Shown here: in pieces, positions 1 through 64,000 of the stretch
How positions within the stretch are numbered: position 1 is the first letter of the stretch
Layout: each line of letters starts with the position of its first letter
Assembly: GCF_029945685.1 (NCBI RefSeq)
Contig: NZ_JAQSDA010000027.1
Location: 248,001 to 312,000 of the forward strand
Source: Polaromonas sp.
GTDB lineage: Bacteria > Pseudomonadota > Gammaproteobacteria > Burkholderiales > Burkholderiaceae_C
Reading direction: 5' to 3'
DNA: 64,000 nt
The notes under the pieces: model-generated
What the model saw: only the letters and a program-made list of their open reading frames with translations
What the model was told of the DNA's origin: nothing
Database searches by the model: none
Made by a program: the position numbers and the translations under genes

Positions 1-1065
1 GGCTTCGATCAGGTTTTGCCCGCCCAGCGGCGCGAAGCTGCCGCCCAGCAGGGCCACGTCGCTCATGGCGTAATACAGCGCCATCTCGCCCAGCGAGTCG
101 CCGAGCCAGACATCGGCGGCCACGGGCGCATCGGCCCAGGAGGAGCGGCGCGACACCGAGAGCCCGTGTTTTTCCACCAGGGCCTGCACCTCGTCAAAAC
201 GCTGCGGGTGACGCGGCACGATCAGGATACGGAAGTCGGCGGTGGCCGGCGACGGCTCGCCGGTTGCTCCTTTTTCAGGAGCTGCTTGCGCCCGTGTGGA
301 AAGGGCCAGGGCCGTTACTTGATTTAAAAAATCGTCTTCCTCGCCCTCGCGCGAACTGGCCAGCATCAGCACCGGCCGGCCCCCCGCCTGGCGCCAGCGC
401 CGCCCGAGGTCCTGCTGCGCCGCATCGGGCGCGGCGTCGAACTTGAGGTTGCCGAACACCCCCTCTACCCTCGCACCGAGCTTGCGCAGGCGCTCGGCGT
501 CGTTGTCGCTCTGCGCGTACACCGCCGCCAGCGCCGCATAAGCCGGCCGCGACAGCCGCGCCATGCGCAGAGCCTGCTGCAGCGACTTGTCGGACAGGCG
601 CGCGTTGACCAGCACCAGCGGCACGCCGCGCGCCTGCGCGCCGGCCACGGTGTTGGGCCAGACCTCGGTTTCCAGCAGCAGGCCCAGGCGCGGCTTGAAG
701 TGTGTGAAAAAACGCGCCACGGCGGCCTGGCTGTCCCAGGGCTGCCAGACCTGCACGTCGCCCGCGCGCAGCAGGCCCGCGCCCTCCGCCCGGCCGGTGG
801 CCGTGCCATGGGTCAGCAGAATGCGAACCCCGGGCCAGCGCGTGCGCAGGGCCGCGAGCAAAATGCCCGCGGTGCGGGTTTCACCCAACGACACGGCGTG
901 CACCCACACCAGTTCGGAAGCGGTTTCAGCGGGCAGGGTGTAGTGGCCGAAGCGCTCCTCGATGGCATCCAGGTAACCCGGCTCGGCCAGACCGCGCCGA
1001 CGCAGCTTGCGCCGCAAAAAAGGCTGGGCCGCCCACATCAGCAGTGAATAAAGCTGGCGGATCAT
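1..1065 (-). CDS. waaA: 3-deoxy-D-manno-octulosonic acid (Kdo) transferase, 3' end cut by window edge
   Basis: Transfers Kdo from CMP-Kdo to lipid A at the cytoplasmic face of the inner membrane, the first step of LPS core assembly. 355 codons are visible; the family is usually about 420-430 residues, so the C-terminus lies outside the window. The reading frame starts MIRQLYSLLMWAAQPFLRRK, a membrane-anchoring N-terminus, continues with the glycosyltransferase-N region (WVHAVSLGET, LLLETEVWPN), and reaches the C-terminal motif LGGSFAPLGGQN that binds CMP-Kdo. The ATG overlaps the waaC stop by one base (TGATG), so the two are translationally coupled. Residues about 246-267 (ALSTRAQAAPEKG region) are encoded by a dispersed family A repeat and look like an insertion. 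Confidence 0.93.
   Translation of the reverse strand, partial: MIRQLYSLLMWAAQPFLRRKLRRRGLAEPGYLDAIEERFGHYTLPAETASELVWVHAVSLGETRTAGILLAALRTRWPGVRILLTHGTATGRAEGAGLLRAGDVQVWQPWDSQAAVARFFTHFKPRLGLLLETEVWPNTVAGAQARGVPLVLVNARLSDKSLQQALRMARLSRPAYAALAAVYAQSDNDAERLRKLGARVEGVFGNLKFDAAPDAAQQDLGRRWRQAGGRPVLMLASSREGEEDDFLNQVTALALSTRAQAAPEKGATGEPSPATADFRILIVPRHPQRFDEVQALVEKHGLSVSRRSSWADAPVAADVWLGDSLGEMALYYAMSDVALLGGSFAPLGGQNLIEA
266..330 (+). repeat. Family A short palindromic repeat, inside waaA
   Basis: The copy starts with a perfect hairpin, GCTCCT-TTTTC-AGGAGC. It continues CTGCTTGCGCCC, then AAGGGCC, and ends in an AT-rich TTGATTTAAAA tail. The same order of blocks is seen in the waaC copy at 1674-1736 and in intergenic copies at 31.56 and 34.94 kb. 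It lies in frame on the strand opposite to the waaA coding strand. Confidence 0.7.
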
Positions 1066-2249
1066 CAGGGAAGCGCTGCCCATTCGGACACCTGCGCCGG
1101 GAGCGGCAGGCAACTGAGCCATGCGTCCCAGACCGCCTGCACCGACGGCGTGGGCTGGGCAAAAACGCTGAGCTGGCGCGCGGCTCCTGCGCCCGCCGGC
1201 CGCGCTGAATCAGGCAGTGGCCCGGTACGCCAGGCGGTGTCAAAGTTGTAGATCTGCACATGCGGCAGGTCGAGGGCCACGGCGATGTGGCTCAGGCCGC
1301 TGTCCACACCGATGACGCCGGCACACTGCGCCAGATGCTGCGTCAGTGCGTCGAGCGCCAAACGCGGCCACACGATAGCGCCCCCACGCTCGTCACTTCG
1401 TGTGCCTGCGGCGGTTCCCTGCCCCTTGCAGGACGAAGAGGGGCGCTGCGCCTGCGGCCCGGCAAAGCCGGTTCCGCGGCCCCTGCTTGCAAGAGATCCC
1501 CCAAGCTCGTCATCAACGTTCAGGGCTGCGGCGATCGCCTGACTCGTCGCCAGTTCGTCCGTGCTGCCGTGCGGCAGGGCAATGCGGTAGCCCTGCGCAA
1601 TGAGCTGGCGGCCCAGCGTGACCCAGTTCTCCAGCGGCCACTGCTTGTCGGGGCGCGAGGTGCCATGCACGAATGCTATGGTTTCAGGAGCTGCCTGCGC
1701 ATGCTCCATAAGGGCCGGTGGCACTTTTAATCCAAAATCCGGAACCGGCGACAAGGTGTAGCCCAGGGCGCGCGCGCACAGCTCGCGCCCGCGCTGCATG
1801 GCGTGGATGTGCGGCGGCAGGGCAATCGCCACGTCGGCCACCCAGCGCGTCGGCGCTTCGTAGGCCGAGCCCTCGGTCTGGTTGGCCAGCGCATAACGCT
1901 TGCCGCCCGGCGCCAGCCGGGCCAGGCGCGCCACCAGGGCGGACTTGGTCAGGCCCTGCAGGTCGATCACCGCGTCATACGGCTGCGCCTGCAACTGCTT
2001 TTTGAAAGCGCCCCACCCGGCCCGCGTGGCCGCCGCCAGCGGCGCCTTGCGCCAGCGGCGCAACTCGCAGGGGATCACGTGCTGCACATGGCCGCTCGCC
2101 AGCAGCGGGGCCAGCAAAGGCGCAAAAGATTTTTCCACCACCCAGTCGATCTGCGCACCGGGACGCGCCGCCAGGATGTCCTGCACCACCGGCAGCGTGT
2201 GCACCACGTCGCCGAGCGACGACAGCTTGACGAGAAGTATCTTCACCAT
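1065..2249 (-). CDS. waaC: Lipopolysaccharide heptosyltransferase I with two repeat-encoded insertions
   Basis: Adds the first L-glycero-D-manno-heptose to Kdo2-lipid A, a cytoplasmic GT9-family enzyme. The start is set at MVKILLVKLSSLGDVVHTLP, the canonical family N-terminus; an upstream ATG at 2291 would add 14 residues unlike the family. Other family motifs are DLQGLTKSALVA, FVHGTSRPDKQWP and the sugar-nucleotide site GVDSGLSHIAVALDLP. The protein has 394 residues against about 320-330 usual. The excess maps to residues about 172-192 (family A repeat) and about 250-290 (family B repeat, peptide [14 protein letters not shown]), both between conserved motifs. It lies upstream of waaA in the same operon. 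Confidence 0.93.
   Translation of the reverse strand: MVKILLVKLSSLGDVVHTLPVVQDILAARPGAQIDWVVEKSFAPLLAPLLASGHVQHVIPCELRRWRKAPLAAATRAGWGAFKKQLQAQPYDAVIDLQGLTKSALVARLARLAPGGKRYALANQTEGSAYEAPTRWVADVAIALPPHIHAMQRGRELCARALGYTLSPVPDFGLKVPPALMEHAQAAPETIAFVHGTSRPDKQWPLENWVTLGRQLIAQGYRIALPHGSTDELATSQAIAAALNVDDELGGSLASRGRGTGFAGPQAQRPSSSCKGQGTAAGTRSDERGGAIVWPRLALDALTQHLAQCAGVIGVDSGLSHIAVALDLPHVQIYNFDTAWRTGPLPDSARPAGAGAARQLSVFAQPTPSVQAVWDAWLSCLPLPAQVSEWAALP
1381..1500 (+). repeat. Family B GC-rich repeat, inside waaC
   Basis: About 120 bp with CCCCCACGCTCGTCACTTCG at the left and the core CTGCGGCCCGGCAAAGCCGG then TTCCGCGGCCCCTGCT at the right. The core contains the hairpin CCGGC-AAA-GCCGG. It is nearly identical to blocks in ada-alkA (4229-4347), ogt (5941-6040) and the pepN-fbp gap (57318-57410). 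It is read through in frame by waaC on the minus strand. Confidence 0.8.
1674..1736 (+). repeat. Family A repeat, inside waaC
   Basis: GCTATGGTTTCAGGAGC followed by TGCCTGCGC, ATAAGGGCCGGTGGCAC and TTTTAATCC. It is aligned block for block with the waaA copy (266-330). It encodes waaC residues about 172-192 in frame. Confidence 0.65.
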
Positions 2250-2290
2250 GCGCCGGCCGCCCCAAGCAAGGCCAGCACTCTTGGGGGACA

Positions 2291-2315
2291 TCCTTCGACA
2301 AGCTCAGGACGAACG
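2291..2315. repeat. Short palindromic repeat of the TTCGACAAGCTCAGGACGAA type
   Basis: A 25-bp element, CCTTCGACAAGCTCAGGACG followed by AACGG, lies in the 88-bp gap between waaC and the phosphomutase gene. From general knowledge this motif is widespread between genes in proteobacteria. Only one copy was seen in this window. Confidence 0.5.
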
Positions 2316-2337
2316 GGATGTTGCGACCGTGGTGGCA

Positions 2338-3795
2338 TCAGTGCGCCGCAGCGGCAAAACTGGCATCGGGCTTGACGCTGCGCAGCAGGCCCAGCATGTC
2401 AGCCTGGATGCGCGCCAGCGCTTCCGGTGTGCGGCCTTCAAAACGCAGCACCAGCACCGGCGTGGTGTTGGAGGCGCGGATCAGGCCAAAGCCGTCGGCC
2501 CAGTCGATGCGCACGCCGTCTATCGTGGAAATCCTGGCACCGGCGTTGAGGGCTTCGCGCAGGGCGCTGGCGCCTGAGGGATCGGGGCCAGCCGGCGCAG
2601 GACCGGCATCGCGCATCGCCTCCATGGCCAGGGACACCAGCGCGTCGACCACGGTGTGCGGCTCGCCTTCCTTGCAGGCCACGTTGAGTTCGGGCGTGCT
2701 GAAGCTGGTGGGCAGGGCATTGAGCAGGGCGCCGGCGTCGGGCGAACGGCTCACGATTTCCAGCAGGCGGGCGCCGGCGTAGGTGCCGTCGTCAAAACCG
2801 AACCAGCGCTCCTTGAAGAAGATGTGGCCGCTCATCTCGCCGCCCAGCGGCGAATTGACCTCTTTCATCTTCGCCTTGATCAGCGAGTGGCCGGTGCGGT
2901 ACATCATGGGCACGCCGCCGGCGGCCTCGATCTCGGGGGCCAGGCGCTGCGAACACTTCACGTCGAACACGATGGCGCCGCCCGGCGCGCGCGACAGCAC
3001 ATCACGCGCAAACAGCATCATCTGGCGGTCGGGGTAGATGTTGTTGCCGTCACGCGTGACGATGCCGAGCCGGTCACCGTCGCCGTCGAAGGCCAGGCCC
3101 AGCTCTGCGTCGCCGGCCTGCAGCACGGTGATCAGGTCCTTGAGGTTTTCCGGCTTGCTCGGGTCGGGGTGGTGGTTCGGAAAGGTGCCGTCGACCTCGC
3201 TGAACAGCTCGGTCACCTCGCAGCCCAGCGCGCGGAAGATGTCCGGCGCCGACGCCCCGGCAATGCCGTTGCCCGAGTCAATGACAATTTTCATGGGCCG
3301 CGTGAGCTTGACGTCGGCCACGATGCGCTCGCGGTAGGCCGCGAGCACGTTGACCGGGGTGATGCTCCCCGCACGGGCGGGCGCGGCCCAGCCTTCGGCT
3401 TCCATGCTGCGGCGCAGGGCCTGGATGTCCTCGCCGTAAATGGCGCGGCCGGCCAGCACCATCTTGAAGCCGTTGTAGTCTTTCGGGTTGTGGCTGCCGG
3501 TGATCTGGATGCCGGAGCTGGCCAGCGTACTGGCCGCGAAATAAAGCATGGGCGTGGTGGCCATGCCGATGTCGATCACGTCCACGCCGCTGGCCGCCAG
3601 GCCGCGTATCAGCGCCGCGCTCAGGGCCGGCCCGCTCAGGCGCCCGTCGCGCCCCACCGCCACCGCCTTTTCACCCTGGGCCAGGGCGATGCTGCCGAAG
3701 GCCCGGCCCAGCGCCTCGGCGACCGGCTCATTGACAGTGGAGGGCACCACGCCGCGGATGTCGTAAGCTTTGAAAATGGATGCGTCAAGCTGCAT
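2338..3795 (-). CDS. Phosphomannomutase/phosphoglucomutase
   Basis: An alpha-D-phosphohexomutase of 485 residues (AlgC/ManB class) that interconverts sugar 1- and 6-phosphates. It feeds GDP-mannose and UDP-glucose synthesis for LPS and exopolysaccharide. The start MQLDASIFKAYDIRGVVP is the family N-terminus. The active phosphoserine loop is TGSHNPKDYNGFK, the magnesium loop is DGDGDRLG, the sugar-specificity loop is GEMSGHIFFKE, and the phosphate-binding C-terminal domain is RASNTTPVLVLRFEG. It is slightly longer than AlgC (about 460) because of a loop near AGPAPAGPDPSGA. The gap to the divergent ada-alkA gene is 112 bp. Whether mannose or glucose phosphate is preferred cannot be told from sequence. 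Confidence 0.93.
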   Translation of the reverse strand: MQLDASIFKAYDIRGVVPSTVNEPVAEALGRAFGSIALAQGEKAVAVGRDGRLSGPALSAALIRGLAASGVDVIDIGMATTPMLYFAASTLASSGIQITGSHNPKDYNGFKMVLAGRAIYGEDIQALRRSMEAEGWAAPARAGSITPVNVLAAYRERIVADVKLTRPMKIVIDSGNGIAGASAPDIFRALGCEVTELFSEVDGTFPNHHPDPSKPENLKDLITVLQAGDAELGLAFDGDGDRLGIVTRDGNNIYPDRQMMLFARDVLSRAPGGAIVFDVKCSQRLAPEIEAAGGVPMMYRTGHSLIKAKMKEVNSPLGGEMSGHIFFKERWFGFDDGTYAGARLLEIVSRSPDAGALLNALPTSFSTPELNVACKEGEPHTVVDALVSLAMEAMRDAGPAPAGPDPSGASALREALNAGARISTIDGVRIDWADGFGLIRASNTTPVLVLRFEGRTPEALARIQADMLGLLRSVKPDASFAAAAH

Positions 3796-3907
3796 GGGGT
3801 GGCCACTCCTGGGGTTGCGAAACAGCAGCGATTGTAGGCGCCGGGACTGTGAGGCAGATGTCCGGAAACGGCCAGTCAAAACCCGCCCGCCACGTATCAT
3901 CCAGCCC

Positions 3908-5560
3908 ATGACCCCGGACGCCACCCCTCTCGCCGACGACGCCTGCTACCTCGCGCTGAAAGCGCGGGACGCCCGCTTCGACGGCCGCTTTTTTACAGGT
4001 GTTACCTCCACCGGCATCTACTGCCGGCCGGTCTGCAGCGTCAAGACGCCCAAACGCGAGAACTGCCGCTTCTTCGGCCATGCGGCGCAGGCCGAAACCG
4101 CGGGTTTCCGGCCCTGCCTGCGCTGCCGGCCCGAACTGGCGCCGCACTCGGTGGTCTGGTCCATCCAGGACGCCTCTTACATTCTCGCGCACCAGGCGGC
4201 CCGCCTGCTGGACGAGCCCGAAGCTTGGGCCCCCTCGTTTGTCGCTTCGCGTGCCTACGGCGGTGCACTGCCCCTTGCACGAGGAAGAGGAGCGCTGCGC
4301 CTGCGGCCCGGCGAAGCCGGTTCCGCGGCCCCGGCTGGTGAAGAGGCAGCCTCCACGCTCGGTCGGGGCGGCACTTCGCCGCACGACACCGAGCCCACAG
4401 TGGCCGGTCTGGCCGCCAAGCTGGGCGTCAGCGACCGCCACGTGCGGCGGATTTTCGAGACGCAGTTCGGCGTGTCGCCCATGCAGTACCTGCAGACGCG
4501 CCGGCTGCTGACGGCCAAGCAGTTGCTGGCCGACACCGCGCTGCCGATCACGCAGATTGCGCTGATCAGCGGCTTCGCCAGCGTGCGGCGCTTCAACGCG
4601 GCCTTTGTCGGCCACTACGGCCTGAACCCGACGCAGATGCGGCGCCAGGGCGACACCTCGCCGGACGCCGGCATCACCGTCAGGCTCGGTTACCGCCCGC
4701 CGTATGACGTGGCAGCCATGACCGCTTTTTTCAGGAAGCGACAGATCAACGCTATCGAATTTGTAGCTGACGGCGCAGGCAGCGTAGGGATAGGGCGCAC
4801 TTTTCGCGTAGAAGCCGGCGGCAAGGTGCATGCCGGCTGGATCCACGCCAGCTTCGACGAAAGCCGCTGCCACGTCGCGCTGCGCATCAGCGACTCGCTG
4901 CGCGAGGTGTTGCCGCTGGTGATACGGCGGCTGCGCGCCATGCTCGACCTCGACGCCGACCCGCAGGCCATCAACAGCGTGCTGCACGCCTCTTTTCCGG
5001 GCGGCGACGGCCTGCGCGTACCCGGTGCGATGGACGGTTATGAACTCGCGGTGCGTGCGGTGCTGGGCCAGCAGATCACGGTGGCGGCCGCGCGCACGCT
5101 GGCGCAGCGCATGGTGGACAAATTCGGCGAACCGATTGAAACCCCCTGGCCCGCCCTGACGCGGCTTTTTCCTGCGGCGGCGGTGCTGGCGCAGGCCAGC
5201 GGCGACGCGCTGGGCCAGCTCGGCATTGTCAGGCAGCGGCAGACCGCCATCGTCGGCATTGCCCAGGCCGTGGCCGAAAAGCGCCTGCAACTGCATGGCG
5301 GCGCCGATGTCAACGCCACCATCGCCGCCTTGAAAGCCCTGCGCGGCATTGGCGACTGGACGGCGGAGTACATCGCGATGCGGGCACTGCGCTGGCCCGA
5401 CGCCTTTCCGTCCGGCGACGTGGCGCTGCACAAGGCGCTCGGCGTGCAGGGGCTGAAAAACCCAGCCAAGGAAGCCAGGCTCGCCTCGCTGGCCTGGAAG
5501 CCCTGGCGCAGTTACGCCGTGATCCGGGCCTGGAGCGGCGCGATGGAACCCACCGGCTGA
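3908..5560 (+). CDS. Ada N-domain / AraC HTH / AlkA DNA-3-methyladenine glycosylase fusion
   Basis: A 550-residue alkylation-damage protein. Residues 1-85 form the Ada metal-binding domain with four zinc cysteines C39, C43, C70 and C73 (YCRPVC, RPCLRC), which in Ada accepts a methyl group from DNA phosphotriesters. Residues about 150-230 are an AraC-type double HTH (LAAKLGVSDRHVRRIF, ITQIALISGFASVRRFNAAF). Residues about 255-550 are AlkA-type glycosylase with the helix-hairpin-helix LRGIGDWTAEYIAMRAL and likely catalytic D504 (PSGDVALHKAL). Start ATG 3908 puts the Ada domain at the expected position. Residues about 108-147 are repeat B, inserted between the first HTH helix and the next; about 282-300 resemble repeat A. 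ogt follows 249 bp downstream. It probably both senses and repairs alkylation damage. Confidence 0.93.
   Translation: MTPDATPLADDACYLALKARDARFDGRFFTGVTSTGIYCRPVCSVKTPKRENCRFFGHAAQAETAGFRPCLRCRPELAPHSVVWSIQDASYILAHQAARLLDEPEAWAPSFVASRAYGGALPLARGRGALRLRPGEAGSAAPAGEEAASTLGRGGTSPHDTEPTVAGLAAKLGVSDRHVRRIFETQFGVSPMQYLQTRRLLTAKQLLADTALPITQIALISGFASVRRFNAAFVGHYGLNPTQMRRQGDTSPDAGITVRLGYRPPYDVAAMTAFFRKRQINAIEFVADGAGSVGIGRTFRVEAGGKVHAGWIHASFDESRCHVALRISDSLREVLPLVIRRLRAMLDLDADPQAINSVLHASFPGGDGLRVPGAMDGYELAVRAVLGQQITVAAARTLAQRMVDKFGEPIETPWPALTRLFPAAAVLAQASGDALGQLGIVRQRQTAIVGIAQAVAEKRLQLHGGADVNATIAALKALRGIGDWTAEYIAMRALRWPDAFPSGDVALHKALGVQGLKNPAKEARLASLAWKPWRSYAVIRAWSGAMEPTG
4229..4347 (+). repeat. Family B repeat, inside ada-alkA
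   Basis: Left part GTCGCTTCGCGTGCCTACGG, centre CTGCCCCTTGCACGAGG, right part CTGCGCCTGCGGCCCGGCGA then AGCCGGTTCCGCGGCCCC. It encodes the peptide [18 protein letters not shown] in frame, nearly the same as [18 protein letters not shown] in Ogt. Confidence 0.8.
4751..4806 (+). repeat. Possible family A repeat, inside ada-alkA
   Basis: GCTAT-CGAATTT-GTAGC hairpin (one G-T pair), then GCGCAGGCAGCGTA, ATAGGGCGCAC and TTTTCG, the block order of family A. It is read in frame as AIEFVADGAGSVGIG near the start of the AlkA domain. It is less certain than the other copies because AlkA proteins also have coding constraint here. Confidence 0.45.
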
Positions 5561-5711
5561 CGGCCACCGCGATCCATGCGTTCAGGGAATGAATCAGGCG
5601 CTTCGATTTCATTGGACGGGAAGGCGCCGCCGCGCGACGATCAGCGGCGAATGATGGAGCTTCCTTTTTCCCTGAAATGTGTGCGGATGGATAAACAGCC
5701 ATGTCGCTTCT

Positions 5712-5745
5712 TATTTGATAGCAAACAAACCCCGTGCGCAAAGGG
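5712..5745. repeat. Partial family A repeat between ada-alkA and ogt
   Basis: The 248-bp gap between the two repair genes holds TATTTGATAGCAAAC followed by GTGCGCAAAGGG, a degenerate family A copy. Nothing else in the gap looks like a gene. Confidence 0.35.
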
Positions 5746-5808
5746 AAAAGGCCTCGCAGCAGCCTGAATACCAGGCGGGAACCCGAAACCATTCAAAAGG
5801 TGAACCCC

Positions 5809-6438
5809 ATGAAATTTGACCCCTCCATCGTTCAGACCACTTTTCAAAGCCCTCTGGGCAAGATGACCATTGCCGCGACCGACAAGGGCCTGGCCGGGCT
5901 CTGGTTCGAGGGCCAGCGCCATCTCCCACAAGAGTTGTTGGCCCCCACGCTCAGCACTGACGTGTCCTCGCTGCCCCCCGAGGGGGCGCTGCCCCTGCGG
6001 CCCGGCAAAGCCGGTTCCGCGGCCCCGGCTGGTAAAGAGAAAACCCCCACGCGTGCGGTATGGCCCAGCGATCCGGCACATCCGGTTCTCCAGCAGGTGA
6101 TGAGCCAACTGACCGAATACTTTACGGGCCAACGCACGCAATTCGACGTACCGCTGGACCTGGCCTACGGCACGGCTTTCCAGCAATCGGTCTGGCAGGC
6201 ACTGCTGAAAATCCCGCAAGGCGGCACCGCCAGCTACGGCGAAGTGAGCCAGCGCATCGGCAAACCAGCCGCCGTGCGCGCCGTGGGTGCCGCCGTCGGC
6301 CGCAACCCGGTCAGCATCATCGTGCCCTGCCACCGCGTGATGGGTGCCAACGGTGCGCTGACAGGTTACGCCGGCGGGCTGGACCGAAAAACCGCCCTGC
6401 TCAAGCTTGAAGGCGTTCTTCAGGAGCACCGGCTGTGA
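5809..6438 (+). CDS. ogt: Methylated-DNA-[protein]-cysteine S-methyltransferase with repeat-encoded insertion
   Basis: Suicide repair protein that removes methyl groups from O6-methylguanine and O4-methylthymine. It has 209 residues; the family is usually 160-175. The C-terminal active domain is intact, with the acceptor cysteine C174 in IVPCHRVMG and the DNA-binding segment [22 protein letters not shown]. Start ATG 5809 gives [19 protein letters not shown], the usual N-terminal domain. Residues about 45-78, between the two domains, are encoded by repeat B. It is functionally paired with the upstream Ada-AlkA regulator. Its stop overlaps the GTG start of the next gene by four bases (GTGA). 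Confidence 0.93.
5941..6040 (+). repeat. Family B repeat, inside ogt
   Basis: GCCCCCACGCTCAGCACTGA, then CTGCCCCCCGAGGGGGCGCT (a near-perfect hairpin), then GCGGCCCGGCAAAGCCGG and TTCCGCGGCCCCGGCTGGTA. The whole block is translated in frame in Ogt. Confidence 0.82.
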
Positions 6439-7352
6439 GTTCAACATCTGCAAGTGCAGCCGTCGGCGCCCGCCCGAAACACTGGGCCATCGACTTCGTG
6501 CTGCTGGCCGCCATCTGGGGTTCGTCTTTCCTGTTCATGCGCATCGGCACGGTCGAGTTCGGCCCGCTGCCGACGGCGGCCGTGCGCGTTGCGATTGCCG
6601 CGGCCTTTTTGCTGCCGCTGGTGCTGCTGCGCAGGCTGGGGCCCACGCTGGCGAAAAACTGGCGCCATGTGTTCCTGGTCGGCCTGTTCAATTCCGGCAT
6701 TCCGTTTGCCTGCTTTTCGTTTGCGCTGCTGTCCATCACAACCGGGCTGTCGGCCATTCTCAACGCCACCGTGCCGATGTTCGGCGCGCTGGTGGCCTGG
6801 CTCTGGCTCAAGGACAAGCCCAACCCATCGCGCCTGCTGGGCCTGGTGGTCGGTTTTGCCGGGGTCGCCATGCTGGCCTGGGACAAGGCCACGTTCAAGC
6901 CTGACGCCTCCGGTGTGGCGCCCGGCTGGGCCGTGCTGGCCTGCCTGCTGGCCTGCATCTGTTACGCGCTGTCGGCCAGCTATGCCAAGCGTTACCTGAA
7001 AGGGCTGCCGCCGCTGGTCACTGCCGCTGGCAGCCAGATCGGCGCCACGCTGGGTCTGGCGCTGCCGGCCCTGTGGCTGTGGCCGGCCAAGATGCCCGGT
7101 AGCAGCGCCTGGTTGGCCCTGCTGGTGGTGGGTGTGCTGTGCACCGGCGTTGCCTACATCCTGTACTTCCGGCTGATCGAGACCGCCGGCCCGGCACGCG
7201 CGCTGGCCGTGACTTTTGTGGTGCCGGTGTTTGCGGTGTTGTACGGCGTGCTGTTTCTGGGCGAGGCCGTCACGCTGTGGATGCTGCTGTGCGCGGTGGT
7301 GATTGTGTGCGGCACCGCGCTGTCCACCGGGCTGCTTAAAATTCCCCGATGA
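6435..7352 (+). CDS. EamA-family (drug/metabolite superfamily) transporter
   Basis: Inner-membrane protein of 305 residues with about ten hydrophobic segments and two EamA repeats. The first begins [20 protein letters not shown] and the second begins [20 protein letters not shown]. The substrate is not predictable; members export metabolites or amino acids. Translation starts at GTG 6435, overlapping the ogt stop by four bases, so it is probably coupled to ogt. Its own stop overlaps the ATG of the next small gene (ATGA). Confidence 0.85.
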
Positions 7353-7519
7353 GTTCCGCCCGCAAGACCAAGATCAAACTCAAGCTCAAGGCCACCCGGC
7401 CGCGCAACCCGCTGGTCGTGCCGGCGGCACAACGCAAGGCGGGTGCGCACCGCAAGTCGCGATCGGCCACCCGGCATGCCGACAAGCGGGCGCTGGACAA
7501 GCAGCTGCGCGAAGACTGA
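7349..7519 (+). CDS. Small strongly basic hypothetical protein (56 aa)
   Basis: The frame starts [20 protein letters not shown] and ends DKQLRED; about a third of the residues are K or R. The ATG overlaps the EamA stop codon (ATGA), which supports real translation. There is no recognisable domain; the composition resembles small nucleic-acid-binding proteins. It ends five bases before the convergent stop of the DUF1345 gene. The function is unknown. Confidence 0.6.
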   Translation: MSSARKTKIKLKLKATRPRNPLVVPAAQRKAGAHRKSRSATRHADKRALDKQLRED

Positions 7520-7524
7520 AGGTC

Positions 7525-8184
7525 CTATTTCAGGGAGCCCGCCACCACGTTGATGCTGAGCGCCAGGATCAGCATGTTGAAGGCAAAGGACAAGACGGCG
7601 TGGAGCGTGGTGAGCCGGCGCATCGCGCGCGAGGTGATCTGCACGTCGGACACCTGCGAGGTCATGCCGACCACGTGGGCGTAGTAGAGAAAATCAAAAT
7701 AGTCAGGGTCCTGCCCGCCTGGAAACAACAATCCGGCCCCGCCGGGTTGATGGCGTTTTTCTTCCCGGTAGTAGCGGTGTGCGTAATGAAACGAAAAAAC
7801 GGCCTGAATGAACAGCCAGGAGGCGGCCAGCGCCGCCATCGACAAGGCAATCTGCAGGGTGCGCCCCACGCCGGAGAGGCCCCGGCTCTGCTGCATCATG
7901 AACACAATGGCCGTCACACAGGCCAGGGTGGCCAGCAGCAGCATCAGGAAAATCACCACGCTGGGCTCGTCCTGCGCCTGGGCACGTTCGCGGGTGCCCT
8001 TTGCATCAAAACCCATGGCCAGCCACCAGGCCAGCACCAGGTAAACAGCCACGCCCGCACACCAGCCTAGCAGGCCGCGCAGCGGCCAGGCCAGCGGCAG
8101 CGGCAGGGCGGCCGTGGCCAGACCTGCCGCCAGGCCGTACACAAGGCGCTGCGGTCCGGTGGTTTCGGAAAAATGGTGGCGCAT
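7525..8184 (-). CDS. DUF1345 domain integral membrane protein
   Basis: 219 residues with about five hydrophobic segments. It carries the features I associate with DUF1345: a HYAHRYY motif, a GLLFPGGQDPDYFDFLYYAHVVGMT block and the terminal LHAVLSFAFNMLILALSINV. The family is common in proteobacteria and has no firm function. It is convergent with the small basic gene and is not obviously part of an operon. Confidence 0.8.
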   Translation of the reverse strand: MRHHFSETTGPQRLVYGLAAGLATAALPLPLAWPLRGLLGWCAGVAVYLVLAWWLAMGFDAKGTRERAQAQDEPSVVIFLMLLLATLACVTAIVFMMQQSRGLSGVGRTLQIALSMAALAASWLFIQAVFSFHYAHRYYREEKRHQPGGAGLLFPGGQDPDYFDFLYYAHVVGMTSQVSDVQITSRAMRRLTTLHAVLSFAFNMLILALSINVVAGSLK

Positions 8185-8303
8185 GGGCCCATTGTGATGC
8201 CAGCGACGCGCCGCCTCAAGGCCTGCAGCGGCGGCCTGTCCCTGTGTTGCAGATGAGGCGGCACTGGCCGGCGCCGCTGGGCCGGTGCTTGCGGGAACTG
8301 CGC

Positions 8304-8558
8304 CTATTTCCTCTTCAGGCCTTCAATGACCAGCGCTGCCTCGATGTCGGCCTCCTGCAGCTTGAGGTTTTGCATCACCAGGTCAAAGGCAGCGCCCATC
8401 ATGATGGCGCGGGTGCGCTCCGGAATGTTTTCCCAGCTCTCAGCCAGCTCGTTGATCAGCACTTCGGCCAGGGTGCCCATGTCGAACACCCGCGCCTCGG
8501 ACAGGTCCGCCTGGTCCATCCGCTCGTTGAGCAGACGCATCACAAAATCCCGGTTCAT
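8304..8558 (-). CDS. Conserved hypothetical protein, 84 aa
   Basis: Helical, soluble, acidic protein, MNRDFVMRLLNERMDQADL to the C-terminal LVIEGLKRK. A GGGAGA Shine-Dalgarno lies eight bases upstream of the ATG. I do not recognise a family. The composition and good SD suggest a real gene; neighbours give no functional clue. Confidence 0.6.
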   Translation of the reverse strand: MNRDFVMRLLNERMDQADLSEARVFDMGTLAEVLINELAESWENIPERTRAIMMGAAFDLVMQNLKLQEADIEAALVIEGLKRK

Positions 8559-8753
8559 TTTTTTCTCCCTGATGGACGGCGGCCGACCAGATCGGCGCGC
8601 CTGCCTGGTTATTTCTTGTCATGACTGACGAAGGTTACCGCGTCAGCAGGCGCCCTGCTTGCGGCGCCGTGGAAAACGTTGGCCATCCAGAGCAGCAAGA
8701 CCGTCAGCGCCTGCCTACAATGGGTCATCATCCCCACCGGATCACACATCTGT

Positions 8754-8999
8754 ATGGCCGAGTTTTTCAAGACCTCCGTCACCTGGGTCGTCGACTTCCA
8801 CTACGAAGGCCGTCCACGCCGCTGGTTCAAAGCCTTCGGCCCGCATGACGATCCGTTCCAGCAAATGACGGATACCCTGAAGGACCTGTACGGTGACCGC
8901 GCCAAGCTGGCGTCTGTGCGCAAGGCCACCGACGAAGAGGAATTGCAGTACCTGCGCGGCGAAGAGCCGAAAAACAGCTACTGCCCGACGGGGCGCTGA
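8754..8999 (+). CDS. Conserved hypothetical protein, 81 aa
   Basis: Starts MAEFFKTSVTWVVDFHYEGR and ends KNSYCPTGR; a mixed alpha/beta small soluble protein. The ATG at 8754 was chosen because residues upstream are not protein-like. It looks like a small protein seen in other Burkholderiales, but I cannot assign a function. The 195-bp gap on its left holds nothing recognisable. Confidence 0.55.
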   Translation: MAEFFKTSVTWVVDFHYEGRPRRWFKAFGPHDDPFQQMTDTLKDLYGDRAKLASVRKATDEEELQYLRGEEPKNSYCPTGR

Positions 9000-9053
9000 C
9001 CGGATGTGAGGAATACAGCCAGCGGTGAACGGGTTTCAGAGAGCCGCTACACA

Positions 9054-9575
9054 TCAGGACAGGTCGGAGCACCGAATCTCCTCACGAAGTTCATTCGCAA
9101 ACGCGTCGGCAAGTTGCAGACGCTGTTCTGACTCCGGAAAGATGATGGCGTAACCTGAAGAGAGCGCCTCCTTGATCGGTCGGGCGACGACCTGCGAACC
9201 TGCGAACGGCATGGCTGTCGATTTACCGACCAATGTGATTCCAGCGCCCGCCGCCACCAACGCGCAGGCGATTGTTGAGCTCGGTGTTGCGAGTACCACA
9301 TTGGGCTCGACATCCAGGCTTGCGAGCACGTCGTCAATCTGGTGCCTTACAAAACTCTGACGGACCAATAACACCACGCGCTCGCCGTGGAGATCCTTAA
9401 GCGAAATCACGCTTTTTTTGCCAAGCGGTGGGTTGCAGGAATCACAGCCACAAACGGCAGAGGCTCCAGAGGCTCGATCGTGATGGCGGATCGAAACAGC
9501 GGTAATTCCACGATTCCGACGGACAACGGTTCTGTCGTCGAAGTTCGTTCAGCGCTCCATGGTCCGCTGGTCATA
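9054..9575 (-). pseudogene. LysR-family regulator remnant, truncated and frameshifted
   Basis: The minus strand encodes the C-terminal part of a LysR substrate-binding domain: SVGIVELPLFRSAITIEPLE, LPFVAVIPATHRLAKK, then after a frameshift SVISLKDLHGERVVLLVRQS and AAGAGITLVGKSTAMPFAGS. The frameshift is in a run of seven T at 9413-9419; eight would restore the frame. The N-terminal HTH and the first part of the effector domain are missing: the coding similarity stops near 9575, where the IclR gene region begins. It reads as a gene cut by insertion of the adjoining catabolic block. Confidence 0.75.
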
Positions 9576-9656
9576 GATCAGCAAGAACTGTGACAAACCT
9601 CAGGAGGCACGACGACGGTCCGGCCTCGATGGACGTCTACCGGCCAGCCCTCATGC

Positions 9657-10454
9657 TTACCGCACCCTCGACCCGCTGCGGTACAACGCTGATCGCAAGC
9701 GCGCCACTTCGCGGTCCAGATCCTTGAGCACGTCGGCCTGGTGCGATGGTGTCATTCGCATGGAAATGGCGGTCACGCTCATGGCCGCGATGGGCTGGCC
9801 CGCGCGGTCCAGCACCGGCATGCCGACGCCGGTGACGCCGGCGATAGCGAAGTCCGAGATGCGTGAGTGGCCCTGCTTGCGCGCTTCTTCGACCAGCGTC
9901 TCCAGCAGGCCCGGCGTCAGTCCGCCATACCCGGGCAGGCGCGGAGCGTTGGCCTGGATGGCCGCCTTGCGTTCGTCCTCGTTCAGCCAGGCCAGCAGCG
10001 CCAGGCCGCCCGCGCCGACGCCCAAGGGCTGGCGGTTGCCGACCTCGACGGAAAACACCTTGACCGGAAAGGCGCCTGTGCGCCGATCCAGACAGAACGA
10101 GTCGGCGCCGCTGCGCACCACCAGGAACACCGTGTCGCCCGTGGCCTCCGCCACCTTGTCCAGGAAGGGTGCGCACAGTTCGCGAAGGTGAAAGTGCGAC
10201 GCAGCCGACAGCCCCAGTTCATAGGCGAACTGGCCCAGGTAGTAGCGCTTGTCGTGTGAGCGCATCAGCAGGCCGCAGTCCACCAGTTCCTTGAGCAGCC
10301 GGTGTGCCGTCGGGCGGCTGAGCCCGAGGGCGTCGACCAGGTCCACCAGGCGGACGCCCTCGCGGCTGTGGGTGGAGACCACGCGTAGCAGTTCCATGGC
10401 GCGGGCCACGGTTTGAGAGCCGGCGGCCGGATTTTTTGAAGAAATGTCCAACAT
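9657..10454 (-). CDS. IclR-family transcriptional regulator
   Basis: 265 residues. An N-terminal winged HTH lies at about 14-75 (ARAMELLRVVSTHSREGVRL, LGLSRPTAHRLLKELVDCGL). An effector domain lies at about 85-250 (GDTVFLVVRSGADSFCLDRR, GVGAGGLALLAWL, and GVGMPVLDRAGQPIAAMSVT). IclR proteins usually control catabolic genes next to them and respond to an aromatic or acyl intermediate. It is divergent from the ten-gene operon, with a 132-bp gap holding a 7-11-7 inverted repeat, so it most likely controls that operon and itself. Confidence 0.92.
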   Translation of the reverse strand: MLDISSKNPAAGSQTVARAMELLRVVSTHSREGVRLVDLVDALGLSRPTAHRLLKELVDCGLLMRSHDKRYYLGQFAYELGLSAASHFHLRELCAPFLDKVAEATGDTVFLVVRSGADSFCLDRRTGAFPVKVFSVEVGNRQPLGVGAGGLALLAWLNEDERKAAIQANAPRLPGYGGLTPGLLETLVEEARKQGHSRISDFAIAGVTGVGMPVLDRAGQPIAAMSVTAISMRMTPSHQADVLKDLDREVARLRSALYRSGSRVR

Positions 10455-10472
10455 GCGGATGATTTTGCCTTA

Positions 10473-10497
10473 ATTCTGCGCATGTTACCGGCAGAAT
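10473..10497. promoter_or_regulatory. Inverted repeat, candidate IclR operator
   Basis: Perfect 7-bp arms ATTCTGC (10473-10479) and GCAGAAT (10491-10497) are separated by 11 bp. They are centred in the gap between the IclR gene and the divergent operon. Size and position fit a dimeric regulator site. The site is 19 bp from the IclR start, so it could autoregulate as well. Confidence 0.5.
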
Positions 10498-10586
10498 ATG
10501 GACATTCCTGAGCGATCCACACCCATGACCCACCTCCATCCGATTGACCCCGCACCGTCTGGCGCCCGCCGCCTGGGGGCCTGTTC

Positions 10587-11825
10587 TTGAGCGGTGTCTA
10601 CATCATCGGCGCGGGCATGACGCCTCTGGGCAAGCACCTGGAGTCCTCGGTGAAGCAACTTGCTTCCGATGCAGTCAATGCGGCCCTGGCCGATGCCCGG
10701 TGTGGGCTGGCGGACATCCAGGCCGCCTGGTTCTCCAACACCCGCCAGGGCGTGCTGGAAGGCCAGCACGGCATACGGGGCCAGGCCGCGTTGCGGGCGA
10801 TGGGCGTGCAGGGCATTCCCATCATCAATTGCGACAACGCCTGCGCCAGCTCCTCCACCGGCGTCAACCAGGCCTTTGCCGCACTCAAGGCCGGTGAGTG
10901 CGACGTGGCGCTGGTGGTCGGCGCGGAGAAGATGCACTACCCCCACAAGCGCGAGCTGATGTTCGAGGCCTTCTGGGGCGGCATGGACCGCGAACTGGCT
11001 GCCGCGCAGCTGGCGCGCCAGCAGGAGTTGTCCGCCGCGCTGGTGCTGCCCGAAGGGGCCGAAACACAAGGCGAGCGCAGCGTGTTCATGGACAGCTATG
11101 CCGCCATGGCGCGCCACTACATGCTGTTGTACGGCGCCACCCAGCGCCAGTTCGCGGCGGTGGCGGCCAAGAACCACTGGCATTCGCAGTTCAACCCGCT
11201 GGCGCAGTACCGCAACCCGATGACGGTGGACGAGGTGCTGGCCGATCGCCTCGTCAGCTGGCCGCTGACCCGCGCCATGTGTGCGCCTATGAGCGATGGC
11301 GCCGGCGCCCTGGTGCTGTGTTCCGGCCGGGTGCTGGGGCGTTTTGGCCGCGGACGCGCGGTGCGTGTGCGCGCGACTCGGCTGGCCAGCGGCGTGAGCC
11401 GGGCGCCCGATGATTTTTCGCGCCACGTGGGCCGCCTTGCCGCGCTGAAGGCCTATGAGGCAGCCGGCATTGGCCCGCAGGACCTGGACGTGGTCGAGGT
11501 CCACGACGCGTCCGCGTTCGCCGAGATCCGCCATGTGGAGAACCTGGGCCTGTGCGGGCTGGGCGAGGGCGCCGCCATGGCAGAGCGTGGCGAGACCCGG
11601 CTGGGGGGGCGCATCCCGGTCAATATCTCAGGCGGCCTGGTGTCCAAGGGCCATCCGATCGCGGCCACGGGCGTGATCCAGCTGCATGAGTTGGTGACGC
11701 AGCTGCGTGGCGAGGCCGGGCCGCGCCAGGTGCAGGGCGCGCGCCTGGCGGCTGCGGAGAATGGTGGCGGCTTCTACGATGGCGAGGAAGCGGTCGCGGC
11801 GGTCACGATTCTGGAGAAGACATGA
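10587..11825 (+). CDS. Thiolase-like protein (SCP2/lipid-transfer type), first gene of the operon
   Basis: 412 residues of the thiolase fold. The nucleophile C86 is in DNACASSSTG, and the C-terminal loop is NISGGLVSKGHPIAATG. The usual HDCF motif of SCP2-type thiolases is HDAS here (VVEVHDASAFAEI), so the second catalytic cysteine is absent; thiolase-like retro-aldolases also lack it. The best start is TTG 10587 after GGGGGCC, as no ATG upstream is in frame and plausible. It overlaps the next gene by four bases. The reaction could be thiolytic or aldol-type cleavage of a CoA ester; the sequence does not decide. Confidence 0.85.
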   Translation: MSGVYIIGAGMTPLGKHLESSVKQLASDAVNAALADARCGLADIQAAWFSNTRQGVLEGQHGIRGQAALRAMGVQGIPIINCDNACASSSTGVNQAFAALKAGECDVALVVGAEKMHYPHKRELMFEAFWGGMDRELAAAQLARQQELSAALVLPEGAETQGERSVFMDSYAAMARHYMLLYGATQRQFAAVAAKNHWHSQFNPLAQYRNPMTVDEVLADRLVSWPLTRAMCAPMSDGAGALVLCSGRVLGRFGRGRAVRVRATRLASGVSRAPDDFSRHVGRLAALKAYEAAGIGPQDLDVVEVHDASAFAEIRHVENLGLCGLGEGAAMAERGETRLGGRIPVNISGGLVSKGHPIAATGVIQLHELVTQLRGEAGPRQVQGARLAAAENGGGFYDGEEAVAAVTILEKT

Positions 11826-13405
11826 CATTGGCGCACCTGGCCCCTGGCGATGCCGGTTCTCAAGCGTCCCGGCTGGGCGACCTGCTGGTGGATGCCATCG
11901 CACGCTTTCCGCAGCGCGTGGCGCTGGTGGATGCCGATGCGTCGCTCAGCTATGAGGCGCTCGGCGCGCGCATTGCGCACGCGCTGGCGGTGTTCCGTGC
12001 TCTGGGGCTGCGCCAGGGCGAGGTGGTGGCGCAGCTGTGCGGCAACCGCATCGACATGTTCTGCGTGATGGCGGCCGCCTATGTCGGCGGCTACTGCTCG
12101 GTGACGCTGCACGCGATGGCTGGCGCCGACGACCATGCCGCCATCCTTGACGACTGCGGTGCCCGGATGCTGGTGTGCGAGAGCCACTATGCCCAGCGGG
12201 CGCAGCTGCTGCGCGAACGCTGCGCCGGGGTTTCGCATTGGCTGTCGCATGATGGAGACGATGCGAAGGTGGATTTCTGGCGCCAGGCGTCACAGGCGGC
12301 AGGCGCAGTGCCGCAGGCGCAGGGTGCGGCCGAGGACATCATCCGCATCGGTTACACCGGCGGTACCACCGGGCGCCCCAAGGGCGCGATGCTGAGCAAC
12401 CGGTCGATGCTGACCAATGCGCGCCTGTGGCTTGCGGGCCTGGACTGGCCCGATGGGGTGCGCACACTGTGCTCCGCCCCGATCTCGCATGGGGCCGGCT
12501 CACTGATCTATCCTACGCTGGCGCGTGGCGGTACCGTGGTGTTGCAGCGCGGCTTCACGCCGCAGGGCTGGCTGGACGCGGTGCGGACCCACCGCATCCA
12601 GCACACCTTCATCGTGCCGACCATGCTGTACGCGCTGCTGGACCATCCGGCCACCGCCACGGGCGATCTGGACAGCCTGTGCGCACTGATGTACGGCGCT
12701 GCGCCGGCCTCGCCCAGCCGGATCCGCCAGGCGCTGAAAGTCTTCGGGCCCGTGCTGGTGCAGACCTATGGCCAGACCGAGGCGCCCAACACCATCCTGC
12801 TGCTGGACCAGCAAGCCCACGCGCAGGCCACGGACGTTCAGCTGGCCAGCGCCGGCCGGCCGTTTCCCGGGCTTGAAGTGGCTCTGCACGACGATGTGGG
12901 ACGGCCCGTGCCCGAGGGTGAGGTGGGCGAGATCTGCGTGCGTGGCTTGCTGCTCATGAGCGGCTACCGCGGTCAGCCCGAGCAGACCCGCGCCGCCTTG
13001 CGCGGCGGCTGGCTGTGCACGGGCGACCTGGCGCGGCGCGACCCGCAAGGCCTGTTCTTCATCGTGGACCGCAAGAAGGACATGATCATCAGCGGCGGCT
13101 TCAACGTCTATCCCAAGGAAGTGGAGGACGTGCTGGCCAGCCACCCCGACGTGGCCGCCGTTGCCGTCATCGGCGTACCTGACGCCAGGTGGGGCGAGGC
13201 CGTTAAGGCTGTGGTGGTGCGCAGGCCGGGCGCGCAGGCCTGCGCGGAGGACCTGATGGCCTACGTGCGCAGCCGCAAGGGGGCGATCTACACGCCCAAG
13301 TCCGTTGATTTCGTCGACACCGTCCCGGTCACCGGGCTGGGCAAGGCGGACAAGAAAGCATTGCGCCACCACTACCAGACTCGACACGAACAGGGGTTTG
13401 CATGA
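11822..13405 (+). CDS. AMP-forming acyl-CoA ligase 1
   Basis: 527-residue ANL-superfamily ligase that activates a carboxylic acid to its CoA ester via an acyl-AMP. Motifs: P-loop GYTGGTTGRPKGAMLSN, YGQTEAPN, hinge TGDLARRDPQGLFFIVDRKK with DMIISGGFNVYPKEVE, and the catalytic lysine region TGLGKADKKAL near the C-terminus. It starts at an ATGA overlap with the thiolase gene and ends with an ATGA overlap with the aldehyde dehydrogenase gene. The substrate is probably an acid released by the pathway; aryl versus alkyl cannot be told. Confidence 0.92.
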   Translation: MTLAHLAPGDAGSQASRLGDLLVDAIARFPQRVALVDADASLSYEALGARIAHALAVFRALGLRQGEVVAQLCGNRIDMFCVMAAAYVGGYCSVTLHAMAGADDHAAILDDCGARMLVCESHYAQRAQLLRERCAGVSHWLSHDGDDAKVDFWRQASQAAGAVPQAQGAAEDIIRIGYTGGTTGRPKGAMLSNRSMLTNARLWLAGLDWPDGVRTLCSAPISHGAGSLIYPTLARGGTVVLQRGFTPQGWLDAVRTHRIQHTFIVPTMLYALLDHPATATGDLDSLCALMYGAAPASPSRIRQALKVFGPVLVQTYGQTEAPNTILLLDQQAHAQATDVQLASAGRPFPGLEVALHDDVGRPVPEGEVGEICVRGLLLMSGYRGQPEQTRAALRGGWLCTGDLARRDPQGLFFIVDRKKDMIISGGFNVYPKEVEDVLASHPDVAAVAVIGVPDARWGEAVKAVVVRRPGAQACAEDLMAYVRSRKGAIYTPKSVDFVDTVPVTGLGKADKKALRHHYQTRHEQGFA

Positions 13406-15141
13406 ACGTAGTATTGACCGATTCCGTGGCCCTGGCCGGGCCTGACCTGATGGACCGGCACCGGGCGGTGTTTGCCCGCGCGCAGCAGGCCTGCCGCGAG
13501 CGCCACTGCTGGAGCCCTTACCCCGACATGCCCGGCAAATACCCCGGCGCGGGCGCCGCCCAGCTGCGTGGGCGCCAGGCGTTCGAGGCGCATCTTGGCG
13601 CGGTGTTCGCGCTGGACCAGCCGGGCGTGCAGGGTGCCACGCCCCGGGAGGCCGAGGAAGTCTCTCCCTACACACAACAGCCCCTGGGCGCCAGCTACCG
13701 CTTTGCCGACATCGACACCCTGTTCGATGCCGCCCAGGCGTCGATACCCGGGTGGGCTGGCGCCAGTATCGACACGCGCATCGGCACGCTGATGGAGGTG
13801 CTCGACACACTGTACCGTGACCACCTCTTCGAGATCGCCAACGCCGTCATGCACACCGCGGGCCAGAGCTTCAACATGGCCTATGCCGGCAGCGGTGTCA
13901 ATGCGCTGGACCGCGGGATCGAGGCGCTGGTTTATGCGGAGCAGGCCATGCGCGCCGCGCCAACCACCGCGCGCTGGGAGCGCAGCTTCGGCAGCGCCAA
14001 CATCACGCTGGACAAGACCTACCGCCTGGTGCCGCGCGGCGTCGCCGTGTGCTTCTCCTGCGCGAGCTTTCCCACCTGGAATGCCTGGCCTTCCATGCTG
14101 GCCAGCCTGGCCACGGGCAACGCGGTGATCGTCAAGCCGCACCCGGCCACGGTGCTTCCTATGGCGATCACGGTGCGTGTGTTCCGCCAGGTGCTGGCGG
14201 CCGCCGGGTTCGACCCCAACCTGGTCACGCTGGCGCTGGACAGCACGCAGGAGCCGGCCGGCAAGCTGCTGGTCAAGCACCCCAAGACCGCCATCGTCGA
14301 TTTCACCGGCGGCGTGCGCTTTGGCCAGTGGGTCGAGCAGAACGCCTGGCCGGCGTTGTGCTTCACCGAAACCGCGGGCTGCAACACGGTGGTGCTGGAG
14401 TCCGCGCCCGACCTGGATGCAGCGCTGCGCAGCCTGGCAACGACCTTGTGCATGTTCAGCGCGCAGATGTGCACCAGCCCGCAGAACATCTATGTGCCCA
14501 GGCAGGGCGTGCGCACGCCCGCCGGCACGGTGCCGTATGCCGAGGTGGCGCGCCGCCTGGCCGACGCCGTGGCGGCGCTCACGAGCGAGCCCAAGAAGGC
14601 GGCCATGATCCTGGCCACGATCCAGTCTCCCCAGACCCTGGCCATGCTTGCGGACTTGCAGCATCAGGCCGAAGGCACGGGTGAGGTGCTGCTTGCGCCT
14701 GCAGCCTACCGGCACCCCGAGTACCCCGACGCGCGCACCAGCACGCCGCTGATGCTGGCCGTGGGAAAGGACGCGCGCGCGCTCTATGGCCAGGAGCGCT
14801 TCGGGCCGGTGAGCTTTGTCATCGCCTGCGACGACGCTGCCGACGCGCTGGCCCAGGCCACGCAGGACGTCAAACAGTTTGGCGGCCTGACGGCGTTCCT
14901 GTATTCGGAAGACGAGGCGTTCATCGCGCGCGCCGAGCAGGCCTACGCCCAGGCCGGCGCGCAGCTCACGATCAATCTCACCGGCCCGATGCCGCTGAAC
15001 TTCGCAGCGGCCTACAGTGACTACCACGTCACCGGCCTGAACCCGGCAGGCAATGCCAGCCTGACCGACCTGGCCTTCGTGGCCAGCCGTTTTCGCATCA
15101 CCCAGTCGCGCCGGCCAGCCGCTGCCGGAACCACCCTTTGA
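13402..15141 (+). CDS. PaaN-type aldehyde dehydrogenase
   Basis: 579 residues, longer than ordinary aldehyde dehydrogenases (about 480-500) because of an N-terminal extension typical of the PaaN family known from phenylacetate gene clusters. Visible signatures are the cofactor-binding VPRGVAVCFSCASFPTWNAW and VIVKPHPATVLPM, the glutamate FTETAGCN and the nucleophile cysteine in SAQMCTSPQNIYVP. It probably oxidises an aldehyde made by the downstream oxygenase to an acid for the CoA ligases. No other paa genes are present in the window, so phenylacetate itself is not implied. Confidence 0.85.
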   Translation: MNVVLTDSVALAGPDLMDRHRAVFARAQQACRERHCWSPYPDMPGKYPGAGAAQLRGRQAFEAHLGAVFALDQPGVQGATPREAEEVSPYTQQPLGASYRFADIDTLFDAAQASIPGWAGASIDTRIGTLMEVLDTLYRDHLFEIANAVMHTAGQSFNMAYAGSGVNALDRGIEALVYAEQAMRAAPTTARWERSFGSANITLDKTYRLVPRGVAVCFSCASFPTWNAWPSMLASLATGNAVIVKPHPATVLPMAITVRVFRQVLAAAGFDPNLVTLALDSTQEPAGKLLVKHPKTAIVDFTGGVRFGQWVEQNAWPALCFTETAGCNTVVLESAPDLDAALRSLATTLCMFSAQMCTSPQNIYVPRQGVRTPAGTVPYAEVARRLADAVAALTSEPKKAAMILATIQSPQTLAMLADLQHQAEGTGEVLLAPAAYRHPEYPDARTSTPLMLAVGKDARALYGQERFGPVSFVIACDDAADALAQATQDVKQFGGLTAFLYSEDEAFIARAEQAYAQAGAQLTINLTGPMPLNFAAAYSDYHVTGLNPAGNASLTDLAFVASRFRITQSRRPAAAGTTL

Positions 15142-15152
15142 AGGAGACCATC

Positions 15153-16598
15153 ATGGGCATCAATGAAATTCCGGTTCTGCAAGGCGGCTTCGCGCCGGTT
15201 GAGCAGGAGCTTGACATCGAACTCACCGATATCGAGGGCGAGGTGCCCCGGGACCTGACGGGCATGTATGTTCGCAATGGTCCCAACCGTCGCTTCGAGG
15301 CGGACGGGCGCTACCACTGGTTCGACGGTGACGGCATGCTGCACGCGGTGCGCTTCGAGGGCGGCAAGGTGCGCTACCAGAACCGCTGGGTGATGACCGA
15401 CGGCCTGCGCGAGGAGCTGGCCGCCGGCAGCGCCTTGTGGCAGGGCATCAAGGACCCGCCGCGCAAGGACCGACCCGACCAACCGATCAAGAACACGTCC
15501 AACACCGACGTGAAGTTCTTTGCCGGCCACCTGGTGTCGATGTGGTACCTGGGCGGCGCGGTGTACCGCGTCAATCCGGGGGATCTGTCCACGGCCGGCA
15601 AGCTGGACGTCGACCCGCGCCTGCAGGGCCTGCCGATCTCGGCCCACTCCAAGGTGGACGAGCGCACCGGGGAGTTCCTGTTCTTTGCGTACGGCAAGAA
15701 GTCACCGTACATGCACTATGGCGTGATGGACCGTTTTGGCAAGCTGCAAACCTTCATGCCGGTGCAGTTGCCCGGCCCGCGCCTGCCGCACGACATGGCG
15801 ATCACGCCCAACTACACCATCCTGCACGACCTGCCGCTGTTCTATGACATGGAAGCGCTGTCCGCCGGCCGCCACAAGCTGAAGTTCTATCACGAGACGC
15901 CGTCCCGCTTTGCCGTGGTGCCGCGCCACGGCACGCCGGAGCAGATCCGCTGGTTCGAAGCCAAGCCGGCCTACATGTACCACGTGTCCAATGCATGGGA
16001 AGAGGATGATGGGCAGGGTGGCATCGAGATCGTGATGACGGGCACGCCGTTCCGTCTGCCGCGCGACTGGCGCGGCAATGTTGAGCATGAGCGCTTTCCC
16101 AAGATGCCGGCCAATCTGGAGCATGACTTCCTCTTCTACGAATGGCGGTTCAACCTGCGCACCGGGGAGACCCGGGAGCGCGTGATCGATGACATCGTGA
16201 ACCAGGAGTTTCCGGTGATCAATTCATGGATGCAGGGCTACAAGACGCGCTATTCCTGGAACGTGCTGATGGGACGCAGCAACCGTGCGGAGGACCCGCG
16301 CTTCTGCGGCCTGGTGCGCTACGACCTGGAGCGCAATACCTGCACCACCTACCACGAAGGCGTGGACAAATGGTTCAGCGAGGCGCCGTTCGCGCCCAAG
16401 GACCACTGGAAGGAAGAGGACGACGGCTACCTCGTCGGCTTCATGTGGGACGACACCAGGCAGGCCTCGTACGTCGCCATCTTCGACGCCAAGGACATCA
16501 CCAAGGGGCCGGTGGCGCGGATCAAGCTGCCCCAGCGCGTGCCCAACGGCTTTCACGCCACCTGGGTCAGCGGCGAACGCCTGGCGCGCGGCTGGTAA
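15153..16598 (+). CDS. Carotenoid oxygenase family dioxygenase (carotenoid/stilbene-cleaving type)
   Basis: 481-residue non-heme iron dioxygenase of the RPE65/lignostilbene dioxygenase family, which splits a C=C bond with O2 to give two carbonyl products. All four iron-binding histidines can be placed: H165 (ISAHSKVDE), H213 (LPHDMAITPNY), H277 (YMYHVSNAWEE) and H468 (NGFHATWV). The N-terminal motif GMYVRNGPNRRF is also typical. The start is ATG 15153, preceded by AAGGAG seven bases upstream; an in-frame TTG at 15138 is less likely. There is no signal peptide. As the only oxygenase in the operon it likely starts or centres the pathway. Confidence 0.92.
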   Translation: MGINEIPVLQGGFAPVEQELDIELTDIEGEVPRDLTGMYVRNGPNRRFEADGRYHWFDGDGMLHAVRFEGGKVRYQNRWVMTDGLREELAAGSALWQGIKDPPRKDRPDQPIKNTSNTDVKFFAGHLVSMWYLGGAVYRVNPGDLSTAGKLDVDPRLQGLPISAHSKVDERTGEFLFFAYGKKSPYMHYGVMDRFGKLQTFMPVQLPGPRLPHDMAITPNYTILHDLPLFYDMEALSAGRHKLKFYHETPSRFAVVPRHGTPEQIRWFEAKPAYMYHVSNAWEEDDGQGGIEIVMTGTPFRLPRDWRGNVEHERFPKMPANLEHDFLFYEWRFNLRTGETRERVIDDIVNQEFPVINSWMQGYKTRYSWNVLMGRSNRAEDPRFCGLVRYDLERNTCTTYHEGVDKWFSEAPFAPKDHWKEEDDGYLVGFMWDDTRQASYVAIFDAKDITKGPVARIKLPQRVPNGFHATWVSGERLARGW

Positions 16599-16600
16599 CC

Positions 16601-18352
16601 ATGATCCTGGTCAGCCCGCAAAAGATCGACGAGTACACCCATGCCGGCTGGTGGGGAACCACCACCCTATGGGACCTGTTCGTGCAGCACCGGCGCGAGC
16701 GGCCGGATGCCCAGGCCGTGGCCGACGCGTGCAATCGTGCCGACTTCGCCCATGGTGCACCCAGGAGCCTGACCTGGGCGCAGCTGGGGGATGAGGTCGA
16801 TCGTTTCTGCCTGCTGCTGCTGGACAGTGGCCTCACGCGCGACGACGTGCTGGTGGTGCAACTGCCCAACTGTGTCGAGCAGTTCGTGGTGTACCTGGCC
16901 TGCGCGCGGCTGGGCCTGATCGTCACGCCCGTGCCAGTGCAGTACCGGGACCATGAGCTGGAGCACATCCTGGAAGTCACCCGCGCCCGTGCCGCCGTGA
17001 CGTTCACCCGTATCGGCAAGCCCACCGGAGGCCACGCGGCCGCGGCGATGTTCGTGGGTCTTGCGGTCGCGCATCCTGACCTGCGGCTGGTGCTGGCGTG
17101 GGGTGATGCGGTCCCGGCGTCGGCCATTGACATTGGCGCCAGAACATCGGCCGCGTTGACGGACGACGCTCGGTCGCGTCTGGCCCAGGCCGAGCGCGAC
17201 GCCGCCGTCACCGCCAATGACGTGTTCACCGTCTGCTGGACCTCGGGCACGGAGGCCCAGCCCAAGGGCGTTCCGCGCAGCCACAACGAGTGGCTGATCA
17301 TCGCGCCGTCCATCATCGAGGCGGCGCAGATCCCCCAGCACGCGCGGCTCCTCAACCCGTTTGCCCTGGTCAACATGGCGGGCATCTCCACCGCCTTCGT
17401 CACCTGGCTTGCGCTGGGCGGGACCGTGGTGCAGCACCAGCCGTTCACGTTACCCGTGTTCCTGCAGCAGCTGCGCGAGGAGCGCATTGACTACACGGTG
17501 GCACCGCCCGCCATTCTCAACATGCTGCTGCAGAACGCCGCGCTGCTGGAGGGCATTGACTTCAAACGGCTGTCGCGCATCGGGTCGGGCTCGGCGCCGC
17601 TGTCGGACTGGATGGTGCGCGGCTTCGCCGAGCAGTATGGCGTGCAGATCATCAACTACTTCGGCTCCAACGAAGGCGCGGCGCTGTCGGGCAACGCCAT
17701 CGACATCCCCGAGCCGGAGCTGCGGGCCCAGTTCTTTCCGCGCGCGGGCGTGCCCGGCCATGCATGGAGCGTGTCCACCACGCGAAAGATCCGCACGCGG
17801 CTGGTGGACCTGGAAAGCGGTGAGGACATCACCGTGGCCGGTCTGCCGGGTGAGCTGCGCTTCAGTGGCCCGACGATCTTCAGCGGCTACTTTGGTGCCC
17901 CGGCGTTCAGCGCACGCGCCTTTGACGCGCAGGGCTTCTACAAGACGGGCGACCTGTTCGAGATTGCCGGTGACCGGCTGCAGTACTACCACTACGTCGG
18001 CCGCTCCAAGGACCTGGTGATGCGCGGGGGCGTGAACATCTCGTCAGAAGAAGTCGAGAACTTGCTGCTGGCCTGCCCGGGCGTGCGCGAGGCGGCCGTG
18101 GTCGCCGTGCCCGATCCGACGATGGGCGAGAAGCTGTGCGCCTGCGTGGTGGCGGCCGAGGGGCAGTCCGTCACGCTGCAATCGATCGCCGCCTACCTGC
18201 GCGACGAAAAGCGCGTGGCCATCTACAAAGTGCCGGAATACCTGCTGCTGCTGCCCAGCCTGCCGCGCAATCCGGTTGGAAAAATTCTCAAGCGGGAGCT
18301 GCGCGGCCAGGCCGCGCAGCTGGCGCCGCAAGCTCAGAAAGTCGCCGCATGA
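16601..18352 (+). CDS. AMP-forming acyl-CoA/aryl-CoA ligase 2
   Basis: 583-residue ANL ligase. The start is ATG 16601, two bases after the oxygenase stop; longer upstream frames are shadows. Signatures: CWTSGTEAQPKGVPRSHNEW (P-loop), GSGSAPLSDWMVRGFAEQYG, NYFGSNEGAAL, FYKTGDLFEIAGDRLQYYHY, SKDLVMRGGVNISSEEVENL, and the catalytic lysine NPVGKILKREL. Its overall style resembles ligases for cyclohexanecarboxylate or dihydroxybenzoate more than fatty acids. Two ligases in one operon suggest that both halves of a cleaved substrate are activated. Confidence 0.9.
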   Translation: MILVSPQKIDEYTHAGWWGTTTLWDLFVQHRRERPDAQAVADACNRADFAHGAPRSLTWAQLGDEVDRFCLLLLDSGLTRDDVLVVQLPNCVEQFVVYLACARLGLIVTPVPVQYRDHELEHILEVTRARAAVTFTRIGKPTGGHAAAAMFVGLAVAHPDLRLVLAWGDAVPASAIDIGARTSAALTDDARSRLAQAERDAAVTANDVFTVCWTSGTEAQPKGVPRSHNEWLIIAPSIIEAAQIPQHARLLNPFALVNMAGISTAFVTWLALGGTVVQHQPFTLPVFLQQLREERIDYTVAPPAILNMLLQNAALLEGIDFKRLSRIGSGSAPLSDWMVRGFAEQYGVQIINYFGSNEGAALSGNAIDIPEPELRAQFFPRAGVPGHAWSVSTTRKIRTRLVDLESGEDITVAGLPGELRFSGPTIFSGYFGAPAFSARAFDAQGFYKTGDLFEIAGDRLQYYHYVGRSKDLVMRGGVNISSEEVENLLLACPGVREAAVVAVPDPTMGEKLCACVVAAEGQSVTLQSIAAYLRDEKRVAIYKVPEYLLLLPSLPRNPVGKILKRELRGQAAQLAPQAQKVAA

Positions 18353-19050
18353 AACCTGTCCTGCTACTGATCCCCGGCATGCTCAACACGCCCGCCATAT
18401 GGGACTGGGTGGTTCCCTTGCTCAAGGAGCGCGCGGACATCCGCATCGCCGATGTGCTGACTCAGGAGACCATTGCCGGCATGGCAGATGACGCCTGGGC
18501 CCAGCTGGGGGACGTGCCGGCGGAAACGCCCGTGGTGGTGTGCGGCTTCTCGATGGGGGGCTATGTCGCCCTTGACATGCTGGCCCATGTGCGCCGGCCG
18601 TTGCACGCGGTGGGGCTGCTGGACACGTCAGGCCGTCCCGAATCGGCAGAAGGCCTGGTGGTGCGCGAAAAGACCATCGCTGCGATGGAACGCAACTTTG
18701 CCAAGGTGGTCGACGGCCTGGTGCCGTTTGGCACGCATCCGGACAGCCACGCGCGCGCCGAGCTGATGCAGGCGCTCCAGGCCATCGAACTGGGCACCGG
18801 CGCGCCGACCGCGATCCGGCAAGTGCGCGCGATCATGGGTCGAGGAGACCACCGCGCCGCGCTGGCACGGCTGAGCCTGCCGACGCTGGTGATGTGCGGA
18901 CGGGGCGACCGCATCACGCCACCGGAGCTGTCCGAAGAGCTTGCCGCACTGATACCGGGGGCCCGGCTCGAATGGATAGAAGGCGCGGGCCATATGGGCC
19001 TGGCCGAGCAACCCGACCGCGTTGCTGCGTTGATTGCCACCCTGCTTTGA
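18349..19050 (+). CDS. Alpha/beta-fold hydrolase
   Basis: 233 residues. The start is ATG 18349 in an ATGA overlap with the ligase stop. The triad is visible: nucleophile serine in CGFSMGGYVA, aspartate in MCGRGDRITPPEL and histidine in EGAGHMGLAEQ. The oxyanion region is PGMLNTPAIWD. It probably hydrolyses an ester, lactone or thioester of the pathway; no closer family could be fixed. It has no signal peptide and is therefore cytoplasmic. Confidence 0.85.
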   Translation: MKPVLLLIPGMLNTPAIWDWVVPLLKERADIRIADVLTQETIAGMADDAWAQLGDVPAETPVVVCGFSMGGYVALDMLAHVRRPLHAVGLLDTSGRPESAEGLVVREKTIAAMERNFAKVVDGLVPFGTHPDSHARAELMQALQAIELGTGAPTAIRQVRAIMGRGDHRAALARLSLPTLVMCGRGDRITPPELSEELAALIPGARLEWIEGAGHMGLAEQPDRVAALIATLL

Positions 19051-19075
19051 ATAACTACATCTGTTGGAGACACCC

Positions 19076-20065
19076 ATGAAACGACGTCAAGTCCTACGTT
19101 CCCTTGTCACCGCGCCCCTGGCGATGGCGCTTCCTTTCGCACCCACCCGCGCTCTGGCGCAGACGTTTCCGGACCATCCGCTGCGCATCGTCGTGCCCTT
19201 TGCACCAGGCAACACGCTGGACACGGCCTTGCGGCAAGTGGCCGAGGTGTTCAAGACCAACACCGGCCAGCCGCTGCTGATCGACAACAAGCCCGGCGGC
19301 TCGGGCATCATCGCCGCGCAGGCCCTGATGACGGCGCCGCCCGACGGCTATACGCTGCTCCTGGCCAACACGAGCATGCTCACGATCAACCCGCACACCT
19401 TCACCAAGCTGCCCTACGATCCGGACAAGAGCTTCAAGCCGGTGACCAACTTCCTGGGATCGGCCATGGTGATGGCGGTCAACGCCAGTGTGCCGGCCAG
19501 CAATGTCAAGGAGTTCGTCGCCTGGACCAAGTCAAGGCCCGGCAAGGTGTCATTCGCTTCCTTCACGGCCGGCAATTCATCGCATTTTGCCGGCGTGATC
19601 CTGAACCAGCGCGCGGGCATCGACATGGTCCACGTGCCCTTCAACGGCACGCCGCCCGCAGTCACCAACCTGGTGGGCGGGCAGGTGGATGCTGCTTTCC
19701 TCCCACTGCTCGCCGTCAAGCCGCACCTGGACACCGGCAAGGTCAAGGTGCTGGCGGTCACAAGCCCCAAGCGCTCTGCGCTGATGCCCGATGTGGCCAC
19801 CTTCCGCGAGCAGGGCTATCCGGATCTGGAGATTTACATCTGGGCCGCGATCGTCACGCGGGCTGGTACGCCCGATCCGCTCATCGCCAAATTGAACGCG
19901 GAGCTGGTCAAGGCGATCAGCTCGGCGGAGATCCGCGAGAAATGGCGTGTGATGGATTTCGAGCCCCTGCCGTCGATGCCCGATGAACTCACCAAGTTCT
20001 CGCAGGCCGATTCGCGTCGCTGGGCCGAGGCGGTGAAGATATCCGGCTTCAAGGCCACCGAGTAA
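19076..20065 (+). CDS. Bug/TctC-family periplasmic solute-binding protein
   Basis: 329 residues. The N-terminus MKRRQVLRSLVTAPLAMALP ends in ALAQ; the RRQVL pattern resembles a Tat signal, though Sec export is possible. Family blocks: FPDHPLRIVVPFAPGNTLDT, DNKPGGSGIIAAQAL, PPDGYTLLLANTSM, and HVPFNGTPPAVTNLVGGQVD. Start ATG 19076 lies after GGAGA. Such proteins bind carboxylates, often aromatic ones. No TctA/TctB membrane genes are present, as is usual for the many orphan Bug proteins of Burkholderiales. It suggests the pathway substrate or product is an anionic small molecule. Confidence 0.93.
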   Translation: MKRRQVLRSLVTAPLAMALPFAPTRALAQTFPDHPLRIVVPFAPGNTLDTALRQVAEVFKTNTGQPLLIDNKPGGSGIIAAQALMTAPPDGYTLLLANTSMLTINPHTFTKLPYDPDKSFKPVTNFLGSAMVMAVNASVPASNVKEFVAWTKSRPGKVSFASFTAGNSSHFAGVILNQRAGIDMVHVPFNGTPPAVTNLVGGQVDAAFLPLLAVKPHLDTGKVKVLAVTSPKRSALMPDVATFREQGYPDLEIYIWAAIVTRAGTPDPLIAKLNAELVKAISSAEIREKWRVMDFEPLPSMPDELTKFSQADSRRWAEAVKISGFKATE

Positions 20066-20070
20066 CACGA

Positions 20071-21039
20071 ATGACCATGTCACGACCCTTGCCCTTCAAG
20101 TTGCGGCTGCCCGTGGTGGCCGCGCCGATGTTCCTGATCTCTGGTCCGGCGCTGGTGCTGGCGGCCTGCCGCGCCGGCATTGTCGGGGCGTTTCCCACGC
20201 CCAACGCCCGGCCCATCGAGGTGCTGGGCGACTGGATGCACGAGATCACCGAGGGCCTGGCGCGTGCGCGGGACGAGCAATCTGCCGCGACCATCGGGCC
20301 CTGGTGCGCCAACCTTGTCACGCATTCCTCCAACACGCGCCTGCCGCAGGACCTGGAGTTGATCGCCAGGTACAAACCACCCATCGTGGTGACGGCCCTG
20401 GGCAGCCCCAAGCCTGCCATCGAGGTGGTGCATGGCTACGGCGGCCTGGTGTTTGCCGACGTCATCAACGTCACGCTGGCGAAAAAGGCCGTTGCGGCCG
20501 GCGCCGACGGCCTGGCCTGCGTCTCGGCCGGCGCGGGCGGCCATACCGGCTTTCTCTCGCCGTTTGCTTTCGTGAGCGCGGTGCGTGAGTTCTTTGACGG
20601 GTACGTCGTCACCGGCGGCGGCATCAGCGACGGCTGGGGCGTGGCCGGTGCCATCGCCAGCGGCGCCGACCTGGTCTACATGGGAACGCGATTCATCCCC
20701 GTCGAGGAGAGCATGGCGCACGACGACTACAAGCGCATGGTGGTGGACGCCACGGTCGATGATCTGGTGGTCAGCGCCGGCATCACCGGCACGCCCGCCA
20801 GCTGGCTCAAGGCGTCGCTGCGCGCCAACGGGCTGGACCCCGACAACATGCCGGCCGCGCCGCAACGCCACTACGACAGCAGCCAATCGATCGCAGCCAA
20901 GAAATGGAAGGATGTCTGGGCCGCGGGCCAAGGCGTCGGCGCCATCAAGACCGTCGAGCCGGTGGCTGTGGTGGTGGACCGCCTGGCGCAGGAGTACGGT
21001 GCCGCGGCGCGCCGGTTCGCGGAGCTGCCCCATGGCTGA
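20071..21039 (+). CDS. Nitronate monooxygenase-family FMN protein
   Basis: 322-residue TIM-barrel flavoprotein. Motifs: PVVAAPMFLISGPALVLAAC near the N-terminus, VSAGAGGHTGFLS containing the conserved histidine, VVTGGGISDGWGVAGAIASG, and ADLVYMGTRFIPVEES for FMN phosphate. The family includes nitronate monooxygenases and FabK-like enoyl reductases. In a CoA-ester pathway without any acyl-CoA dehydrogenase or enoyl-CoA hydratase gene, a reductase or oxygenase step on a CoA intermediate is as plausible as nitronate oxidation. Its end overlaps the next start by eight bases. Confidence 0.88.
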   Translation: MTMSRPLPFKLRLPVVAAPMFLISGPALVLAACRAGIVGAFPTPNARPIEVLGDWMHEITEGLARARDEQSAATIGPWCANLVTHSSNTRLPQDLELIARYKPPIVVTALGSPKPAIEVVHGYGGLVFADVINVTLAKKAVAAGADGLACVSAGAGGHTGFLSPFAFVSAVREFFDGYVVTGGGISDGWGVAGAIASGADLVYMGTRFIPVEESMAHDDYKRMVVDATVDDLVVSAGITGTPASWLKASLRANGLDPDNMPAAPQRHYDSSQSIAAKKWKDVWAAGQGVGAIKTVEPVAVVVDRLAQEYGAAARRFAELPHG

Positions 21040-22279
21040 GCCCGTCTTCATCCTGGGGGGCTACCAGACCGACTTTGCACGCGCCTGGTCGCGCGAGGGC
21101 CTAGATATTTCCGACATGGTCCGCGAGGCGACGCTGGGCGCCCTGGAGGCCGCGCAGGTGGATGCGGTGCAAGTCCAGAGCATCCATGTGGGCAACGCCT
21201 TTGGCGAACTGCAGCGGCGCCAAGGCCATCTGGGCGCCATGGTCGCGCAGAGGGTTCCCGAGCTTTGGGGCGTGCCTGCCATGCGCCACGAAGGCGCATG
21301 TGCCTCGTCCTCGCTGGGCGTTCTGACTGCGATGGCCGAGATCGAGGCCGGGCGCTACGACTGCGTGCTGGTGCTTGGCGTGGAGGAGTTCAGGAATCTG
21401 CCTGGCCACGAGGCGTCTAGGAACCAGAATGCCGCCTCCTGGCAGGGCCATGAAGACATCGATTGCACCTACATGTGGCCCGCGGCCTTCGGCCGGGTTG
21501 CCCAGGAATACGAACGCCGCTTTGGTCTGGACCGCAGCCACCTCAATCGCATTGCCGAGATCAACTACGGCAATGGCAGGCGCAACCCGCTGGCGCAGAC
21601 ACGCTCGTGGCAGTTCGGCGAGCAAAGCTTCACCGATAACGACGTGGCCAACCCGGTCATCGAGCCCGGGACGCGCCGCCAGGACTGCGGCCAGGTCACG
21701 GACGGCGCCTGTGCGGTCATCCTGGTTTCAGCGCGCTTTGCAGGGGAGCAGGGGCGCAAGCCGGAGCTGCTGCCCCGCATCGCAGGCTGGGGCCACCGCA
21801 ACGCGGGCCTGCGCCTGCTCGACAAGTTCGAGCGCAGCCGGGGGCAGGCGTATGTGTTCCCCCATGTGCGCCAGACCCTGGAAGATGCCTGGCGGCGCGC
21901 CGGCGTGCCGGGCGTGGAGGCCATGAACGGTGTCGAGACCCACGATTGCTTCACCGTCACCGAATATGTCGCCATTGACCATCTGGGCTTGACCCCGCCG
22001 GGCCAGAGTTGGCGGGCGGTGGAGGACGGCAGCATCGCGCCCGGCGGCCGATGCCCGGTGAACATGAGCGGAGGGCTGATCGGCTGCGGCCATCCCGTGG
22101 GCGCGACCGGTGCACGCATGCTGCTGGACGCCGCAAAGCAGGTGGCGGGCCAGGCGGGCGCCTGCCAGATAGAAGGCGCCCGGCGGATTCAGACGCTGAA
22201 CATCGGCGGCTCGTTTGGCACGGTGGTCAGCTTCGTGGTCGAAGCGGGCGCGGCGGGCTCCCACGCGCCGTCCCCATGA
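21032..22279 (+). CDS. Thiolase (SCP2 type), second copy
   Basis: 415 residues. The start is ATG 21032, eight bases inside the preceding gene. The catalytic set is complete: nucleophile C90 (HEGACASSSLG), HDCF (VETHDCFTVTEY) and GHPVGATG (NMSGGLIGCGHP). It therefore looks like a functional degradative or biosynthetic acyl-CoA thiolase, in contrast to the first thiolase of the operon, which has HDAS. It probably carries out the final thiolysis of a beta-ketoacyl-CoA. It ends with an ATGA overlap with the CoA-transferase gene. Confidence 0.9.
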   Translation: MAEPVFILGGYQTDFARAWSREGLDISDMVREATLGALEAAQVDAVQVQSIHVGNAFGELQRRQGHLGAMVAQRVPELWGVPAMRHEGACASSSLGVLTAMAEIEAGRYDCVLVLGVEEFRNLPGHEASRNQNAASWQGHEDIDCTYMWPAAFGRVAQEYERRFGLDRSHLNRIAEINYGNGRRNPLAQTRSWQFGEQSFTDNDVANPVIEPGTRRQDCGQVTDGACAVILVSARFAGEQGRKPELLPRIAGWGHRNAGLRLLDKFERSRGQAYVFPHVRQTLEDAWRRAGVPGVEAMNGVETHDCFTVTEYVAIDHLGLTPPGQSWRAVEDGSIAPGGRCPVNMSGGLIGCGHPVGATGARMLLDAAKQVAGQAGACQIEGARRIQTLNIGGSFGTVVSFVVEAGAAGSHAPSP

Positions 22280-23388
22280 CATCCGGCGCAACGGCCAGGC
22301 TTGCGCTGGAAGGCGTCCGGATCTTCGACGCTTCACAGGGCGTGGCGGGGCCTTACTGCGGGCTGCTGCTGGCCATGAACGGTGCCGAGGTCATCAAGAT
22401 CGAACCGCCCGAGGGGGACTGGCTGCGCCAGCTGGGCGATCGCGTCGGCGACCACAGCCCGCATTCCTGGTACCTCAATCGGGGCAAGACGTCGCGCGTC
22501 TTTGACTTCAAAAACCCGGGGCAGCGCCGTGAGGCCATCGATCTGGCTGCCGGCTGTGACGTGTTCCTGGCGAGCTTCCGGCCGGGAGTCGTCGAGCGGC
22601 TTGGCCTTTCATATGCGGACCTGCAGGCGCGCCATCCGGCGCTGGTGCATTGCCTCATCTCCGGTTACGGACAGAGCGGGCCGCGTGCCAGCCGCGCGGC
22701 CGTGGACGGCGTGCTGCAGGCGTTCTGCGGCTGGGCGGACGTGAACCGCACGGGCGGCCAGCCCCGCGTGTTTCCCTACTTCGCGGTGGACATGCTGGCC
22801 GGCATGTACGCCTACCAGGCGGTGCTTCAGGGCCTGATCCGGCGATGGCGGTTTGGGGAAGGTGCGCGGTTGGAGGTAAGCCTCATGGAGGCGGCAGCGG
22901 CCTTCATGGGTCCCCGTATGCTGGAGATCGCCCTGGCCCACGGCGTGCCCCCCGAACTATTCAGCCCGCCCAATGGCGTGTTCCAGACAAGGGACGGATG
23001 GTTCCTGGTCGCGGTCACTTCGCAGCCGCAGTTCGCGTTGGCCTGCCAGGCCCTGGGCTGCGACGGGCTGGCGCAGGATCCGCGCTTTGCATCCAGGGCG
23101 CTACGCGGCAGGAACGGCGAGGCATTGACCGAACTTTTCGCGCAGCGCTTTACGCAACTCGAGAGTGCCGACTGCGAAAGGCGGTTTGAAGCGCAAGGCG
23201 CCATGGGCTCGACCGTACTGTCACCCTGGCAGCTGCTTCAGGATGAGCAGATGGCAGCCGCCGAAGCCGTGCTGGCGACGGAGACGCCGGAAGGTGACCT
23301 TGCGGTCGTGTCCATTCCCGGCGCTTCAAGGGACTTGCAGAGACAGCCAGCGCCCGCGTTGGGTTTGCATACCCAGCTCGATATCTAA
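22276..23388 (+). CDS. CaiB/BaiF-family CoA-transferase
   Basis: 370-residue class III CoA-transferase that moves CoA between carboxylic acids. The conserved N-terminal block is LEGVRIFDASQGVAGPYCGL with AEVIKIEPPEGDWLR; the likely catalytic aspartate is D172 in YFAVDMLAGMYAYQ. The C-terminal VFQTRDGWFLVAVTSQPQFA is also typical. It is the last gene of the operon, which runs without a gap over about 15 bases (except at 19051-19075) from 10587. No clear terminator was seen behind it. Confidence 0.9.
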   Translation: MTSGATARLALEGVRIFDASQGVAGPYCGLLLAMNGAEVIKIEPPEGDWLRQLGDRVGDHSPHSWYLNRGKTSRVFDFKNPGQRREAIDLAAGCDVFLASFRPGVVERLGLSYADLQARHPALVHCLISGYGQSGPRASRAAVDGVLQAFCGWADVNRTGGQPRVFPYFAVDMLAGMYAYQAVLQGLIRRWRFGEGARLEVSLMEAAAAFMGPRMLEIALAHGVPPELFSPPNGVFQTRDGWFLVAVTSQPQFALACQALGCDGLAQDPRFASRALRGRNGEALTELFAQRFTQLESADCERRFEAQGAMGSTVLSPWQLLQDEQMAAAEAVLATETPEGDLAVVSIPGASRDLQRQPAPALGLHTQLDI

Positions 23389-23413
23389 GAGTTTGCGCGA
23401 CAGACATTTCTTG

Positions 23414-23450
23414 CCTCCTCAGGGAGAAGGTCGGGGTGAGGGTCAACGGA
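23414..23450. repeat. Degenerate REP-like GC-rich element
   Basis: CCTCAGGGAGAAGGTCGGGG followed by TGAGGGTCAACGG resembles half of the family C element at 45294-45376. It lies in the 172-bp gap after the operon, which otherwise holds nothing recognisable. Confidence 0.4.
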
Positions 23451-23560
23451 GCTGAGGTTGACGTTGCTTTGGGGGAGAGTGGCCCTGGGGTGTCCCTGTT
23501 GTTCGAGCTTTTTTGGCAGCTATGGAGGCGGCTGAGCAATGGTGCGGGTTGGGGGACGCT

Positions 23561-24085
23561 TCATGGGGCCCTGCCAGCCAGCGAGTAGGCTTGGCATGGA
23601 GGGCCACCGACAAGAGCCCAATCTTCAACGCCTTCCAAGGCTTTCTGAATCCATCCATCGGTGGTGCTCGACGGTGTTGTGCCGAGTTCGGCTTGCCTTG
23701 CCTCGGATTTGGCCAAGGCCGAAGCATCCTTCACGTCGGGGTGTTCAAACAACTCTTTGCCAGTAATCGCGCCACGGAAGTAGTCGTAATAGCAGTCAGG
23801 TGTTGAGTTCCGTCGAAAACCGGGGGAAGCCAACCCCTCCTTGCCATCTTCTTTGCTGTATTTCCAACGCCAAAGCTTTGACCCACTTGGGGTCACGATC
23901 AGGTGCAGACCGTTGCCATCGTAGAGCTTGAATTGCGCAGCACTTGGCTTTGCTTGGCTAAGTTCTTTGTCGGTGAGCTTGGCGCGTGGATTTCGGTCTC
24001 GCCGGACTATGGGGGTGCTAGAAATTGACTCTGATCGCATGGAATCCTGTTGTGCGTTCAGGATACCCAATAGGCGAAAAGCCAT
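23561..24085 (-). pseudogene. Chimeric remnant: integrase N-terminus joined to a cytosine-methyltransferase fragment
   Basis: The frame reads as the arm-binding N-terminus of a tyrosine integrase (AKLTDKELSQAKPSAAQFKL, YDGNGLHLIVTPSGSKLWRW) for about 80 residues. It then passes through unrelated sequence and ends in VGGPPCQAYSLAGRAP, the motif IV signature (GGPPCQ) of C5-cytosine DNA methyltransferases, before a stop. Both parents are truncated: no integrase catalytic domain and no remaining methyltransferase motifs are present. GC is lower than in the flanks. It sits 130 bp from the 3' end of tRNA-Asp, a common integration target, so it marks a decayed island end. Confidence 0.7.
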
Positions 24086-24149
24086 ACCCCAAAAAACACC
24101 CCGATAAAAGACCGGAGCCAGGGAGACGACAACGAACGCTCTGAAACGA

Positions 24150-24175
24150 AAAAGCCCCTTTTCAGAGGGGCTTTT
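24150..24175 (-). terminator. Intrinsic terminator behind the tRNA-Ala/Glu/Asp genes
   Basis: Stem AAAAGCCCCT (24150-24159) pairs with AGGGGCTTTT (24166-24175) over a 6-base loop. On the minus strand it ends in a T-rich tract. It lies 41 bp beyond the tRNA-Asp 3' end. Confidence 0.75.
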
Positions 24176-24216
24176 CGATTTTCAGGGGTGCTTGCAGGAC
24201 CTTGCTGAACCAATAC

Positions 24217-24293
24217 TGGCGGAGTGGACGGGACTCGAACCCGCGACCCCCGGCGTGACAGGCCGGTATTCTAACCAACTGAACTACCACTCC
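24217..24293 (-). tRNA. tRNA-Asp (GTC)
   Basis: 77 bases with the CCA end encoded. The anticodon loop CTGTCAC gives GTC. Acceptor GGAGTGG pairs with CCACTCC, and the T-arm GGTTCGAGTCC is intact. It is very close to the E. coli tRNA-Asp sequence. It is the last gene of a minus-strand gltX-tRNA cluster, with the integrase remnant just beyond its 3' end. Confidence 0.95.
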
Positions 24294-24390
24294 TGGTAGC
24301 GACAACATTCGCTCTTTCGAGCCAAGTCGCCTGCTTGCGCAGGCCTGTTATCAACTTGTGCCTTGTGCTTCACATCGCTGTGAAGAATTC

Positions 24391-24466
24391 TGGCGACCCT
24401 AAGGGGATTCGAACCCCTGTAGCCACCGTGAAAGGGTGGTGTCCTAGGCCTCTAGACGATAGGGTC
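24391..24466 (-). tRNA. tRNA-Glu (TTC)
   Basis: 76 bases with CCA encoded. The anticodon TTC lies in CCTTTCACGG, the acceptor begins GACCCTA, and the D-arm CGTCTAGAGGCC is typical. It is transcribed from the same strand as glutamyl-tRNA synthetase upstream, a tRNA next to its own synthetase. Confidence 0.95.
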
Positions 24467-24557
24467 AAAACCTTGGAACTTCCGTCAGCAGGCGTTTTGT
24501 TTTTACACAAAGACCCGCCAAAAAAACTCTATTCAAAAAAACGTTTCGACCATTTGA

Positions 24558-24633
<76 letters not shown>

Positions 24634-24683
24634 CTGTTGCAAGTTTCCCTGCAATCGTCGAGCCTTGAATTATAGCCCGAAAA

Positions 24684-26087
24684 TCAGAGCCTTTTCAAGC
24701 GGACGAGACGCGCAATCACGTTTTCCCTGTCCATCAATGCCAAAAAGGCATCGAGCGACGGTGTTTGCTGGCGTCCGGCGACCAGCACCCGCACCGGCAT
24801 GGCCAGTTGCGGCATCTTCAGGCCTTTGTCCAGCAGCACCTGCTTGATGGCGGCCGCGATCGCCGGCTTGCTCCACTCGCAGCTGGCCAGCAACTCGGCG
24901 AGCTGGTACACCGCCGGCACCACATCGGCCGGTACGTGGGCCTGGATGTCTTGCGCACTCACCGGCTCATGGCTGACCAGCACACCCATCCAGTCGGCCA
25001 GTTCCACCAGGGTGCTGCAACGGTCTTTCAGCAAGGCGCAGGCAGCAACGCGCCGGCCCGCATCGAGCCCGGCGAGCGCACGCGCGGGAAGGAAGGGCAG
25101 GACCAGTTCGGCAAGCCGGTCGTCGGCCGTGGCCTTGATGTGCTGGGCGTTGACCCAGCGCAGCTTGGTTTCGTCGAACTGCGCCGCACTTTTGCCGAGG
25201 TGGTCGAGGTTGAACCATTGCAGGAACTGCTCGCGGCTGAAGATTTCATCGTCGCCATGGCTCCAGCCCAGGCGCGCCAGGTAATTGACCATGGCATCGG
25301 GCAGGTAACCTTCTTCGGCGTACTGCGTGACGGCTTTGGCGCCGTGACGCTTGCTCATTTTTTCGCCCTGCTCGTTGAGCACGGTGGGCAGGTGGGCATA
25401 GACCGGCACATCCTTGCCAAGGGCACGGAAGATGTTGATCTGGCGCGGCGTGTTGTTGATGTGGTCGTCGCCGCGGATCACATGCGTGATCCCCATGTCG
25501 AGGTCGTCGACGACCACGCAGAAGTTGTAGGTCGGCGTGCCGTCGGGCCGCGCGATCACGAGGTCGTCGAGTTCGTCGTTGCTGATCTCGATGCGGCCCT
25601 TGACCTTGTCGTCCCAGACCACGGCGCCGCCCTGCGGGTTCTTGAAACGCAGCACAGGCAACACGCCTGCCGGCACCGGTGGCAGGGTCTTGCCGGGCTC
25701 GGGCCGCCAGGTGCCGTCGTAACGCGGCTTCTGTTTGTCAGCCATCTGCTGCTCGCGCAGGGCATCGAGTTCGGCCATGCTCATGTAGCAGGGGTAGACA
25801 TGGCCTGCGGCCTGCAGCTCGGCCAGCACCGCCTTGTAGCGGTCCATGCGCTGCATCTGGTAATGAGGGCCTTCGTCGTAGTCCAGGCCCAGCCAGCGCA
25901 TGCTTTCGATGATCACGTCCACCGCGGCCTGCGAGGAACGCTCGACATCCGTGTCTTCAATGCGCAGGATGAAGTCGCCGCCGGTGGCGCGTGCAAACGC
26001 CCAGGGGTAAAGCGCCGAGCGGATGTTGCCGAGGTGGATGAAGCCTGTCGGTGAAGGCGCAAACCGCGTTCTTGTTTTTGGTGTCAT
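24684..26087 (-). CDS. gltX: Glutamyl-tRNA synthetase
   Basis: 467-residue class I synthetase that charges tRNA-Glu. The HIGH-type motif is HLGN in [19 protein letters not shown], and the KMSKS-type motif is [40 protein letters not shown] is the family signature. The C-terminal anticodon-binding domain is complete. The ATG overlaps the metZ stop (ATGA), so it is at least translationally linked to metZ. Three tRNA genes, including tRNA-Glu, follow on the same strand. Confidence 0.97.
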
Positions 26088-27298
26088 GTCAGGGTGCCCA
26101 GGCCGCGCAGCAGGTCGGCCTTGATGTCTTCAATATGCTCCAGGCCCACAGCCACGCGGATCAGGCCCTGCCCGATGCCGGCGCCCTGCCGCTGTGCTTC
26201 GGTCAGGCGCCCATGCGAGGTGGTGCCGGGATGGGTGATGATGGTCTTGGTGTCGCCCAGGTTGGTGGCGATGCTCAGCACGCGGGTGCTGTTGATGACA
26301 TGGAAAGCATTGGCGCGCGCGGTGTCGGGGTCGTTGCCCACAACGTCGAACGACACCACCGCCCCGCCCTGCCCCGACTGCTGGCGCATGGCCAGGTCGT
26401 GCTGCGGATGAGAGGCCAGGCCCGGGTAATAAACGCGCGCCACGCCGGGCTGCGCTTCCAGCCAGCGGGCCACGGCCAGCGCATTGGCGCACTGCGCCTG
26501 CATGCGGATACCCAGGGTTTCGAGCCCCTTGAGCACGACCCAGGCATTGAAGGGCGACAGCGTCATGCCGGCGGTGCGCACCACCGGGCCGAACACATCG
26601 ACGATCAGCTTGGCCGGGCCGCAGATCGCCCCGGCCATCACGCGGCCCTGGCCATCGAGGTACTTGGTGCCGGAGTGGATCACCAGGTCGGCGCCCAGTT
26701 CCGCCGGCCGCTGCAAGGCCGGCGTGCAGAAACAGTTGTCCACCGCCAGCAGCGCGCCGGCGCCGTGCGCGAGATCGGCGAGGGCGGCAATGTCGCAGAC
26801 GTCGGTCAGCGGGTTGGTCGGCGTTTCGGCAAACAGCAGTCTGGTGGTGGGCTTGATGGCCGCTTTCCACTCGGCCACCTCGGTCTGCGACACAAAGGTG
26901 GTCTCGACGCCAAACTTGCCGAACTCCCGTCCGATCAGGTTGATGGTTGACCCGAACATCGAGCGCGAACAAATCACGTGGTCGCCGGCCTTGAGCAGGC
27001 CCATGCACATCATGAGGATCGCGCCCATGCCCGTCGAGGCGCCTATGGCGGCTTCGGTACCTTCCAGTGCGGCCAGCCGGCGCTCGAAGCTGGTGACCGT
27101 CGGGTTGGAAGTGCGGCCATAGGTGTAGCCGTCTTCCGTGCCGGCAAAGCGCCGGGCCGCGGTTTCAGCGTCGGGCTGCACAAAACCGCTGGTCAGGAAG
27201 AGTGCTTCCGAGTTTTCGCCGTATTGGCTGGACTCCAGCCCCACACGCACGGCCAGCGTATCGCGGTGCAGGTTGTCGGGCAGTGGTCGGTCGGTCAT
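26084..27298 (-). CDS. metZ: O-succinylhomoserine sulfhydrylase
   Basis: 404-residue PLP enzyme of the Cys/Met metabolism family that makes homocysteine directly from an O-acylhomoserine and sulfide. Motifs: [40 protein letters not shown], and the PLP-lysine segment [16 protein letters not shown]. The start [20 protein letters not shown] lies two bases after the purF stop. Position behind purF is the usual Burkholderiales arrangement and supports MetZ rather than cystathionine gamma-synthase. Confidence 0.93.
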
Positions 27299-27300
27299 GC

Positions 27301-28818
27301 TCAGGCTTCCTGGGGGTTGGGCAGCGCCAGGCGCGAGACATCGACATCGCCTTCTTCGCTGCTGTCCACGCGCTGCTCGTTCATTTTGGCGATGGTCTCG
27401 GGCGTGATGTCGCCGGTGATGTAGACGCCGTCGAAACACGAGGCATCAAAGCCGTCGAGCTTGCCATTGAGCGAGCCGATGGCGCGCTTCATGCCTTCGA
27501 CATCCTGGTAGATCAGCGCATCGCAGCCGATGGCAAGGCGGATCTCCTCGACCGTGCGGTCGTGCGCCACCAGTTCGGCGGCGGTGGGCATGTCGATGCC
27601 GTAGACGTTGGGATAACGCACCGGCGGTGCGGCGCTGGCCAGGTAGACCTTTTTGGCGCCGGCGTCACGCGCCATCTGCACGATCTCCCTGGAGGTGGTG
27701 CCACGCACGATGGAGTCATCGACCAGCAGCACGTTGCGGCCCTTGAACTCGCTGGCGATCACATTGAGCTTTTGCCGCACGGATTTTTTGCGCACACCCT
27801 GGCCCGGCATGATGAAGGTGCGGCCGACGTAACGGTTCTTCACAAAACCCTCGCGGTAGGGAATGCCCAGCAGATGCGCGAGCTGCGTGGCGCTCGGGCG
27901 GCTGGATTCCGGGATCGGAATGATCACGTCGATTTCGTTGGGCGGCACGGTGGACACCACACGTTTGGCCAGCGTCTCGCCCAGGTTCAGGCGCGCCTGG
28001 TAGACCGAGATGCCGTCCAGCACCGAGTCGGGCCGCGCCAGGTAGACGAATTCAAAAATGCAGGGCATCAGTTGCGGGTGCTCGGCACACTGCTCGGCGT
28101 GGACCGTGCCCTGCATGTCCACGAACACCGCCTCGCCCGGCGCAATGTCGCGCTCGAACTGGTGGGCCGTGCCTTCCAGAGCCACCGACTCGCTGGCCAC
28201 CATGACGGTGCGACCGCTGTCGTTCTGGCCGTGGCCCAAACACAGCGGGCGAATGCCGAAGGGGTCGCGAAAAGCCAGCAGGCCGTGGCCTGCAATCAGC
28301 GCCACCACAGCATACGAGCCCTTGATGCGCTTGTGCACGCCGCGCACGGCCGCAAACACGTCGGCGGGCGTGAGCGGCAGGCCGCGCGTGGTTTTTTCCA
28401 GCTCGTGCGCCAGCACGTTGAGCAGGACTTCGGAGTCGCTGTCGGTGTTGATGTGGCGATGGTCGGTGTTGAACAGTTCTGCCTTGAGTTCGGCAGCGTT
28501 GGTCAGGTTGCCGTTGTGCGACAGCACCAGACCGAACGGCGCGTTGACGTAAAACGGCTGCGCCTCGTCTTCACTGAAGGCGTTGCCGGCCGTCGGGTAA
28601 CGCACCTGGCCCAGGCCCACGTTGCCCGGCAGCGCGCGCATGTTGCGCGTGCGAAACACGTCGCGCACCATGCCCTTGGCCTTGTGCATGAAGAACTTGC
28701 GTCCCTGCTGCGTGACAATCCCGGCCGCATCCTGACCACGGTGCTGCAGCAGGAGCAGTCCGTCGTAAATCAGCTGGTTCACCGGTGCGTTACTGACGAC
28801 GCCAACTATTCCGCACAT
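27301..28818 (-). CDS. purF: Amidophosphoribosyltransferase
   Basis: First committed enzyme of purine synthesis (PRPP + glutamine to phosphoribosylamine), 505 residues. The start MCGIVGVVSN exposes the N-terminal cysteine nucleophile after methionine removal. The glutaminase domain carries LLLLQHRGQDAAGI and LSHNGNLTNA; the phosphoribosyltransferase domain carries the PRPP loop VLLVDDSIVRGTTSREIV. It lies between cvpA and metZ, the conserved order of this operon. Confidence 0.97.
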   Translation of the reverse strand: MCGIVGVVSNAPVNQLIYDGLLLLQHRGQDAAGIVTQQGRKFFMHKAKGMVRDVFRTRNMRALPGNVGLGQVRYPTAGNAFSEDEAQPFYVNAPFGLVLSHNGNLTNAAELKAELFNTDHRHINTDSDSEVLLNVLAHELEKTTRGLPLTPADVFAAVRGVHKRIKGSYAVVALIAGHGLLAFRDPFGIRPLCLGHGQNDSGRTVMVASESVALEGTAHQFERDIAPGEAVFVDMQGTVHAEQCAEHPQLMPCIFEFVYLARPDSVLDGISVYQARLNLGETLAKRVVSTVPPNEIDVIIPIPESSRPSATQLAHLLGIPYREGFVKNRYVGRTFIMPGQGVRKKSVRQKLNVIASEFKGRNVLLVDDSIVRGTTSREIVQMARDAGAKKVYLASAAPPVRYPNVYGIDMPTAAELVAHDRTVEEIRLAIGCDALIYQDVEGMKRAIGSLNGKLDGFDASCFDGVYITGDITPETIAKMNEQRVDSSEEGDVDVSRLALPNPQEA

Positions 28819-28846
28819 ACATTTCCGTTCATCAATTCGCCAATCA

Positions 28847-29329
28847 TTAAAGGTACTTTGCAAACTGTTCGGGCAACACCGGCTTCAGGCCCTTGACCGC
28901 CGCCGTCAGCACCCCGGCACCGACGGACTCCTGCCACCAGGCGCTGGCCTTGAACGCAGTCATGTTGACGACCACCGTCACCGCCAGCAGCAGGATCACC
29001 CCGCGCACCAGGCCAAACGCCGCCCCCAGGGTCCGGTCCACCGGCCGCAGGCCAATGGCCTCCACCAGCTTCTTGAACAGCACCGCCAGCAGGCCCGCCA
29101 GAAACACGGACACAATGAAAAGCAGGACAAAGGCCGCGGCGTAACGCACTGAATCGGACGCACTCTGCAATGGCAGCACGGCCGCCACATCTGGCGCAAA
29201 CCATTGCGCGATGTAAAACGACAGCGCCCAACCGAGAACCGAGAGGATCTCGTACACCAGCCCCCGCCACGCGCCGATGATCAGCGACACCACCAACACC
29301 CCCAGAAACGCCCAGTCCGCAACAGCCAC
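28847..29329 (-). CDS. cvpA: CvpA family membrane protein
   Basis: 160 residues with four hydrophobic segments: DWAFLGVLVVSLIIGAWRGL, the block from ILSVLGWALSFYIAQ, AFVLLFIVSVFLAGLLAVLF and RGVILLLAVTVVVNM. The start is GTG 29329, the first codon giving the normal N-terminus. CvpA is linked to colicin V production and purine-operon function in other bacteria; the biochemical role is unclear. It is followed by purF after 28 bases. Confidence 0.92.
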   Translation of the reverse strand: MAVADWAFLGVLVVSLIIGAWRGLVYEILSVLGWALSFYIAQWFAPDVAAVLPLQSASDSVRYAAAFVLLFIVSVFLAGLLAVLFKKLVEAIGLRPVDRTLGAAFGLVRGVILLLAVTVVVNMTAFKASAWWQESVGAGVLTAAVKGLKPVLPEQFAKYL

Positions 29330-29343
29330 GACGCGTTACATGC

Positions 29344-30126
29344 CTACAAGGTCAGGATGGCGGCCGGCAAATCAAGGCTTTTGATCTTGCTGGCGGCCTT
29401 GTCGGCATCGGCCTTGCTGGCAAACGGCCCGACCCGCACGCGAATACGCTTGCCGTCCTTGGTGTCGGCGACCTGGGTGTAGGTCTTGAGCCCCGCCCGC
29501 TCCAGTTTCTGGCGTACTTCCCGGGCCTTGTCGGCATCGGCAAATGCGCCCACCTGCACCACCAGGCGGCCTTCCGCCTCGGCCGGTGCGGCCTTGGCAG
29601 CGGGCGCCTTGCCGTCGAGCAGGGCCTTGGCGCGGGCACCCTCGTCTGCGGCGGGTGCGGGCGTTTTGGCCGCGGCCTTGGGCTCGGGTTTCGGCTCCGG
29701 CTTCAGCTCCGGTTTCGGTTCGGGCTTTGCTTCTTTTTTGATAGCAGGCTGCGCAGATTCAGCGGGCGTTTCAGCCTTTTTTTCCGAGACGATTTCTTCG
29801 CGCGGCGAGAGGCTGGTCGGCGCGGTGACCTTGTCGTTGCCCGCCGGCGCGGCACTGGCGGCGACAGCCGGCGCAGTGGCCGGCAGCGGCATCACCAGGG
29901 GCTTGACCCCGCTCTTGGCAGGGATCTCGATCGGAATGTCGACAGCCACCGGACGCGGCTGGGTGTCAAACAAGAGGGGGAAACCGATCACTCCGGCCAG
30001 CACCAGCACCACCGCACCGATGAGGCGGTGCTTGGCACGTTTGCGCATGACTTCCACGCTCTCGGTCTGGGTGGCAGACCCGGCAGCAGCAGAGGGTTGG
30101 CCCCGGCGAAAGTTGAAAAACGGCAT
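29344..30126 (-). CDS. SPOR-domain (DedD-like) cell division protein
   Basis: 260 residues. The short cytoplasmic N-terminus MPFFNFRRGQP is followed by one transmembrane helix at about 32-52 (HRLIGAVVLVLAGVIGFPLL), a long low-complexity linker with KPEPKPELKPEPKPEP repeats, and a C-terminal SPOR domain (VVQVGAFADADKAREVRQKL, RVRVGPFASKADADKAASKI). SPOR domains bind denuded septal peptidoglycan. The gene sits between folC and cvpA as in other Burkholderiales. The linker holds GCTATCAAAAAAGAAGC, which resembles half of repeat A, but this is weak. Confidence 0.92.
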   Translation of the reverse strand: MPFFNFRRGQPSAAAGSATQTESVEVMRKRAKHRLIGAVVLVLAGVIGFPLLFDTQPRPVAVDIPIEIPAKSGVKPLVMPLPATAPAVAASAAPAGNDKVTAPTSLSPREEIVSEKKAETPAESAQPAIKKEAKPEPKPELKPEPKPEPKAAAKTPAPAADEGARAKALLDGKAPAAKAAPAEAEGRLVVQVGAFADADKAREVRQKLERAGLKTYTQVADTKDGKRIRVRVGPFASKADADKAASKIKSLDLPAAILTL

Positions 30127-30154
30127 GGCGATGACGGTATCCGTTAGGTATCGG

Positions 30155-31480
30155 TTAGGTATCGGTTGATGAAGCGTGGCGCTCAGGCGCAGCGTGCGGA
30201 GCAAAAAGACGCGGCAGGCCGTCCTTCAAAACACCCCCCACCGTATAGAACGATCCGAAGACCACAATTCTATCAGCGGGGTCTGCGGCGGCGACGGCCG
30301 CCTGCAGGGCCTGCACCGGGCCGGCATGGACGCTCGCACGGGCATCCTGGCGGGTGTTCTGCGCCTGCCACGTGGCCAGCAAGTCCCCGGCCGTGGCGGC
30401 GCGGGGGGTCGGCAGATCGGTGAAATACCAGCGATCGACCAGCGGCCCCACCCGCTTGAGCATCTGGGCCAGGTCCTTGTCGGCCATCGCGCCGAAAACG
30501 CCGTGGGTGCAGGGGTAAAAACCCATGGCGTCGAGGTTCTCGGTGAGCGCCGCCACCGCGTGCGGGTTGTGCGCCACATCCAGCACCAGCGTTGGCTGGC
30601 CAGAGATGATCTGGAAGCGCCCCGGCAGTTCCACCATGCCCAGCCCGTTGCGCACCGCCTGGGCGGTCACCGGCAGCCGGTCACGCAGGGCCGTCAGCGC
30701 GGCCAGCACGCCCGAGGCGTTGACCAGCTGGTTGGCGCCGCGCAGCGCCGGATAGGCCAGGCCGGCGTAGCGCCTGCCGCGGCCGGCCCAGGCCCACTGC
30801 TGCTGGTCGCCGGAAAAGTTGAAGTCATGGCCCAGGCGCCACAGGTCAGCGCCCACTTCGGCGGCGTGATCGATCACGCTTTGCGGCGGCACCGGGTCGC
30901 CCACGACGGCGGGCTTGCCGGCGCGCATGATGCCGGCTTTCTCGCGGCCTATGCTTTCGCGGTCCTTGCCGAGCAGTTCGGTATGGTCGATGTCGATGCT
31001 CGTGATCAATGCGCAGTCGGCATCAATGATGTTGACCGAGTCGAGCCGCCCGCCCACCCCGACCTCGAGGACCACCACGTCCAGGCCGGACGCGGCCATC
31101 AGGCTGAAGATGGCGAGCATCGTGAACTCGAAATAGGTCAGTGAAATGTCACCGCGCAGCGCCTCGACCCGCTCGAAGTGCGGCAGCAACTGGTCGGCAC
31201 GGGCGATCTCGCCGCGCAGGCGGCAGCGTTCTTCAAAATGCACCAGGTGCGGCGAGGTGTAGACGCCGGTGCGGTAGCCGGCCTGCCCCAAAATGGCCTC
31301 GAGCATGGCGCAGCTCGAACCCTTGCCGTTGGTGCCGGCGACGGTGATGACCGGGCAGTCAAACCGCAGCGCCATGCGTTCGGCCACACGGCGGACGCGG
31401 TCCAGTCCGAGGTCAATGGCGTGGGGGTGCAGGCGCTCGCAGTGCGCGAGCCAGTCGGCTAGGGTGGTGGGCTTGTCCAT
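30155..31480 (-). CDS. folC: Bifunctional folylpolyglutamate synthase/dihydrofolate synthase
   Basis: 441-residue Mur-ligase-family enzyme that glutamylates dihydropteroate and folates. The ATP loop is VITVAGTNGKGSSCAMLEAI. Further motifs are YTSPHLVHFEERCRL, EVGVGGRLDSVN, TSIDIDHTELLGKDRESIGR and VLDVAHNPHAVAAL. The start MDKPTTLADWLAHCERLHPH was chosen because the frame upstream runs into family A repeat and non-coding sequence. It heads the folC-SPOR-cvpA-purF-metZ-gltX run. Confidence 0.95.
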   Translation of the reverse strand: MDKPTTLADWLAHCERLHPHAIDLGLDRVRRVAERMALRFDCPVITVAGTNGKGSSCAMLEAILGQAGYRTGVYTSPHLVHFEERCRLRGEIARADQLLPHFERVEALRGDISLTYFEFTMLAIFSLMAASGLDVVVLEVGVGGRLDSVNIIDADCALITSIDIDHTELLGKDRESIGREKAGIMRAGKPAVVGDPVPPQSVIDHAAEVGADLWRLGHDFNFSGDQQQWAWAGRGRRYAGLAYPALRGANQLVNASGVLAALTALRDRLPVTAQAVRNGLGMVELPGRFQIISGQPTLVLDVAHNPHAVAALTENLDAMGFYPCTHGVFGAMADKDLAQMLKRVGPLVDRWYFTDLPTPRAATAGDLLATWQAQNTRQDARASVHAGPVQALQAAVAAADPADRIVVFGSFYTVGGVLKDGLPRLFAPHAAPERHASSTDT

Positions 31481-31555
31481 GGAAGCCGTATTGTCGCCGC
31501 TGCCGCGCCGCACCCGATCGCGCCGCCGCCCCGACCGTACGCCGGATGGGGTTGC

Positions 31556-31616
31556 ATAGCTATCAAAACAATAGCTGCTTGCGCCCGCCCTGCAAGGGGA
31601 TGGGGCCAATTTGATG
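31556..31616 (+). repeat. Family A repeat, intergenic reference copy
   Basis: Hairpin GCTAT-CAAAACA-ATAGC, then TGCTTGCGCCCGCCC, CAAGGGGATGGGGCC and AATTTGAT. It lies in the gap between divergent folC and the ArsC-like gene, without coding constraint, so it serves as the reference copy. Confidence 0.8.
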
Positions 31617-31639
31617 CCAAACCATGCGAAAATCCGCGC

Positions 31640-31984
31640 ATGATCACTGTTTACGGCATTCCCAACTGCGACACCGTCAAAAAAGCCCGCGCCTGGCTGG
31701 CCGCGCGCGCTGTCGCCCACACTTTTCACGACTTCAAAAAACAGGGCGTGCCGCCCGAGGGGCTCAGCGCCTGGGAGCGCGCGGTGGGCTGGGAAAAACT
31801 CCTCAACCGCCAGGGCACGACCTGGCGCAAGCTGGACCCGCAGCTGCAGGCCGCCACGGTGGACGCGGCCAGCGCCCGCGCGCTGATGCTGGCCCACCCC
31901 AGCGTGATCAAACGCCCGGTGGTGGACTGGGGCACGCAGGTCACGGTCGGATTTGACGAAAAAAGCTGGTCTGACCGGCTGTGA
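31640..31984 (+). CDS. ArsC/Spx-family protein (YffB-like)
   Basis: 114 residues, thioredoxin-like fold. The N-terminus MITVYGIPNCDTVKKARAWL holds the single cysteine C10 of this family, and VIKRPVVDWGTQVTVGFDE is the usual C-terminal block. E. coli YffB is the closest named relative; true arsenate reductase activity is unlikely because no ars genes are near and the extra cysteines are missing. It is divergent from folC and probably monocistronic. Confidence 0.88.
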   Translation: MITVYGIPNCDTVKKARAWLAARAVAHTFHDFKKQGVPPEGLSAWERAVGWEKLLNRQGTTWRKLDPQLQAATVDAASARALMLAHPSVIKRPVVDWGTQVTVGFDEKSWSDRL

Positions 31985-32146
31985 AGCCGCCGGCGGGACG
32001 TTGGTAAAGCGTGCGGGTCCGGGTCAGCTTTACAGGGCTTTACTGAACTTGTGTGCACCAAATTGACTCTGAATCATTAAACTGATAGCCGTCATTTTGG
32101 CCTCCCGCAAGGGGCTCTTCCAGCTGGCTGAAAAAGGATTTGAACC

Positions 32147-32890
32147 ATGAAAAAAGCACTTGTTTTATCCGCTGTTGCCGCAGCCTCCGGCCTGTTTGCC
32201 GTCAACGCGTCCGCCATGGACATCCTGGCGCGTGTGATCTCCAGCACCCCGGTGGTCCAGCAGGTCAGCGTTCCGCGCCAGGTCTGCAGCACCCAGTCCA
32301 TGATCACCGAAGCGCCTCCCTCGGGTGCCGGCGCGGTGATGGGCGCCCTGGCCGGCGGCGCGATGGGCAATGCCATCGGTGACGGCGGCGGGCGCGCCCT
32401 GGCAACGGTGATCGGCCTGGTCGGTGGCGCGATGGTCGGCAACAACATCGAAGGCAACCGCAGCCAGGTGCAGAACGTGCAGCAGTGCGGCACCCAGACC
32501 TCGTACGAAAACCGCACCTCGCACTACAACGTGGTCTACGAATACGCCGACAAGCAGTACACCGTGCAAATGCCCAATGACCCCGGCCTGTATGTGCGGC
32601 TGCAGGTCACGCCGGTGGGCGCGATGCCCGCGCCGCAGGCCGGTGTCCAGCAAGGTTATGGCCAGCCTGCCCAGCCGGTTTATTCGCAACCGGTGTACTC
32701 GCAGCCTGTCTATTCGCAACCGGTTTATTCGCAGCCCGTCTACCAGCCGGTTTATTCCCAGCCGGTCTACGTGCAGCCGGCAGTGGTCGCCTACCCCGGT
32801 TATTACCCGCGCCCCTATTACCCGCCGGTGGGCCTGTCGTTCAATTTCGGGTACAGCCGCGGCGGCTACGGTCACCGTCACTGGCGCTAA
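32147..32890 (+). CDS. Secreted glycine-zipper 2TM-domain protein with QPVYS repeats
   Basis: 247 residues. The signal peptide is MKKALVLSAVAAASGLFAVN with an ASA cleavage site. A glycine zipper lies at about 60-105 (AVMGALAGGAMGNAIGDGGG, VIGLVGGAMVGNNI), typical of outer-membrane-associated 2TM proteins. The C-terminal part carries six to seven imperfect QPVYS units (QPVYSQPVYSQPVYS and more) and ends in a PYYPPVG- and GYGHRH-rich tail. AAAAAGGA lies upstream of the start. The role is probably envelope-related; the exact function is unknown. A strong terminator follows. Confidence 0.85.
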   Translation: MKKALVLSAVAAASGLFAVNASAMDILARVISSTPVVQQVSVPRQVCSTQSMITEAPPSGAGAVMGALAGGAMGNAIGDGGGRALATVIGLVGGAMVGNNIEGNRSQVQNVQQCGTQTSYENRTSHYNVVYEYADKQYTVQMPNDPGLYVRLQVTPVGAMPAPQAGVQQGYGQPAQPVYSQPVYSQPVYSQPVYSQPVYQPVYSQPVYVQPAVVAYPGYYPRPYYPPVGLSFNFGYSRGGYGHRHWR

Positions 32891-32903
32891 TCCAGGCAAA
32901 ACA

Positions 32904-32933
32904 AAAAAAAGGGGCTTTCAAGCCCCTTTTTTT
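32904..32933. terminator. Bidirectional intrinsic terminator
   Basis: GGGGCT-TTCA-AGCCCC stem flanked by A7 on the left and T7 on the right. It serves the plus-strand glycine-zipper gene and the convergent minus-strand anti-sigma gene. Confidence 0.88.
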
Positions 32934-32964
32934 GTTGCCGCCGAGGCTGAAGCGCTTTCCGGCT

Positions 32965-33747
32965 TTACAGCGCCGTCTGGAGCAAGGCCCCCTTGAACAG
33001 CACGGGCCCGCTCGGACCGCTGCCTGCCGGAACGCCGCCCAGGCGTTCCAGGCTCAGGGCCAGCGCCGGCACGTTGTTCACCTCACCGCTGGGGGCCGGC
33101 AGACGGATCACCGTGCCTTCACCGAGGACGCCCAGCGACTTCGGCCCGCCGGACTGCGGCAGCGCCCACAGCTGCAGGGACTTGTCCGGCCCGGGGTGGA
33201 ACTGGCCCACATGTTTGAGCTGCAGTTGGCTGTGTTTGGGGTCGTAGGTCACCAGCACCGCGGGCGCGGCCTTGTCGTCGGCAAGCACCGCCACATAACG
33301 GATTTCGGGGGTGGCCGCCAGCCGGGCGTTCAGTTCCCGAACCTGGCCGTTGAGCTGGGTGTTGAAGTTCAGTCCGGTGACCACGGCCACCACCGCCGCC
33401 ATGGCGCCGGCCGCGCTCGCACCGCGCCACAAGCCCAGGCTGGCCCACCAGCCTGCAACGGAACCAGCGGCGACCGGCGCCTGGCGCGCGGCCTGCATGG
33501 CTCGTGCCTGCTTGTCCGCCTGGACGAGGTTTTCAATCCGCTTCCAGACGGCGGCACTGGGCGCCTGCTGCGCCTGCAGTTCGGTGACCGAAGCCATGCG
33601 CCCCTGCCAGATCAGTGCCGCGGCGCGCACGGTTGCATGGGTCCGCGCCAGTTCCTCGAACCGGCGACGCGCGCCGCCGCGCAAGGTGCCCAGCGCATAA
33701 CTGGCCGCCAGCTGATCAATCAGCGCGGGATTGCGGGTCAGGTTCAT
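32965..33747 (-). CDS. Anti-sigma factor, RskA family
   Basis: 260 residues. The N-terminal anti-sigma domain carries the RskA-like start LAASYALGTLRGGARRRFEE. One transmembrane helix lies at about 112-132 (GAMAAVVAVVTGLNF), followed by a periplasmic RskA C-terminal domain (LVTYDPKHSQLQLKHVGQFH, LQLWALPQSGGPKSLGVLGE). It follows the ECF sigma gene on the same strand after 96 bp and most likely sequesters that sigma factor at the membrane until an envelope signal releases it. Confidence 0.9.
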   Translation of the reverse strand: MNLTRNPALIDQLAASYALGTLRGGARRRFEELARTHATVRAAALIWQGRMASVTELQAQQAPSAAVWKRIENLVQADKQARAMQAARQAPVAAGSVAGWWASLGLWRGASAAGAMAAVVAVVTGLNFNTQLNGQVRELNARLAATPEIRYVAVLADDKAAPAVLVTYDPKHSQLQLKHVGQFHPGPDKSLQLWALPQSGGPKSLGVLGEGTVIRLPAPSGEVNNVPALALSLERLGGVPAGSGPSGPVLFKGALLQTAL

Positions 33748-33843
33748 ACAACACCTTCTTCAGAAGTTTCCCGCCGCAACGCAGCGGGAACAAACAGGGC
33801 AAATAGAGTCAATAAAGCAAACAAAACAGGCATCGGCTTCATC

Positions 33844-34419
33844 TCAGGCAAACCGGGACATGCAGCCGCGCAACTGCTCCAGGCCGCGGCGTATCCAGGT
33901 CTTCACCGTGCCCAGCGGCAGCTTGAGCTGCTCGGCCAGCTCCCCGTGGCTCAGATCGCGCAGGTAGGCCAGGCTCACCACCTCGCGCTGCTTGTTGCCC
34001 AGCTGGCTCAGGCACTGGTGCAGGGCCCAGGCCTGCTCGCCCGCCAGGGCGGTGTCCATCGGGTTGGCGGAGTCGCCTTCCAGCGTGTCGGACATCACAT
34101 CGTCGAGTTCCTGCACCGCGTCGGCCCGGTCGGAGTTGCGGCGCCGCAGAAAGTCCAGCCCCCGGCTGCGCACGATCAGGCACAGCCAGGCCATGGGCGG
34201 CGACAGCGTGGCCTTGTAGTCGCCCGCAATGCGCCAGATGTTGATGAAGGCTTCCTGCAGCACATCCTCGGCCCAGCTTCTGTTGCTGACCACACGCACC
34301 GCCACGCCATACAGCTTGGAGGAGGTCAGTTCGTACAGTTCCCTGAGCGCCGATTCGTCGGCCAGCGCGACGCGGTCAATGAGCGCGATCAATTGGGTAT
34401 CCGGGCTTTCTGCTTTCAT
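33844..34419 (-). CDS. ECF-subfamily RNA polymerase sigma factor
   Basis: 191 residues with region 2 (ALRELYELTSSKLYGVAVRV, AEDVLQEAFINIWRIAGDYK) and region 4 (LGNKQREVVSLAYLRDLSHG, LPLGTVKTWIRRGLEQLRGC). It is of the SigK-like group that pairs with RskA anti-sigmas, matching the gene downstream. Target promoters cannot be read from the window alone. It is separated from the divergent ppnP gene by 172 bp. Confidence 0.93.
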   Translation of the reverse strand: MKAESPDTQLIALIDRVALADESALRELYELTSSKLYGVAVRVVSNRSWAEDVLQEAFINIWRIAGDYKATLSPPMAWLCLIVRSRGLDFLRRRNSDRADAVQELDDVMSDTLEGDSANPMDTALAGEQAWALHQCLSQLGNKQREVVSLAYLRDLSHGELAEQLKLPLGTVKTWIRRGLEQLRGCMSRFA

Positions 34420-34591
34420 GGACGTGATTGTCCTGCATTCGTGATACGCCTGAAATAGCCGAACGGATTCAGGGCCCTTGCCTCGTCAGGACCCGTCCGC
34501 CACGTGCCGGCGGCCCGGGTGACCTAAAATCAGGCGCTCTGCATCCCGGCCCGGCTGCCGGATGTTTTCCCCCGCCCACCTTCACACCACC

Positions 34592-34909
34592 ATGACTACA
34601 GAAACAATCGACAACATCAGCGTCACCACGAAAGCCAATGTGTATTTCGACGGCAAGTGCGTGAGCCACGGCATCACCTTTGCCGACGGCACCAAAAAAT
34701 CCGTCGGCGTGGTGCTGCCCTCGACACTGACCTTCAACACCGGCGCGCCCGAGATCATGGAGTGTGTGGCCGGCGCCTGTGAGTACAAACTGGCCGGCAG
34801 CGACGCCTGGGTGAAGTCCGCAGCCGGTGAAAAATTCAGCGTGCCGGGCAACTCGTCCTTCGACATCCGTGTCGGCGAGGCTTACCACTACATCTGCCAC
34901 TTCGGCTGA
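34592..34909 (+). CDS. ppnP: Pyrimidine/purine nucleoside phosphorylase
   Basis: 105-residue single-domain cupin of the DUF1255/PpnP family that cleaves nucleosides phosphorolytically. Typical blocks: KANVYFDGKCVSHGITFADG, KKSVGVVLPSTLTFNTGAPE and GNSSFDIRVGEAYHYICHFG. The start MTTETIDNIS fits the family; the in-frame ATG at 34562 is upstream of the expected N-terminus. argG follows after 69 bp, with a family A repeat filling the gap. Confidence 0.9.
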   Translation: MTTETIDNISVTTKANVYFDGKCVSHGITFADGTKKSVGVVLPSTLTFNTGAPEIMECVAGACEYKLAGSDAWVKSAAGEKFSVPGNSSFDIRVGEAYHYICHFG

Positions 34910-34935
34910 TCCGCAGGCGACTTACTCCTACTTTC

Positions 34936-36310
<1,375 letters not shown>

Positions 36311-36329
36311 GTCCAATTAACCCCAAAAG

Positions 36330-36365
36330 ACAAAGCCCGCCAAGTGCAAACTTGGCGGGCTTTGT
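36330..36365 (+). terminator. Intrinsic terminator after argG
   Basis: AAAGCCCGCCAAGT (36332-36345), loop GCAA, ACTTGGCGGGCTTT (36350-36363), then TGTTC. The 14-bp perfect stem could serve both argG and the convergent minus-strand gene. Confidence 0.85.
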
Positions 36366-36401
36366 TCATTTTGATCATTCCGCCATCTATTTCAGCGCAC
36401 T

Positions 36402-37037
36402 TTAAAAGTCCCAGAAGACCCCTGGTCCGCCAGCAACTTGTCGCTTCCGAACCTTCTCCATGATGGGTTTCCGGTGTGCGGCCCCAACGAGAAACACGCC
36501 ATGAGCGGGAACGTGGCGGATGCAATAGCTCTCAATGTTCTCGATCATTCCGGTCTCGCGATCGGCATTTGTCTGATTCCACAGATCGTAGGTCTGTCTC
36601 AACTTGGTGTCGTCGATCCACTCGACGGTTGCAAGAGCCTCGTTGCAGATGCCTTCCCATGCCTGCGCGCAGCGATCGCTGTTGAGGTAGGGGAAGCCGA
36701 GTTCCAGCATGTCTAGGCTGTTCTGGTCTACAAGTCGTCGATAGTCGGTACTCGTCCTCGCGACCTTCTTGAACATGTCTTCAGAATTGCTGAAGAATTC
36801 TTCGCCTGGCTTGTCCAAGTCCACAGGGACAACATTGACTGGACGGCGTTCCCGATACAAAACAACAGCAGCGGATTCAAGGGTGCCATGAGAGCCGTTG
36901 AGATAGTCAGCAAGAAAGGCAGATGGAATTTCGGCAAAGATGACGTCAGGTGCAAGTCGATCAAGGATCGCCCGCAGTTCCGCTATATTGGCGCGGCCAG
37001 ATTCAGCGTGGACAGTTGCGATCAGCGTAATGCGCAT
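36402..37037 (-). CDS. Hypothetical protein, possible TraB/GumN-like superfamily member
   Basis: 211 residues. The start MRITLIATVHAESGRANIAE and the late motif VFLVGAAHRKPIMEKVRK resemble the paired G/A-x-x-H motifs of the TraB/PrgY/GumN (Tiki) metal-dependent peptidase-like superfamily, with a glutamate in VIFAEIPSAFL. There is no signal peptide. Base composition is more AT-rich and codon use less biased than in argG and murB on either side, so recent acquisition is likely. The assignment is by motif resemblance only. Confidence 0.5.
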   Translation of the reverse strand: MRITLIATVHAESGRANIAELRAILDRLAPDVIFAEIPSAFLADYLNGSHGTLESAAVVLYRERRPVNVVPVDLDKPGEEFFSNSEDMFKKVARTSTDYRRLVDQNSLDMLELGFPYLNSDRCAQAWEGICNEALATVEWIDDTKLRQTYDLWNQTNADRETGMIENIESYCIRHVPAHGVFLVGAAHRKPIMEKVRKRQVAGGPGVFWDF

Positions 37038-37152
37038 GAGTTCTCGACTTAAGCGCCAGCCTGTGACGGACCTGGGCGGCGCGAACGGTCAGTCTTTCGC
37101 AACGACAGTGTCATACAGTCCGTAGTGCCGCAGCCCCTCGACTCCCCACTGA

Positions 37153-38214
37153 CTACACCACCACCGGCTCCGGCTCCAGCAGGATGCCGAAGCGTTCATA
37201 AACACTGGTCTGGATGGCCTTGGCCAGGGTCATGACCTCGCCGCCGGTCACCGGGTTGGTGCTGCCGCCGCGGTTGACCAGCACCAGCGCCTGCCGGTCG
37301 TACACGCCGGCGTTGCCTATGCTCTTGCCTTTCCAGCCGCAGGCGTCGATCAGCCAGCCGGCGGCGAGTTTGACCGAGCCGTCGTCGAGGTGGTAGTGGA
37401 CGATCTTGGGCTCGCGCTGGATGATGTCGGCGCACTGCTCGGGCGTCACCGTGGGGTTCTTGAAGAAGCTGCCGGCGTTGCCAATCACCTTGGGGTCGGG
37501 CAGCTTGGCCTTGCGGATCTCGCAGATCCACTCATAAATCTGTAGCGCGTCCGGCTGGGTGATGGCGGACTGCGCCATCTTTTTCTCGATGTCGGCATAA
37601 CCCAGCACAGGCTTCCAGGCCTTGGGCAGCGCAAAACGCACCCGCGTGATCAGGGCCTTGCCGGCCAGCCCCAGGCCGGGGCGCCCATTGGGGCCGGTGC
37701 TGCTGTGTTTGAAGACCGAATCGCGGTAGCCAAATGCGCATTGCGCCGCGTTCAGCGTGAAGCTTTTTCCGGTGGTCAGATCGATGGCGTCGAGTGAATC
37801 AAAACGGTCCTGCAACTCCACGCCGTAGGCGCCGATATTCTGCACCGGCGAGCCGCCCACGGTGCCGGGGATCATGGCGAGGTTTTCCAGGCCCGGGTAG
37901 CCGCTGTGCAAGGTCCAGCCCACCACCTCGTGCCAGTTCTCGCCGGCGCCGGCCTCGACAATCCACGCTTTGGCGGTTTCGCTCACCAGCTTCCGGCCCA
38001 TGATCTCGACCTTGAGCACGACGGACTTGACGTCGCCGGTGATGACGATGTTGCTGCCCCCGCCCAGCACGAACTTGGGTGCCGCCAGCAGGGCCGGATC
38101 GGCCAGCACGGCGGCCACGTCCTCTTCACTGGCAATACGCACCAGCGTGAGGGCCTTGGCCACGATGCCAAAGGTATTGGAAAACTGGAGGGGAACGTTT
38201 TTCTCGACTAACAT
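37153..38214 (-). CDS. murB: UDP-N-acetylmuramate dehydrogenase
   Basis: 353-residue FAD enzyme reducing UDP-GlcNAc-enolpyruvate to UDP-MurNAc, type I. Motifs: [20 protein letters not shown] (FAD), [20 protein letters not shown] with [17 protein letters not shown], and the catalytic serine in [12 protein letters not shown]. The C-terminal glutamate is in [10 protein letters not shown]. The start [17 protein letters not shown] was preferred over an ATG 24 bases upstream. Confidence 0.96.
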
Positions 38215-38270
38215 CACGGGATTGTCGCACCCTGACACCTCTGCAACGCAACCCCGGAAGCCGGAAAACC

Positions 38271-38756
38271 ATGCCCTCTTTTGACACCGTTCTCGAAGCC
38301 GATCTGGTCAAGGTCAAAAACTCGGTCGAAAACACCGCCAAGGAAATCGGCACCCGTTTCGACTTCAAGGGCACGGCAGCAGCGATCGAGCTCAAGGACA
38401 AGGAAATCACGCTGATCGGCGACAGCGACTTCCAGATCGACCAGATCACCGACATCCTGCGCAACAAGGCCACCAAAAGCGGCGTGGACGTGCGCTTTTT
38501 CGACGCCGGCAAGGTCGAGAAAATCGGCGGCGACAAGGTCAAGCAGGTCATCAAGGTGCGCAACGGCATCGAGGCCGAACAGGCCAAGAAGATCTCGCAG
38601 CTGATCAAGGGCAGCAAGGTCAAGGTGCAGGCCTCCATCCAGGGCGACGCGGTGCGGGTGACCGGAAAAAACCGCGACGACCTGCAGGAGGCGATGGCCA
38701 TGATCAAGGCGGACCTGCCCGACATGCCGCTGAGCTTCAACAACTTTCGCGACTGA
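38271..38756 (+). CDS. yajQ: YajQ-family nucleotide/cyclic di-GMP-binding protein
   Basis: 161 residues, two ferredoxin-like halves. Signature segments: [60 protein letters not shown] and [20 protein letters not shown]. Xanthomonas homologues bind cyclic di-GMP and modulate a transcription factor; that role here is inferred. It is divergent from murB across 56 bp. Confidence 0.92.
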
Positions 38757-38767
38757 GCAGGCTTGCC

Positions 38768-39433
38768 ATGCGGGCCAAAACACTGATCGCGGGGCTCGTC
38801 GGCATGGCGGGGCTTCTGGCTCCAGCGGCACACGCGCAGAGCGTTGCGCTGGCCGGCATGCTGGGCAGCAAGGCGCTGTTGATCGTCAATGGCGGCGCCC
38901 CTAAATCGGTCGCGCCCGGGGAAACCCACCAGGGGGTGAAAGTGGTCTCCACCGGCGGTGACCAGGCCGTGCTGGAACTCTCGGGCAAGCGCCACACCGT
39001 GCGCGTCGGCGATGCGCCGGTCAGCGTGGGTGCCGGCGGGGGCGCGGGCGGCGGCGCCGGCAAGGGCAGCCGCATTGTGTTGACCGCGGGCACCGGCGGT
39101 CACTTCTTCACCCCGGGCCAGATCAACGGCCGTGCGGTCCAGTTCGTGGTGGACACGGGGGCAACCAGCATCGCCATGAGCGCCGCCGATGCCGAACGCG
39201 CCGGCGTCAACTACAAAAGCGGGCAACCGGTGCAGATGAGCACCGCCAACGGCGTGACCCAGGGCTTTCGCGTGAAACTCGGTTCCGTGCGGGTCGGCGA
39301 TGTCGAGGTGTATGACGTGGACGCCGTCGTCATGCCGCAGGGCATGGCCCACATGCTGCTGGGCAACAGCTTCCTGACGCGTTTCCAGATGATCCGCGAA
39401 AACGACCAGATGACGCTGGTCAAGCGTTTCTAG
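38768..39433 (+). CDS. Exported retropepsin-like aspartic protease
   Basis: 221 residues. The signal peptide ends at AHAQ (about residue 24). A glycine-rich linker (VGAGGGAGGGAGKG) precedes a retropepsin-like domain with the active-site D129 in VVDTGATSIAMS; a single DTGA means it must act as a dimer. The closing block is LLGNSFLTRFQMIRENDQMT. It is of the clan AA family (TIGR02281 type) found beside housekeeping genes in proteobacteria. It lies 11 bases after yajQ, so probably co-transcribed. Confidence 0.85.
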   Translation: MRAKTLIAGLVGMAGLLAPAAHAQSVALAGMLGSKALLIVNGGAPKSVAPGETHQGVKVVSTGGDQAVLELSGKRHTVRVGDAPVSVGAGGGAGGGAGKGSRIVLTAGTGGHFFTPGQINGRAVQFVVDTGATSIAMSAADAERAGVNYKSGQPVQMSTANGVTQGFRVKLGSVRVGDVEVYDVDAVVMPQGMAHMLLGNSFLTRFQMIRENDQMTLVKRF

Positions 39434-39435
39434 GA

Positions 39436-39494
39436 ATAAAACAGGCTGCAGCCCATACCACGCAAGCGCGAGCAGCTATCTTATTGATAGCAAA
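39436..39494 (-). repeat. Family A repeat between convergent genes
   Basis: Minus strand reads GCTATC-AATAA-GATAGC, then TGCTCGCGCTTGCGTGGTAT, GGGCTGCAGCC and TGTTTTATTCC. The hairpin arms are a perfect 6-bp match. It fills the 74-bp gap between the protease gene and plsY and could act as a two-way terminator. Confidence 0.75.
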
Positions 39495-39507
39495 TCTCGG
39501 GGCCGGA

Positions 39508-40140
39508 TCAGCCCTTCTTCTTCGCGCCCAGCTTCGATTCCGTGCCCTTGAGCAGCTTGTTGATGTTTTCCCGGTGCCGGAAAATCAGGAAGGCGCTCAT
39601 GGCCACAATCGCCAGCGCAATCATCTTGTCGACATACCAGAACGAGCGGTCGCCGATCAGGTAATACCAGGGCGCAAAAATGGCGCAGGCAATCGCGGCC
39701 AGCGAGGAATAACGCGAGAAGAAGGCCACGATGATCCAGGTGGCCAGTGTCGCCAGGCCCAGCACCCAGTGCACGCCAAACAGCACACCGGCAGCCGTCG
39801 CCACCCCCTTGCCGCCCTGGAAGCCGAAAAACACCGGGTACAGATGGCCGATGAAGGCCGCGAGGCCGACGGCGGCCAGCGTGCCTTCGCGCATGCCGTA
39901 GTCCTTGCCGAACCACAAAACCAGCGCCATCGGCACCCAGCCCTTGAGCCCATCGAGCAGCAGCGTGAGCGCGGCCGCCGCCTTGTTGCCCGAGCGCAGG
40001 ACATTGGTGGCGCCGGGGTTTTTGCTGCCGTAGCTGCGCGGGTCGTTCAGGCCCATCAGGCGGCTGACGATGACCGCGAAGGACAGCGAACCGATCAGGT
40101 AGGCCCCCAGCACGGCCAGGGCGGAATAAGCGTAGTCCAT
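39508..40140 (-). CDS. plsY: Glycerol-3-phosphate acyltransferase (acyl-phosphate type)
   Basis: 210-residue inner-membrane enzyme that acylates glycerol-3-phosphate with acyl-phosphate, starting phospholipid synthesis. Motifs: [20 protein letters not shown] with [31 protein letters not shown] and [20 protein letters not shown]. About six hydrophobic segments and a basic C-terminus (KLGAKKKG). GGAGA precedes the ATG, and a GTT trinucleotide run lies just upstream. Confidence 0.95.
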
Positions 40141-40153
40141 GGTGTTCTCTCCA

Positions 40154-40178
40154 GTGTTGTTGTTGTTGTTGTTGTTGT
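40154..40178. repeat. GTT trinucleotide microsatellite in the plsY leader
   Basis: Seven perfect GTT units (40156-40176) with partial units at both ends, in the 48-bp gap between ybaK and plsY. On the plsY coding strand it reads (AAC)n, about ten bases upstream of the Shine-Dalgarno. Confidence 0.9.
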
Positions 40179-40188
40179 AGTTCTGTCT

Positions 40189-40680
40189 TCAATCAGCAAG
40201 CGCGCAATGGACCGATTTTGCACCCAGCAGGTCCACACACACCTGCGGCGCGATGCGAACGAGGTAACCGCGCCGGCCGCCGTTGATGGCGATTTCAGGC
40301 AGGGCCAGGATGCTTTCCTCGATATACACCGGCATCACCTTGCGCGTGCCAAACGGCGAGGTGCCGCCAACGAGGTAGCCGCTGTGCCGGTTGGCAACCT
40401 CGGGCTTGCAGGGCTCGACCGACTTGGCGCCGATCTGGCGCGCCAGGTTTTTGGTCGACACCTTGCGGTTGCCGTGCATCAGCACCAGCAGCGGTTTGGC
40501 GTCCTGGTCCTGCATGACCAGGGTCTTGACCACGGTGAAAGGATCGAACCCGAGCACCTCGGCACTGTGCTGCGCGCCGCCATGCTCCAGGTACTCGTAC
40601 GGATGCTCAGTGAAAGCCACACCGGCAGCCTTCAACATCTGCGTTGCCGGTGTCTCTGACACATGTTCTTTTTTGCCCAC
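40189..40680 (-). CDS. ybaK: Cys-tRNA(Pro)/Cys-tRNA(Cys) deacylase, YbaK/EbsC family
   Basis: 163-residue editing protein that removes cysteine from mischarged tRNA-Pro. Typical blocks: TQMLKAAGVAFTEHPYEYLE, GFDPFTVVKTLVMQ, VLMHGNRKVSTKNLARQIGA and SGYLVGGTSPFGTRKVMPVY with the GTSP motif. It precedes plsY on the same strand. Confidence 0.92.
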   Translation of the reverse strand: MGKKEHVSETPATQMLKAAGVAFTEHPYEYLEHGGAQHSAEVLGFDPFTVVKTLVMQDQDAKPLLVLMHGNRKVSTKNLARQIGAKSVEPCKPEVANRHSGYLVGGTSPFGTRKVMPVYIEESILALPEIAINGGRRGYLVRIAPQVCVDLLGAKSVHCALAD

Positions 40681-40703
40681 AGCGGTGCCTCGTTCAAGTG
40701 CCA

Positions 40704-40765
40704 GCGCGGAACCGGCTTAGCCGGGCCGCAGGTGGCGCCCCCTTGCGGGCTGAGAGGCCGCGGCT
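40704..40765 (-). repeat. Family B repeat (partial), intergenic
   Basis: GCGGAACCGGCTTAGCCGGG and CCGCAGG is the reverse complement of the family B core; GGTGGCGCCCCCTTGCGGGC follows. It fills part of the gap between ybaK and the aldo-keto reductase gene. Confidence 0.7.
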
Positions 40766-40857
40766 CAAAACCTGCCTGCGCAGGTTTGGACGGACACGAA
40801 GAGCCATTGGCTCTGGCAATGGCACCTCGCCGAAGGCGCTTCGGGGGGAAACCATAT

Positions 40858-41922
40858 TTAAAGCGCCGGGTCGCGCAGCTCCCAGCGGATCGCGTCGATG
40901 GCGGCCAGAAGCTCGGGGGAAAGCTGCGTGCCCCAGGCGTCCAGGTCTTCGTCGAGCTGGGCCACCGAGGTCACGCCGATGATGGTGCTGGCCACCTGCC
41001 ACTTGGTGTAGCAAAAAGCCAGCGCGAGCTGCGTGGGCGTGAGGCCGTGTTCGCGCGCCAGCGCGTTGTAGCGGCGCGCGGCGGCCAGCGCTTCGGGCCG
41101 GCCCCAGCGCTGCTTGCGCACCGACTCATACCCCGAAATACGCGCACCCTTGGGAGCATCCGGGCCGGTGGTGCCGGTGGCATCGTACTTGCCGGTCAAC
41201 AGGCCAAAACCCAGCGGCGAATAGGCCAGCAGCGACACGCCGAGCCGGTGCATGGTTTCGTCGAGGCCGTTTTCCAGCGTGCGGTTGATCAGGCAGAACG
41301 GGTTCTGCACCGTCGCCACTTTGGGCAGGCCGTGCTGTTCGGCCAGCCGCACGAATTCGTGCACGCCATAGGGGGTTTCGTTGGACAGGCCGATGGCCCG
41401 CACCTTGCCTGCCTTCACCAGGCCGGCCAGCGCTTCGAGCTGCTGGTGGATGGAGCTGACGGTCTTGTCCTTGGCCGGGTCGAAATACACCATGCCGAAG
41501 GCCGGCACATTGCGCGCCGGCCAGTGGATCTGGTACAGGTCGATGGTCTCTAGCTGCAGGCGCTTCAGGCTGTCGTTGCAGGCCTGCACGATGTCCTGCG
41601 GCGTGAGATCGGGGCTGCCCTGGCGTATCCAGGGCATGCCGCGGGCCGGACCGGCGACCTTGGTGGCCACCACCAGCTTGTCACGGGCGCCCGGGCGCCG
41701 GGCCAGCCAGTTGCCGATGATGGCTTCGGTGGCGCCGAAGGTCTCGGCCCGGGCCGGCACCGAGTACATTTCTGCCGCGTCAAGAAAATTGACGCCGCGC
41801 TCCAGGGAACGGTCAAGAATCGAATGGGCCGTGGCTTCGCTCACCTGCTCGCCGAAAGTCATGGTGCCCAGGCAAATGGGGGTGACTTGCAGATCGCTGC
41901 TGCCTAGCTGTATTTTTTGCAT
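40858..41922 (-). CDS. Aldo-keto reductase, Tas/YajO-like
   Basis: 354-residue NADPH-dependent TIM-barrel oxidoreductase. The N-terminal MQKIQLGSSDLQVTPICLGT with MTFGEQ, the catalytic tyrosine segment FLDAAEMYSVP, the lysine in DKLVVATKVAGP, and QIHWP are all present. The insert PARNVPAFGMVYFDPAK marks the Tas-like subgroup. NADP-binding residues occur near YTKWQVASTIIGVTSVAQLD. The physiological substrate is unknown. It is divergent from the OmpA-family lipoprotein gene. Confidence 0.9.
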   Translation of the reverse strand: MQKIQLGSSDLQVTPICLGTMTFGEQVSEATAHSILDRSLERGVNFLDAAEMYSVPARAETFGATEAIIGNWLARRPGARDKLVVATKVAGPARGMPWIRQGSPDLTPQDIVQACNDSLKRLQLETIDLYQIHWPARNVPAFGMVYFDPAKDKTVSSIHQQLEALAGLVKAGKVRAIGLSNETPYGVHEFVRLAEQHGLPKVATVQNPFCLINRTLENGLDETMHRLGVSLLAYSPLGFGLLTGKYDATGTTGPDAPKGARISGYESVRKQRWGRPEALAAARRYNALAREHGLTPTQLALAFCYTKWQVASTIIGVTSVAQLDEDLDAWGTQLSPELLAAIDAIRWELRDPAL

Positions 41923-42131
41923 GGGGATGGAAAGTGAAAGGGAGTCAAGGACAGTGAAGGGGCTGGAAAGGGGCTGAAAAAAGGCCGCGCCTAGTTTAAG
42001 GGCTCACCAACATCGTTGCTGGCGGGCAGAATTTCGGGCGATTCGCTTACAAATTCACACCCGAGCACCTCCTACCATTCACACACGAGGGGTTTAATCC
42101 CCTTCCACAACAACTTCCTCCAGGAGCTCCC

Positions 42132-42791
42132 ATGAAATTAGTACTTACTTCCCTGACCTGCGCCGCCCTCTTCCTGAGCGGTTGCGCCAACATGAGCGAA
42201 ACCCAGCAGGGCACGGCCAAAGGTGCCGGCATCGGTGCCGTCGCTGGCGCCGTGATCGGCGCCGCCACCGGTGGATCCAAAGGTGCGGCCCAGGGCGCGG
42301 TGCTGGGCGGTGCCGTTGGTGCAGGGGGTGGTTATCTGTGGTCCCAGCGCATGCAGCAACAAAAGGCCGCCATGGAACAGGCTACGGTCGGCACCGGCGT
42401 GGCTGTGAGCCAGACCGCCGACAACCGCCTCAAGCTTGACATCCCTTCGGACATCTCGTTTGCAACCGGCCGCTCGGATGTCAACACCAGCTTCGCACCC
42501 ATCCTGAACCAGTTTGCCACCAGCCTGAACCAGAACCCGGTGACAACGGTGACCATCATTGGCCACACCGACAATACCGGTAGCGATGCGATCAACAACC
42601 CGCTGTCCATCGACCGCGCCAACAGCACGCGCAATTACCTGGTCGCGCGTGGCGTGAGCGGCAACCGCATTGCCACCGACGGTCGCGGCGAGCGTGAGCC
42701 GATCGCCGACAACAACACCAACGAAGGCCGCGCCAAAAACCGCCGCGTCGAAATCTATGTGGCCGAGCCTGTGCAGGCTGTCGCCCGCTAA
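42132..42791 (+). CDS. OmpA-family lipoprotein with glycine zipper
   Basis: 219 residues. The lipoprotein signal is [18 protein letters not shown], lipid attachment at C18 with alanine at +2, predicting outer-membrane sorting. A glycine-zipper segment ([34 protein letters not shown]) precedes a C-terminal OmpA peptidoglycan-binding domain ([47 protein letters not shown]). Similar to YiaD. It links the outer membrane to the cell wall. The 209-bp upstream gap shows no repeat and presumably holds its promoter. Confidence 0.92.
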
Positions 42792-42807
42792 GCCCGCCGC
42801 CAAGCTG

Positions 42808-42842
42808 AAAAAAACCCTCCGGTTCCCCCGGAGGTTTTTTTT
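42808..42842 (+). terminator. Intrinsic terminator after the OmpA-family lipoprotein
   Basis: A-tract, CCTCCGG (42816-42822), loop TTCCC, CCGGAGG (42828-42834), then eight T. Confidence 0.88.
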
Positions 42843-42928
42843 ATTCCAGCGTACGTCAGCGTGCGCAACCCCTGCCGGAAGCACCCGTCATGGCCTGACC
42901 ATCGTTTCAGCAACCGAAAAGTTCAAAC

Positions 42929-44068
42929 ATGCGACTTTCCACCTTTCTCCGATCGAACGCTGAAGAAATCCTCACCGCGTGGGACGAATTCGCCGCCACC
43001 GTGGCACACGACGGAACCATGATGGACAAGAAGGACTTGCGCGATCACGCGGGCGAAATCCTCGCCGCCATTGCCAACGATCTGGAGCAACCCCAGACCG
43101 CTGCCGAACAGGAAGAAAAGTCGCGGGGCGAAAGCAAGCAGCCCCAGGGAGCGCTCGAGACAGCGGCCGAGACCCACGCCGACACACGCATGGTGTCGGG
43201 CTTTGCCATCGACGCCATGATCACCGAGTACCGCGCCCTGCGGGCCAACGTCGTGCATCTCTGGACCTCCGCAGGCGGCGGACAGGACCACCAGAACGAC
43301 ATGCGCGACCTGATCCGCTTCAATGAAGCGATGGACCAGGCGATTGCCGAATCTGTCGCGCGATACACCGACCAGACGAAAAAATCCACGGACCTGTTCA
43401 TCGGCATCCTCGGCCATGACATCCGCAATCCGCTGGGCACGATTTCCATGTCCGCACAATACCTGGTGCGCTCCGGCCAGCTGGCGGCCCATGCAGCGGA
43501 CGCCATCATCAACAGCGTGGTGCGCATCAACCGGGTGATCGAACATGTGGTGGATTTCACGCGCGCCCAGTCCGAAGGCCTGATGCCCATCAAGCCCAGC
43601 CCGGGCAACCTGGTCAACCAGTTCGAAAAAGTCGTGGAAGAAACCCGTGTACGCAATCCGAAGGCCACCGTGCGCCTGGAAAGCACCGGGGATTTCAACG
43701 GCATCTGGGACGAAGGCCGCATGGGGCAGCTCCTGTCCAACCTGCTGACCAATGCCATTTCCTACGGCGCGCGCGACAAGCCCGTCACCGTGCGCCTGTG
43801 GGAGCAGCAGGACAAGGTGGTTTTTTCAGTCCATAACCTGGGCACACCAATTCCCGTGCAGGAGCAGCAACAGATCTTCAAGCCGCTGGTTCGCGGCCAG
43901 GTTCCTGCCAAGGCCGAGCAACGGGAGCCGACCGGCCTGGGCCTGGGCCTGTTCATCTGCCAGGAAATCGTTCGGGCGCACGGCGGAAGCATCGCTGTTT
44001 CCTCGGACGCCACCAGCGGGACGTCGTTTACCGTGACCCTGCCCCGCACGCCGGTGGCCCCGAAATAA
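42929..44068 (+). CDS. Cytosolic sensor histidine kinase with RsbRD-like N-terminus
   Basis: 379 residues without membrane segments. Residues about 10-150 resemble the RsbT co-antagonist (RsbRD) sensor domain (ILTAWDEFAATVAHDGTMMD, DAMITEYRALRANVVHLWTS). HisKA has H163 in LGHDIRNPLGTISMSAQYLV, and the HATPase domain has QLLSNLLTNAISYG, VHNLGTPIPVQEQQQIFKPL and GLGLGLFICQEIVRAHGG. There is no adjacent response regulator, so it is an orphan kinase. RsbRD modules are known from stress-response control. Confidence 0.88.
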   Translation: MRLSTFLRSNAEEILTAWDEFAATVAHDGTMMDKKDLRDHAGEILAAIANDLEQPQTAAEQEEKSRGESKQPQGALETAAETHADTRMVSGFAIDAMITEYRALRANVVHLWTSAGGGQDHQNDMRDLIRFNEAMDQAIAESVARYTDQTKKSTDLFIGILGHDIRNPLGTISMSAQYLVRSGQLAAHAADAIINSVVRINRVIEHVVDFTRAQSEGLMPIKPSPGNLVNQFEKVVEETRVRNPKATVRLESTGDFNGIWDEGRMGQLLSNLLTNAISYGARDKPVTVRLWEQQDKVVFSVHNLGTPIPVQEQQQIFKPLVRGQVPAKAEQREPTGLGLGLFICQEIVRAHGGSIAVSSDATSGTSFTVTLPRTPVAPK

Positions 44069-44074
44069 ATAGGC

Positions 44075-44260
44075 TCACCCCTGTTGGCGCTCGCTGCGCG
44101 TAGCGCCCCCTCCCCTTCCAGGGGACGGCGCCTGCAGCCTGGCAAAGCCAAAAAACTTGGTTCACCCCTGTTGGCGCTCGCTTCGCGTAGCACCCTCTCC
44201 CCTTCCAGGGGACGGCGCCTGCAGCCTGGCAAAGCCAGATCTGCGGCCCCTGCTGGTAAA
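44075..44260. repeat. Tandem pair of a family B-related repeat
   Basis: Two near-identical 76-bp copies (44075-44150 and 44162-44237, period 87) share TCACCCCTGTTGGCGCTCGC, CTCCCCTTCCAGGGGACGGC and GCCTGCAGCCTGGCAAAGCC. The second is followed by TGCGGCCCCTGCTGGTAAAG, the right end of family B. The hairpin CCCCTTCCAGGGG lies in each unit. They fill the 202-bp gap between the convergent histidine kinase and acyl-CoA ligase genes. Confidence 0.85.
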
Positions 44261-44270
44261 GAAAGACTGT

Positions 44271-46097
44271 TCAGCCCGCCTGGCGGAAGCGTTCTTCCTC
44301 CTGCAGCCTGAGCACGCGCCGCTGCACCTTGCCGGTGGTGGTCATCGGCAGCGCATCGATGAACTCGATCTCCTTGGGGTACTCGTAGGGCGCCAGCAGG
44401 CCCTTGACGTGGGCCTGCAGTTCAGCCGTCAACTTGAGGTCAAATTGGGCTTCAGCCCCCGCCCGACTTGCGCGAGCCGCTACAAAATCAGGAGCAAGCA
44501 CAATGAAGGCCTTGACCACGGCGCCGCGTTCGCGGTCGGGCTTGGGCACCACCGCCGCGTTCGCCACCGCCGGGTGCTTGACCAGGCAGTTCTCGATCTC
44601 GCCGGGGCCGATGCGGTAGCCGGCGGCCTTGAACACGTCGTCAGCCCGGCCTTCGTACCAGAGGTAACCGTCTTCGTCGCGTGTCGCCAGGTCGCCGGTG
44701 CGGCACCAGTCGCCGGTGAACTTGGCGCGCGTGGCGCCTTCCTTTTTCCAGTAACCCAGAAAGAAGATCGGGTCCGGATCGCCATGGACGTCGTAGCGAT
44801 TGACCGACACGTCCCCCGGCACACCGACAGCGCATTCCCGGCCCTCGTCGTCGATCACCGCCACGCGGTGGCCCGGGTAGCCCTTGCCCATGCTGCCGGG
44901 CCGCGCCGGCCACAGGGCCGAGCAGTTGCCGACCACGTAGTTGATTTCGGTCTGCCCGAACATCTCGTTGACCAGCACACCGAGTTCGTCGCGGGAGTAC
45001 GCAAACACGGCGTCGCCAACCGCTTCGCCGGCGCTCATCATGGCTTGCAGCTTGAGCTTGAAGTGGCGGCGCGGGTGCGGATAGGCCTTCATCATGGCTT
45101 TGAGCGCGGTCGGGAACAGGAAGGTGTGCGTGACGCCCTGCTGCGCCATCAGCGTGAAGGCCAGCTCGGGACTGAAGCGCCCGTTGAAGGCGACGATGGG
45201 GCGGCCGAAATACAGCGTGGGCAGCAAGGCGTCCATCAGCCCGCCGGTCCAGGCCCAGTCTGCGGGGCTCCAGAAGACCGCGCGGCTGTCCTCCCTCACC
45301 CCGGCCCTCTCCCCGAGGGAGAGGGAGGAATCAGCCCCCTCTCCCGCTTGCGGGAGAGGGTGGGGGTGAGGGCTGAACCCGAACCAGTTCTGGCTGCAGA
45401 CAAAACCCGGCAGATTGCCGATCAGCGCCCGGTGCGCCAGCAAGGCGCCCTTGGGCGGGCCGGTCGTGCCGCTGGTGTAGATCAGGATGGCCGCATCGTC
45501 GGCCCTGGTTTTCACAGCGGTGAAGCTGCGTTGCTGCGCCGCCAGGGCGGCTTCGTAGTCCAGGTCGCCCTGGCCGGCCGCCGCGCCGGCCGCGATGACC
45601 GTGCGCAGGGCCGGGCAGCGGCTGCGGATGGTGTTGACGCTGGCGATGGAGTTTTCATCACAGATGGCCAGCACCGCATCGCTGTCCTGCAGCCGGTACT
45701 CCAGCGCCTCGGGGCCGAACAGCATGGACAGCGGCATGGCCACCGCACCCATCTGGAACACCGCCATGTAGGCCACGGCGGTCTCGAAACGCTGCGGCAT
45801 CACAATCGCCACCCGGTCGCCGCGCTGCACGCCCAGCTGCACCAGCACATGGCTCAGCGCGTCGGCGGCCTGCTGCAGCTGGACATAGGTATAAAAAGTG
45901 GTTGAAGCCCCCGTCTGGTGGGCGCGGATAGCTACTCTTTCAGGAGCGTTTTTGCCACTGCCGGCCGCCCAGCGCCGGCAGCAGACGTCGGCGATGTTGA
46001 AGTACTCGTCCACCTGCCAGCGAAAGCCCTGGTGCAGGGCGGCGTAATGGTCGGGCTGCCGCGCGGCGGCCTTGTCCCTGTCTTGACTGCGCTTCAA
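44271..46097 (-). CDS. AMP-forming acyl-CoA synthetase with repeat-encoded insertions
   Basis: 608-residue ligase of the medium-chain/Acs-like ANL group. P-loop ILIYTSGTTGPPKGALLAHR, VNEMFGQTEINYVVGNC, DWCRTGDLATRDEDGYLWYE, DDVFKAAGYRIGPGEIENCL, catalytic lysine MTTTGKVQRRVL. The start is taken as TTG 46097 because AAGGAG lies seven bases upstream; ATG 46124 would put this SD inside the gene and overlap the divergent hydrolase start. Relatives are about 540-560 residues. Residues about 241-268 (HPHPLPQAGEGADSSLSLGE) come from repeat C; residues about 535-553 and 50-69 overlap family A copies. All are in frame. Confidence 0.88.
   Translation of the reverse strand: MKRSQDRDKAAARQPDHYAALHQGFRWQVDEYFNIADVCCRRWAAGSGKNAPERVAIRAHQTGASTTFYTYVQLQQAADALSHVLVQLGVQRGDRVAIVMPQRFETAVAYMAVFQMGAVAMPLSMLFGPEALEYRLQDSDAVLAICDENSIASVNTIRSRCPALRTVIAAGAAAGQGDLDYEAALAAQQRSFTAVKTRADDAAILIYTSGTTGPPKGALLAHRALIGNLPGFVCSQNWFGFSPHPHPLPQAGEGADSSLSLGERAGVREDSRAVFWSPADWAWTGGLMDALLPTLYFGRPIVAFNGRFSPELAFTLMAQQGVTHTFLFPTALKAMMKAYPHPRRHFKLKLQAMMSAGEAVGDAVFAYSRDELGVLVNEMFGQTEINYVVGNCSALWPARPGSMGKGYPGHRVAVIDDEGRECAVGVPGDVSVNRYDVHGDPDPIFFLGYWKKEGATRAKFTGDWCRTGDLATRDEDGYLWYEGRADDVFKAAGYRIGPGEIENCLVKHPAVANAAVVPKPDRERGAVVKAFIVLAPDFVAARASRAGAEAQFDLKLTAELQAHVKGLLAPYEYPKEIEFIDALPMTTTGKVQRRVLRLQEEERFRQAG
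44441..44495 (-). repeat. Family A repeat, inside the acyl-CoA synthetase gene
   Basis: Minus strand GCTCCTGATTTTGTAGCGGC then TCGCGCAAG, GGGGGCTGAAGCCCAATTTG. It is translated as APDFVAARASRAGAEAQFD between the conserved AFIVL strand and LTAELQAHVK helix of the C-terminal domain. Confidence 0.65.
45294..45376. repeat. Family C REP-like double hairpin, inside the acyl-CoA synthetase gene
   Basis: CCCTCACCCCGGCCCTCTCC, CCGAGGGAGAGGG, then CCCCTCTCCCGCTTGCGGGA and GAGGGTGGGGGTGAGGG. Two hairpins (CTCTCCCCGAGGGAGAG and CTCTCCCGCTTGCGGGAGAG) are nested within a larger inverted repeat. Such elements are usually intergenic in proteobacteria. Here it is read in frame between QNWFG and SRAVFWSPADW. 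Confidence 0.88.
45891..45948 (-). repeat. Possible family A repeat near the acyl-CoA synthetase 5' end
   Basis: Minus strand GCTCCTGAAAGAGTAGCTAT, CCGCGCCC, GGGGGCTTCAACC, ACTTTTTATA. It encodes APERVAIRAH, also a normal peptide for this family, but with codons (AGA, GTA, GCT) unlike the rest of the gene. This suggests the repeat was accepted where the peptide fitted. Confidence 0.45.
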
Positions 46098-46123
46098 ATC
46101 GGCTCTCCTTATGATGGGCATCA

Positions 46124-47038
46124 ATGTACAAAGAAAAACGTCTTTCCCGCAGCGAGTATGTCCCTATACGCGGCATCAACTACCACGTGCTTCACTGGGG
46201 CGAAGCCCAAAGCAAGCTCCCGCCCCTGGTGCTGGTGCACGGCTGGATGGACGTGGCCGCGTCCTACCAGTTTGTCGTCGACGCTCTGTCCGACGCTTTT
46301 GCGCAGGGCCGGACCATCCTGGCGCCCGACTGGCGCGGCTACGGGAAAACCGGTAGCGCGGGGGCCGACAACTTCTGGTTCCCCGACTATCTGGCCGACC
46401 TCGATTTCCTGCTTGACCATTACGCCCCGGGCCAGCCGGTGGACCTGGTCGGCCACAGCATGGGCGGCAATGTGGCCATGCTTTACGCCGGCGTGCGGCC
46501 CGAACGCATCCGCAAGCTGGTCAATCTCGAAGGTTTCGGCATGCCCGCGACCCGGCCCAGCCAGGCGCCCGGGCGTTTTGCCAAATGGATGGACGAGCTC
46601 AAAAGCCTGCACCAGGGCGAGATGGCGCTCAAACCCTACAACGACGTGGACGGCGTGGCCCGGCGCCTGATGCGGACCAACCCCCGGCTGTCCCAGGACA
46701 AGGCCGACTGGCTGGCCCGGCACTGGGCCGCGCCCGACGCGCAGGGCCAGTGGCGCATTCTGGGCGACGCGGCCCACAAGATCACCAATGCCCAGCTTTA
46801 CCGTGTCGACGAGGTGCTGGAGATTTACCAGCGCATCAGCGCGCCCACCCTGGCAGTCGAAGCCTCCGACGACTCACTGGGCAAATGGTGGGAGGGTAAA
46901 TACACCCTGGCCCAGTACCATGAGCGCCTGCAGTCGGTGCCGCAGCTGACCACCGCAGTGGTCCAGGACGCCGGCCACATGCTGCACCATGACCAGCCGG
47001 AGCCACTGGCGCGCCTGTTTGAAGACTTTCTCGGTTAG
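46124..47038 (+). CDS. Alpha/beta-fold hydrolase
   Basis: 304 residues. Motifs: LVLVHGWMDVAASYQFV (oxyanion HGW), nucleophile serine in DLVGHSMGGNVAML, aspartate in VEASDDSLGKWW, histidine in VVQDAGHMLHHDQPE. Resembles epoxide hydrolase or serine-hydrolase-like proteins of the Abhydrolase_1 family. Divergent from the acyl-CoA synthetase gene, with start codons about 27 bp apart. The substrate is unknown. Confidence 0.88.
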   Translation: MYKEKRLSRSEYVPIRGINYHVLHWGEAQSKLPPLVLVHGWMDVAASYQFVVDALSDAFAQGRTILAPDWRGYGKTGSAGADNFWFPDYLADLDFLLDHYAPGQPVDLVGHSMGGNVAMLYAGVRPERIRKLVNLEGFGMPATRPSQAPGRFAKWMDELKSLHQGEMALKPYNDVDGVARRLMRTNPRLSQDKADWLARHWAAPDAQGQWRILGDAAHKITNAQLYRVDEVLEIYQRISAPTLAVEASDDSLGKWWEGKYTLAQYHERLQSVPQLTTAVVQDAGHMLHHDQPEPLARLFEDFLG

Positions 47039-47092
47039 CGCCTGCCGCGCCGGGGCCAGAAAAGGCCCGACGCAAGGCTTAAGTTCGGTAAC

Positions 47093-47114
47093 GTACACAA
47101 GAAGTACACAAGAA
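47093..47114. repeat. Tandem 11-bp direct repeat upstream of the hybrid kinase
   Basis: Two exact adjacent copies of GTACACAAGAA, 56 bp before the kinase start. The spacing of one helical turn suggests a regulator-binding site. A GC-rich hairpin (AAAGCCCG...CGGGCCTTT) follows at about 47114-47143. Confidence 0.55.
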
Positions 47115-47169
47115 AAGCCCGCTTTGTAGGACAATCGGGCCTTTATTGCGCTTGGCGCGGGGAAGATAC

Positions 47170-50642
<3,473 letters not shown>

Positions 50643-50643
<1 letters not shown>

Positions 50644-51524
50644 TGCCCAAAAAGACTGACACGCATTCACGAGCACCCGGGCACGCTCCCGGCGGCATGG
50701 CCGCTGACGACCTTCCGGAAGCCGACCTGCACCTTCTGGTCCAGGCCATCTACAGCCAGTACAGCTACGATTTCCGCGACTACGCGGGCGCGTCGCAGAA
50801 AAGGCGGGTGATCAAGGCACTCGCGCAGCTCGGCTACCCGACGATCGCGGACCTGCAGGCCGCTGTTGCAAACGACCCCGTCGTCTTCATGCAGCTGCTG
50901 CAGTACCTGACCATTCCCGTCAGCGAGATGTTTCGCGACCCGTCTTTTTTCCTGGCCCTGCGCCAGCAGGTCATGCCGGTGCTGCGCACCTATCCCTCGC
51001 TGAAGATCTGGGTCGCGGGCTGCAGCACTGGCGAGGAGGTGTACTCCCTGGCCATCCTGCTCAAGGAGGAAGGCCTGCTCGACCGCTCCCTGATCTACGC
51101 CACCGACATCAACCCCAAGTCGCTGGCCAAGGCGCGTCAGGGCATTTTTTCACTGGCCAGCATCCAGGGTCACACCGCCAACTACCAGGCCGCCGGCGGC
51201 CAGCAGGCGTTTTCCGACTACTACACGGCCGCTTACGACGCCGCAGTGTTTGACAAGTCGCTGCGCGACAACGTCACCTTCGCCGACCACAGCCTGGCCA
51301 CGGACAGCGTGTTTTCGGAAACCCAGCTCGTGCTCTGCCGCAACGTGCTGATCTATTTCAACAAGAAGCTGCAGGACCGCGCGCTGGGCCTGTTTCACGA
51401 ATCGCTGAGCCACCGCGGCTTCATGGGCCTGGGCAGCAAGGAAAGCATCGACTTTTCGGGCTATGCCACGCGCTTTGAGCCGCTGGACCGGCCCGAGCGG
51501 ATCTTCCGCAAGCTGGAGGCCTGA
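50643..51524 (+). CDS. CheR-type protein-glutamate methyltransferase
   Basis: 293 residues. The N-terminal helical CheR domain (LVQAIYSQYSYDFRDYAGAS, QKRRVIKAL) is followed by the SAM-dependent methyltransferase with KIWVAGCSTGEEVYSLAILL, YATDINPKSLAKARQGIFS and LVLCRNVLIYFNKKLQDRAL. It starts at the ATG overlapping the kinase TGA (TGATG). No chemoreceptor gene is in the window, so its methylation target is probably a part of this signalling cluster or a receptor elsewhere. Confidence 0.92.
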
Positions 51525-51532
51525 GCCCTCTC

Positions 51533-52138
51533 ATGAATATCGAGCAGGTTGCAGGAAGACATGCCGTCGAGGCCGTGGTGATTGGTGCGTCGGCCGGCGG
51601 GGTGCATGCCTTGCTGACCCTGCTGTCGGGGCTGCCGGAGCGTTTTCTGCTGCCCATCATCGCGGTGCTGCATCTTCCCAAAGAGCGCGACAGCCGGCTG
51701 GCCGACGTTTTCCAGCAAAGGCTGGGCATGGCCGTGCGCGAGGCCGCCGACAAGGAAACCATCGCCCCGTCCACCCTGTATTTCGCCGGGTCCGGCTACC
51801 ACCTGTCCATCGAGACGGACCGGACTTTTTCACTGAGCTGTGAGGAACCGGTCAACTATTCCCGGCCGTCGATCGACGTGCTGATGGAATCCGCGGCCGA
51901 CGCCTATGGCGCCAAGCTGGCGGGCGTGCTGCTCACCGGCGCCAATTTCGACGGCGCGGCCGGCCTGGCCCGCATCAAGCAGCGCGGTGGCCTGACCGCG
52001 GTGCAGGACCCGGCAGAGGCCCAGGTCGCCACGATGCCGCAAGCGGCCATTCGCAAGCTCAAACCCAACCTGATTCTCACGCTGGACGGCCTCCGGCAAC
52101 TGCTCATTCAACTTGATCACAACCATGCAAAAACCTGA
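51533..52138 (+). CDS. Stand-alone CheB-type methylesterase domain
   Basis: 201 residues, only the catalytic CheB domain; the N-terminal receiver of classical CheB is absent. The triad is placed at S20 (IGASAGGVHAL), H47 (IAVLHLPKERD) and D140 (LLTGANFDGAAGL). It reverses CheR methylation. It is eight bases after the CheR gene and overlaps the next gene by 14 bases, so co-translated. Without a receiver, control must come from another protein such as the flanking kinases. Confidence 0.92.
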   Translation: MNIEQVAGRHAVEAVVIGASAGGVHALLTLLSGLPERFLLPIIAVLHLPKERDSRLADVFQQRLGMAVREAADKETIAPSTLYFAGSGYHLSIETDRTFSLSCEEPVNYSRPSIDVLMESAADAYGAKLAGVLLTGANFDGAAGLARIKQRGGLTAVQDPAEAQVATMPQAAIRKLKPNLILTLDGLRQLLIQLDHNHAKT

Positions 52139-53330
52139 GGCTGTAAAAGTCCTGATCGTTGACGATCTGCCTGGCAACCTGCTGGCGCTCAATGCGCTGA
52201 TCCGCGGAGACGGCCGGCAGATCTTTCAGGCCAGCTCCGGCGAGGAAGCGCTGGATCTGCTGCTCGAACACGAGTTCGCACTGGCCATTCTGGACGTGCA
52301 GATGCCGGGCATGAGCGGCTTCGAGCTGGCCGAGCTGATGCGCGGCACCGAAAAGACGCGGCAGATCCCCCTCATTTTCGTCACGGCTGCCGGCAAGGAG
52401 CAGAACTACGCCTTCACCGGTTACGAAACCGGCGCGGTGGATTTTCTGTACAAGCCGCTTGACGTGGACGCCGTGCGCAGCAAGGTCAACGTGTTTGTGG
52501 ACCTGTACCGCCAGCGCATGGAAACCCTCAGGCAGGTCGAAGCGCTGGAGAAAAGTCGTAAGGAGCAGCAGGTGCTGATGCAGCAGTTGACGGCCATGCA
52601 GGACAAGCTGCAGGCCGCCGTCCGCACGCGCGACGACTTCATCTCCATGGCCGCCCACGAATTGCGCACGCCGCTGAACACGCTGTACCTGGAGGCGCAG
52701 TTGCGCAAGCTGCAGCTGGACCGGGGCCGCGCGGACATTTTTGACGAGCCCTACCTGCACGCCATGGTCGCGCGCGACCGGCGCCAGATCGAGGCCATGA
52801 TGCGTCTGATCGACGACATGATGGACGCCTCGCGCATCAACAGCAAGCAGCTGTCCATCCGGCCGGTGCCGATGGAGCTGTCAGCGCTGCTGGCTCGCGT
52901 GGTGGACAACCTGTCCCGCCAGGCCGCGGCCGCCGGCAGCTCCATCACCCTGGACGCCGGCCCGCCGGTCACCGCCCTGTGGGACGAGTTCAGGATCGAG
53001 CAGGTGGTGATCAACCTGCTGACCAATGCGCTGCGTTATGGTGAGGGCAAACCGGTGGAGGTCAGCCTGCGCCTGCAGCCCGAGGGCGCGTCCATTTCCG
53101 TGCGCGACCAGGGCCGGGGCATTTCTGCGGCTGACCAGCAACGCATTTTCGAGCAGTTCTCGCGTGTCGCCAGCGACGACGGCACCGGCGGGCTCGGCCT
53201 GGGCCTGTTCATCACCCGCCAGCTCGTCGAAGCGCACGGCGGCAGCATCAGCGTGCAAAGCCAGCCGGGCGAGGGCTCCGTGTTCACCGTCACCCTGCCC
53301 CTGACGCCCCCTGCTGCGCCGGTGGCCTGA
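52125..53330 (+). CDS. Receiver-histidine kinase hybrid (N-terminal REC)
   Basis: 401 residues, soluble. The receiver at 1-125 has phosphate-accepting D57 (LAILDVQMPGMSG). A short coiled coil (about 128-168) follows, then HisKA with H178 (FISMAAHELRTPLNTLYLEA) and HATPase (VVINLLTNALRYGEGKPVEV, GGLGLGLFITRQLVEAHGGS). The receiver is at the front, so it may take phosphate from the large hybrid kinase and pass a signal on. Start ATG 52125 lies inside the cheB end. No DNA-binding output protein is found in the operon. Confidence 0.92.
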   Translation: MQKPEAVKVLIVDDLPGNLLALNALIRGDGRQIFQASSGEEALDLLLEHEFALAILDVQMPGMSGFELAELMRGTEKTRQIPLIFVTAAGKEQNYAFTGYETGAVDFLYKPLDVDAVRSKVNVFVDLYRQRMETLRQVEALEKSRKEQQVLMQQLTAMQDKLQAAVRTRDDFISMAAHELRTPLNTLYLEAQLRKLQLDRGRADIFDEPYLHAMVARDRRQIEAMMRLIDDMMDASRINSKQLSIRPVPMELSALLARVVDNLSRQAAAAGSSITLDAGPPVTALWDEFRIEQVVINLLTNALRYGEGKPVEVSLRLQPEGASISVRDQGRGISAADQQRIFEQFSRVASDDGTGGLGLGLFITRQLVEAHGGSISVQSQPGEGSVFTVTLPLTPPAAPVA

Positions 53331-53474
53331 ACCCGCCCCGGCGGGCGCTGCCACGGGTTTCTGGCGGGCATGGCCCTTGAGCGGCCGACGGTTCCCAGGC
53401 CCGACAGGCGCCGCGCAGCCCGGAGCATGAGAAAATGCCGGATTGAACCCCAGATACCAGGACAGGACTTCCCC

Positions 53475-54579
53475 ATGGACGCAGAACACATCAATATCAT
53501 CGGCAACCAGCTCGCAGACCTGAGCAACCGGGTCAACGAACTTCGGGGGTATCTTTGACTACCCTGCCAAAGAACGTAAATTAAGCGAAGTCAACGCCGC
53601 GCTGGAAGACCCCAAGGTCTGGGACAACCCCAAGCGCGCCCAGGAACTCGGTCGCGAGAAAAAGTCGCTGGAGGACGTGGTCCATGTGATTGACCGCCTG
53701 AGCTCCGAGCTCGCCGACAACACCGAGCTCTTCGAGATGTCCAGGGCAGAAGGCGACGACGCCGGCATGCTGGCGATTGAAGAAGACGCCGCAAAAGTGG
53801 CGGTGGAAGTCGAGAAGATGGAATTCCGCCGGATGTTCAACAACCCGGCCGACCCGCTCAACGCCTTCCTGGACATCCAGGCCGGCGCCGGCGGCACCGA
53901 AGCCTGCGACTGGGCAAGCATGCTGCTGCGTCAGTACCTCAAATATGCCGAGCGCAAGGGCTTCAAGACCCAGATCGAGGACGAGACCGCGGGCGACACC
54001 GCCGGCATCAAGGGCGCGACCATCAAGATCGAGGGCGAATATGCCTTCGGCCTGCTGCGCACCGAAACCGGCGTGCACCGCCTGGTACGCAAGTCGCCCT
54101 TCGACTCCTCGGGCGGGCGCCACACCTCGTTTGCCTCGGTGTTTGTCTACCCCGAGATCGACGACTCGATCGAGATCGAGATCAATCCGTCGGACGTCCG
54201 GGTCGACACCTTCCGCGCCTCGGGCGCCGGCGGCCAGCACATCAACAAGACCGACTCGGCGGTGCGCCTGACGCACATCCCGACCGGCATCGTGGTGCAG
54301 TGCCAGGACGGCCGCTCGCAGCACGGCAACCGCGACGTGGCCTGGAAACGCCTGCGCTCGCGCCTGTACGACTTCGAGCTGCGCAAACAGCAGGAAGCCC
54401 AGCAGAAGCTGGAAGACACCAAGACCGACGTGGGCTGGGGCCACCAGATCCGCAGCTACGTGCTGGACCAGAGCCGCATCAAGGACTTGCGCACCAACTA
54501 CGAGACCTCGGCCACCCAGAAGGTGCTCGACGGCGACCTTGACCCGTTCATCGAAGCTTCGCTCAAGCAGGGCGTGTGA
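53475..54579 (+). CDS. prfB: Peptide chain release factor 2 (programmed +1 frameshift)
   Basis: Recognises UAA and UGA and triggers peptide release. It is encoded in two frames: 53475-53555 ([20 protein letters not shown] to RGYL), a TGA at 53556-53558, then 53557-54579 in the +1 frame starting [16 protein letters not shown]. The joined product is 367 residues, normal for RF2. The release motif GGQ is in [20 protein letters not shown], and the stop-codon-recognition region precedes it (SPFDSSGGR). It is autoregulated through the in-frame UGA. A 144-bp gap separates it from the kinase operon. Confidence 0.96.
53544..53559 (+). promoter_or_regulatory. prfB programmed frameshift site
   Basis: CGGGGGTATCTTTGAC: an SD-like GGGGG three bases before the slippery CTT followed by TGA and C. 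This matches the conserved bacterial layout. Low RF2 slows termination at UGA-C and allows the +1 slip. Confidence 0.95.
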
Positions 54580-54621
54580 TGAATACACGCGCTCTCCCCT
54601 TTCACTTTTCAGGAACCCACC

Positions 54622-57315
54622 ATGCTGCGTGAAGGACAAGCCACGGCCATCCACCGTGCAGACTACGTTGCCCCCGCCTACTGGATCGACACCGTCGATC
54701 TGTGTTTTGACCTGGACCCGGCCAAGACGCGTGTGCTCAACAAGATGACGCTGCGGCGCAATGCCGACGTGCCGGCCCAGCCGCTCAAGCTTGACGGCGA
54801 GGAACTCAACCTGGCGCGCGTGCTGGTCAACGGCCAGGGCACCTCGTTCAAGATGGACGGCGACAAACTGGTGCTGGAAAACCTGCCGCTGGGCTCCGAG
54901 TCCTTCGAGCTGGAGATTTTCACCACCTGCGCGCCGGCCAAAAACACCAAGCTGATGGGCCTGTACGTCAGCAACGACTCCTTCTTCACCCAGTGCGAGG
55001 CCGAGGGCTTTCGCCGCATCACCTACTTCCTGGACCGTCCCGACGTGATGGCCAGCTACACCGTGACCTTGCGCGCCGACAAGGCGAGGTACCCGGTGCT
55101 GCTGTCCAACGGCAACCTGGTCGAGCAGGGCGAACTCGAGGGCGGTCGCCACTTTGCGAAGTGGGTGGACCCGCACAAAAAACCCGCCTACCTGTTTGCC
55201 CTGGTGGCCGGCCAGCTGGTCGCACGCGAGCAGCGCATCACCTCGCGCGCCGGAAAAGACCACCTGCTGCAGGTCTATGTGCGCCCGGGCGACCTGGACA
55301 AGACCGAACACGCGATGAACTCGCTGGTGCACTCGGTGGCGTGGGACGAAGCGCGCTTTGGCCTGAGCCTGGACCTGGAGCGTTTCATGATTGTTGCGAC
55401 CAGCGACTTCAACATGGGCGCCATGGAAAACAAGGGCCTGAACATCTTTAACACCAAGTACGTGCTGGCGAACCAGGCGACTGCGACCGACACCGACTAT
55501 TCGAACATCGAAAGCGTGGTCGGCCACGAGTACTTCCACAACTGGACCGGCAACCGCATCACCTGCCGCGACTGGTTCCAGCTGAGCCTGAAAGAAGGCC
55601 TGACGGTGTTCCGCGACCAGGAATTCAGCCAGGACCTCTGCGGCGAAGCCTCGGCCCGCGCCGTCAAGCGCATCGAAGACGTGCGTGTGCTGCGCACTGC
55701 GCAGTTCCCCGAAGACGCCGGCCCGATGTCGCACCCGGTGCGGCCCGACAGCTACATCGAGATCAGCAACTTCTACACCGTCACCATTTACGAAAAAGGC
55801 GCCGAAGTCGTGCGCATGATGCAGACCCTGGTGGGTCGCGACGGTTTTGCCAAAGGCATGAAGCTCTACTTCGAGCGCCACGACGGCCAGGCGGTGACCT
55901 GCGACGACTTTGCGCAGGCCATTGCCGACGCCAACCCAGCCTCCGACCTGGCGCGCCTGCTGCCGCAGTTCAAGCGCTGGTACAGCCAGGCCGGCACCCC
56001 GCGCGTGCATGCCGACGCCGTGTACGACGCCGCCGCACGCAGCTACACCCTCACGCTGGCGCAAAGCTGCGCGCCCACGCCCGGCCAGTCGGCCAAGGAA
56101 ACCTTTGTGATTCCGGTGGGCCTGGGCCTGCTGGGCGCCGACGGTGGCGACCTGCCGCTGCAGCTGGAAGGCGAGCCTGCCGCCGTGGCCGGCCCGCGCA
56201 CGGTTGTGCTGACCGAAGCCAGCCAGACGCTGCGTTTTGTCAACGTGGACGTCGAGCCCGTGCCATCCATCCTGCGCGGTTTCAGCGCGCCGGTGGTGCT
56301 GGAGTTCGATTACAGCGATGCGCAGCTGCTGCACCTGCTGGCGCACGACAGCGACCCTTTCAACCGCTGGGAAGCCGGCCAGCGTCTGGCGGTGCGAAGC
56401 GCTATTAAATCAATAGCTGCTTCCGCTTATCCGGTGGGGGCCGCGCCCCTGAATGACGCCTACATCGAGGCCATGCGCAGTGTGCTGCGCGACCCGGCGC
56501 TGGACGCCGCCTTCAAGGACCTGGTGCTCACCCTGCCGTCGGAAACCTACCTGGCCGAGCAGCTCGACGTTGTGGACCCGCAGCGGGTTCACGCGGTGCG
56601 CGAAGCCATGCGCCTGCAACTCGCCACGGCGCTGCAGGCCGATTGGGAAGCCGCTTTCGAGGCCAACCACGACAACGGCGCCTACACGCCCGACCCGCTG
56701 TCCTCGGGCCGCCGCGCCCTGGCCGGCATGGCGTTGACGCAGCTGTGCCTGGCCGCGGTTGCCAGCGGCGATGCGGTCTGGCCCGGCAAGACGTATCAGC
56801 GTTTCAAGGACGCCGGCAACATGACCGACCGCTTCAACGCGCTCGCCGCGCTGGTGTCCAGCGGCCACCCGCTGGCCGCCGGGGCGCTGCAGCGCTTTCA
56901 TGCCATGTTCAAGGACGAGGCGCTGGTCATCGACAAATGGTTCAGCCTGCAGACCAGCGCGCCGGACCGCGGCGGCAACATCCTGCCGGCCGTGAAACAG
57001 CTCATGAAACATGCCGACTTCAGCCTGCGCAACCCGAACCGCGCGCGCAGCGTCGTCAGCACCTACTGCCAAGGCAACCCGGCCGGTTTCCACCGCGCGG
57101 ATGCCGCCGGCTACGTGTTCTGGAGCGAACGCGTGATCGAGCTCGACGCCATCAACCCGCAGGTGGCGGCCCGCCTGGCACGCGCGCTGGACCGCTGGAG
57201 CAAGCTGGCCGAGCCCTACCGCAGCGCCGCGCGTGAAGCGATTGCCCGCGTCGCCGCCCGCACCGACCTGAGCAAGGACACGCTGGAAGTCGTCACGCGG
57301 GCCCTGGCAGATTGA
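54622..57315 (+). CDS. pepN: Aminopeptidase N
   Basis: 897-residue M1 zinc metallopeptidase, E. coli PepN type. Exopeptidase motif GAMEN (TSDFNMGAMENKGLNIFNTK) and zinc site HEYFHNWTGNR with the downstream glutamate in LKEGLTVFRDQEFS. The four-domain length is normal for the family (about 870-890). Residues about 594-607 (SAIKSIAASAYPVG), between the central beta domain and the C-terminal helical domain, are encoded by a family A repeat. It lies 42 bases after prfB. Confidence 0.96.
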   Translation: MLREGQATAIHRADYVAPAYWIDTVDLCFDLDPAKTRVLNKMTLRRNADVPAQPLKLDGEELNLARVLVNGQGTSFKMDGDKLVLENLPLGSESFELEIFTTCAPAKNTKLMGLYVSNDSFFTQCEAEGFRRITYFLDRPDVMASYTVTLRADKARYPVLLSNGNLVEQGELEGGRHFAKWVDPHKKPAYLFALVAGQLVAREQRITSRAGKDHLLQVYVRPGDLDKTEHAMNSLVHSVAWDEARFGLSLDLERFMIVATSDFNMGAMENKGLNIFNTKYVLANQATATDTDYSNIESVVGHEYFHNWTGNRITCRDWFQLSLKEGLTVFRDQEFSQDLCGEASARAVKRIEDVRVLRTAQFPEDAGPMSHPVRPDSYIEISNFYTVTIYEKGAEVVRMMQTLVGRDGFAKGMKLYFERHDGQAVTCDDFAQAIADANPASDLARLLPQFKRWYSQAGTPRVHADAVYDAAARSYTLTLAQSCAPTPGQSAKETFVIPVGLGLLGADGGDLPLQLEGEPAAVAGPRTVVLTEASQTLRFVNVDVEPVPSILRGFSAPVVLEFDYSDAQLLHLLAHDSDPFNRWEAGQRLAVRSAIKSIAASAYPVGAAPLNDAYIEAMRSVLRDPALDAAFKDLVLTLPSETYLAEQLDVVDPQRVHAVREAMRLQLATALQADWEAAFEANHDNGAYTPDPLSSGRRALAGMALTQLCLAAVASGDAVWPGKTYQRFKDAGNMTDRFNALAALVSSGHPLAAGALQRFHAMFKDEALVIDKWFSLQTSAPDRGGNILPAVKQLMKHADFSLRNPNRARSVVSTYCQGNPAGFHRADAAGYVFWSERVIELDAINPQVAARLARALDRWSKLAEPYRSAAREAIARVAARTDLSKDTLEVVTRALAD
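56401..56432 (+). repeat. Family A repeat (left half), inside pepN
   Basis: Hairpin GCTATT-AAATC-AATAGC, followed by TGCTTCCGCTTATCC. The hairpin is perfect and far more AT-rich than the surrounding coding sequence, and it is read in frame. Confidence 0.75.
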
Positions 57316-57317
57316 AT

Positions 57318-57410
57318 GGCCCCCACGCTTGTCACTTCGTGTACTACGCTGCCCCCCGCGGGGGCCGCTGCGCCTGCGGCCCGGCTAAGCCGGTTCCGCG
57401 GCCCCTGCTG
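57318..57410 (+). repeat. Family B repeat between pepN and fbp
   Basis: GGCCCCCACGCTTGTCACTT, CTGCCCCCCGCGGGGGCCGC (hairpin), CTGCGGCCCGGCTAAGCCGG, TTCCGCGGCCCCTGCTGAAA. This is a complete intergenic copy, free of coding constraint, and it defines the full length of the element (about 93-120 bp). Confidence 0.85.
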
Positions 57411-57469
57411 AAAAAAGCGGGGAAGACATGCAACGTCCGCCCTTTTAATTTTCGACGACTGGAGTCCTC

Positions 57470-58477
57470 ATGAGTTCCAAAGTTTCCCTGACGCGCTACC
57501 TGATCGAGCAGCAGCGCATCGACGGCCACATCCCCTCTCAGCTGCGCCTGCTGCTGGAAGTGGTGGCCCGCGCCTGCAAAAGCATCAGCCAGGCCGTCAA
57601 CAAAGGCGCGCTGGGCAGCGCGATGGGCAGCGCCGACAGCGAGAACGTGCAGGGCGAGATGCAGAAAAAGCTCGACATCATCGCCAACGAGGTGCTGATC
57701 GAGGCCAACGAATGGGGCGGCCACCTGGCCGGCATGGCGTCCGAGGAAATGGACACCATCTACGTGGTGCCGAACCGCTACCCCAAGGGTGAATACCTGC
57801 TGCTGTTCGACCCGCTAGACGGCTCCAGCAACATCGACATCAACGTCAGCATCGGCACCATCTTCAGCGTGCTGAAAATGCCCGAAGACGACCGCGGGGT
57901 GGACGAAGGCGACTTCCTGCAGGCCGGCAACAAGCAGGTGGCCGCGGGTTACTGCATCTACGGCCCGCAGACCACGCTGGTGCTGACGGTGGGCGACGGC
58001 GTCGCCATGTTCACGCTGGACCGCGAGCAGGGCTCGTTTGTGCTGATCGAAGAGAACGTGCAGATCCCCGAAGACACCAAGGAGTTCGCCATCAACATGA
58101 GCAACATGCGGCACTGGGACCAGCCGGTGAAACGCTACGTGGACGAACTGCTGGCCGGCAAGGACGGCCCGCGCGGCAAGGACTTCAACATGCGCTGGGT
58201 GGCCGCCATGGTGGCCGACGTGCACCGCATCCTGTGCCGCGGCGGCATCTTCATGTACCCCTGGGACAAACGCGAGCCCGAAAAAGCCGGCAAGCTGCGG
58301 CTGATGTACGAAGCCAACCCCATGAGCTGGCTGATCGAGCAGGCCGGCGGCGCAGCCACCAACGGCCACCAGCGCATCCTGGACATCCAGCCCGGCAAGC
58401 TGCACGAGCGCGTGAGCGTGATCCTGGGTTCGAAGAACGAAGTCGAGCGCGTCACCGCCTACCACGCCAAGCTATAA
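57470..58477 (+). CDS. fbp: Fructose-1,6-bisphosphatase, class 1
   Basis: 335-residue magnesium-dependent phosphatase of gluconeogenesis (and of the Calvin cycle where present). The metal and substrate motif is [20 protein letters not shown]; the 6-phosphate region includes [20 protein letters not shown], and [20 protein letters not shown] and [19 protein letters not shown] close the active site. The stop codon lies within the -10 box of the following tRNA. Confidence 0.96.
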
Positions 58478-58478
58478 T
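58473..58478 (+). promoter_or_regulatory. Candidate -10 box of the tRNA-Thr promoter overlapping the fbp stop codon
   Basis: TATAAT, a perfect sigma-70 -10 hexamer, 22 bases before the tRNA 5' end; the fbp TAA is inside it. The -35 region at about 58451-58456 (GTCACC) is poor, so strength is uncertain. Confidence 0.5.
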
Positions 58479-58499
58479 CGCAGGCTGAATTCAAAAACC

Positions 58500-58575
58500 G
58501 CCGGTGTAGCTCAGTCGGTAGAGCAGCTCATTCGTAATGAGAAGGTCGGGTGTTCGATTCATCTCTCCGGCACCA
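58500..58575 (+). tRNA. tRNA-Thr (CGT)
   Basis: 76 bases with CCA encoded; anticodon CGT in loop TTCGTAA between stems CTCAT and ATGAG. D-arm AGCTCAGTCGGTAGAGC is standard. The acceptor GCCGGTG/CTCCGGC has one mismatch (T6-T67), and the T-stem GGGTG/CATCT has G-T pairs at 49-65 and 51-63, so it is a little degenerate. It is followed by a terminator and a low-GC islet. Confidence 0.93.
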
Positions 58576-58579
58576 AATG

Positions 58580-58614
58580 AAAAGCCTCTGTTTCGCAAGG
58601 AACAGGGGCTTTTT
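58580..58614 (+). terminator. Intrinsic terminator after tRNA-Thr
   Basis: 13-bp stem AAAAGCCTCTGTT (58580-58592) / AACAGGGGCTTTT (58601-58613) with an 8-base loop and a T tail. Confidence 0.85.
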
Positions 58615-58643
58615 CATGGAGTCAATTCGTAGCCGGCCAGAAA

Positions 58644-59186
58644 TTATGGCGCAACTTCACCTTCAGAAGAAGCGATATCCGAATTTCGCTCGCCCAGTCG
58701 GCGCTCAATGTATCGCCTCAGCCCATGTATAAGGCAGGTCAATTCGTTTGGGAAGTATTGAACCAATGCTTCATCCAAAGGCGCGCCGAGATCCATCCAG
58801 AATTGACTCAATTCGAACTGTTCCACCAAGCTGTAATCTTTAAAAAACTCATAGTGGTATCGTCCTTTCTCAAAAGCAAACTGATACGCGATCAGCAGCT
58901 TATTTAGGTCGCTGAAGTCGGTATATCCTGGCATTCTCGAAACGGCCGAACTCAAAATCTCGTTGCGAACGGATTCAGGCAACGTACTCCACTGGGCCGC
59001 ATATTTGTGATTGTTTTTGGGGGATGTACCCGATAGAACAATTGCGCACTTAAGCAGCACCTCAAAGCCAAGGATCGATAAAAGCGCTCCCGAATCAGAT
59101 TGCCTATCGAGAGAGCCTGCCAAAATATCGGCGTCGGCGAGTCGAGCATTCGCGTCGGCGTACATACGTATCGCATGGTCGTACAC
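58644..59186 (-). CDS. Hypothetical protein, possibly HEPN-like
   Basis: 180 residues, mostly helical. LSILGFEVLLKCAIVLSGTS with KNNHKYAAQWSTLPE, then FAFEKGRYHYEFF, resembles HEPN-type helical proteins, but I cannot place the RNase motif with confidence. Base composition is lower in GC than the flanks. It lies in a tRNA-Thr-adjacent islet with toxin-antitoxin genes, which fits a defence or mobile-gene role. The function is not assigned. Confidence 0.45.
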   Translation of the reverse strand: MYDHAIRMYADANARLADADILAGSLDRQSDSGALLSILGFEVLLKCAIVLSGTSPKNNHKYAAQWSTLPESVRNEILSSAVSRMPGYTDFSDLNKLLIAYQFAFEKGRYHYEFFKDYSLVEQFELSQFWMDLGAPLDEALVQYFPNELTCLIHGLRRYIERRLGERNSDIASSEGEVAP

Positions 59187-59203
59187 AGGAGTCCTCCACT
59201 AAG

Positions 59204-59497
59204 TTACGCGTGCGTCGAAGCCCTGGCCGTCAGCTCAATTCCCAACGCCTTCATGACCGCCAGCGTCGTCTTCAAGGTGGGGTTGCCGTTCTCGCTGAAA
59301 GCACGGTAAAGCTGCTCGCGAGACAGGCCGGTCTGGCCGGCAATTTGCGTCATGCCTTTGGCGCGCGCAACAACGCCCAGCGCCTTGGCGATGTAGGCGG
59401 CGTCGCCGGTTTCCAGTGCGTCGGCCATGAAGAAGGCAATTTCCTCGCCATTGACCAGCGCGGCAGCAGGATCGTAGGTCGTCAGTTTCTCAGCCAT
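59204..59497 (-). CDS. Solitary addiction-module antidote protein (HI1420 type)
   Basis: 97 residues. The N-terminal AEKLTTYDPAAALVNGEEIA with FFMADALETGDAAYIAKALG precedes an HTH (VVARAKGMTQIAGQTGLSRE with QLYRAFSENGNPTLKT). This pattern is characteristic of the HI1420 family, normally just downstream of a RelE/ParE-like HI1419 toxin. No such toxin gene lies on either side here, so it is an orphan antidote or has been separated from its toxin. Confidence 0.8.
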   Translation of the reverse strand: MAEKLTTYDPAAALVNGEEIAFFMADALETGDAAYIAKALGVVARAKGMTQIAGQTGLSREQLYRAFSENGNPTLKTTLAVMKALGIELTARASTHA

Positions 59498-59545
59498 CTT
59501 GCTGCCTCCATTCTTTTTTTCCGTCTAAGTGAATCCCGAATCAGT

Positions 59546-59827
59546 TTATGCGTGCGTCCGCACCCAGTTTTTCAAGGCATCGTTGATACGGGTTTGCCAG
59601 CCATCACCCGTAGCCCTGAATTTCTCCACCACCTCCACGTCCAGGCGCAGGGTGACCTGGGTCTTGCTGCCACTGCCCAGCGGGCGGCCACGACGCACCT
59701 GTGGTTTGACTTGCAACCATTCGGCATCCGTGAAGGCGACTGCATCAGGGTCTGCCAGGGCAGCGGCCATGATGGCGGCATCCTCGGCAGGGGTCGGAAG
59801 GATGGTTCCGGGTTTAAGTTTCGGCAT
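59546..59827 (-). CDS. brnA: BrnA-family antitoxin
   Basis: 93 residues. The C-terminal ribbon-helix-helix segment TQVTLRLDVEVVEKFRATGD with GWQTRINDALKNWVRTHA, and the LKPGTILPTPAEDAAIMAAA N-terminus, are typical of BrnA, which neutralises the BrnT ribonuclease and represses the operon. It overlaps the end of the upstream brnT frame by 14 bases, the normal brnT-brnA order. Confidence 0.85.
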   Translation of the reverse strand: MPKLKPGTILPTPAEDAAIMAAALADPDAVAFTDAEWLQVKPQVRRGRPLGSGSKTQVTLRLDVEVVEKFRATGDGWQTRINDALKNWVRTHA

Positions 59828-60091
59828 AACGTTTCACCTCGCGTGTGTTGGCTTTTTTCAAGCTGATGATGCGGCGCTCTGTGGGCAACTCGGGCGGGCG
59901 GTCAACAAACACCACGACCATGATGCGCAAGCCGATGTAGCCCAGTGCCACCATGCGGGCCTCGTCATACGCGCGGCGCTGATCAGGCCACACCACGGCG
60001 GTTTCCCATTCAAAACCCACGGCGTCCAGCAATGACAGCCATGCTTAGAAAGGTTCGCGGCATCCTTGGCTGGGTCGAACGTCACGTTCAT
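59814..60091 (-). pseudogene. brnT: BrnT-family toxin, frameshifted
   Basis: The N-terminal frame reads MNVTFDPAKDAANLSKHG; the rest is one frame away, SLLDAVGFEWETAVVWPDQR, MVALGYIGLRIMVVVFVDRP and RRIISLKKANTREVKRYAET. Together they make a full BrnT of about 92 residues. One base is missing near 60036-60037, between the HG and SLL codons. Either the toxin is dead or this is a sequencing error. BrnT proteins are ribonuclease toxins of type II systems. Confidence 0.82.
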
Positions 60092-60096
60092 GGTTT

Positions 60097-60141
60097 ATTG
60101 TAGTTACGTTTATTCGAATTACAAGGATTATTTGTAACTAC
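60097..60141 (-). promoter_or_regulatory. Candidate brnTA promoter and inverted repeat
   Basis: Minus strand shows TTGTAA (60119-60124), a 16-base spacer and TACAAT (60097-60102), only five bases before the brnT ATG, which would give a nearly leaderless message. Perfect 8-bp arms GTAGTTAC (60100-60107) and GTAACTAC (60134-60141) flank it, and ATTCGAAT (60112-60119) is a palindrome between them. A BrnA operator is plausible. The 218-bp gap beyond brnT holds no gene. Confidence 0.45.
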
Positions 60142-60310
60142 GCTATATCAGCAAACCGAGATTTTTCGGGCTCACACCCCATAACCCCGGGAATGATCGG
60201 CGGGCTCTGGCGCCGCTCGCACCTGCCTTGGCGAACGCGCTGACACCCCGTGCAAATTTGACGGGGGGGCTTGGCGCGGCTCGAATCCGCGCATCGACCG
60301 AAACACAGCG

Positions 60311-60823
60311 TCAGTGCCGGTGCTGCATGACCCACTTCGCATAAACACGAACATAGTCATGCACCGCCGTGTCGGTTTCGGCCTGGTCGAGCGCGAGCCA
60401 TTGCCACCGGGCATGTTGTTCGCCGGCGCCCTGCGGCAACTGGAGATGTGTTTCCTCGCCCTGCGTCAGCTGCAGCCACAGCGGCAGGTTCACGTAGTGG
60501 GTGGACACCTGGGGGTCAAAGGCGCTGTCCGGGTAGAAGTGGTCCCAGGTGCCCATGAGCGTCGCGCGTTCGAGCGCGGATGCGGGCAAGCCCAGCTCGT
60601 CGTGCGCGATGCGCAGTTTGGCATGGGCCAGGGGTTCGTTTTTCCGTATCCGGCCTCCCGGCGTGAACCACCAGCCGCGAGCCGGCGCGTTGTTGCGCAG
60701 GCCCAGCAGCAGCTGGCCGTCGGTATTGGTCAACACGAGGTCGATGGACACCAGCGGCAAGGCCGCGCAGGCGGCAGAGAACTGGGCGATGGGCAACGGG
60801 AGGGGCAAGGGTGGCAGGCTCAT
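60311..60823 (-). CDS. Nudix hydrolase, GDP-mannose mannosyl hydrolase-like
   Basis: 170 residues. The modified Nudix box GGRIRKNEPLAHAKLRIAHD with ELGLP lacks one of the usual glutamates, as in GDP-mannose mannosyl hydrolases (NudD/Gmm). VSIDLVLTNTDGQLLLGLRN, GWWFTPGGRI and FYPDSAFDPQVSTHYVNLPL also match that subgroup. The start MSLPPLPLPLP at 60823 was preferred; ATGs 24 and 81 bases upstream are possible. Likely substrate is a GDP-sugar, but a phosphomutase link is only by analogy. Confidence 0.85.
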   Translation of the reverse strand: MSLPPLPLPLPIAQFSAACAALPLVSIDLVLTNTDGQLLLGLRNNAPARGWWFTPGGRIRKNEPLAHAKLRIAHDELGLPASALERATLMGTWDHFYPDSAFDPQVSTHYVNLPLWLQLTQGEETHLQLPQGAGEQHARWQWLALDQAETDTAVHDYVRVYAKWVMQHRH

Positions 60824-60876
60824 GGATGGGTTTCGCTTCGGGGACATTCTCGACGATGGCTTGTTTCCGGCTGATT

Positions 60877-60939
60877 CATCAAGCCAAATCGGGTGCCAGC
60901 CCAATCAACCCCTGCGCAGGCAGCTATCGAAACAGTAGC
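60877..60939 (-). repeat. Family A repeat between the Nudix and YdjM-like genes
   Basis: Minus strand GCTACTGTTTCGATAGC then TGCCTGCGCAGGGGTTGATT, GGGCTGGCACCCGATTTGGC. It lies in the 137-bp gap upstream of the Nudix gene and downstream of the YdjM-like gene. Confidence 0.65.
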
Positions 60940-60960
60940 ACAGAGTGCGACCCCAGCCCC

Positions 60961-61968
60961 TCACCGCGGTGGTGGCAACTGCTCGCCCCACATGCGCCGC
61001 CACAGCCAGGGCAAAGCCGTCGCCACATCGGGCCGCGCGCTGTTGAGTGTGGGCACGTGGCTTTGCGCGGCGCGGGCCGCGGCGGTGCCCAGGTCGAAGT
61101 GGAAGGTGTAGGCCGGCTCCTGGCCCATGCGCAGGTCGGTGACAAACAGGCGCCCTCCCGCTTCCGACAGGCGGAAAAAGCCGTGGCTGAAGGCCGCGAT
61201 GCGCGCCACCGGTGGGTCCTGGCCGTGCAAGGTGATCAGGTCGGCGCCGCGCTCGTGCGCCGTCCAGGTGATGCGCGGTGAGGTGTCAAGCAGCGAATAG
61301 TGGCCTTCAAAATACTGCGTGGGGGTGGTGGCGACCAGGCGCCAGAGCAGCGTGTTGAAGGGCGCGGGGGTGACCAGCAGCGCACTGGCGGTGATGCCCT
61401 CGGCCTGCAGCGAGCTGCGCGCCACCGCGGTGGCCTGTTGCTGCGCCAGCACGCTCCAGCCGAGGTAGAGCGTGCTGAGCACCAGCGCCGCCGCGTTCCA
61501 TCGCAGGCCGAGGCTGCTTTTGAGGCGCAGCGCAGCGACCACGCCGACGATCAATGGCACGGTGTAAAGCGGGTCGATGATGAACACGCTGCCCACCCCG
61601 AACGGGTAGTTGGTGAACGGCAGCAGCAGTTGCGTGCCGTACACCGTCATGGCGTCCAGCAGGGGGTGGGTGACAAGCGCCAGCCAGAGTGCCAGCCACC
61701 AGCGCTTGAACATCACGGCCTCGCCGTGCAGCCGCGACACCACCCAGGCCAGCGGCGGTGCGGCCAGCGTGAGGTAGAACAGCGCGTGGCTTTCGGCGCG
61801 GTGCAAGGTCATGTTGAGGATGGCGTTGCCGTGGTCGATGAAGGCGTCCAGGTCCGGCAGCGTGCCTGCTACCCCGCCCCACAACGCGGCCTTCCACACA
61901 GCGGTGCGCCGCCCCATGACGGCCACGCTGACAGCCGAGCCAAGTGCAATCTGGGTCAGTGAATCCAT
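60961..61968 (-). CDS. YdjM-like (DUF457) inner-membrane metal-dependent hydrolase
   Basis: 335 residues with about five hydrophobic segments. The N-terminus MDSLTQIALGSAVSVAVMGR, the metal-site-like segments GTLPDLDAFIDHGNAILNMT and HRAESHALFY, and ALVTHPLLDAMTVYGTQLLL with FIIDPLYTVPLI carry the conserved H/D pattern of the family. E. coli YdjM is LexA-regulated; no LexA box was seen here. The catalytic role is unproven. Confidence 0.88.
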   Translation of the reverse strand: MDSLTQIALGSAVSVAVMGRRTAVWKAALWGGVAGTLPDLDAFIDHGNAILNMTLHRAESHALFYLTLAAPPLAWVVSRLHGEAVMFKRWWLALWLALVTHPLLDAMTVYGTQLLLPFTNYPFGVGSVFIIDPLYTVPLIVGVVAALRLKSSLGLRWNAAALVLSTLYLGWSVLAQQQATAVARSSLQAEGITASALLVTPAPFNTLLWRLVATTPTQYFEGHYSLLDTSPRITWTAHERGADLITLHGQDPPVARIAAFSHGFFRLSEAGGRLFVTDLRMGQEPAYTFHFDLGTAAARAAQSHVPTLNSARPDVATALPWLWRRMWGEQLPPPR

Positions 61969-62098
61969 GGCGGGCAGCTTAACGCAGCGGCCCGCCGGCA
62001 GGCGCGACGTGGGGCCCTTTCCCCCTGGCCGGGACGGGACGTTGTGCGCGCACCGGGCGCCGTGTCACCCGCCGGCATGTCAGAAAAACAGGCTGGGG

Positions 62099-63421
62099 TC
62101 AGGGCACCGGCGTCTGTTTGCCGCGCCGCCAGAAGTGAGCCATCAAGGGCTTGACGCTGACGCCGTGGAGCAGGATGGACAGCGCCACCACCACCAGCGT
62201 CATCTGGATCATCTGCAGGGCCAGCGTCTCGGGCAATTCGTGCTGGATGGCGTACATCAGGTAATACAGCGAACCAATGCCGCGCACGCCGAACCAGGCG
62301 GTCATGCCGCGTATGCGCCAGGGCGCCGGTGTGAACCACATGCCGACCAGCACACTGAGCGGGCGCGCCACCAGAAACAGGAACAAGGCCAGCCCCACCG
62401 CCGGCCAGCTCCAGGAGGAGAGGAACATGGAGCCACCCACCAGCAGCACCAGCACCAGCTCCGACAGCCGCTCCAGGTGCTCCTTGAAGACCAGCGAGCC
62501 TTCGCTGACCGTGTGCAGCGAGTCCGGATCGTCGGCGGGGCCGGCGCTGACCGGCGCGCCCGGTCCGGCAGTTTCGGTGGCGCCGGCGGATGGCTTGAGC
62601 GCGTTCCGTGCCAGCTTCAGTTCAGCCTGGCGCAGCGCCACGGCGGCAAAAAAGACGGCCAGAAAACCCCAGGCATGCACCATCACCGTCAAGCCGTAGA
62701 CCACGCCGATCAGCCCCAGGCCGAGGAAGTCGTCAAGCAACTCGTGCCTGTGCGGCGCACGCCGGAACTTCCAGCCCAGGCGGGCCAGCGCAATCCCTGC
62801 CACGCCGCCGATCAGGATGGCGGCCAGCGTGGCCCACAGCACATCCACCAGGATCCAGCGCAGGCCGAAGTCGCCGAGCTCGTGCAGGCCCAGCAGGCCC
62901 AGCCCCAGCATCACAAAGGGAAAGGCGCTGCCGTCGTTCATGCCCGCCTCGCAGGTCAGGGTAAAACGCAGTTGGTCACGGTCGCCCGGGTGGCGGATCT
63001 GCACATCGGTGGCCAGCACCGGGTCGGTCGGTGCCAGGATCGCGCCCAGCAAAACGCCGGCGCCCAGCGGCAGGCCCAGCACATAGAAGGCAAAGGCCGC
63101 CACCATCGCGACGGTCAGGGTCATGGACACGGTGGCCAGCAGAATCGGCGCGCGCCAGCGGGCAAAGCTGAAGGGCACCGGCATCTTGACGCCGGCGGAA
63201 AACAGGGAGATCAGCACCGCCCCCTCGGTCAGCACCTCCAGCAGGGCCGACTCCTTGAGCGGGTTGAAGTGCATCAGGTTGAGCACGCTGGGGCCGACCA
63301 GCAGCCCCACGGCCAGGTAAATGATGGCGGCCGTGACCGGCGACCGCTTGAGCACGGTATGGGTCAGACCCATCACCAGCAGCAGGCCGCCCACCAGCAT
63401 GAACCACAGGGCATTATTCAT
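62099..63421 (-). CDS. CPA1-family Na+(cation)/H+ antiporter
   Basis: 440 residues with about twelve membrane segments. The ion-binding motifs GAILAPTDPVLATDVQIRHP and EAGMNDGSAFPFVMLGLGL (ND pair) are those of CPA1 exchangers. A hydrophilic loop (SAGATETAGPGAPVSAGPAD) sits between helices before FKEHLERLSELVLVLLVGGS. Exports sodium or potassium in exchange for protons. Single gene; the neighbours do not indicate a special role. Confidence 0.9.
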   Translation of the reverse strand: MNNALWFMLVGGLLLVMGLTHTVLKRSPVTAAIIYLAVGLLVGPSVLNLMHFNPLKESALLEVLTEGAVLISLFSAGVKMPVPFSFARWRAPILLATVSMTLTVAMVAAFAFYVLGLPLGAGVLLGAILAPTDPVLATDVQIRHPGDRDQLRFTLTCEAGMNDGSAFPFVMLGLGLLGLHELGDFGLRWILVDVLWATLAAILIGGVAGIALARLGWKFRRAPHRHELLDDFLGLGLIGVVYGLTVMVHAWGFLAVFFAAVALRQAELKLARNALKPSAGATETAGPGAPVSAGPADDPDSLHTVSEGSLVFKEHLERLSELVLVLLVGGSMFLSSWSWPAVGLALFLFLVARPLSVLVGMWFTPAPWRIRGMTAWFGVRGIGSLYYLMYAIQHELPETLALQMIQMTLVVVALSILLHGVSVKPLMAHFWRRGKQTPVP

Positions 63422-63698
63422 CGTGCAGACCGGTCAGGGGCCGGGCACGCCAGACGTGCGGCGGGCGGTGTGGAGGGTTCATGAAGGCTTTCCGGCCGAG
63501 GCGGCCCGGATGTCTTGTTCGGTTGGTGATGCAAACAAGGATACAACGTCCGCCGCGGCCGCGGGCGCCTGCACCCCTGGCATACCCCCCGTTACAATCT
63601 CGCTGCCTGCCAGCCGGGAAGCGGGAGCCGGCGGCCTCTGGCGCAGCATCACACGGGTGCGGTCAAGAGTATGTGTCACCACCTACCGGGTTCCAACC

Positions 63699-64000
63699 AT
63701 GACGTCCCTCAAGACCCTGCTCGTTTTTTTCGCCACTTTCGCGCTGCTGGCCTGCAGCTCCATGGGCAGCACGCCCGTGGGCAGCGACAGCACGGTGACC
63801 GAGGCCACGGCCAAACAGCTGGCGGGCGACGTGCCGCTGCCGCAGGGCACGGTCATCAAGCAGCAGGACACCCTGGTCATGGGTTCGGGCAACACCTGGA
63901 TGGGGCGGCTGAGCCTGACCGTGCCGGGCGAGGCGCAACCCGCGTTTGCCTGGTTCCGCGACAACCTGCCCGCCGCCGGCTGGACCCTGACCTCGAGCTC
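63699..64000 (+). CDS. Lipoprotein, 3' end cut by window edge
   Basis: The first 100 codons are visible. The signal peptide MTSLKTLLVFFATFALLACS has the lipobox LLAC with lipid attachment at C19 and S at +2, predicting outer-membrane sorting. The mature part VPLPQGTVIKQQDTLVMGSG, then FAWFRDNLPAAGWTLTSSS, looks like a small conserved Burkholderiales lipoprotein; function unknown. The 277-bp gap on its left shows a CCCCGTTACAATCTCGC stretch (possible -10 TACAAT at about 63595) and no gene. Confidence 0.8.
   Translation, partial: MTSLKTLLVFFATFALLACSSMGSTPVGSDSTVTEATAKQLAGDVPLPQGTVIKQQDTLVMGSGNTWMGRLSLTVPGEAQPAFAWFRDNLPAAGWTLTSS

What the first reader, a model, noticed from the sequence alone, without database searches (positions are those of the whole stretch)
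1381..6040. Family B palindromic repeats read in frame inside three neighbouring genes
A GC-rich element of about 100-120 bp with two hairpins occurs between pepN and fbp and, partly, beside ybaK. It also lies inside the open frames of waaC (1381-1500), ada-alkA (4229-4347) and ogt (5941-6040). In ada-alkA and ogt it encodes nearly the same peptide ([18 protein letters not shown] and [18 protein letters not shown]); in waaC it is read from the other strand ([14 protein letters not shown]). The proteins are 30-60 residues longer than relatives, and the inserts fall between domains or in loops. This resembles the protein-coding palindromic elements of Rickettsia but in a betaproteobacterium. I know of no such description in this group.
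Basis: partly seen in the sequence, partly recalled or inferred. Interest (0 to 1): 0.85.

Follow-up and report, generated by a model that had tools for sequence, protein, structure and literature searches.

The report
Hairpin repeats read inside conserved proteins
In a free-living Polaromonas bacterium, a short hairpin-forming DNA repeat that normally sits just after genes has also landed inside several genes, where it is read in frame as an extra loop in conserved enzymes, much like a phenomenon best known from Rickettsia.

Summary
A GC-rich element of about 90-120 bp lies inside waaC, ada-alkA and ogt. It belongs to a genome-wide family: 86 cores at up to 3 mismatches, 0 for the reversed pattern. 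Of 95 cores read in context (up to 4 mismatches), 8, in 7 genes, lie in a frame that scores as coding on both sides; no clear frame-breaking insertion was found. In sister species the WaaC, Ada and Ogt sites are mostly empty, with 7-12 residues instead of 44-60; MetX, a hydrolase and GlnE also have empty orthologues. The genus is Polaromonas. AlphaFold models two inserts as unstructured loops. Outside genes, 55 of 63 copies with a same-strand upstream gene start at its stop codon. No target duplication and no RAYT link was found. The kind is known: Rickettsia palindromic elements, intragenic REPs, enterobacterial RUs. BRE, a beta-proteobacterial repeat reported in Polaromonas JS666 and inside coding sequences, is probably the same family; sequences could not be compared. 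New: empty-site proof, stop-codon anchoring, subtype turnover.

The parts
1380..1496 (+). element copy inside waaC (gene on - strand; element read in frame -1: [36 protein letters not shown])
1498..1512 (+). partial direct repeat of the element's left end just after the waaC copy; G064 keeps a single similar stretch here, as a deletion between the two would leave
1065..2249 (-). waaC (heptosyltransferase, Glyco_transf_9), 394 aa from the MVKILL start, with a 39-residue insert
4228..4347 (+). element copy inside ada-alkA, read in frame +0 ([39 protein letters not shown])
3908..5560 (+). ada-alkA, 550 aa; insert between Ada_Zn_binding (13-76) and HTH_18 (168-247)
5940..6040 (+). element copy inside ogt, read in frame +0 ([33 protein letters not shown])
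6044..6054 (+). partial direct repeat of the left end (CCCCCACGCGT) after the ogt copy
5809..6438 (+). ogt (O6-methylguanine-DNA methyltransferase), 209 aa, with a 36-residue insert
40705..40749 (-). partial copy beside the ybaK-like gene (40189-40680, -)
44120..44149 (+). short partial copy of the right part
44178..44262 (+). divergent copy between two convergent ORFs (42929-44068 + and 44271-46124 -)

Best explanation
This is a dispersed, normally non-coding, REP-like mosaic element with three stem regions, probably the Polaromonas form of the beta-proteobacterial repeat BRE. Its usual home is the first few nucleotides after a gene's stop codon, in the gene's own orientation, where it would form a hairpin cluster in the mRNA. 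Copies also enter coding regions. Most such insertions should be harmful and be lost. Those that survive have a whole-codon length, no stop in the frame read, and a position in a surface loop or linker, so the ribosome reads through and the protein carries about 35-130 extra, probably disordered residues. Shown: the family, the in-frame copies, empty orthologous sites, presence and absence between species, different subtypes at one site, different copy numbers inside FemAB and Ada, covariation. Inferred: that the element moved in (rather than being lost from relatives) at most sites; that filled and empty alleles also spread by homologous recombination; that loss occurs by recombination between the flanking partial direct repeats; that the extended proteins are made and work. 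Not known: the enzyme that makes new copies; my guess is an activity acting on the hairpins in single-stranded DNA.
For: Genome-wide family with clean control. 8 of 95 cores inside 7 predicted genes, all in a frame coding on both sides. Of 67 coding frames running towards the other copies, 64 stop before the element and none of the 3 that do not is a clear broken gene. Empty sites: WaaC filled in 1 of 15 relatives spanning the site; Ada in 7 of 29 (3 with this element, 4 with its left part and another right part); Ogt full in 3 of 28, plus 1 remnant and 2 with the left half reversed. MetX empty in 6 of 6 relatives; hydrolase empty in 6 of 7; GlnE empty in 4 of 5; FemAB filled in 7 of 7 with different copy number. 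Intergenic sites too are filled or empty, with different subtypes at one site (5 sites aligned of 6 searched). Two inserts modelled without secondary structure at low confidence, most of the rest of the fold confident. Post-stop anchoring 55 of 63 here and 19 of 22 in the best-matching loci of two other genus genomes, where 3 of 30 loci, all in one genome, are again in-gene. Covariation: outer stem of hairpin 1 paired in 78% of cells against shuffle mean 58%, maximum 67%; core stem 98.6% against mean 97.2%, maximum 98.1%.
Against: No mobilising enzyme was found. The only Y1 transposase-like gene (PF01797) has no core within 1.5 kb at up to 8 mismatches; a genus genome with 0 cores has such a gene and one with 15 cores (79% complete) has none. 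No target-site duplication was seen, and flanks often change together with the insertion, so clean transposition is not shown. FemAB gives no empty site among the 7 relatives compared. Single-copy folding is not better than shuffles, and the core stem exceeds its shuffles only narrowly. Expression and activity of the extended proteins were not tested. Gene calls rest on a codon model trained on long ORFs of this genome; the hairpin-1 figures are for the 64 of 95 copies in which the inner stem was found.
Confidence: 0.77

Rival explanations
1. The element is a MITE moved by an IS transposase in trans, with terminal inverted repeats and target duplications.
For: Size of about 100 bp, high copy number, presence and absence between species. 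A review names Polaromonas among bacteria with MITEs, citing the JS666 genome paper (PMC10969869, passages).
Against: No target duplication at 3 genic and 5 intergenic sites aligned. No full-length copy in 72,556 plasmid records and no match in 50,697 phage records, where IS-moved MITEs might be expected. An autonomous element with matching ends was not searched for.
Confidence: 0.12
2. A REP/RAYT system: the element is mobilised by a Y1-type tyrosine transposase acting on single-stranded hairpins.
For: Palindromic units, mosaic make-up and position right after stop codons are like REPs (PMC12306157 and PMC3733652). One PF01797 gene exists in the genome, and 15 of 16 genus genomes searched have at least one.
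Against: The gene here is not flanked by the element. PF01797 occurs in G013, which has 0 cores, and in 5 of 9 genomes of other families, all with 0 cores; G011 has 15 cores and no match, though it is only 79% complete.
Confidence: 0.13
3. The repeated peptide is a selected protein module, spread because the peptide itself is useful.
For: Ada, Ogt, MetX, GlnE and FemAB carry nearly the same peptide.
Against: WaaC and the hydrolase read the other strand, an exodeoxyribonuclease III-like protein in another genome carries a different peptide from the right half, most copies are not in genes, the two inserts modelled look disordered, and most relatives lack them.
Confidence: 0.06
4. No movement: the filled alleles are ancestral and relatives lost the sequence, or filled alleles were imported whole by recombination.
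For: G064 waaC looks like a deletion scar, filled Ada alleles share the right flank across species, and the ogt right flank of the window is close to an empty allele. FemAB is filled in 7 of 7 relatives.
Against: MetX is filled here and empty in 6 of 6; most Ada and Ogt alleles in 28-29 genomes are short. Loss and import can explain single sites, not the dispersion.
Confidence: 0.15

Closest known systems
BRE, beta-proteobacterial repeat element (PMC3110155; passages and section 14 read)
   Same: About 90 bp (75-91 in Bordetella), GC-rich, chromosomal, mostly intergenic, tandem copies, highest count in Polaromonas sp. JS666 (29), some copies entirely within coding sequences. Here: similar size and habits, and matches to the element in 247 of 398 genomes of the GTDB family.
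   Different: The published alignment is a figure and was not readable, so sequence identity is not shown. Mean GC of 77 copies here is 78% (72-83%) against the published 69% (63.7-78.9%) for Bordetella. The window copies carry a right-hand hairpin that is abundant only in the genus. In the section I read, in-frame reading and empty orthologues are not analysed.
Rickettsia palindromic elements, RPE (seen through passages of PMC10969869 and PMC3733652; the one original paper I asked for is not held)
   Same: Palindromic repeats (~150 bp in the review) inserted in frame in unrelated genes.
   Different: Free-living betaproteobacterium, GC-rich, only 8 of 95 copies in genes, strong post-stop preference. 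Sequences were not compared.
GTAG/CGTC REPs inside ORFs (PMC3733652, section 15 read)
   Same: Mostly intergenic, close to the 3' end of the upstream gene, some fully inside ORFs, many of them DNA synthesis and repair genes.
   Different: Units of 20-40 bp with tetranucleotide tags; here a unit of about 90 bp with three stem regions and no RAYT link found.
Enterobacterial RU elements with ORFs (PMC2759123, abstract and outline only)
   Same: Small mobile sequences found intragenically with the repeat's amino-acid sequence kept.
   Different: Other hosts; sequences not compared.

Membership tests
BRE | about 75-91 bp, repeated, chromosomal, mostly intergenic with some in coding sequences | tested here: met
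BRE | GC content near 69% (63.7-78.9% in Bordetella) | tested here: inconclusive
   mean 78%, range 72-83% in 77 copies: at or above the top of the published range
BRE | present across Betaproteobacteria with high copy number in Polaromonas JS666 | tested here: inconclusive
   matches in 247 of 398 family genomes; 55 matches in G058, whose main contig has the length I recall for JS666; the name is not confirmed by a call
BRE | sequence homology to the published BRE alignment | not testable with these tools
   sequences only in a figure and an additional file
Rickettsia palindromic elements | in-frame insertion into unrelated conserved genes with uninterrupted orthologues | tested here: met
Rickettsia palindromic elements | sequence membership in a named RPE family | not tested
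   no RPE sequences were fetched; host lineage differs
REP/BIME | palindromic extragenic repeats near gene 3' ends | tested here: met
   55 of 63 at a same-strand stop codon (7 of 23 for opposite-strand genes); 86 of 95 not inside genes, 1 at a region edge
REP/BIME | association with a RAYT (Y1) transposase gene | tested here: not met
REP/BIME | GTAG/GGAG or CGTC tag at the foot of the hairpin | not tested
   no tag scan was run
MITE | terminal inverted repeats with target-site duplication | tested here: inconclusive
   no duplication at 8 aligned sites, but boundaries are blurred by flank changes
Rfam RNA family | match to a curated covariance model | tested here: not met
   6 loci with copies, both strands, E up to 1: only a tRNA

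The most novel reading that the evidence does not exclude
The family leads a double life. One subtype (extra C, TGCTTGA tail with a stop in frame +0) stays after stop codons and acts on translation termination or mRNA 3' ends. Another (single C, stop-free GGCTGG tail, unit of 102 bp) is coding-compatible and acts as a spreading source of new protein linkers, including in alkylation-repair genes, so that repeat turnover tunes the proteins. In-gene copies: 7 of 8 single-C against 29 of 87 others (Fisher p = 0.004), 7 of 8 GGCTGR tail against 20 of 87, +0 stop 0 of 8 against 45 of 87. Plain purifying selection on in-gene copies could give the same numbers.
Probability: 0.2. Interest if true: 0.75.

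Novelty: new variant of a known kind. Interest (0 to 1): 0.52.

Why it matters
Protein-coding palindromes are best known from obligate intracellular Rickettsia. A free-living genus with dozens of related genomes, filled and empty sites in sister species, and insertions in assayable enzymes (Ada, Ogt, MetX, GlnE, WaaC) makes it testable how a non-coding hairpin becomes protein, how often that is tolerated, and why such elements sit right behind stop codons. It also warns annotators: such inserts look like lineage-specific domains but are repeat DNA.

Tried and rejected
RAYT link: the single PF01797 gene (C14:37356) has no core within 1.5 kb at up to 8 mismatches, and PF01797 occurs also without the element. 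Not supported, not excluded.

Rfam: only a tRNA in 6 loci. Folding of 4 window copies: not better than shuffles. Plasmids and phages: no full-length match; one Variovorax record with the left 60 nt.

Frame-breaking insertions: for the 87 copies not scored as in-gene I followed coding frames running towards the element on both strands. 64 of 67 stop before it; 2 of the other 3 are weak opposite-strand signals without coding beyond, and the third (C25:359402) stops 11 nt past the estimated start, right at the element's edge. The test misses short or badly scored genes.

Rows dropped: of 6 intergenic sites searched 5 were aligned. The sixth, C12:49423, looks by hit coordinates filled in G042, G064 and G004 and empty in G066 and G071, but was not aligned. 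Two rows (marked G004b) may be paralogous loci. In one search GlnE was compared in 5 of the 7 genomes. Part of the output was cut; the counts come.

Papers: the searches listed no paper that I recognised as describing in-frame copies with empty orthologues in Polaromonas; I opened only a few of those listed. The library lacks most subscription journals; the JS666 genome paper and a Rickettsia RPE paper are not held.
Full report
What was checked. The window lies at G000:C27:248001-312000 of a 4.74-Mb genome in 28 contigs. BLAST inside the window finds the element at waaC (about 1380-1496), ada-alkA (4228-4347), ogt (5940-6040), 57317-57410, and partial copies at 40705-40749, 44120-44149 and 44178-44262. 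In the whole genome the 57318 copy has 44 reported matches, 40 of 225 first-look candidates being scored. The 32-nt core occurs 86 times at up to 3 mismatches against 0 for the pattern read backwards.

Where the copies lie. I took the DNA round these hits and the window (78 merged regions, 366,702 bases) and found 95 cores at up to 4 mismatches, 86 of them at up to 3. A codon model trained on long ORFs of these regions finds 8 cores in a frame that is open and scores as coding on both sides. A gene-calling step with the same model puts the same 8 inside genes. They are waaC, ada and ogt of the window, plus C7:96441, C14:13015, C28:376695 and a tandem pair 102 bp apart at C25:192317/192419. Two are read from the opposite strand (waaC and C14:13015). 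Pfam gives Glyco_transf_9 for WaaC; Ada_Zn_binding (13-76), HTH_18 (168-247), AlkA_N and HhH-GPD for Ada; Methyltransf_1N and DNA_binding_1 for Ogt; Abhydrolase_1 for C7:96441 and C14:13015; FemAB_like for the C25 protein. That C7:96441 is MetX and C28:376695 is GlnE is my reading of the sequences; GlnE was not given to Pfam. Of 67 coding frames that run towards the other 87 copies, 64 stop before the element, and none of the other 3 is a clear broken gene.

Position relative to genes. Of the other 87 copies one lay at a region edge. For the remaining 86, the gene on the element's 5' side is on the same strand in 63 and on the opposite strand in 23. In 55 of the 63 the estimated element start lies between 25 nt before and 15 nt after that gene's end (median 4 nt after it in the largest class, 49 copies); for opposite-strand genes it is 7 of 23, and on the 3' side only 5 of 86. 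A limited sample from two further genus genomes, the 30 best-matching loci with the codon model of this genome, agrees: 19 of 22 same-strand cases, 5 opposite-strand, 3 inside genes, all three in G024 and none of 15 in G058. By my reading these three genes encode a flavoprotein hydroxylase fusion, exodeoxyribonuclease III and an RND transporter.

Empty sites. Anchoring on conserved residues either side, the WaaC stretch is 48 residues here, 52 in G004, and 7-11 in the other 14 of 15 relatives that span the site. The Ada linker is 60 here and filled in 7 of 29: G014 (137), G066 (60) and G004 (53) with this element, G010 (41), G054 (40), G017 (37) and G016 (32) with its left part and another right part; the rest are 9, or 12-20 through alignment shift. 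The Ogt stretch is 44 here, full in 3 of 28 (G004, G064, G066), a 19-residue remnant in G050, a 38-residue reversed left half in G063 and G044, and 8-12 in the other 22 (DNA alignment). MetX is empty in 6 of 6 relatives compared, the hydrolase in 6 of 7, GlnE in 4 of 5 (shared with G064). FemAB is filled in 7 of 7, mostly with one or two copies, and a third insert of another subtype appears only here and in G017. In named records of other genomes, proteins recovered whole are 327-359 aa for WaaC (20), 492-544 for Ada (32) and 164-239 for Ogt (51), against 394, 550 and 209 here; Ogt length alone therefore does not set this protein apart.

Movement and turnover. Five intergenic sites compared with up to five close relatives are filled in some and empty in others, or filled by different subtypes in different species. 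Flanks often change with the insertion and no target duplication is visible. In waaC, G064 keeps one copy of a stretch that flanks the insert here on both sides, as a deletion between direct repeats would leave. Identity along 5.7 kb is patchy: the ada insert region resembles G066 most, the ogt right flank the empty G042, which suggests recombination between filled and empty alleles. This is inference.

Structure. Among 46 distinct cores the main stem is paired in 98.6% of cells (1000 shuffles: mean 97.2%, maximum 98.1%), with changes on both sides in 2 of 9 pairs. The outer stem of hairpin 1 is paired in 78% of cells against a shuffle mean of 58% and maximum of 67%, in the 64 of 95 copies where the inner stem was found. 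Single copies do not fold better than shuffles, and Rfam has no match to the element in 6 loci. AlphaFold models of Ogt (30 sequences, mean pLDDT 86) and WaaC (21 sequences, mean pLDDT 83) give the inserts low confidence (55-61 in Ogt residues 51-80, under 50 in WaaC 256-285) and no secondary structure; most of the rest is confident, apart from WaaC 126-129 and 385-394.

Coding fit. In-gene copies are mostly single-C forms (7 of 8 against 29 of 87; Fisher p = 0.004) with a GGCTGR tail (7 of 8 against 20 of 87), and none has a stop in frame +0 (0 of 8 against 45 of 87). Selection against harmful insertions is enough to explain this.

Range. One relative, G010, is identical over 2,352 nt to a record named Polaromonas sp. 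RGN.2, so the genus is Polaromonas. The core is found in 22 of 41 genomes searched: 22 of 25 of the genus and 0 of 16 from other families of the order. In 299 genomes of the GTDB family 71 have some core match, at most 15 per genome outside the genus; the four genus members in that sample have 86, 84, 49 and 1. Parts of the element are much wider: 247 of 398 family genomes (8 of them of the genus) match at E up to 1e-8, only about 2 candidates per genome being scored, and the listed matches mostly cover the first 47-66 nt. In 21 of 23 such loci that I read, one of them from the genus, another right part follows. No full-length match on plasmids, none on phages.

Comparison with print. PMC3110155 describes BRE, whose size, tandem habit, chromosomal location, host range and occasional place inside coding sequences fit (section 14 read). 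Its GC content in Bordetella (69%) is lower than here (78%), and the sequences could not be compared. PMC3733652 reports REPs within ORFs, many of DNA synthesis and repair genes, and REPs close to gene 3' ends (section 15). PMC12306157 cites work that REPs fewer than 16 nt from a stop codon can downregulate translation in E. coli (passages). PMC10969869 summarises RPEs (passages). So the kind is known; the detail here is new as far as the searches named in Tried and rejected show.

Verdict. A real, genome-wide, REP-like element, probably BRE, read in frame in seven genes of this genome; most likely selfish or regulatory DNA tolerated in loops. How it copies itself remains open.

Noticed in passing
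window 45290-45390, inside ORF 44271-46124 (-): Another palindromic repeat (ccctctccccgagggagaggg...) appears to be read in frame inside an acyl-CoA synthetase-like gene (peptide FSPHPHPLPQAGEGADSSLSLGERAGVRE), seen by eye only.
   Followed up: no
L212 and L217 (G063, G044), ogt loop: The same Ogt loop holds the left half of the element in reverse orientation with another right part, so this loop seems to accept repeats repeatedly.
   Followed up: partly
L220 (G014), ada linker: Ada carries a 137-residue linker with several tandem copies, a coding variable-number repeat.
   Followed up: partly
window 2287-2318 and L205 (G004) waaC insert: A second repeat-like stretch (ccttcgaca[ag]gctcaggacgaacgg) lies behind waaC here and, by its peptide, within the waaC insert of G004; seen by eye.
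   Followed up: no
window ada, ogt; L305 (G024): Three in-gene hosts are DNA-repair genes (Ada, Ogt, an exodeoxyribonuclease III-like gene), as was remarked for intragenic REPs in PMC3733652; not tested against the share of such genes.
   Followed up: no
L100 (CALPVM020000129.1): The record is titled Akkermansia muciniphila but encodes WaaC, Pgm and Ogt relatives of Comamonadaceae type next to each other, so the bin is probably mislabelled or contaminated.
   Followed up: no
L171 (G000:C14:37356-37682): The genome's only PF01797 (Y1 transposase-like) match lies upstream of a gltB-like gene (by eye) without repeat copies nearby.
   Followed up: partly
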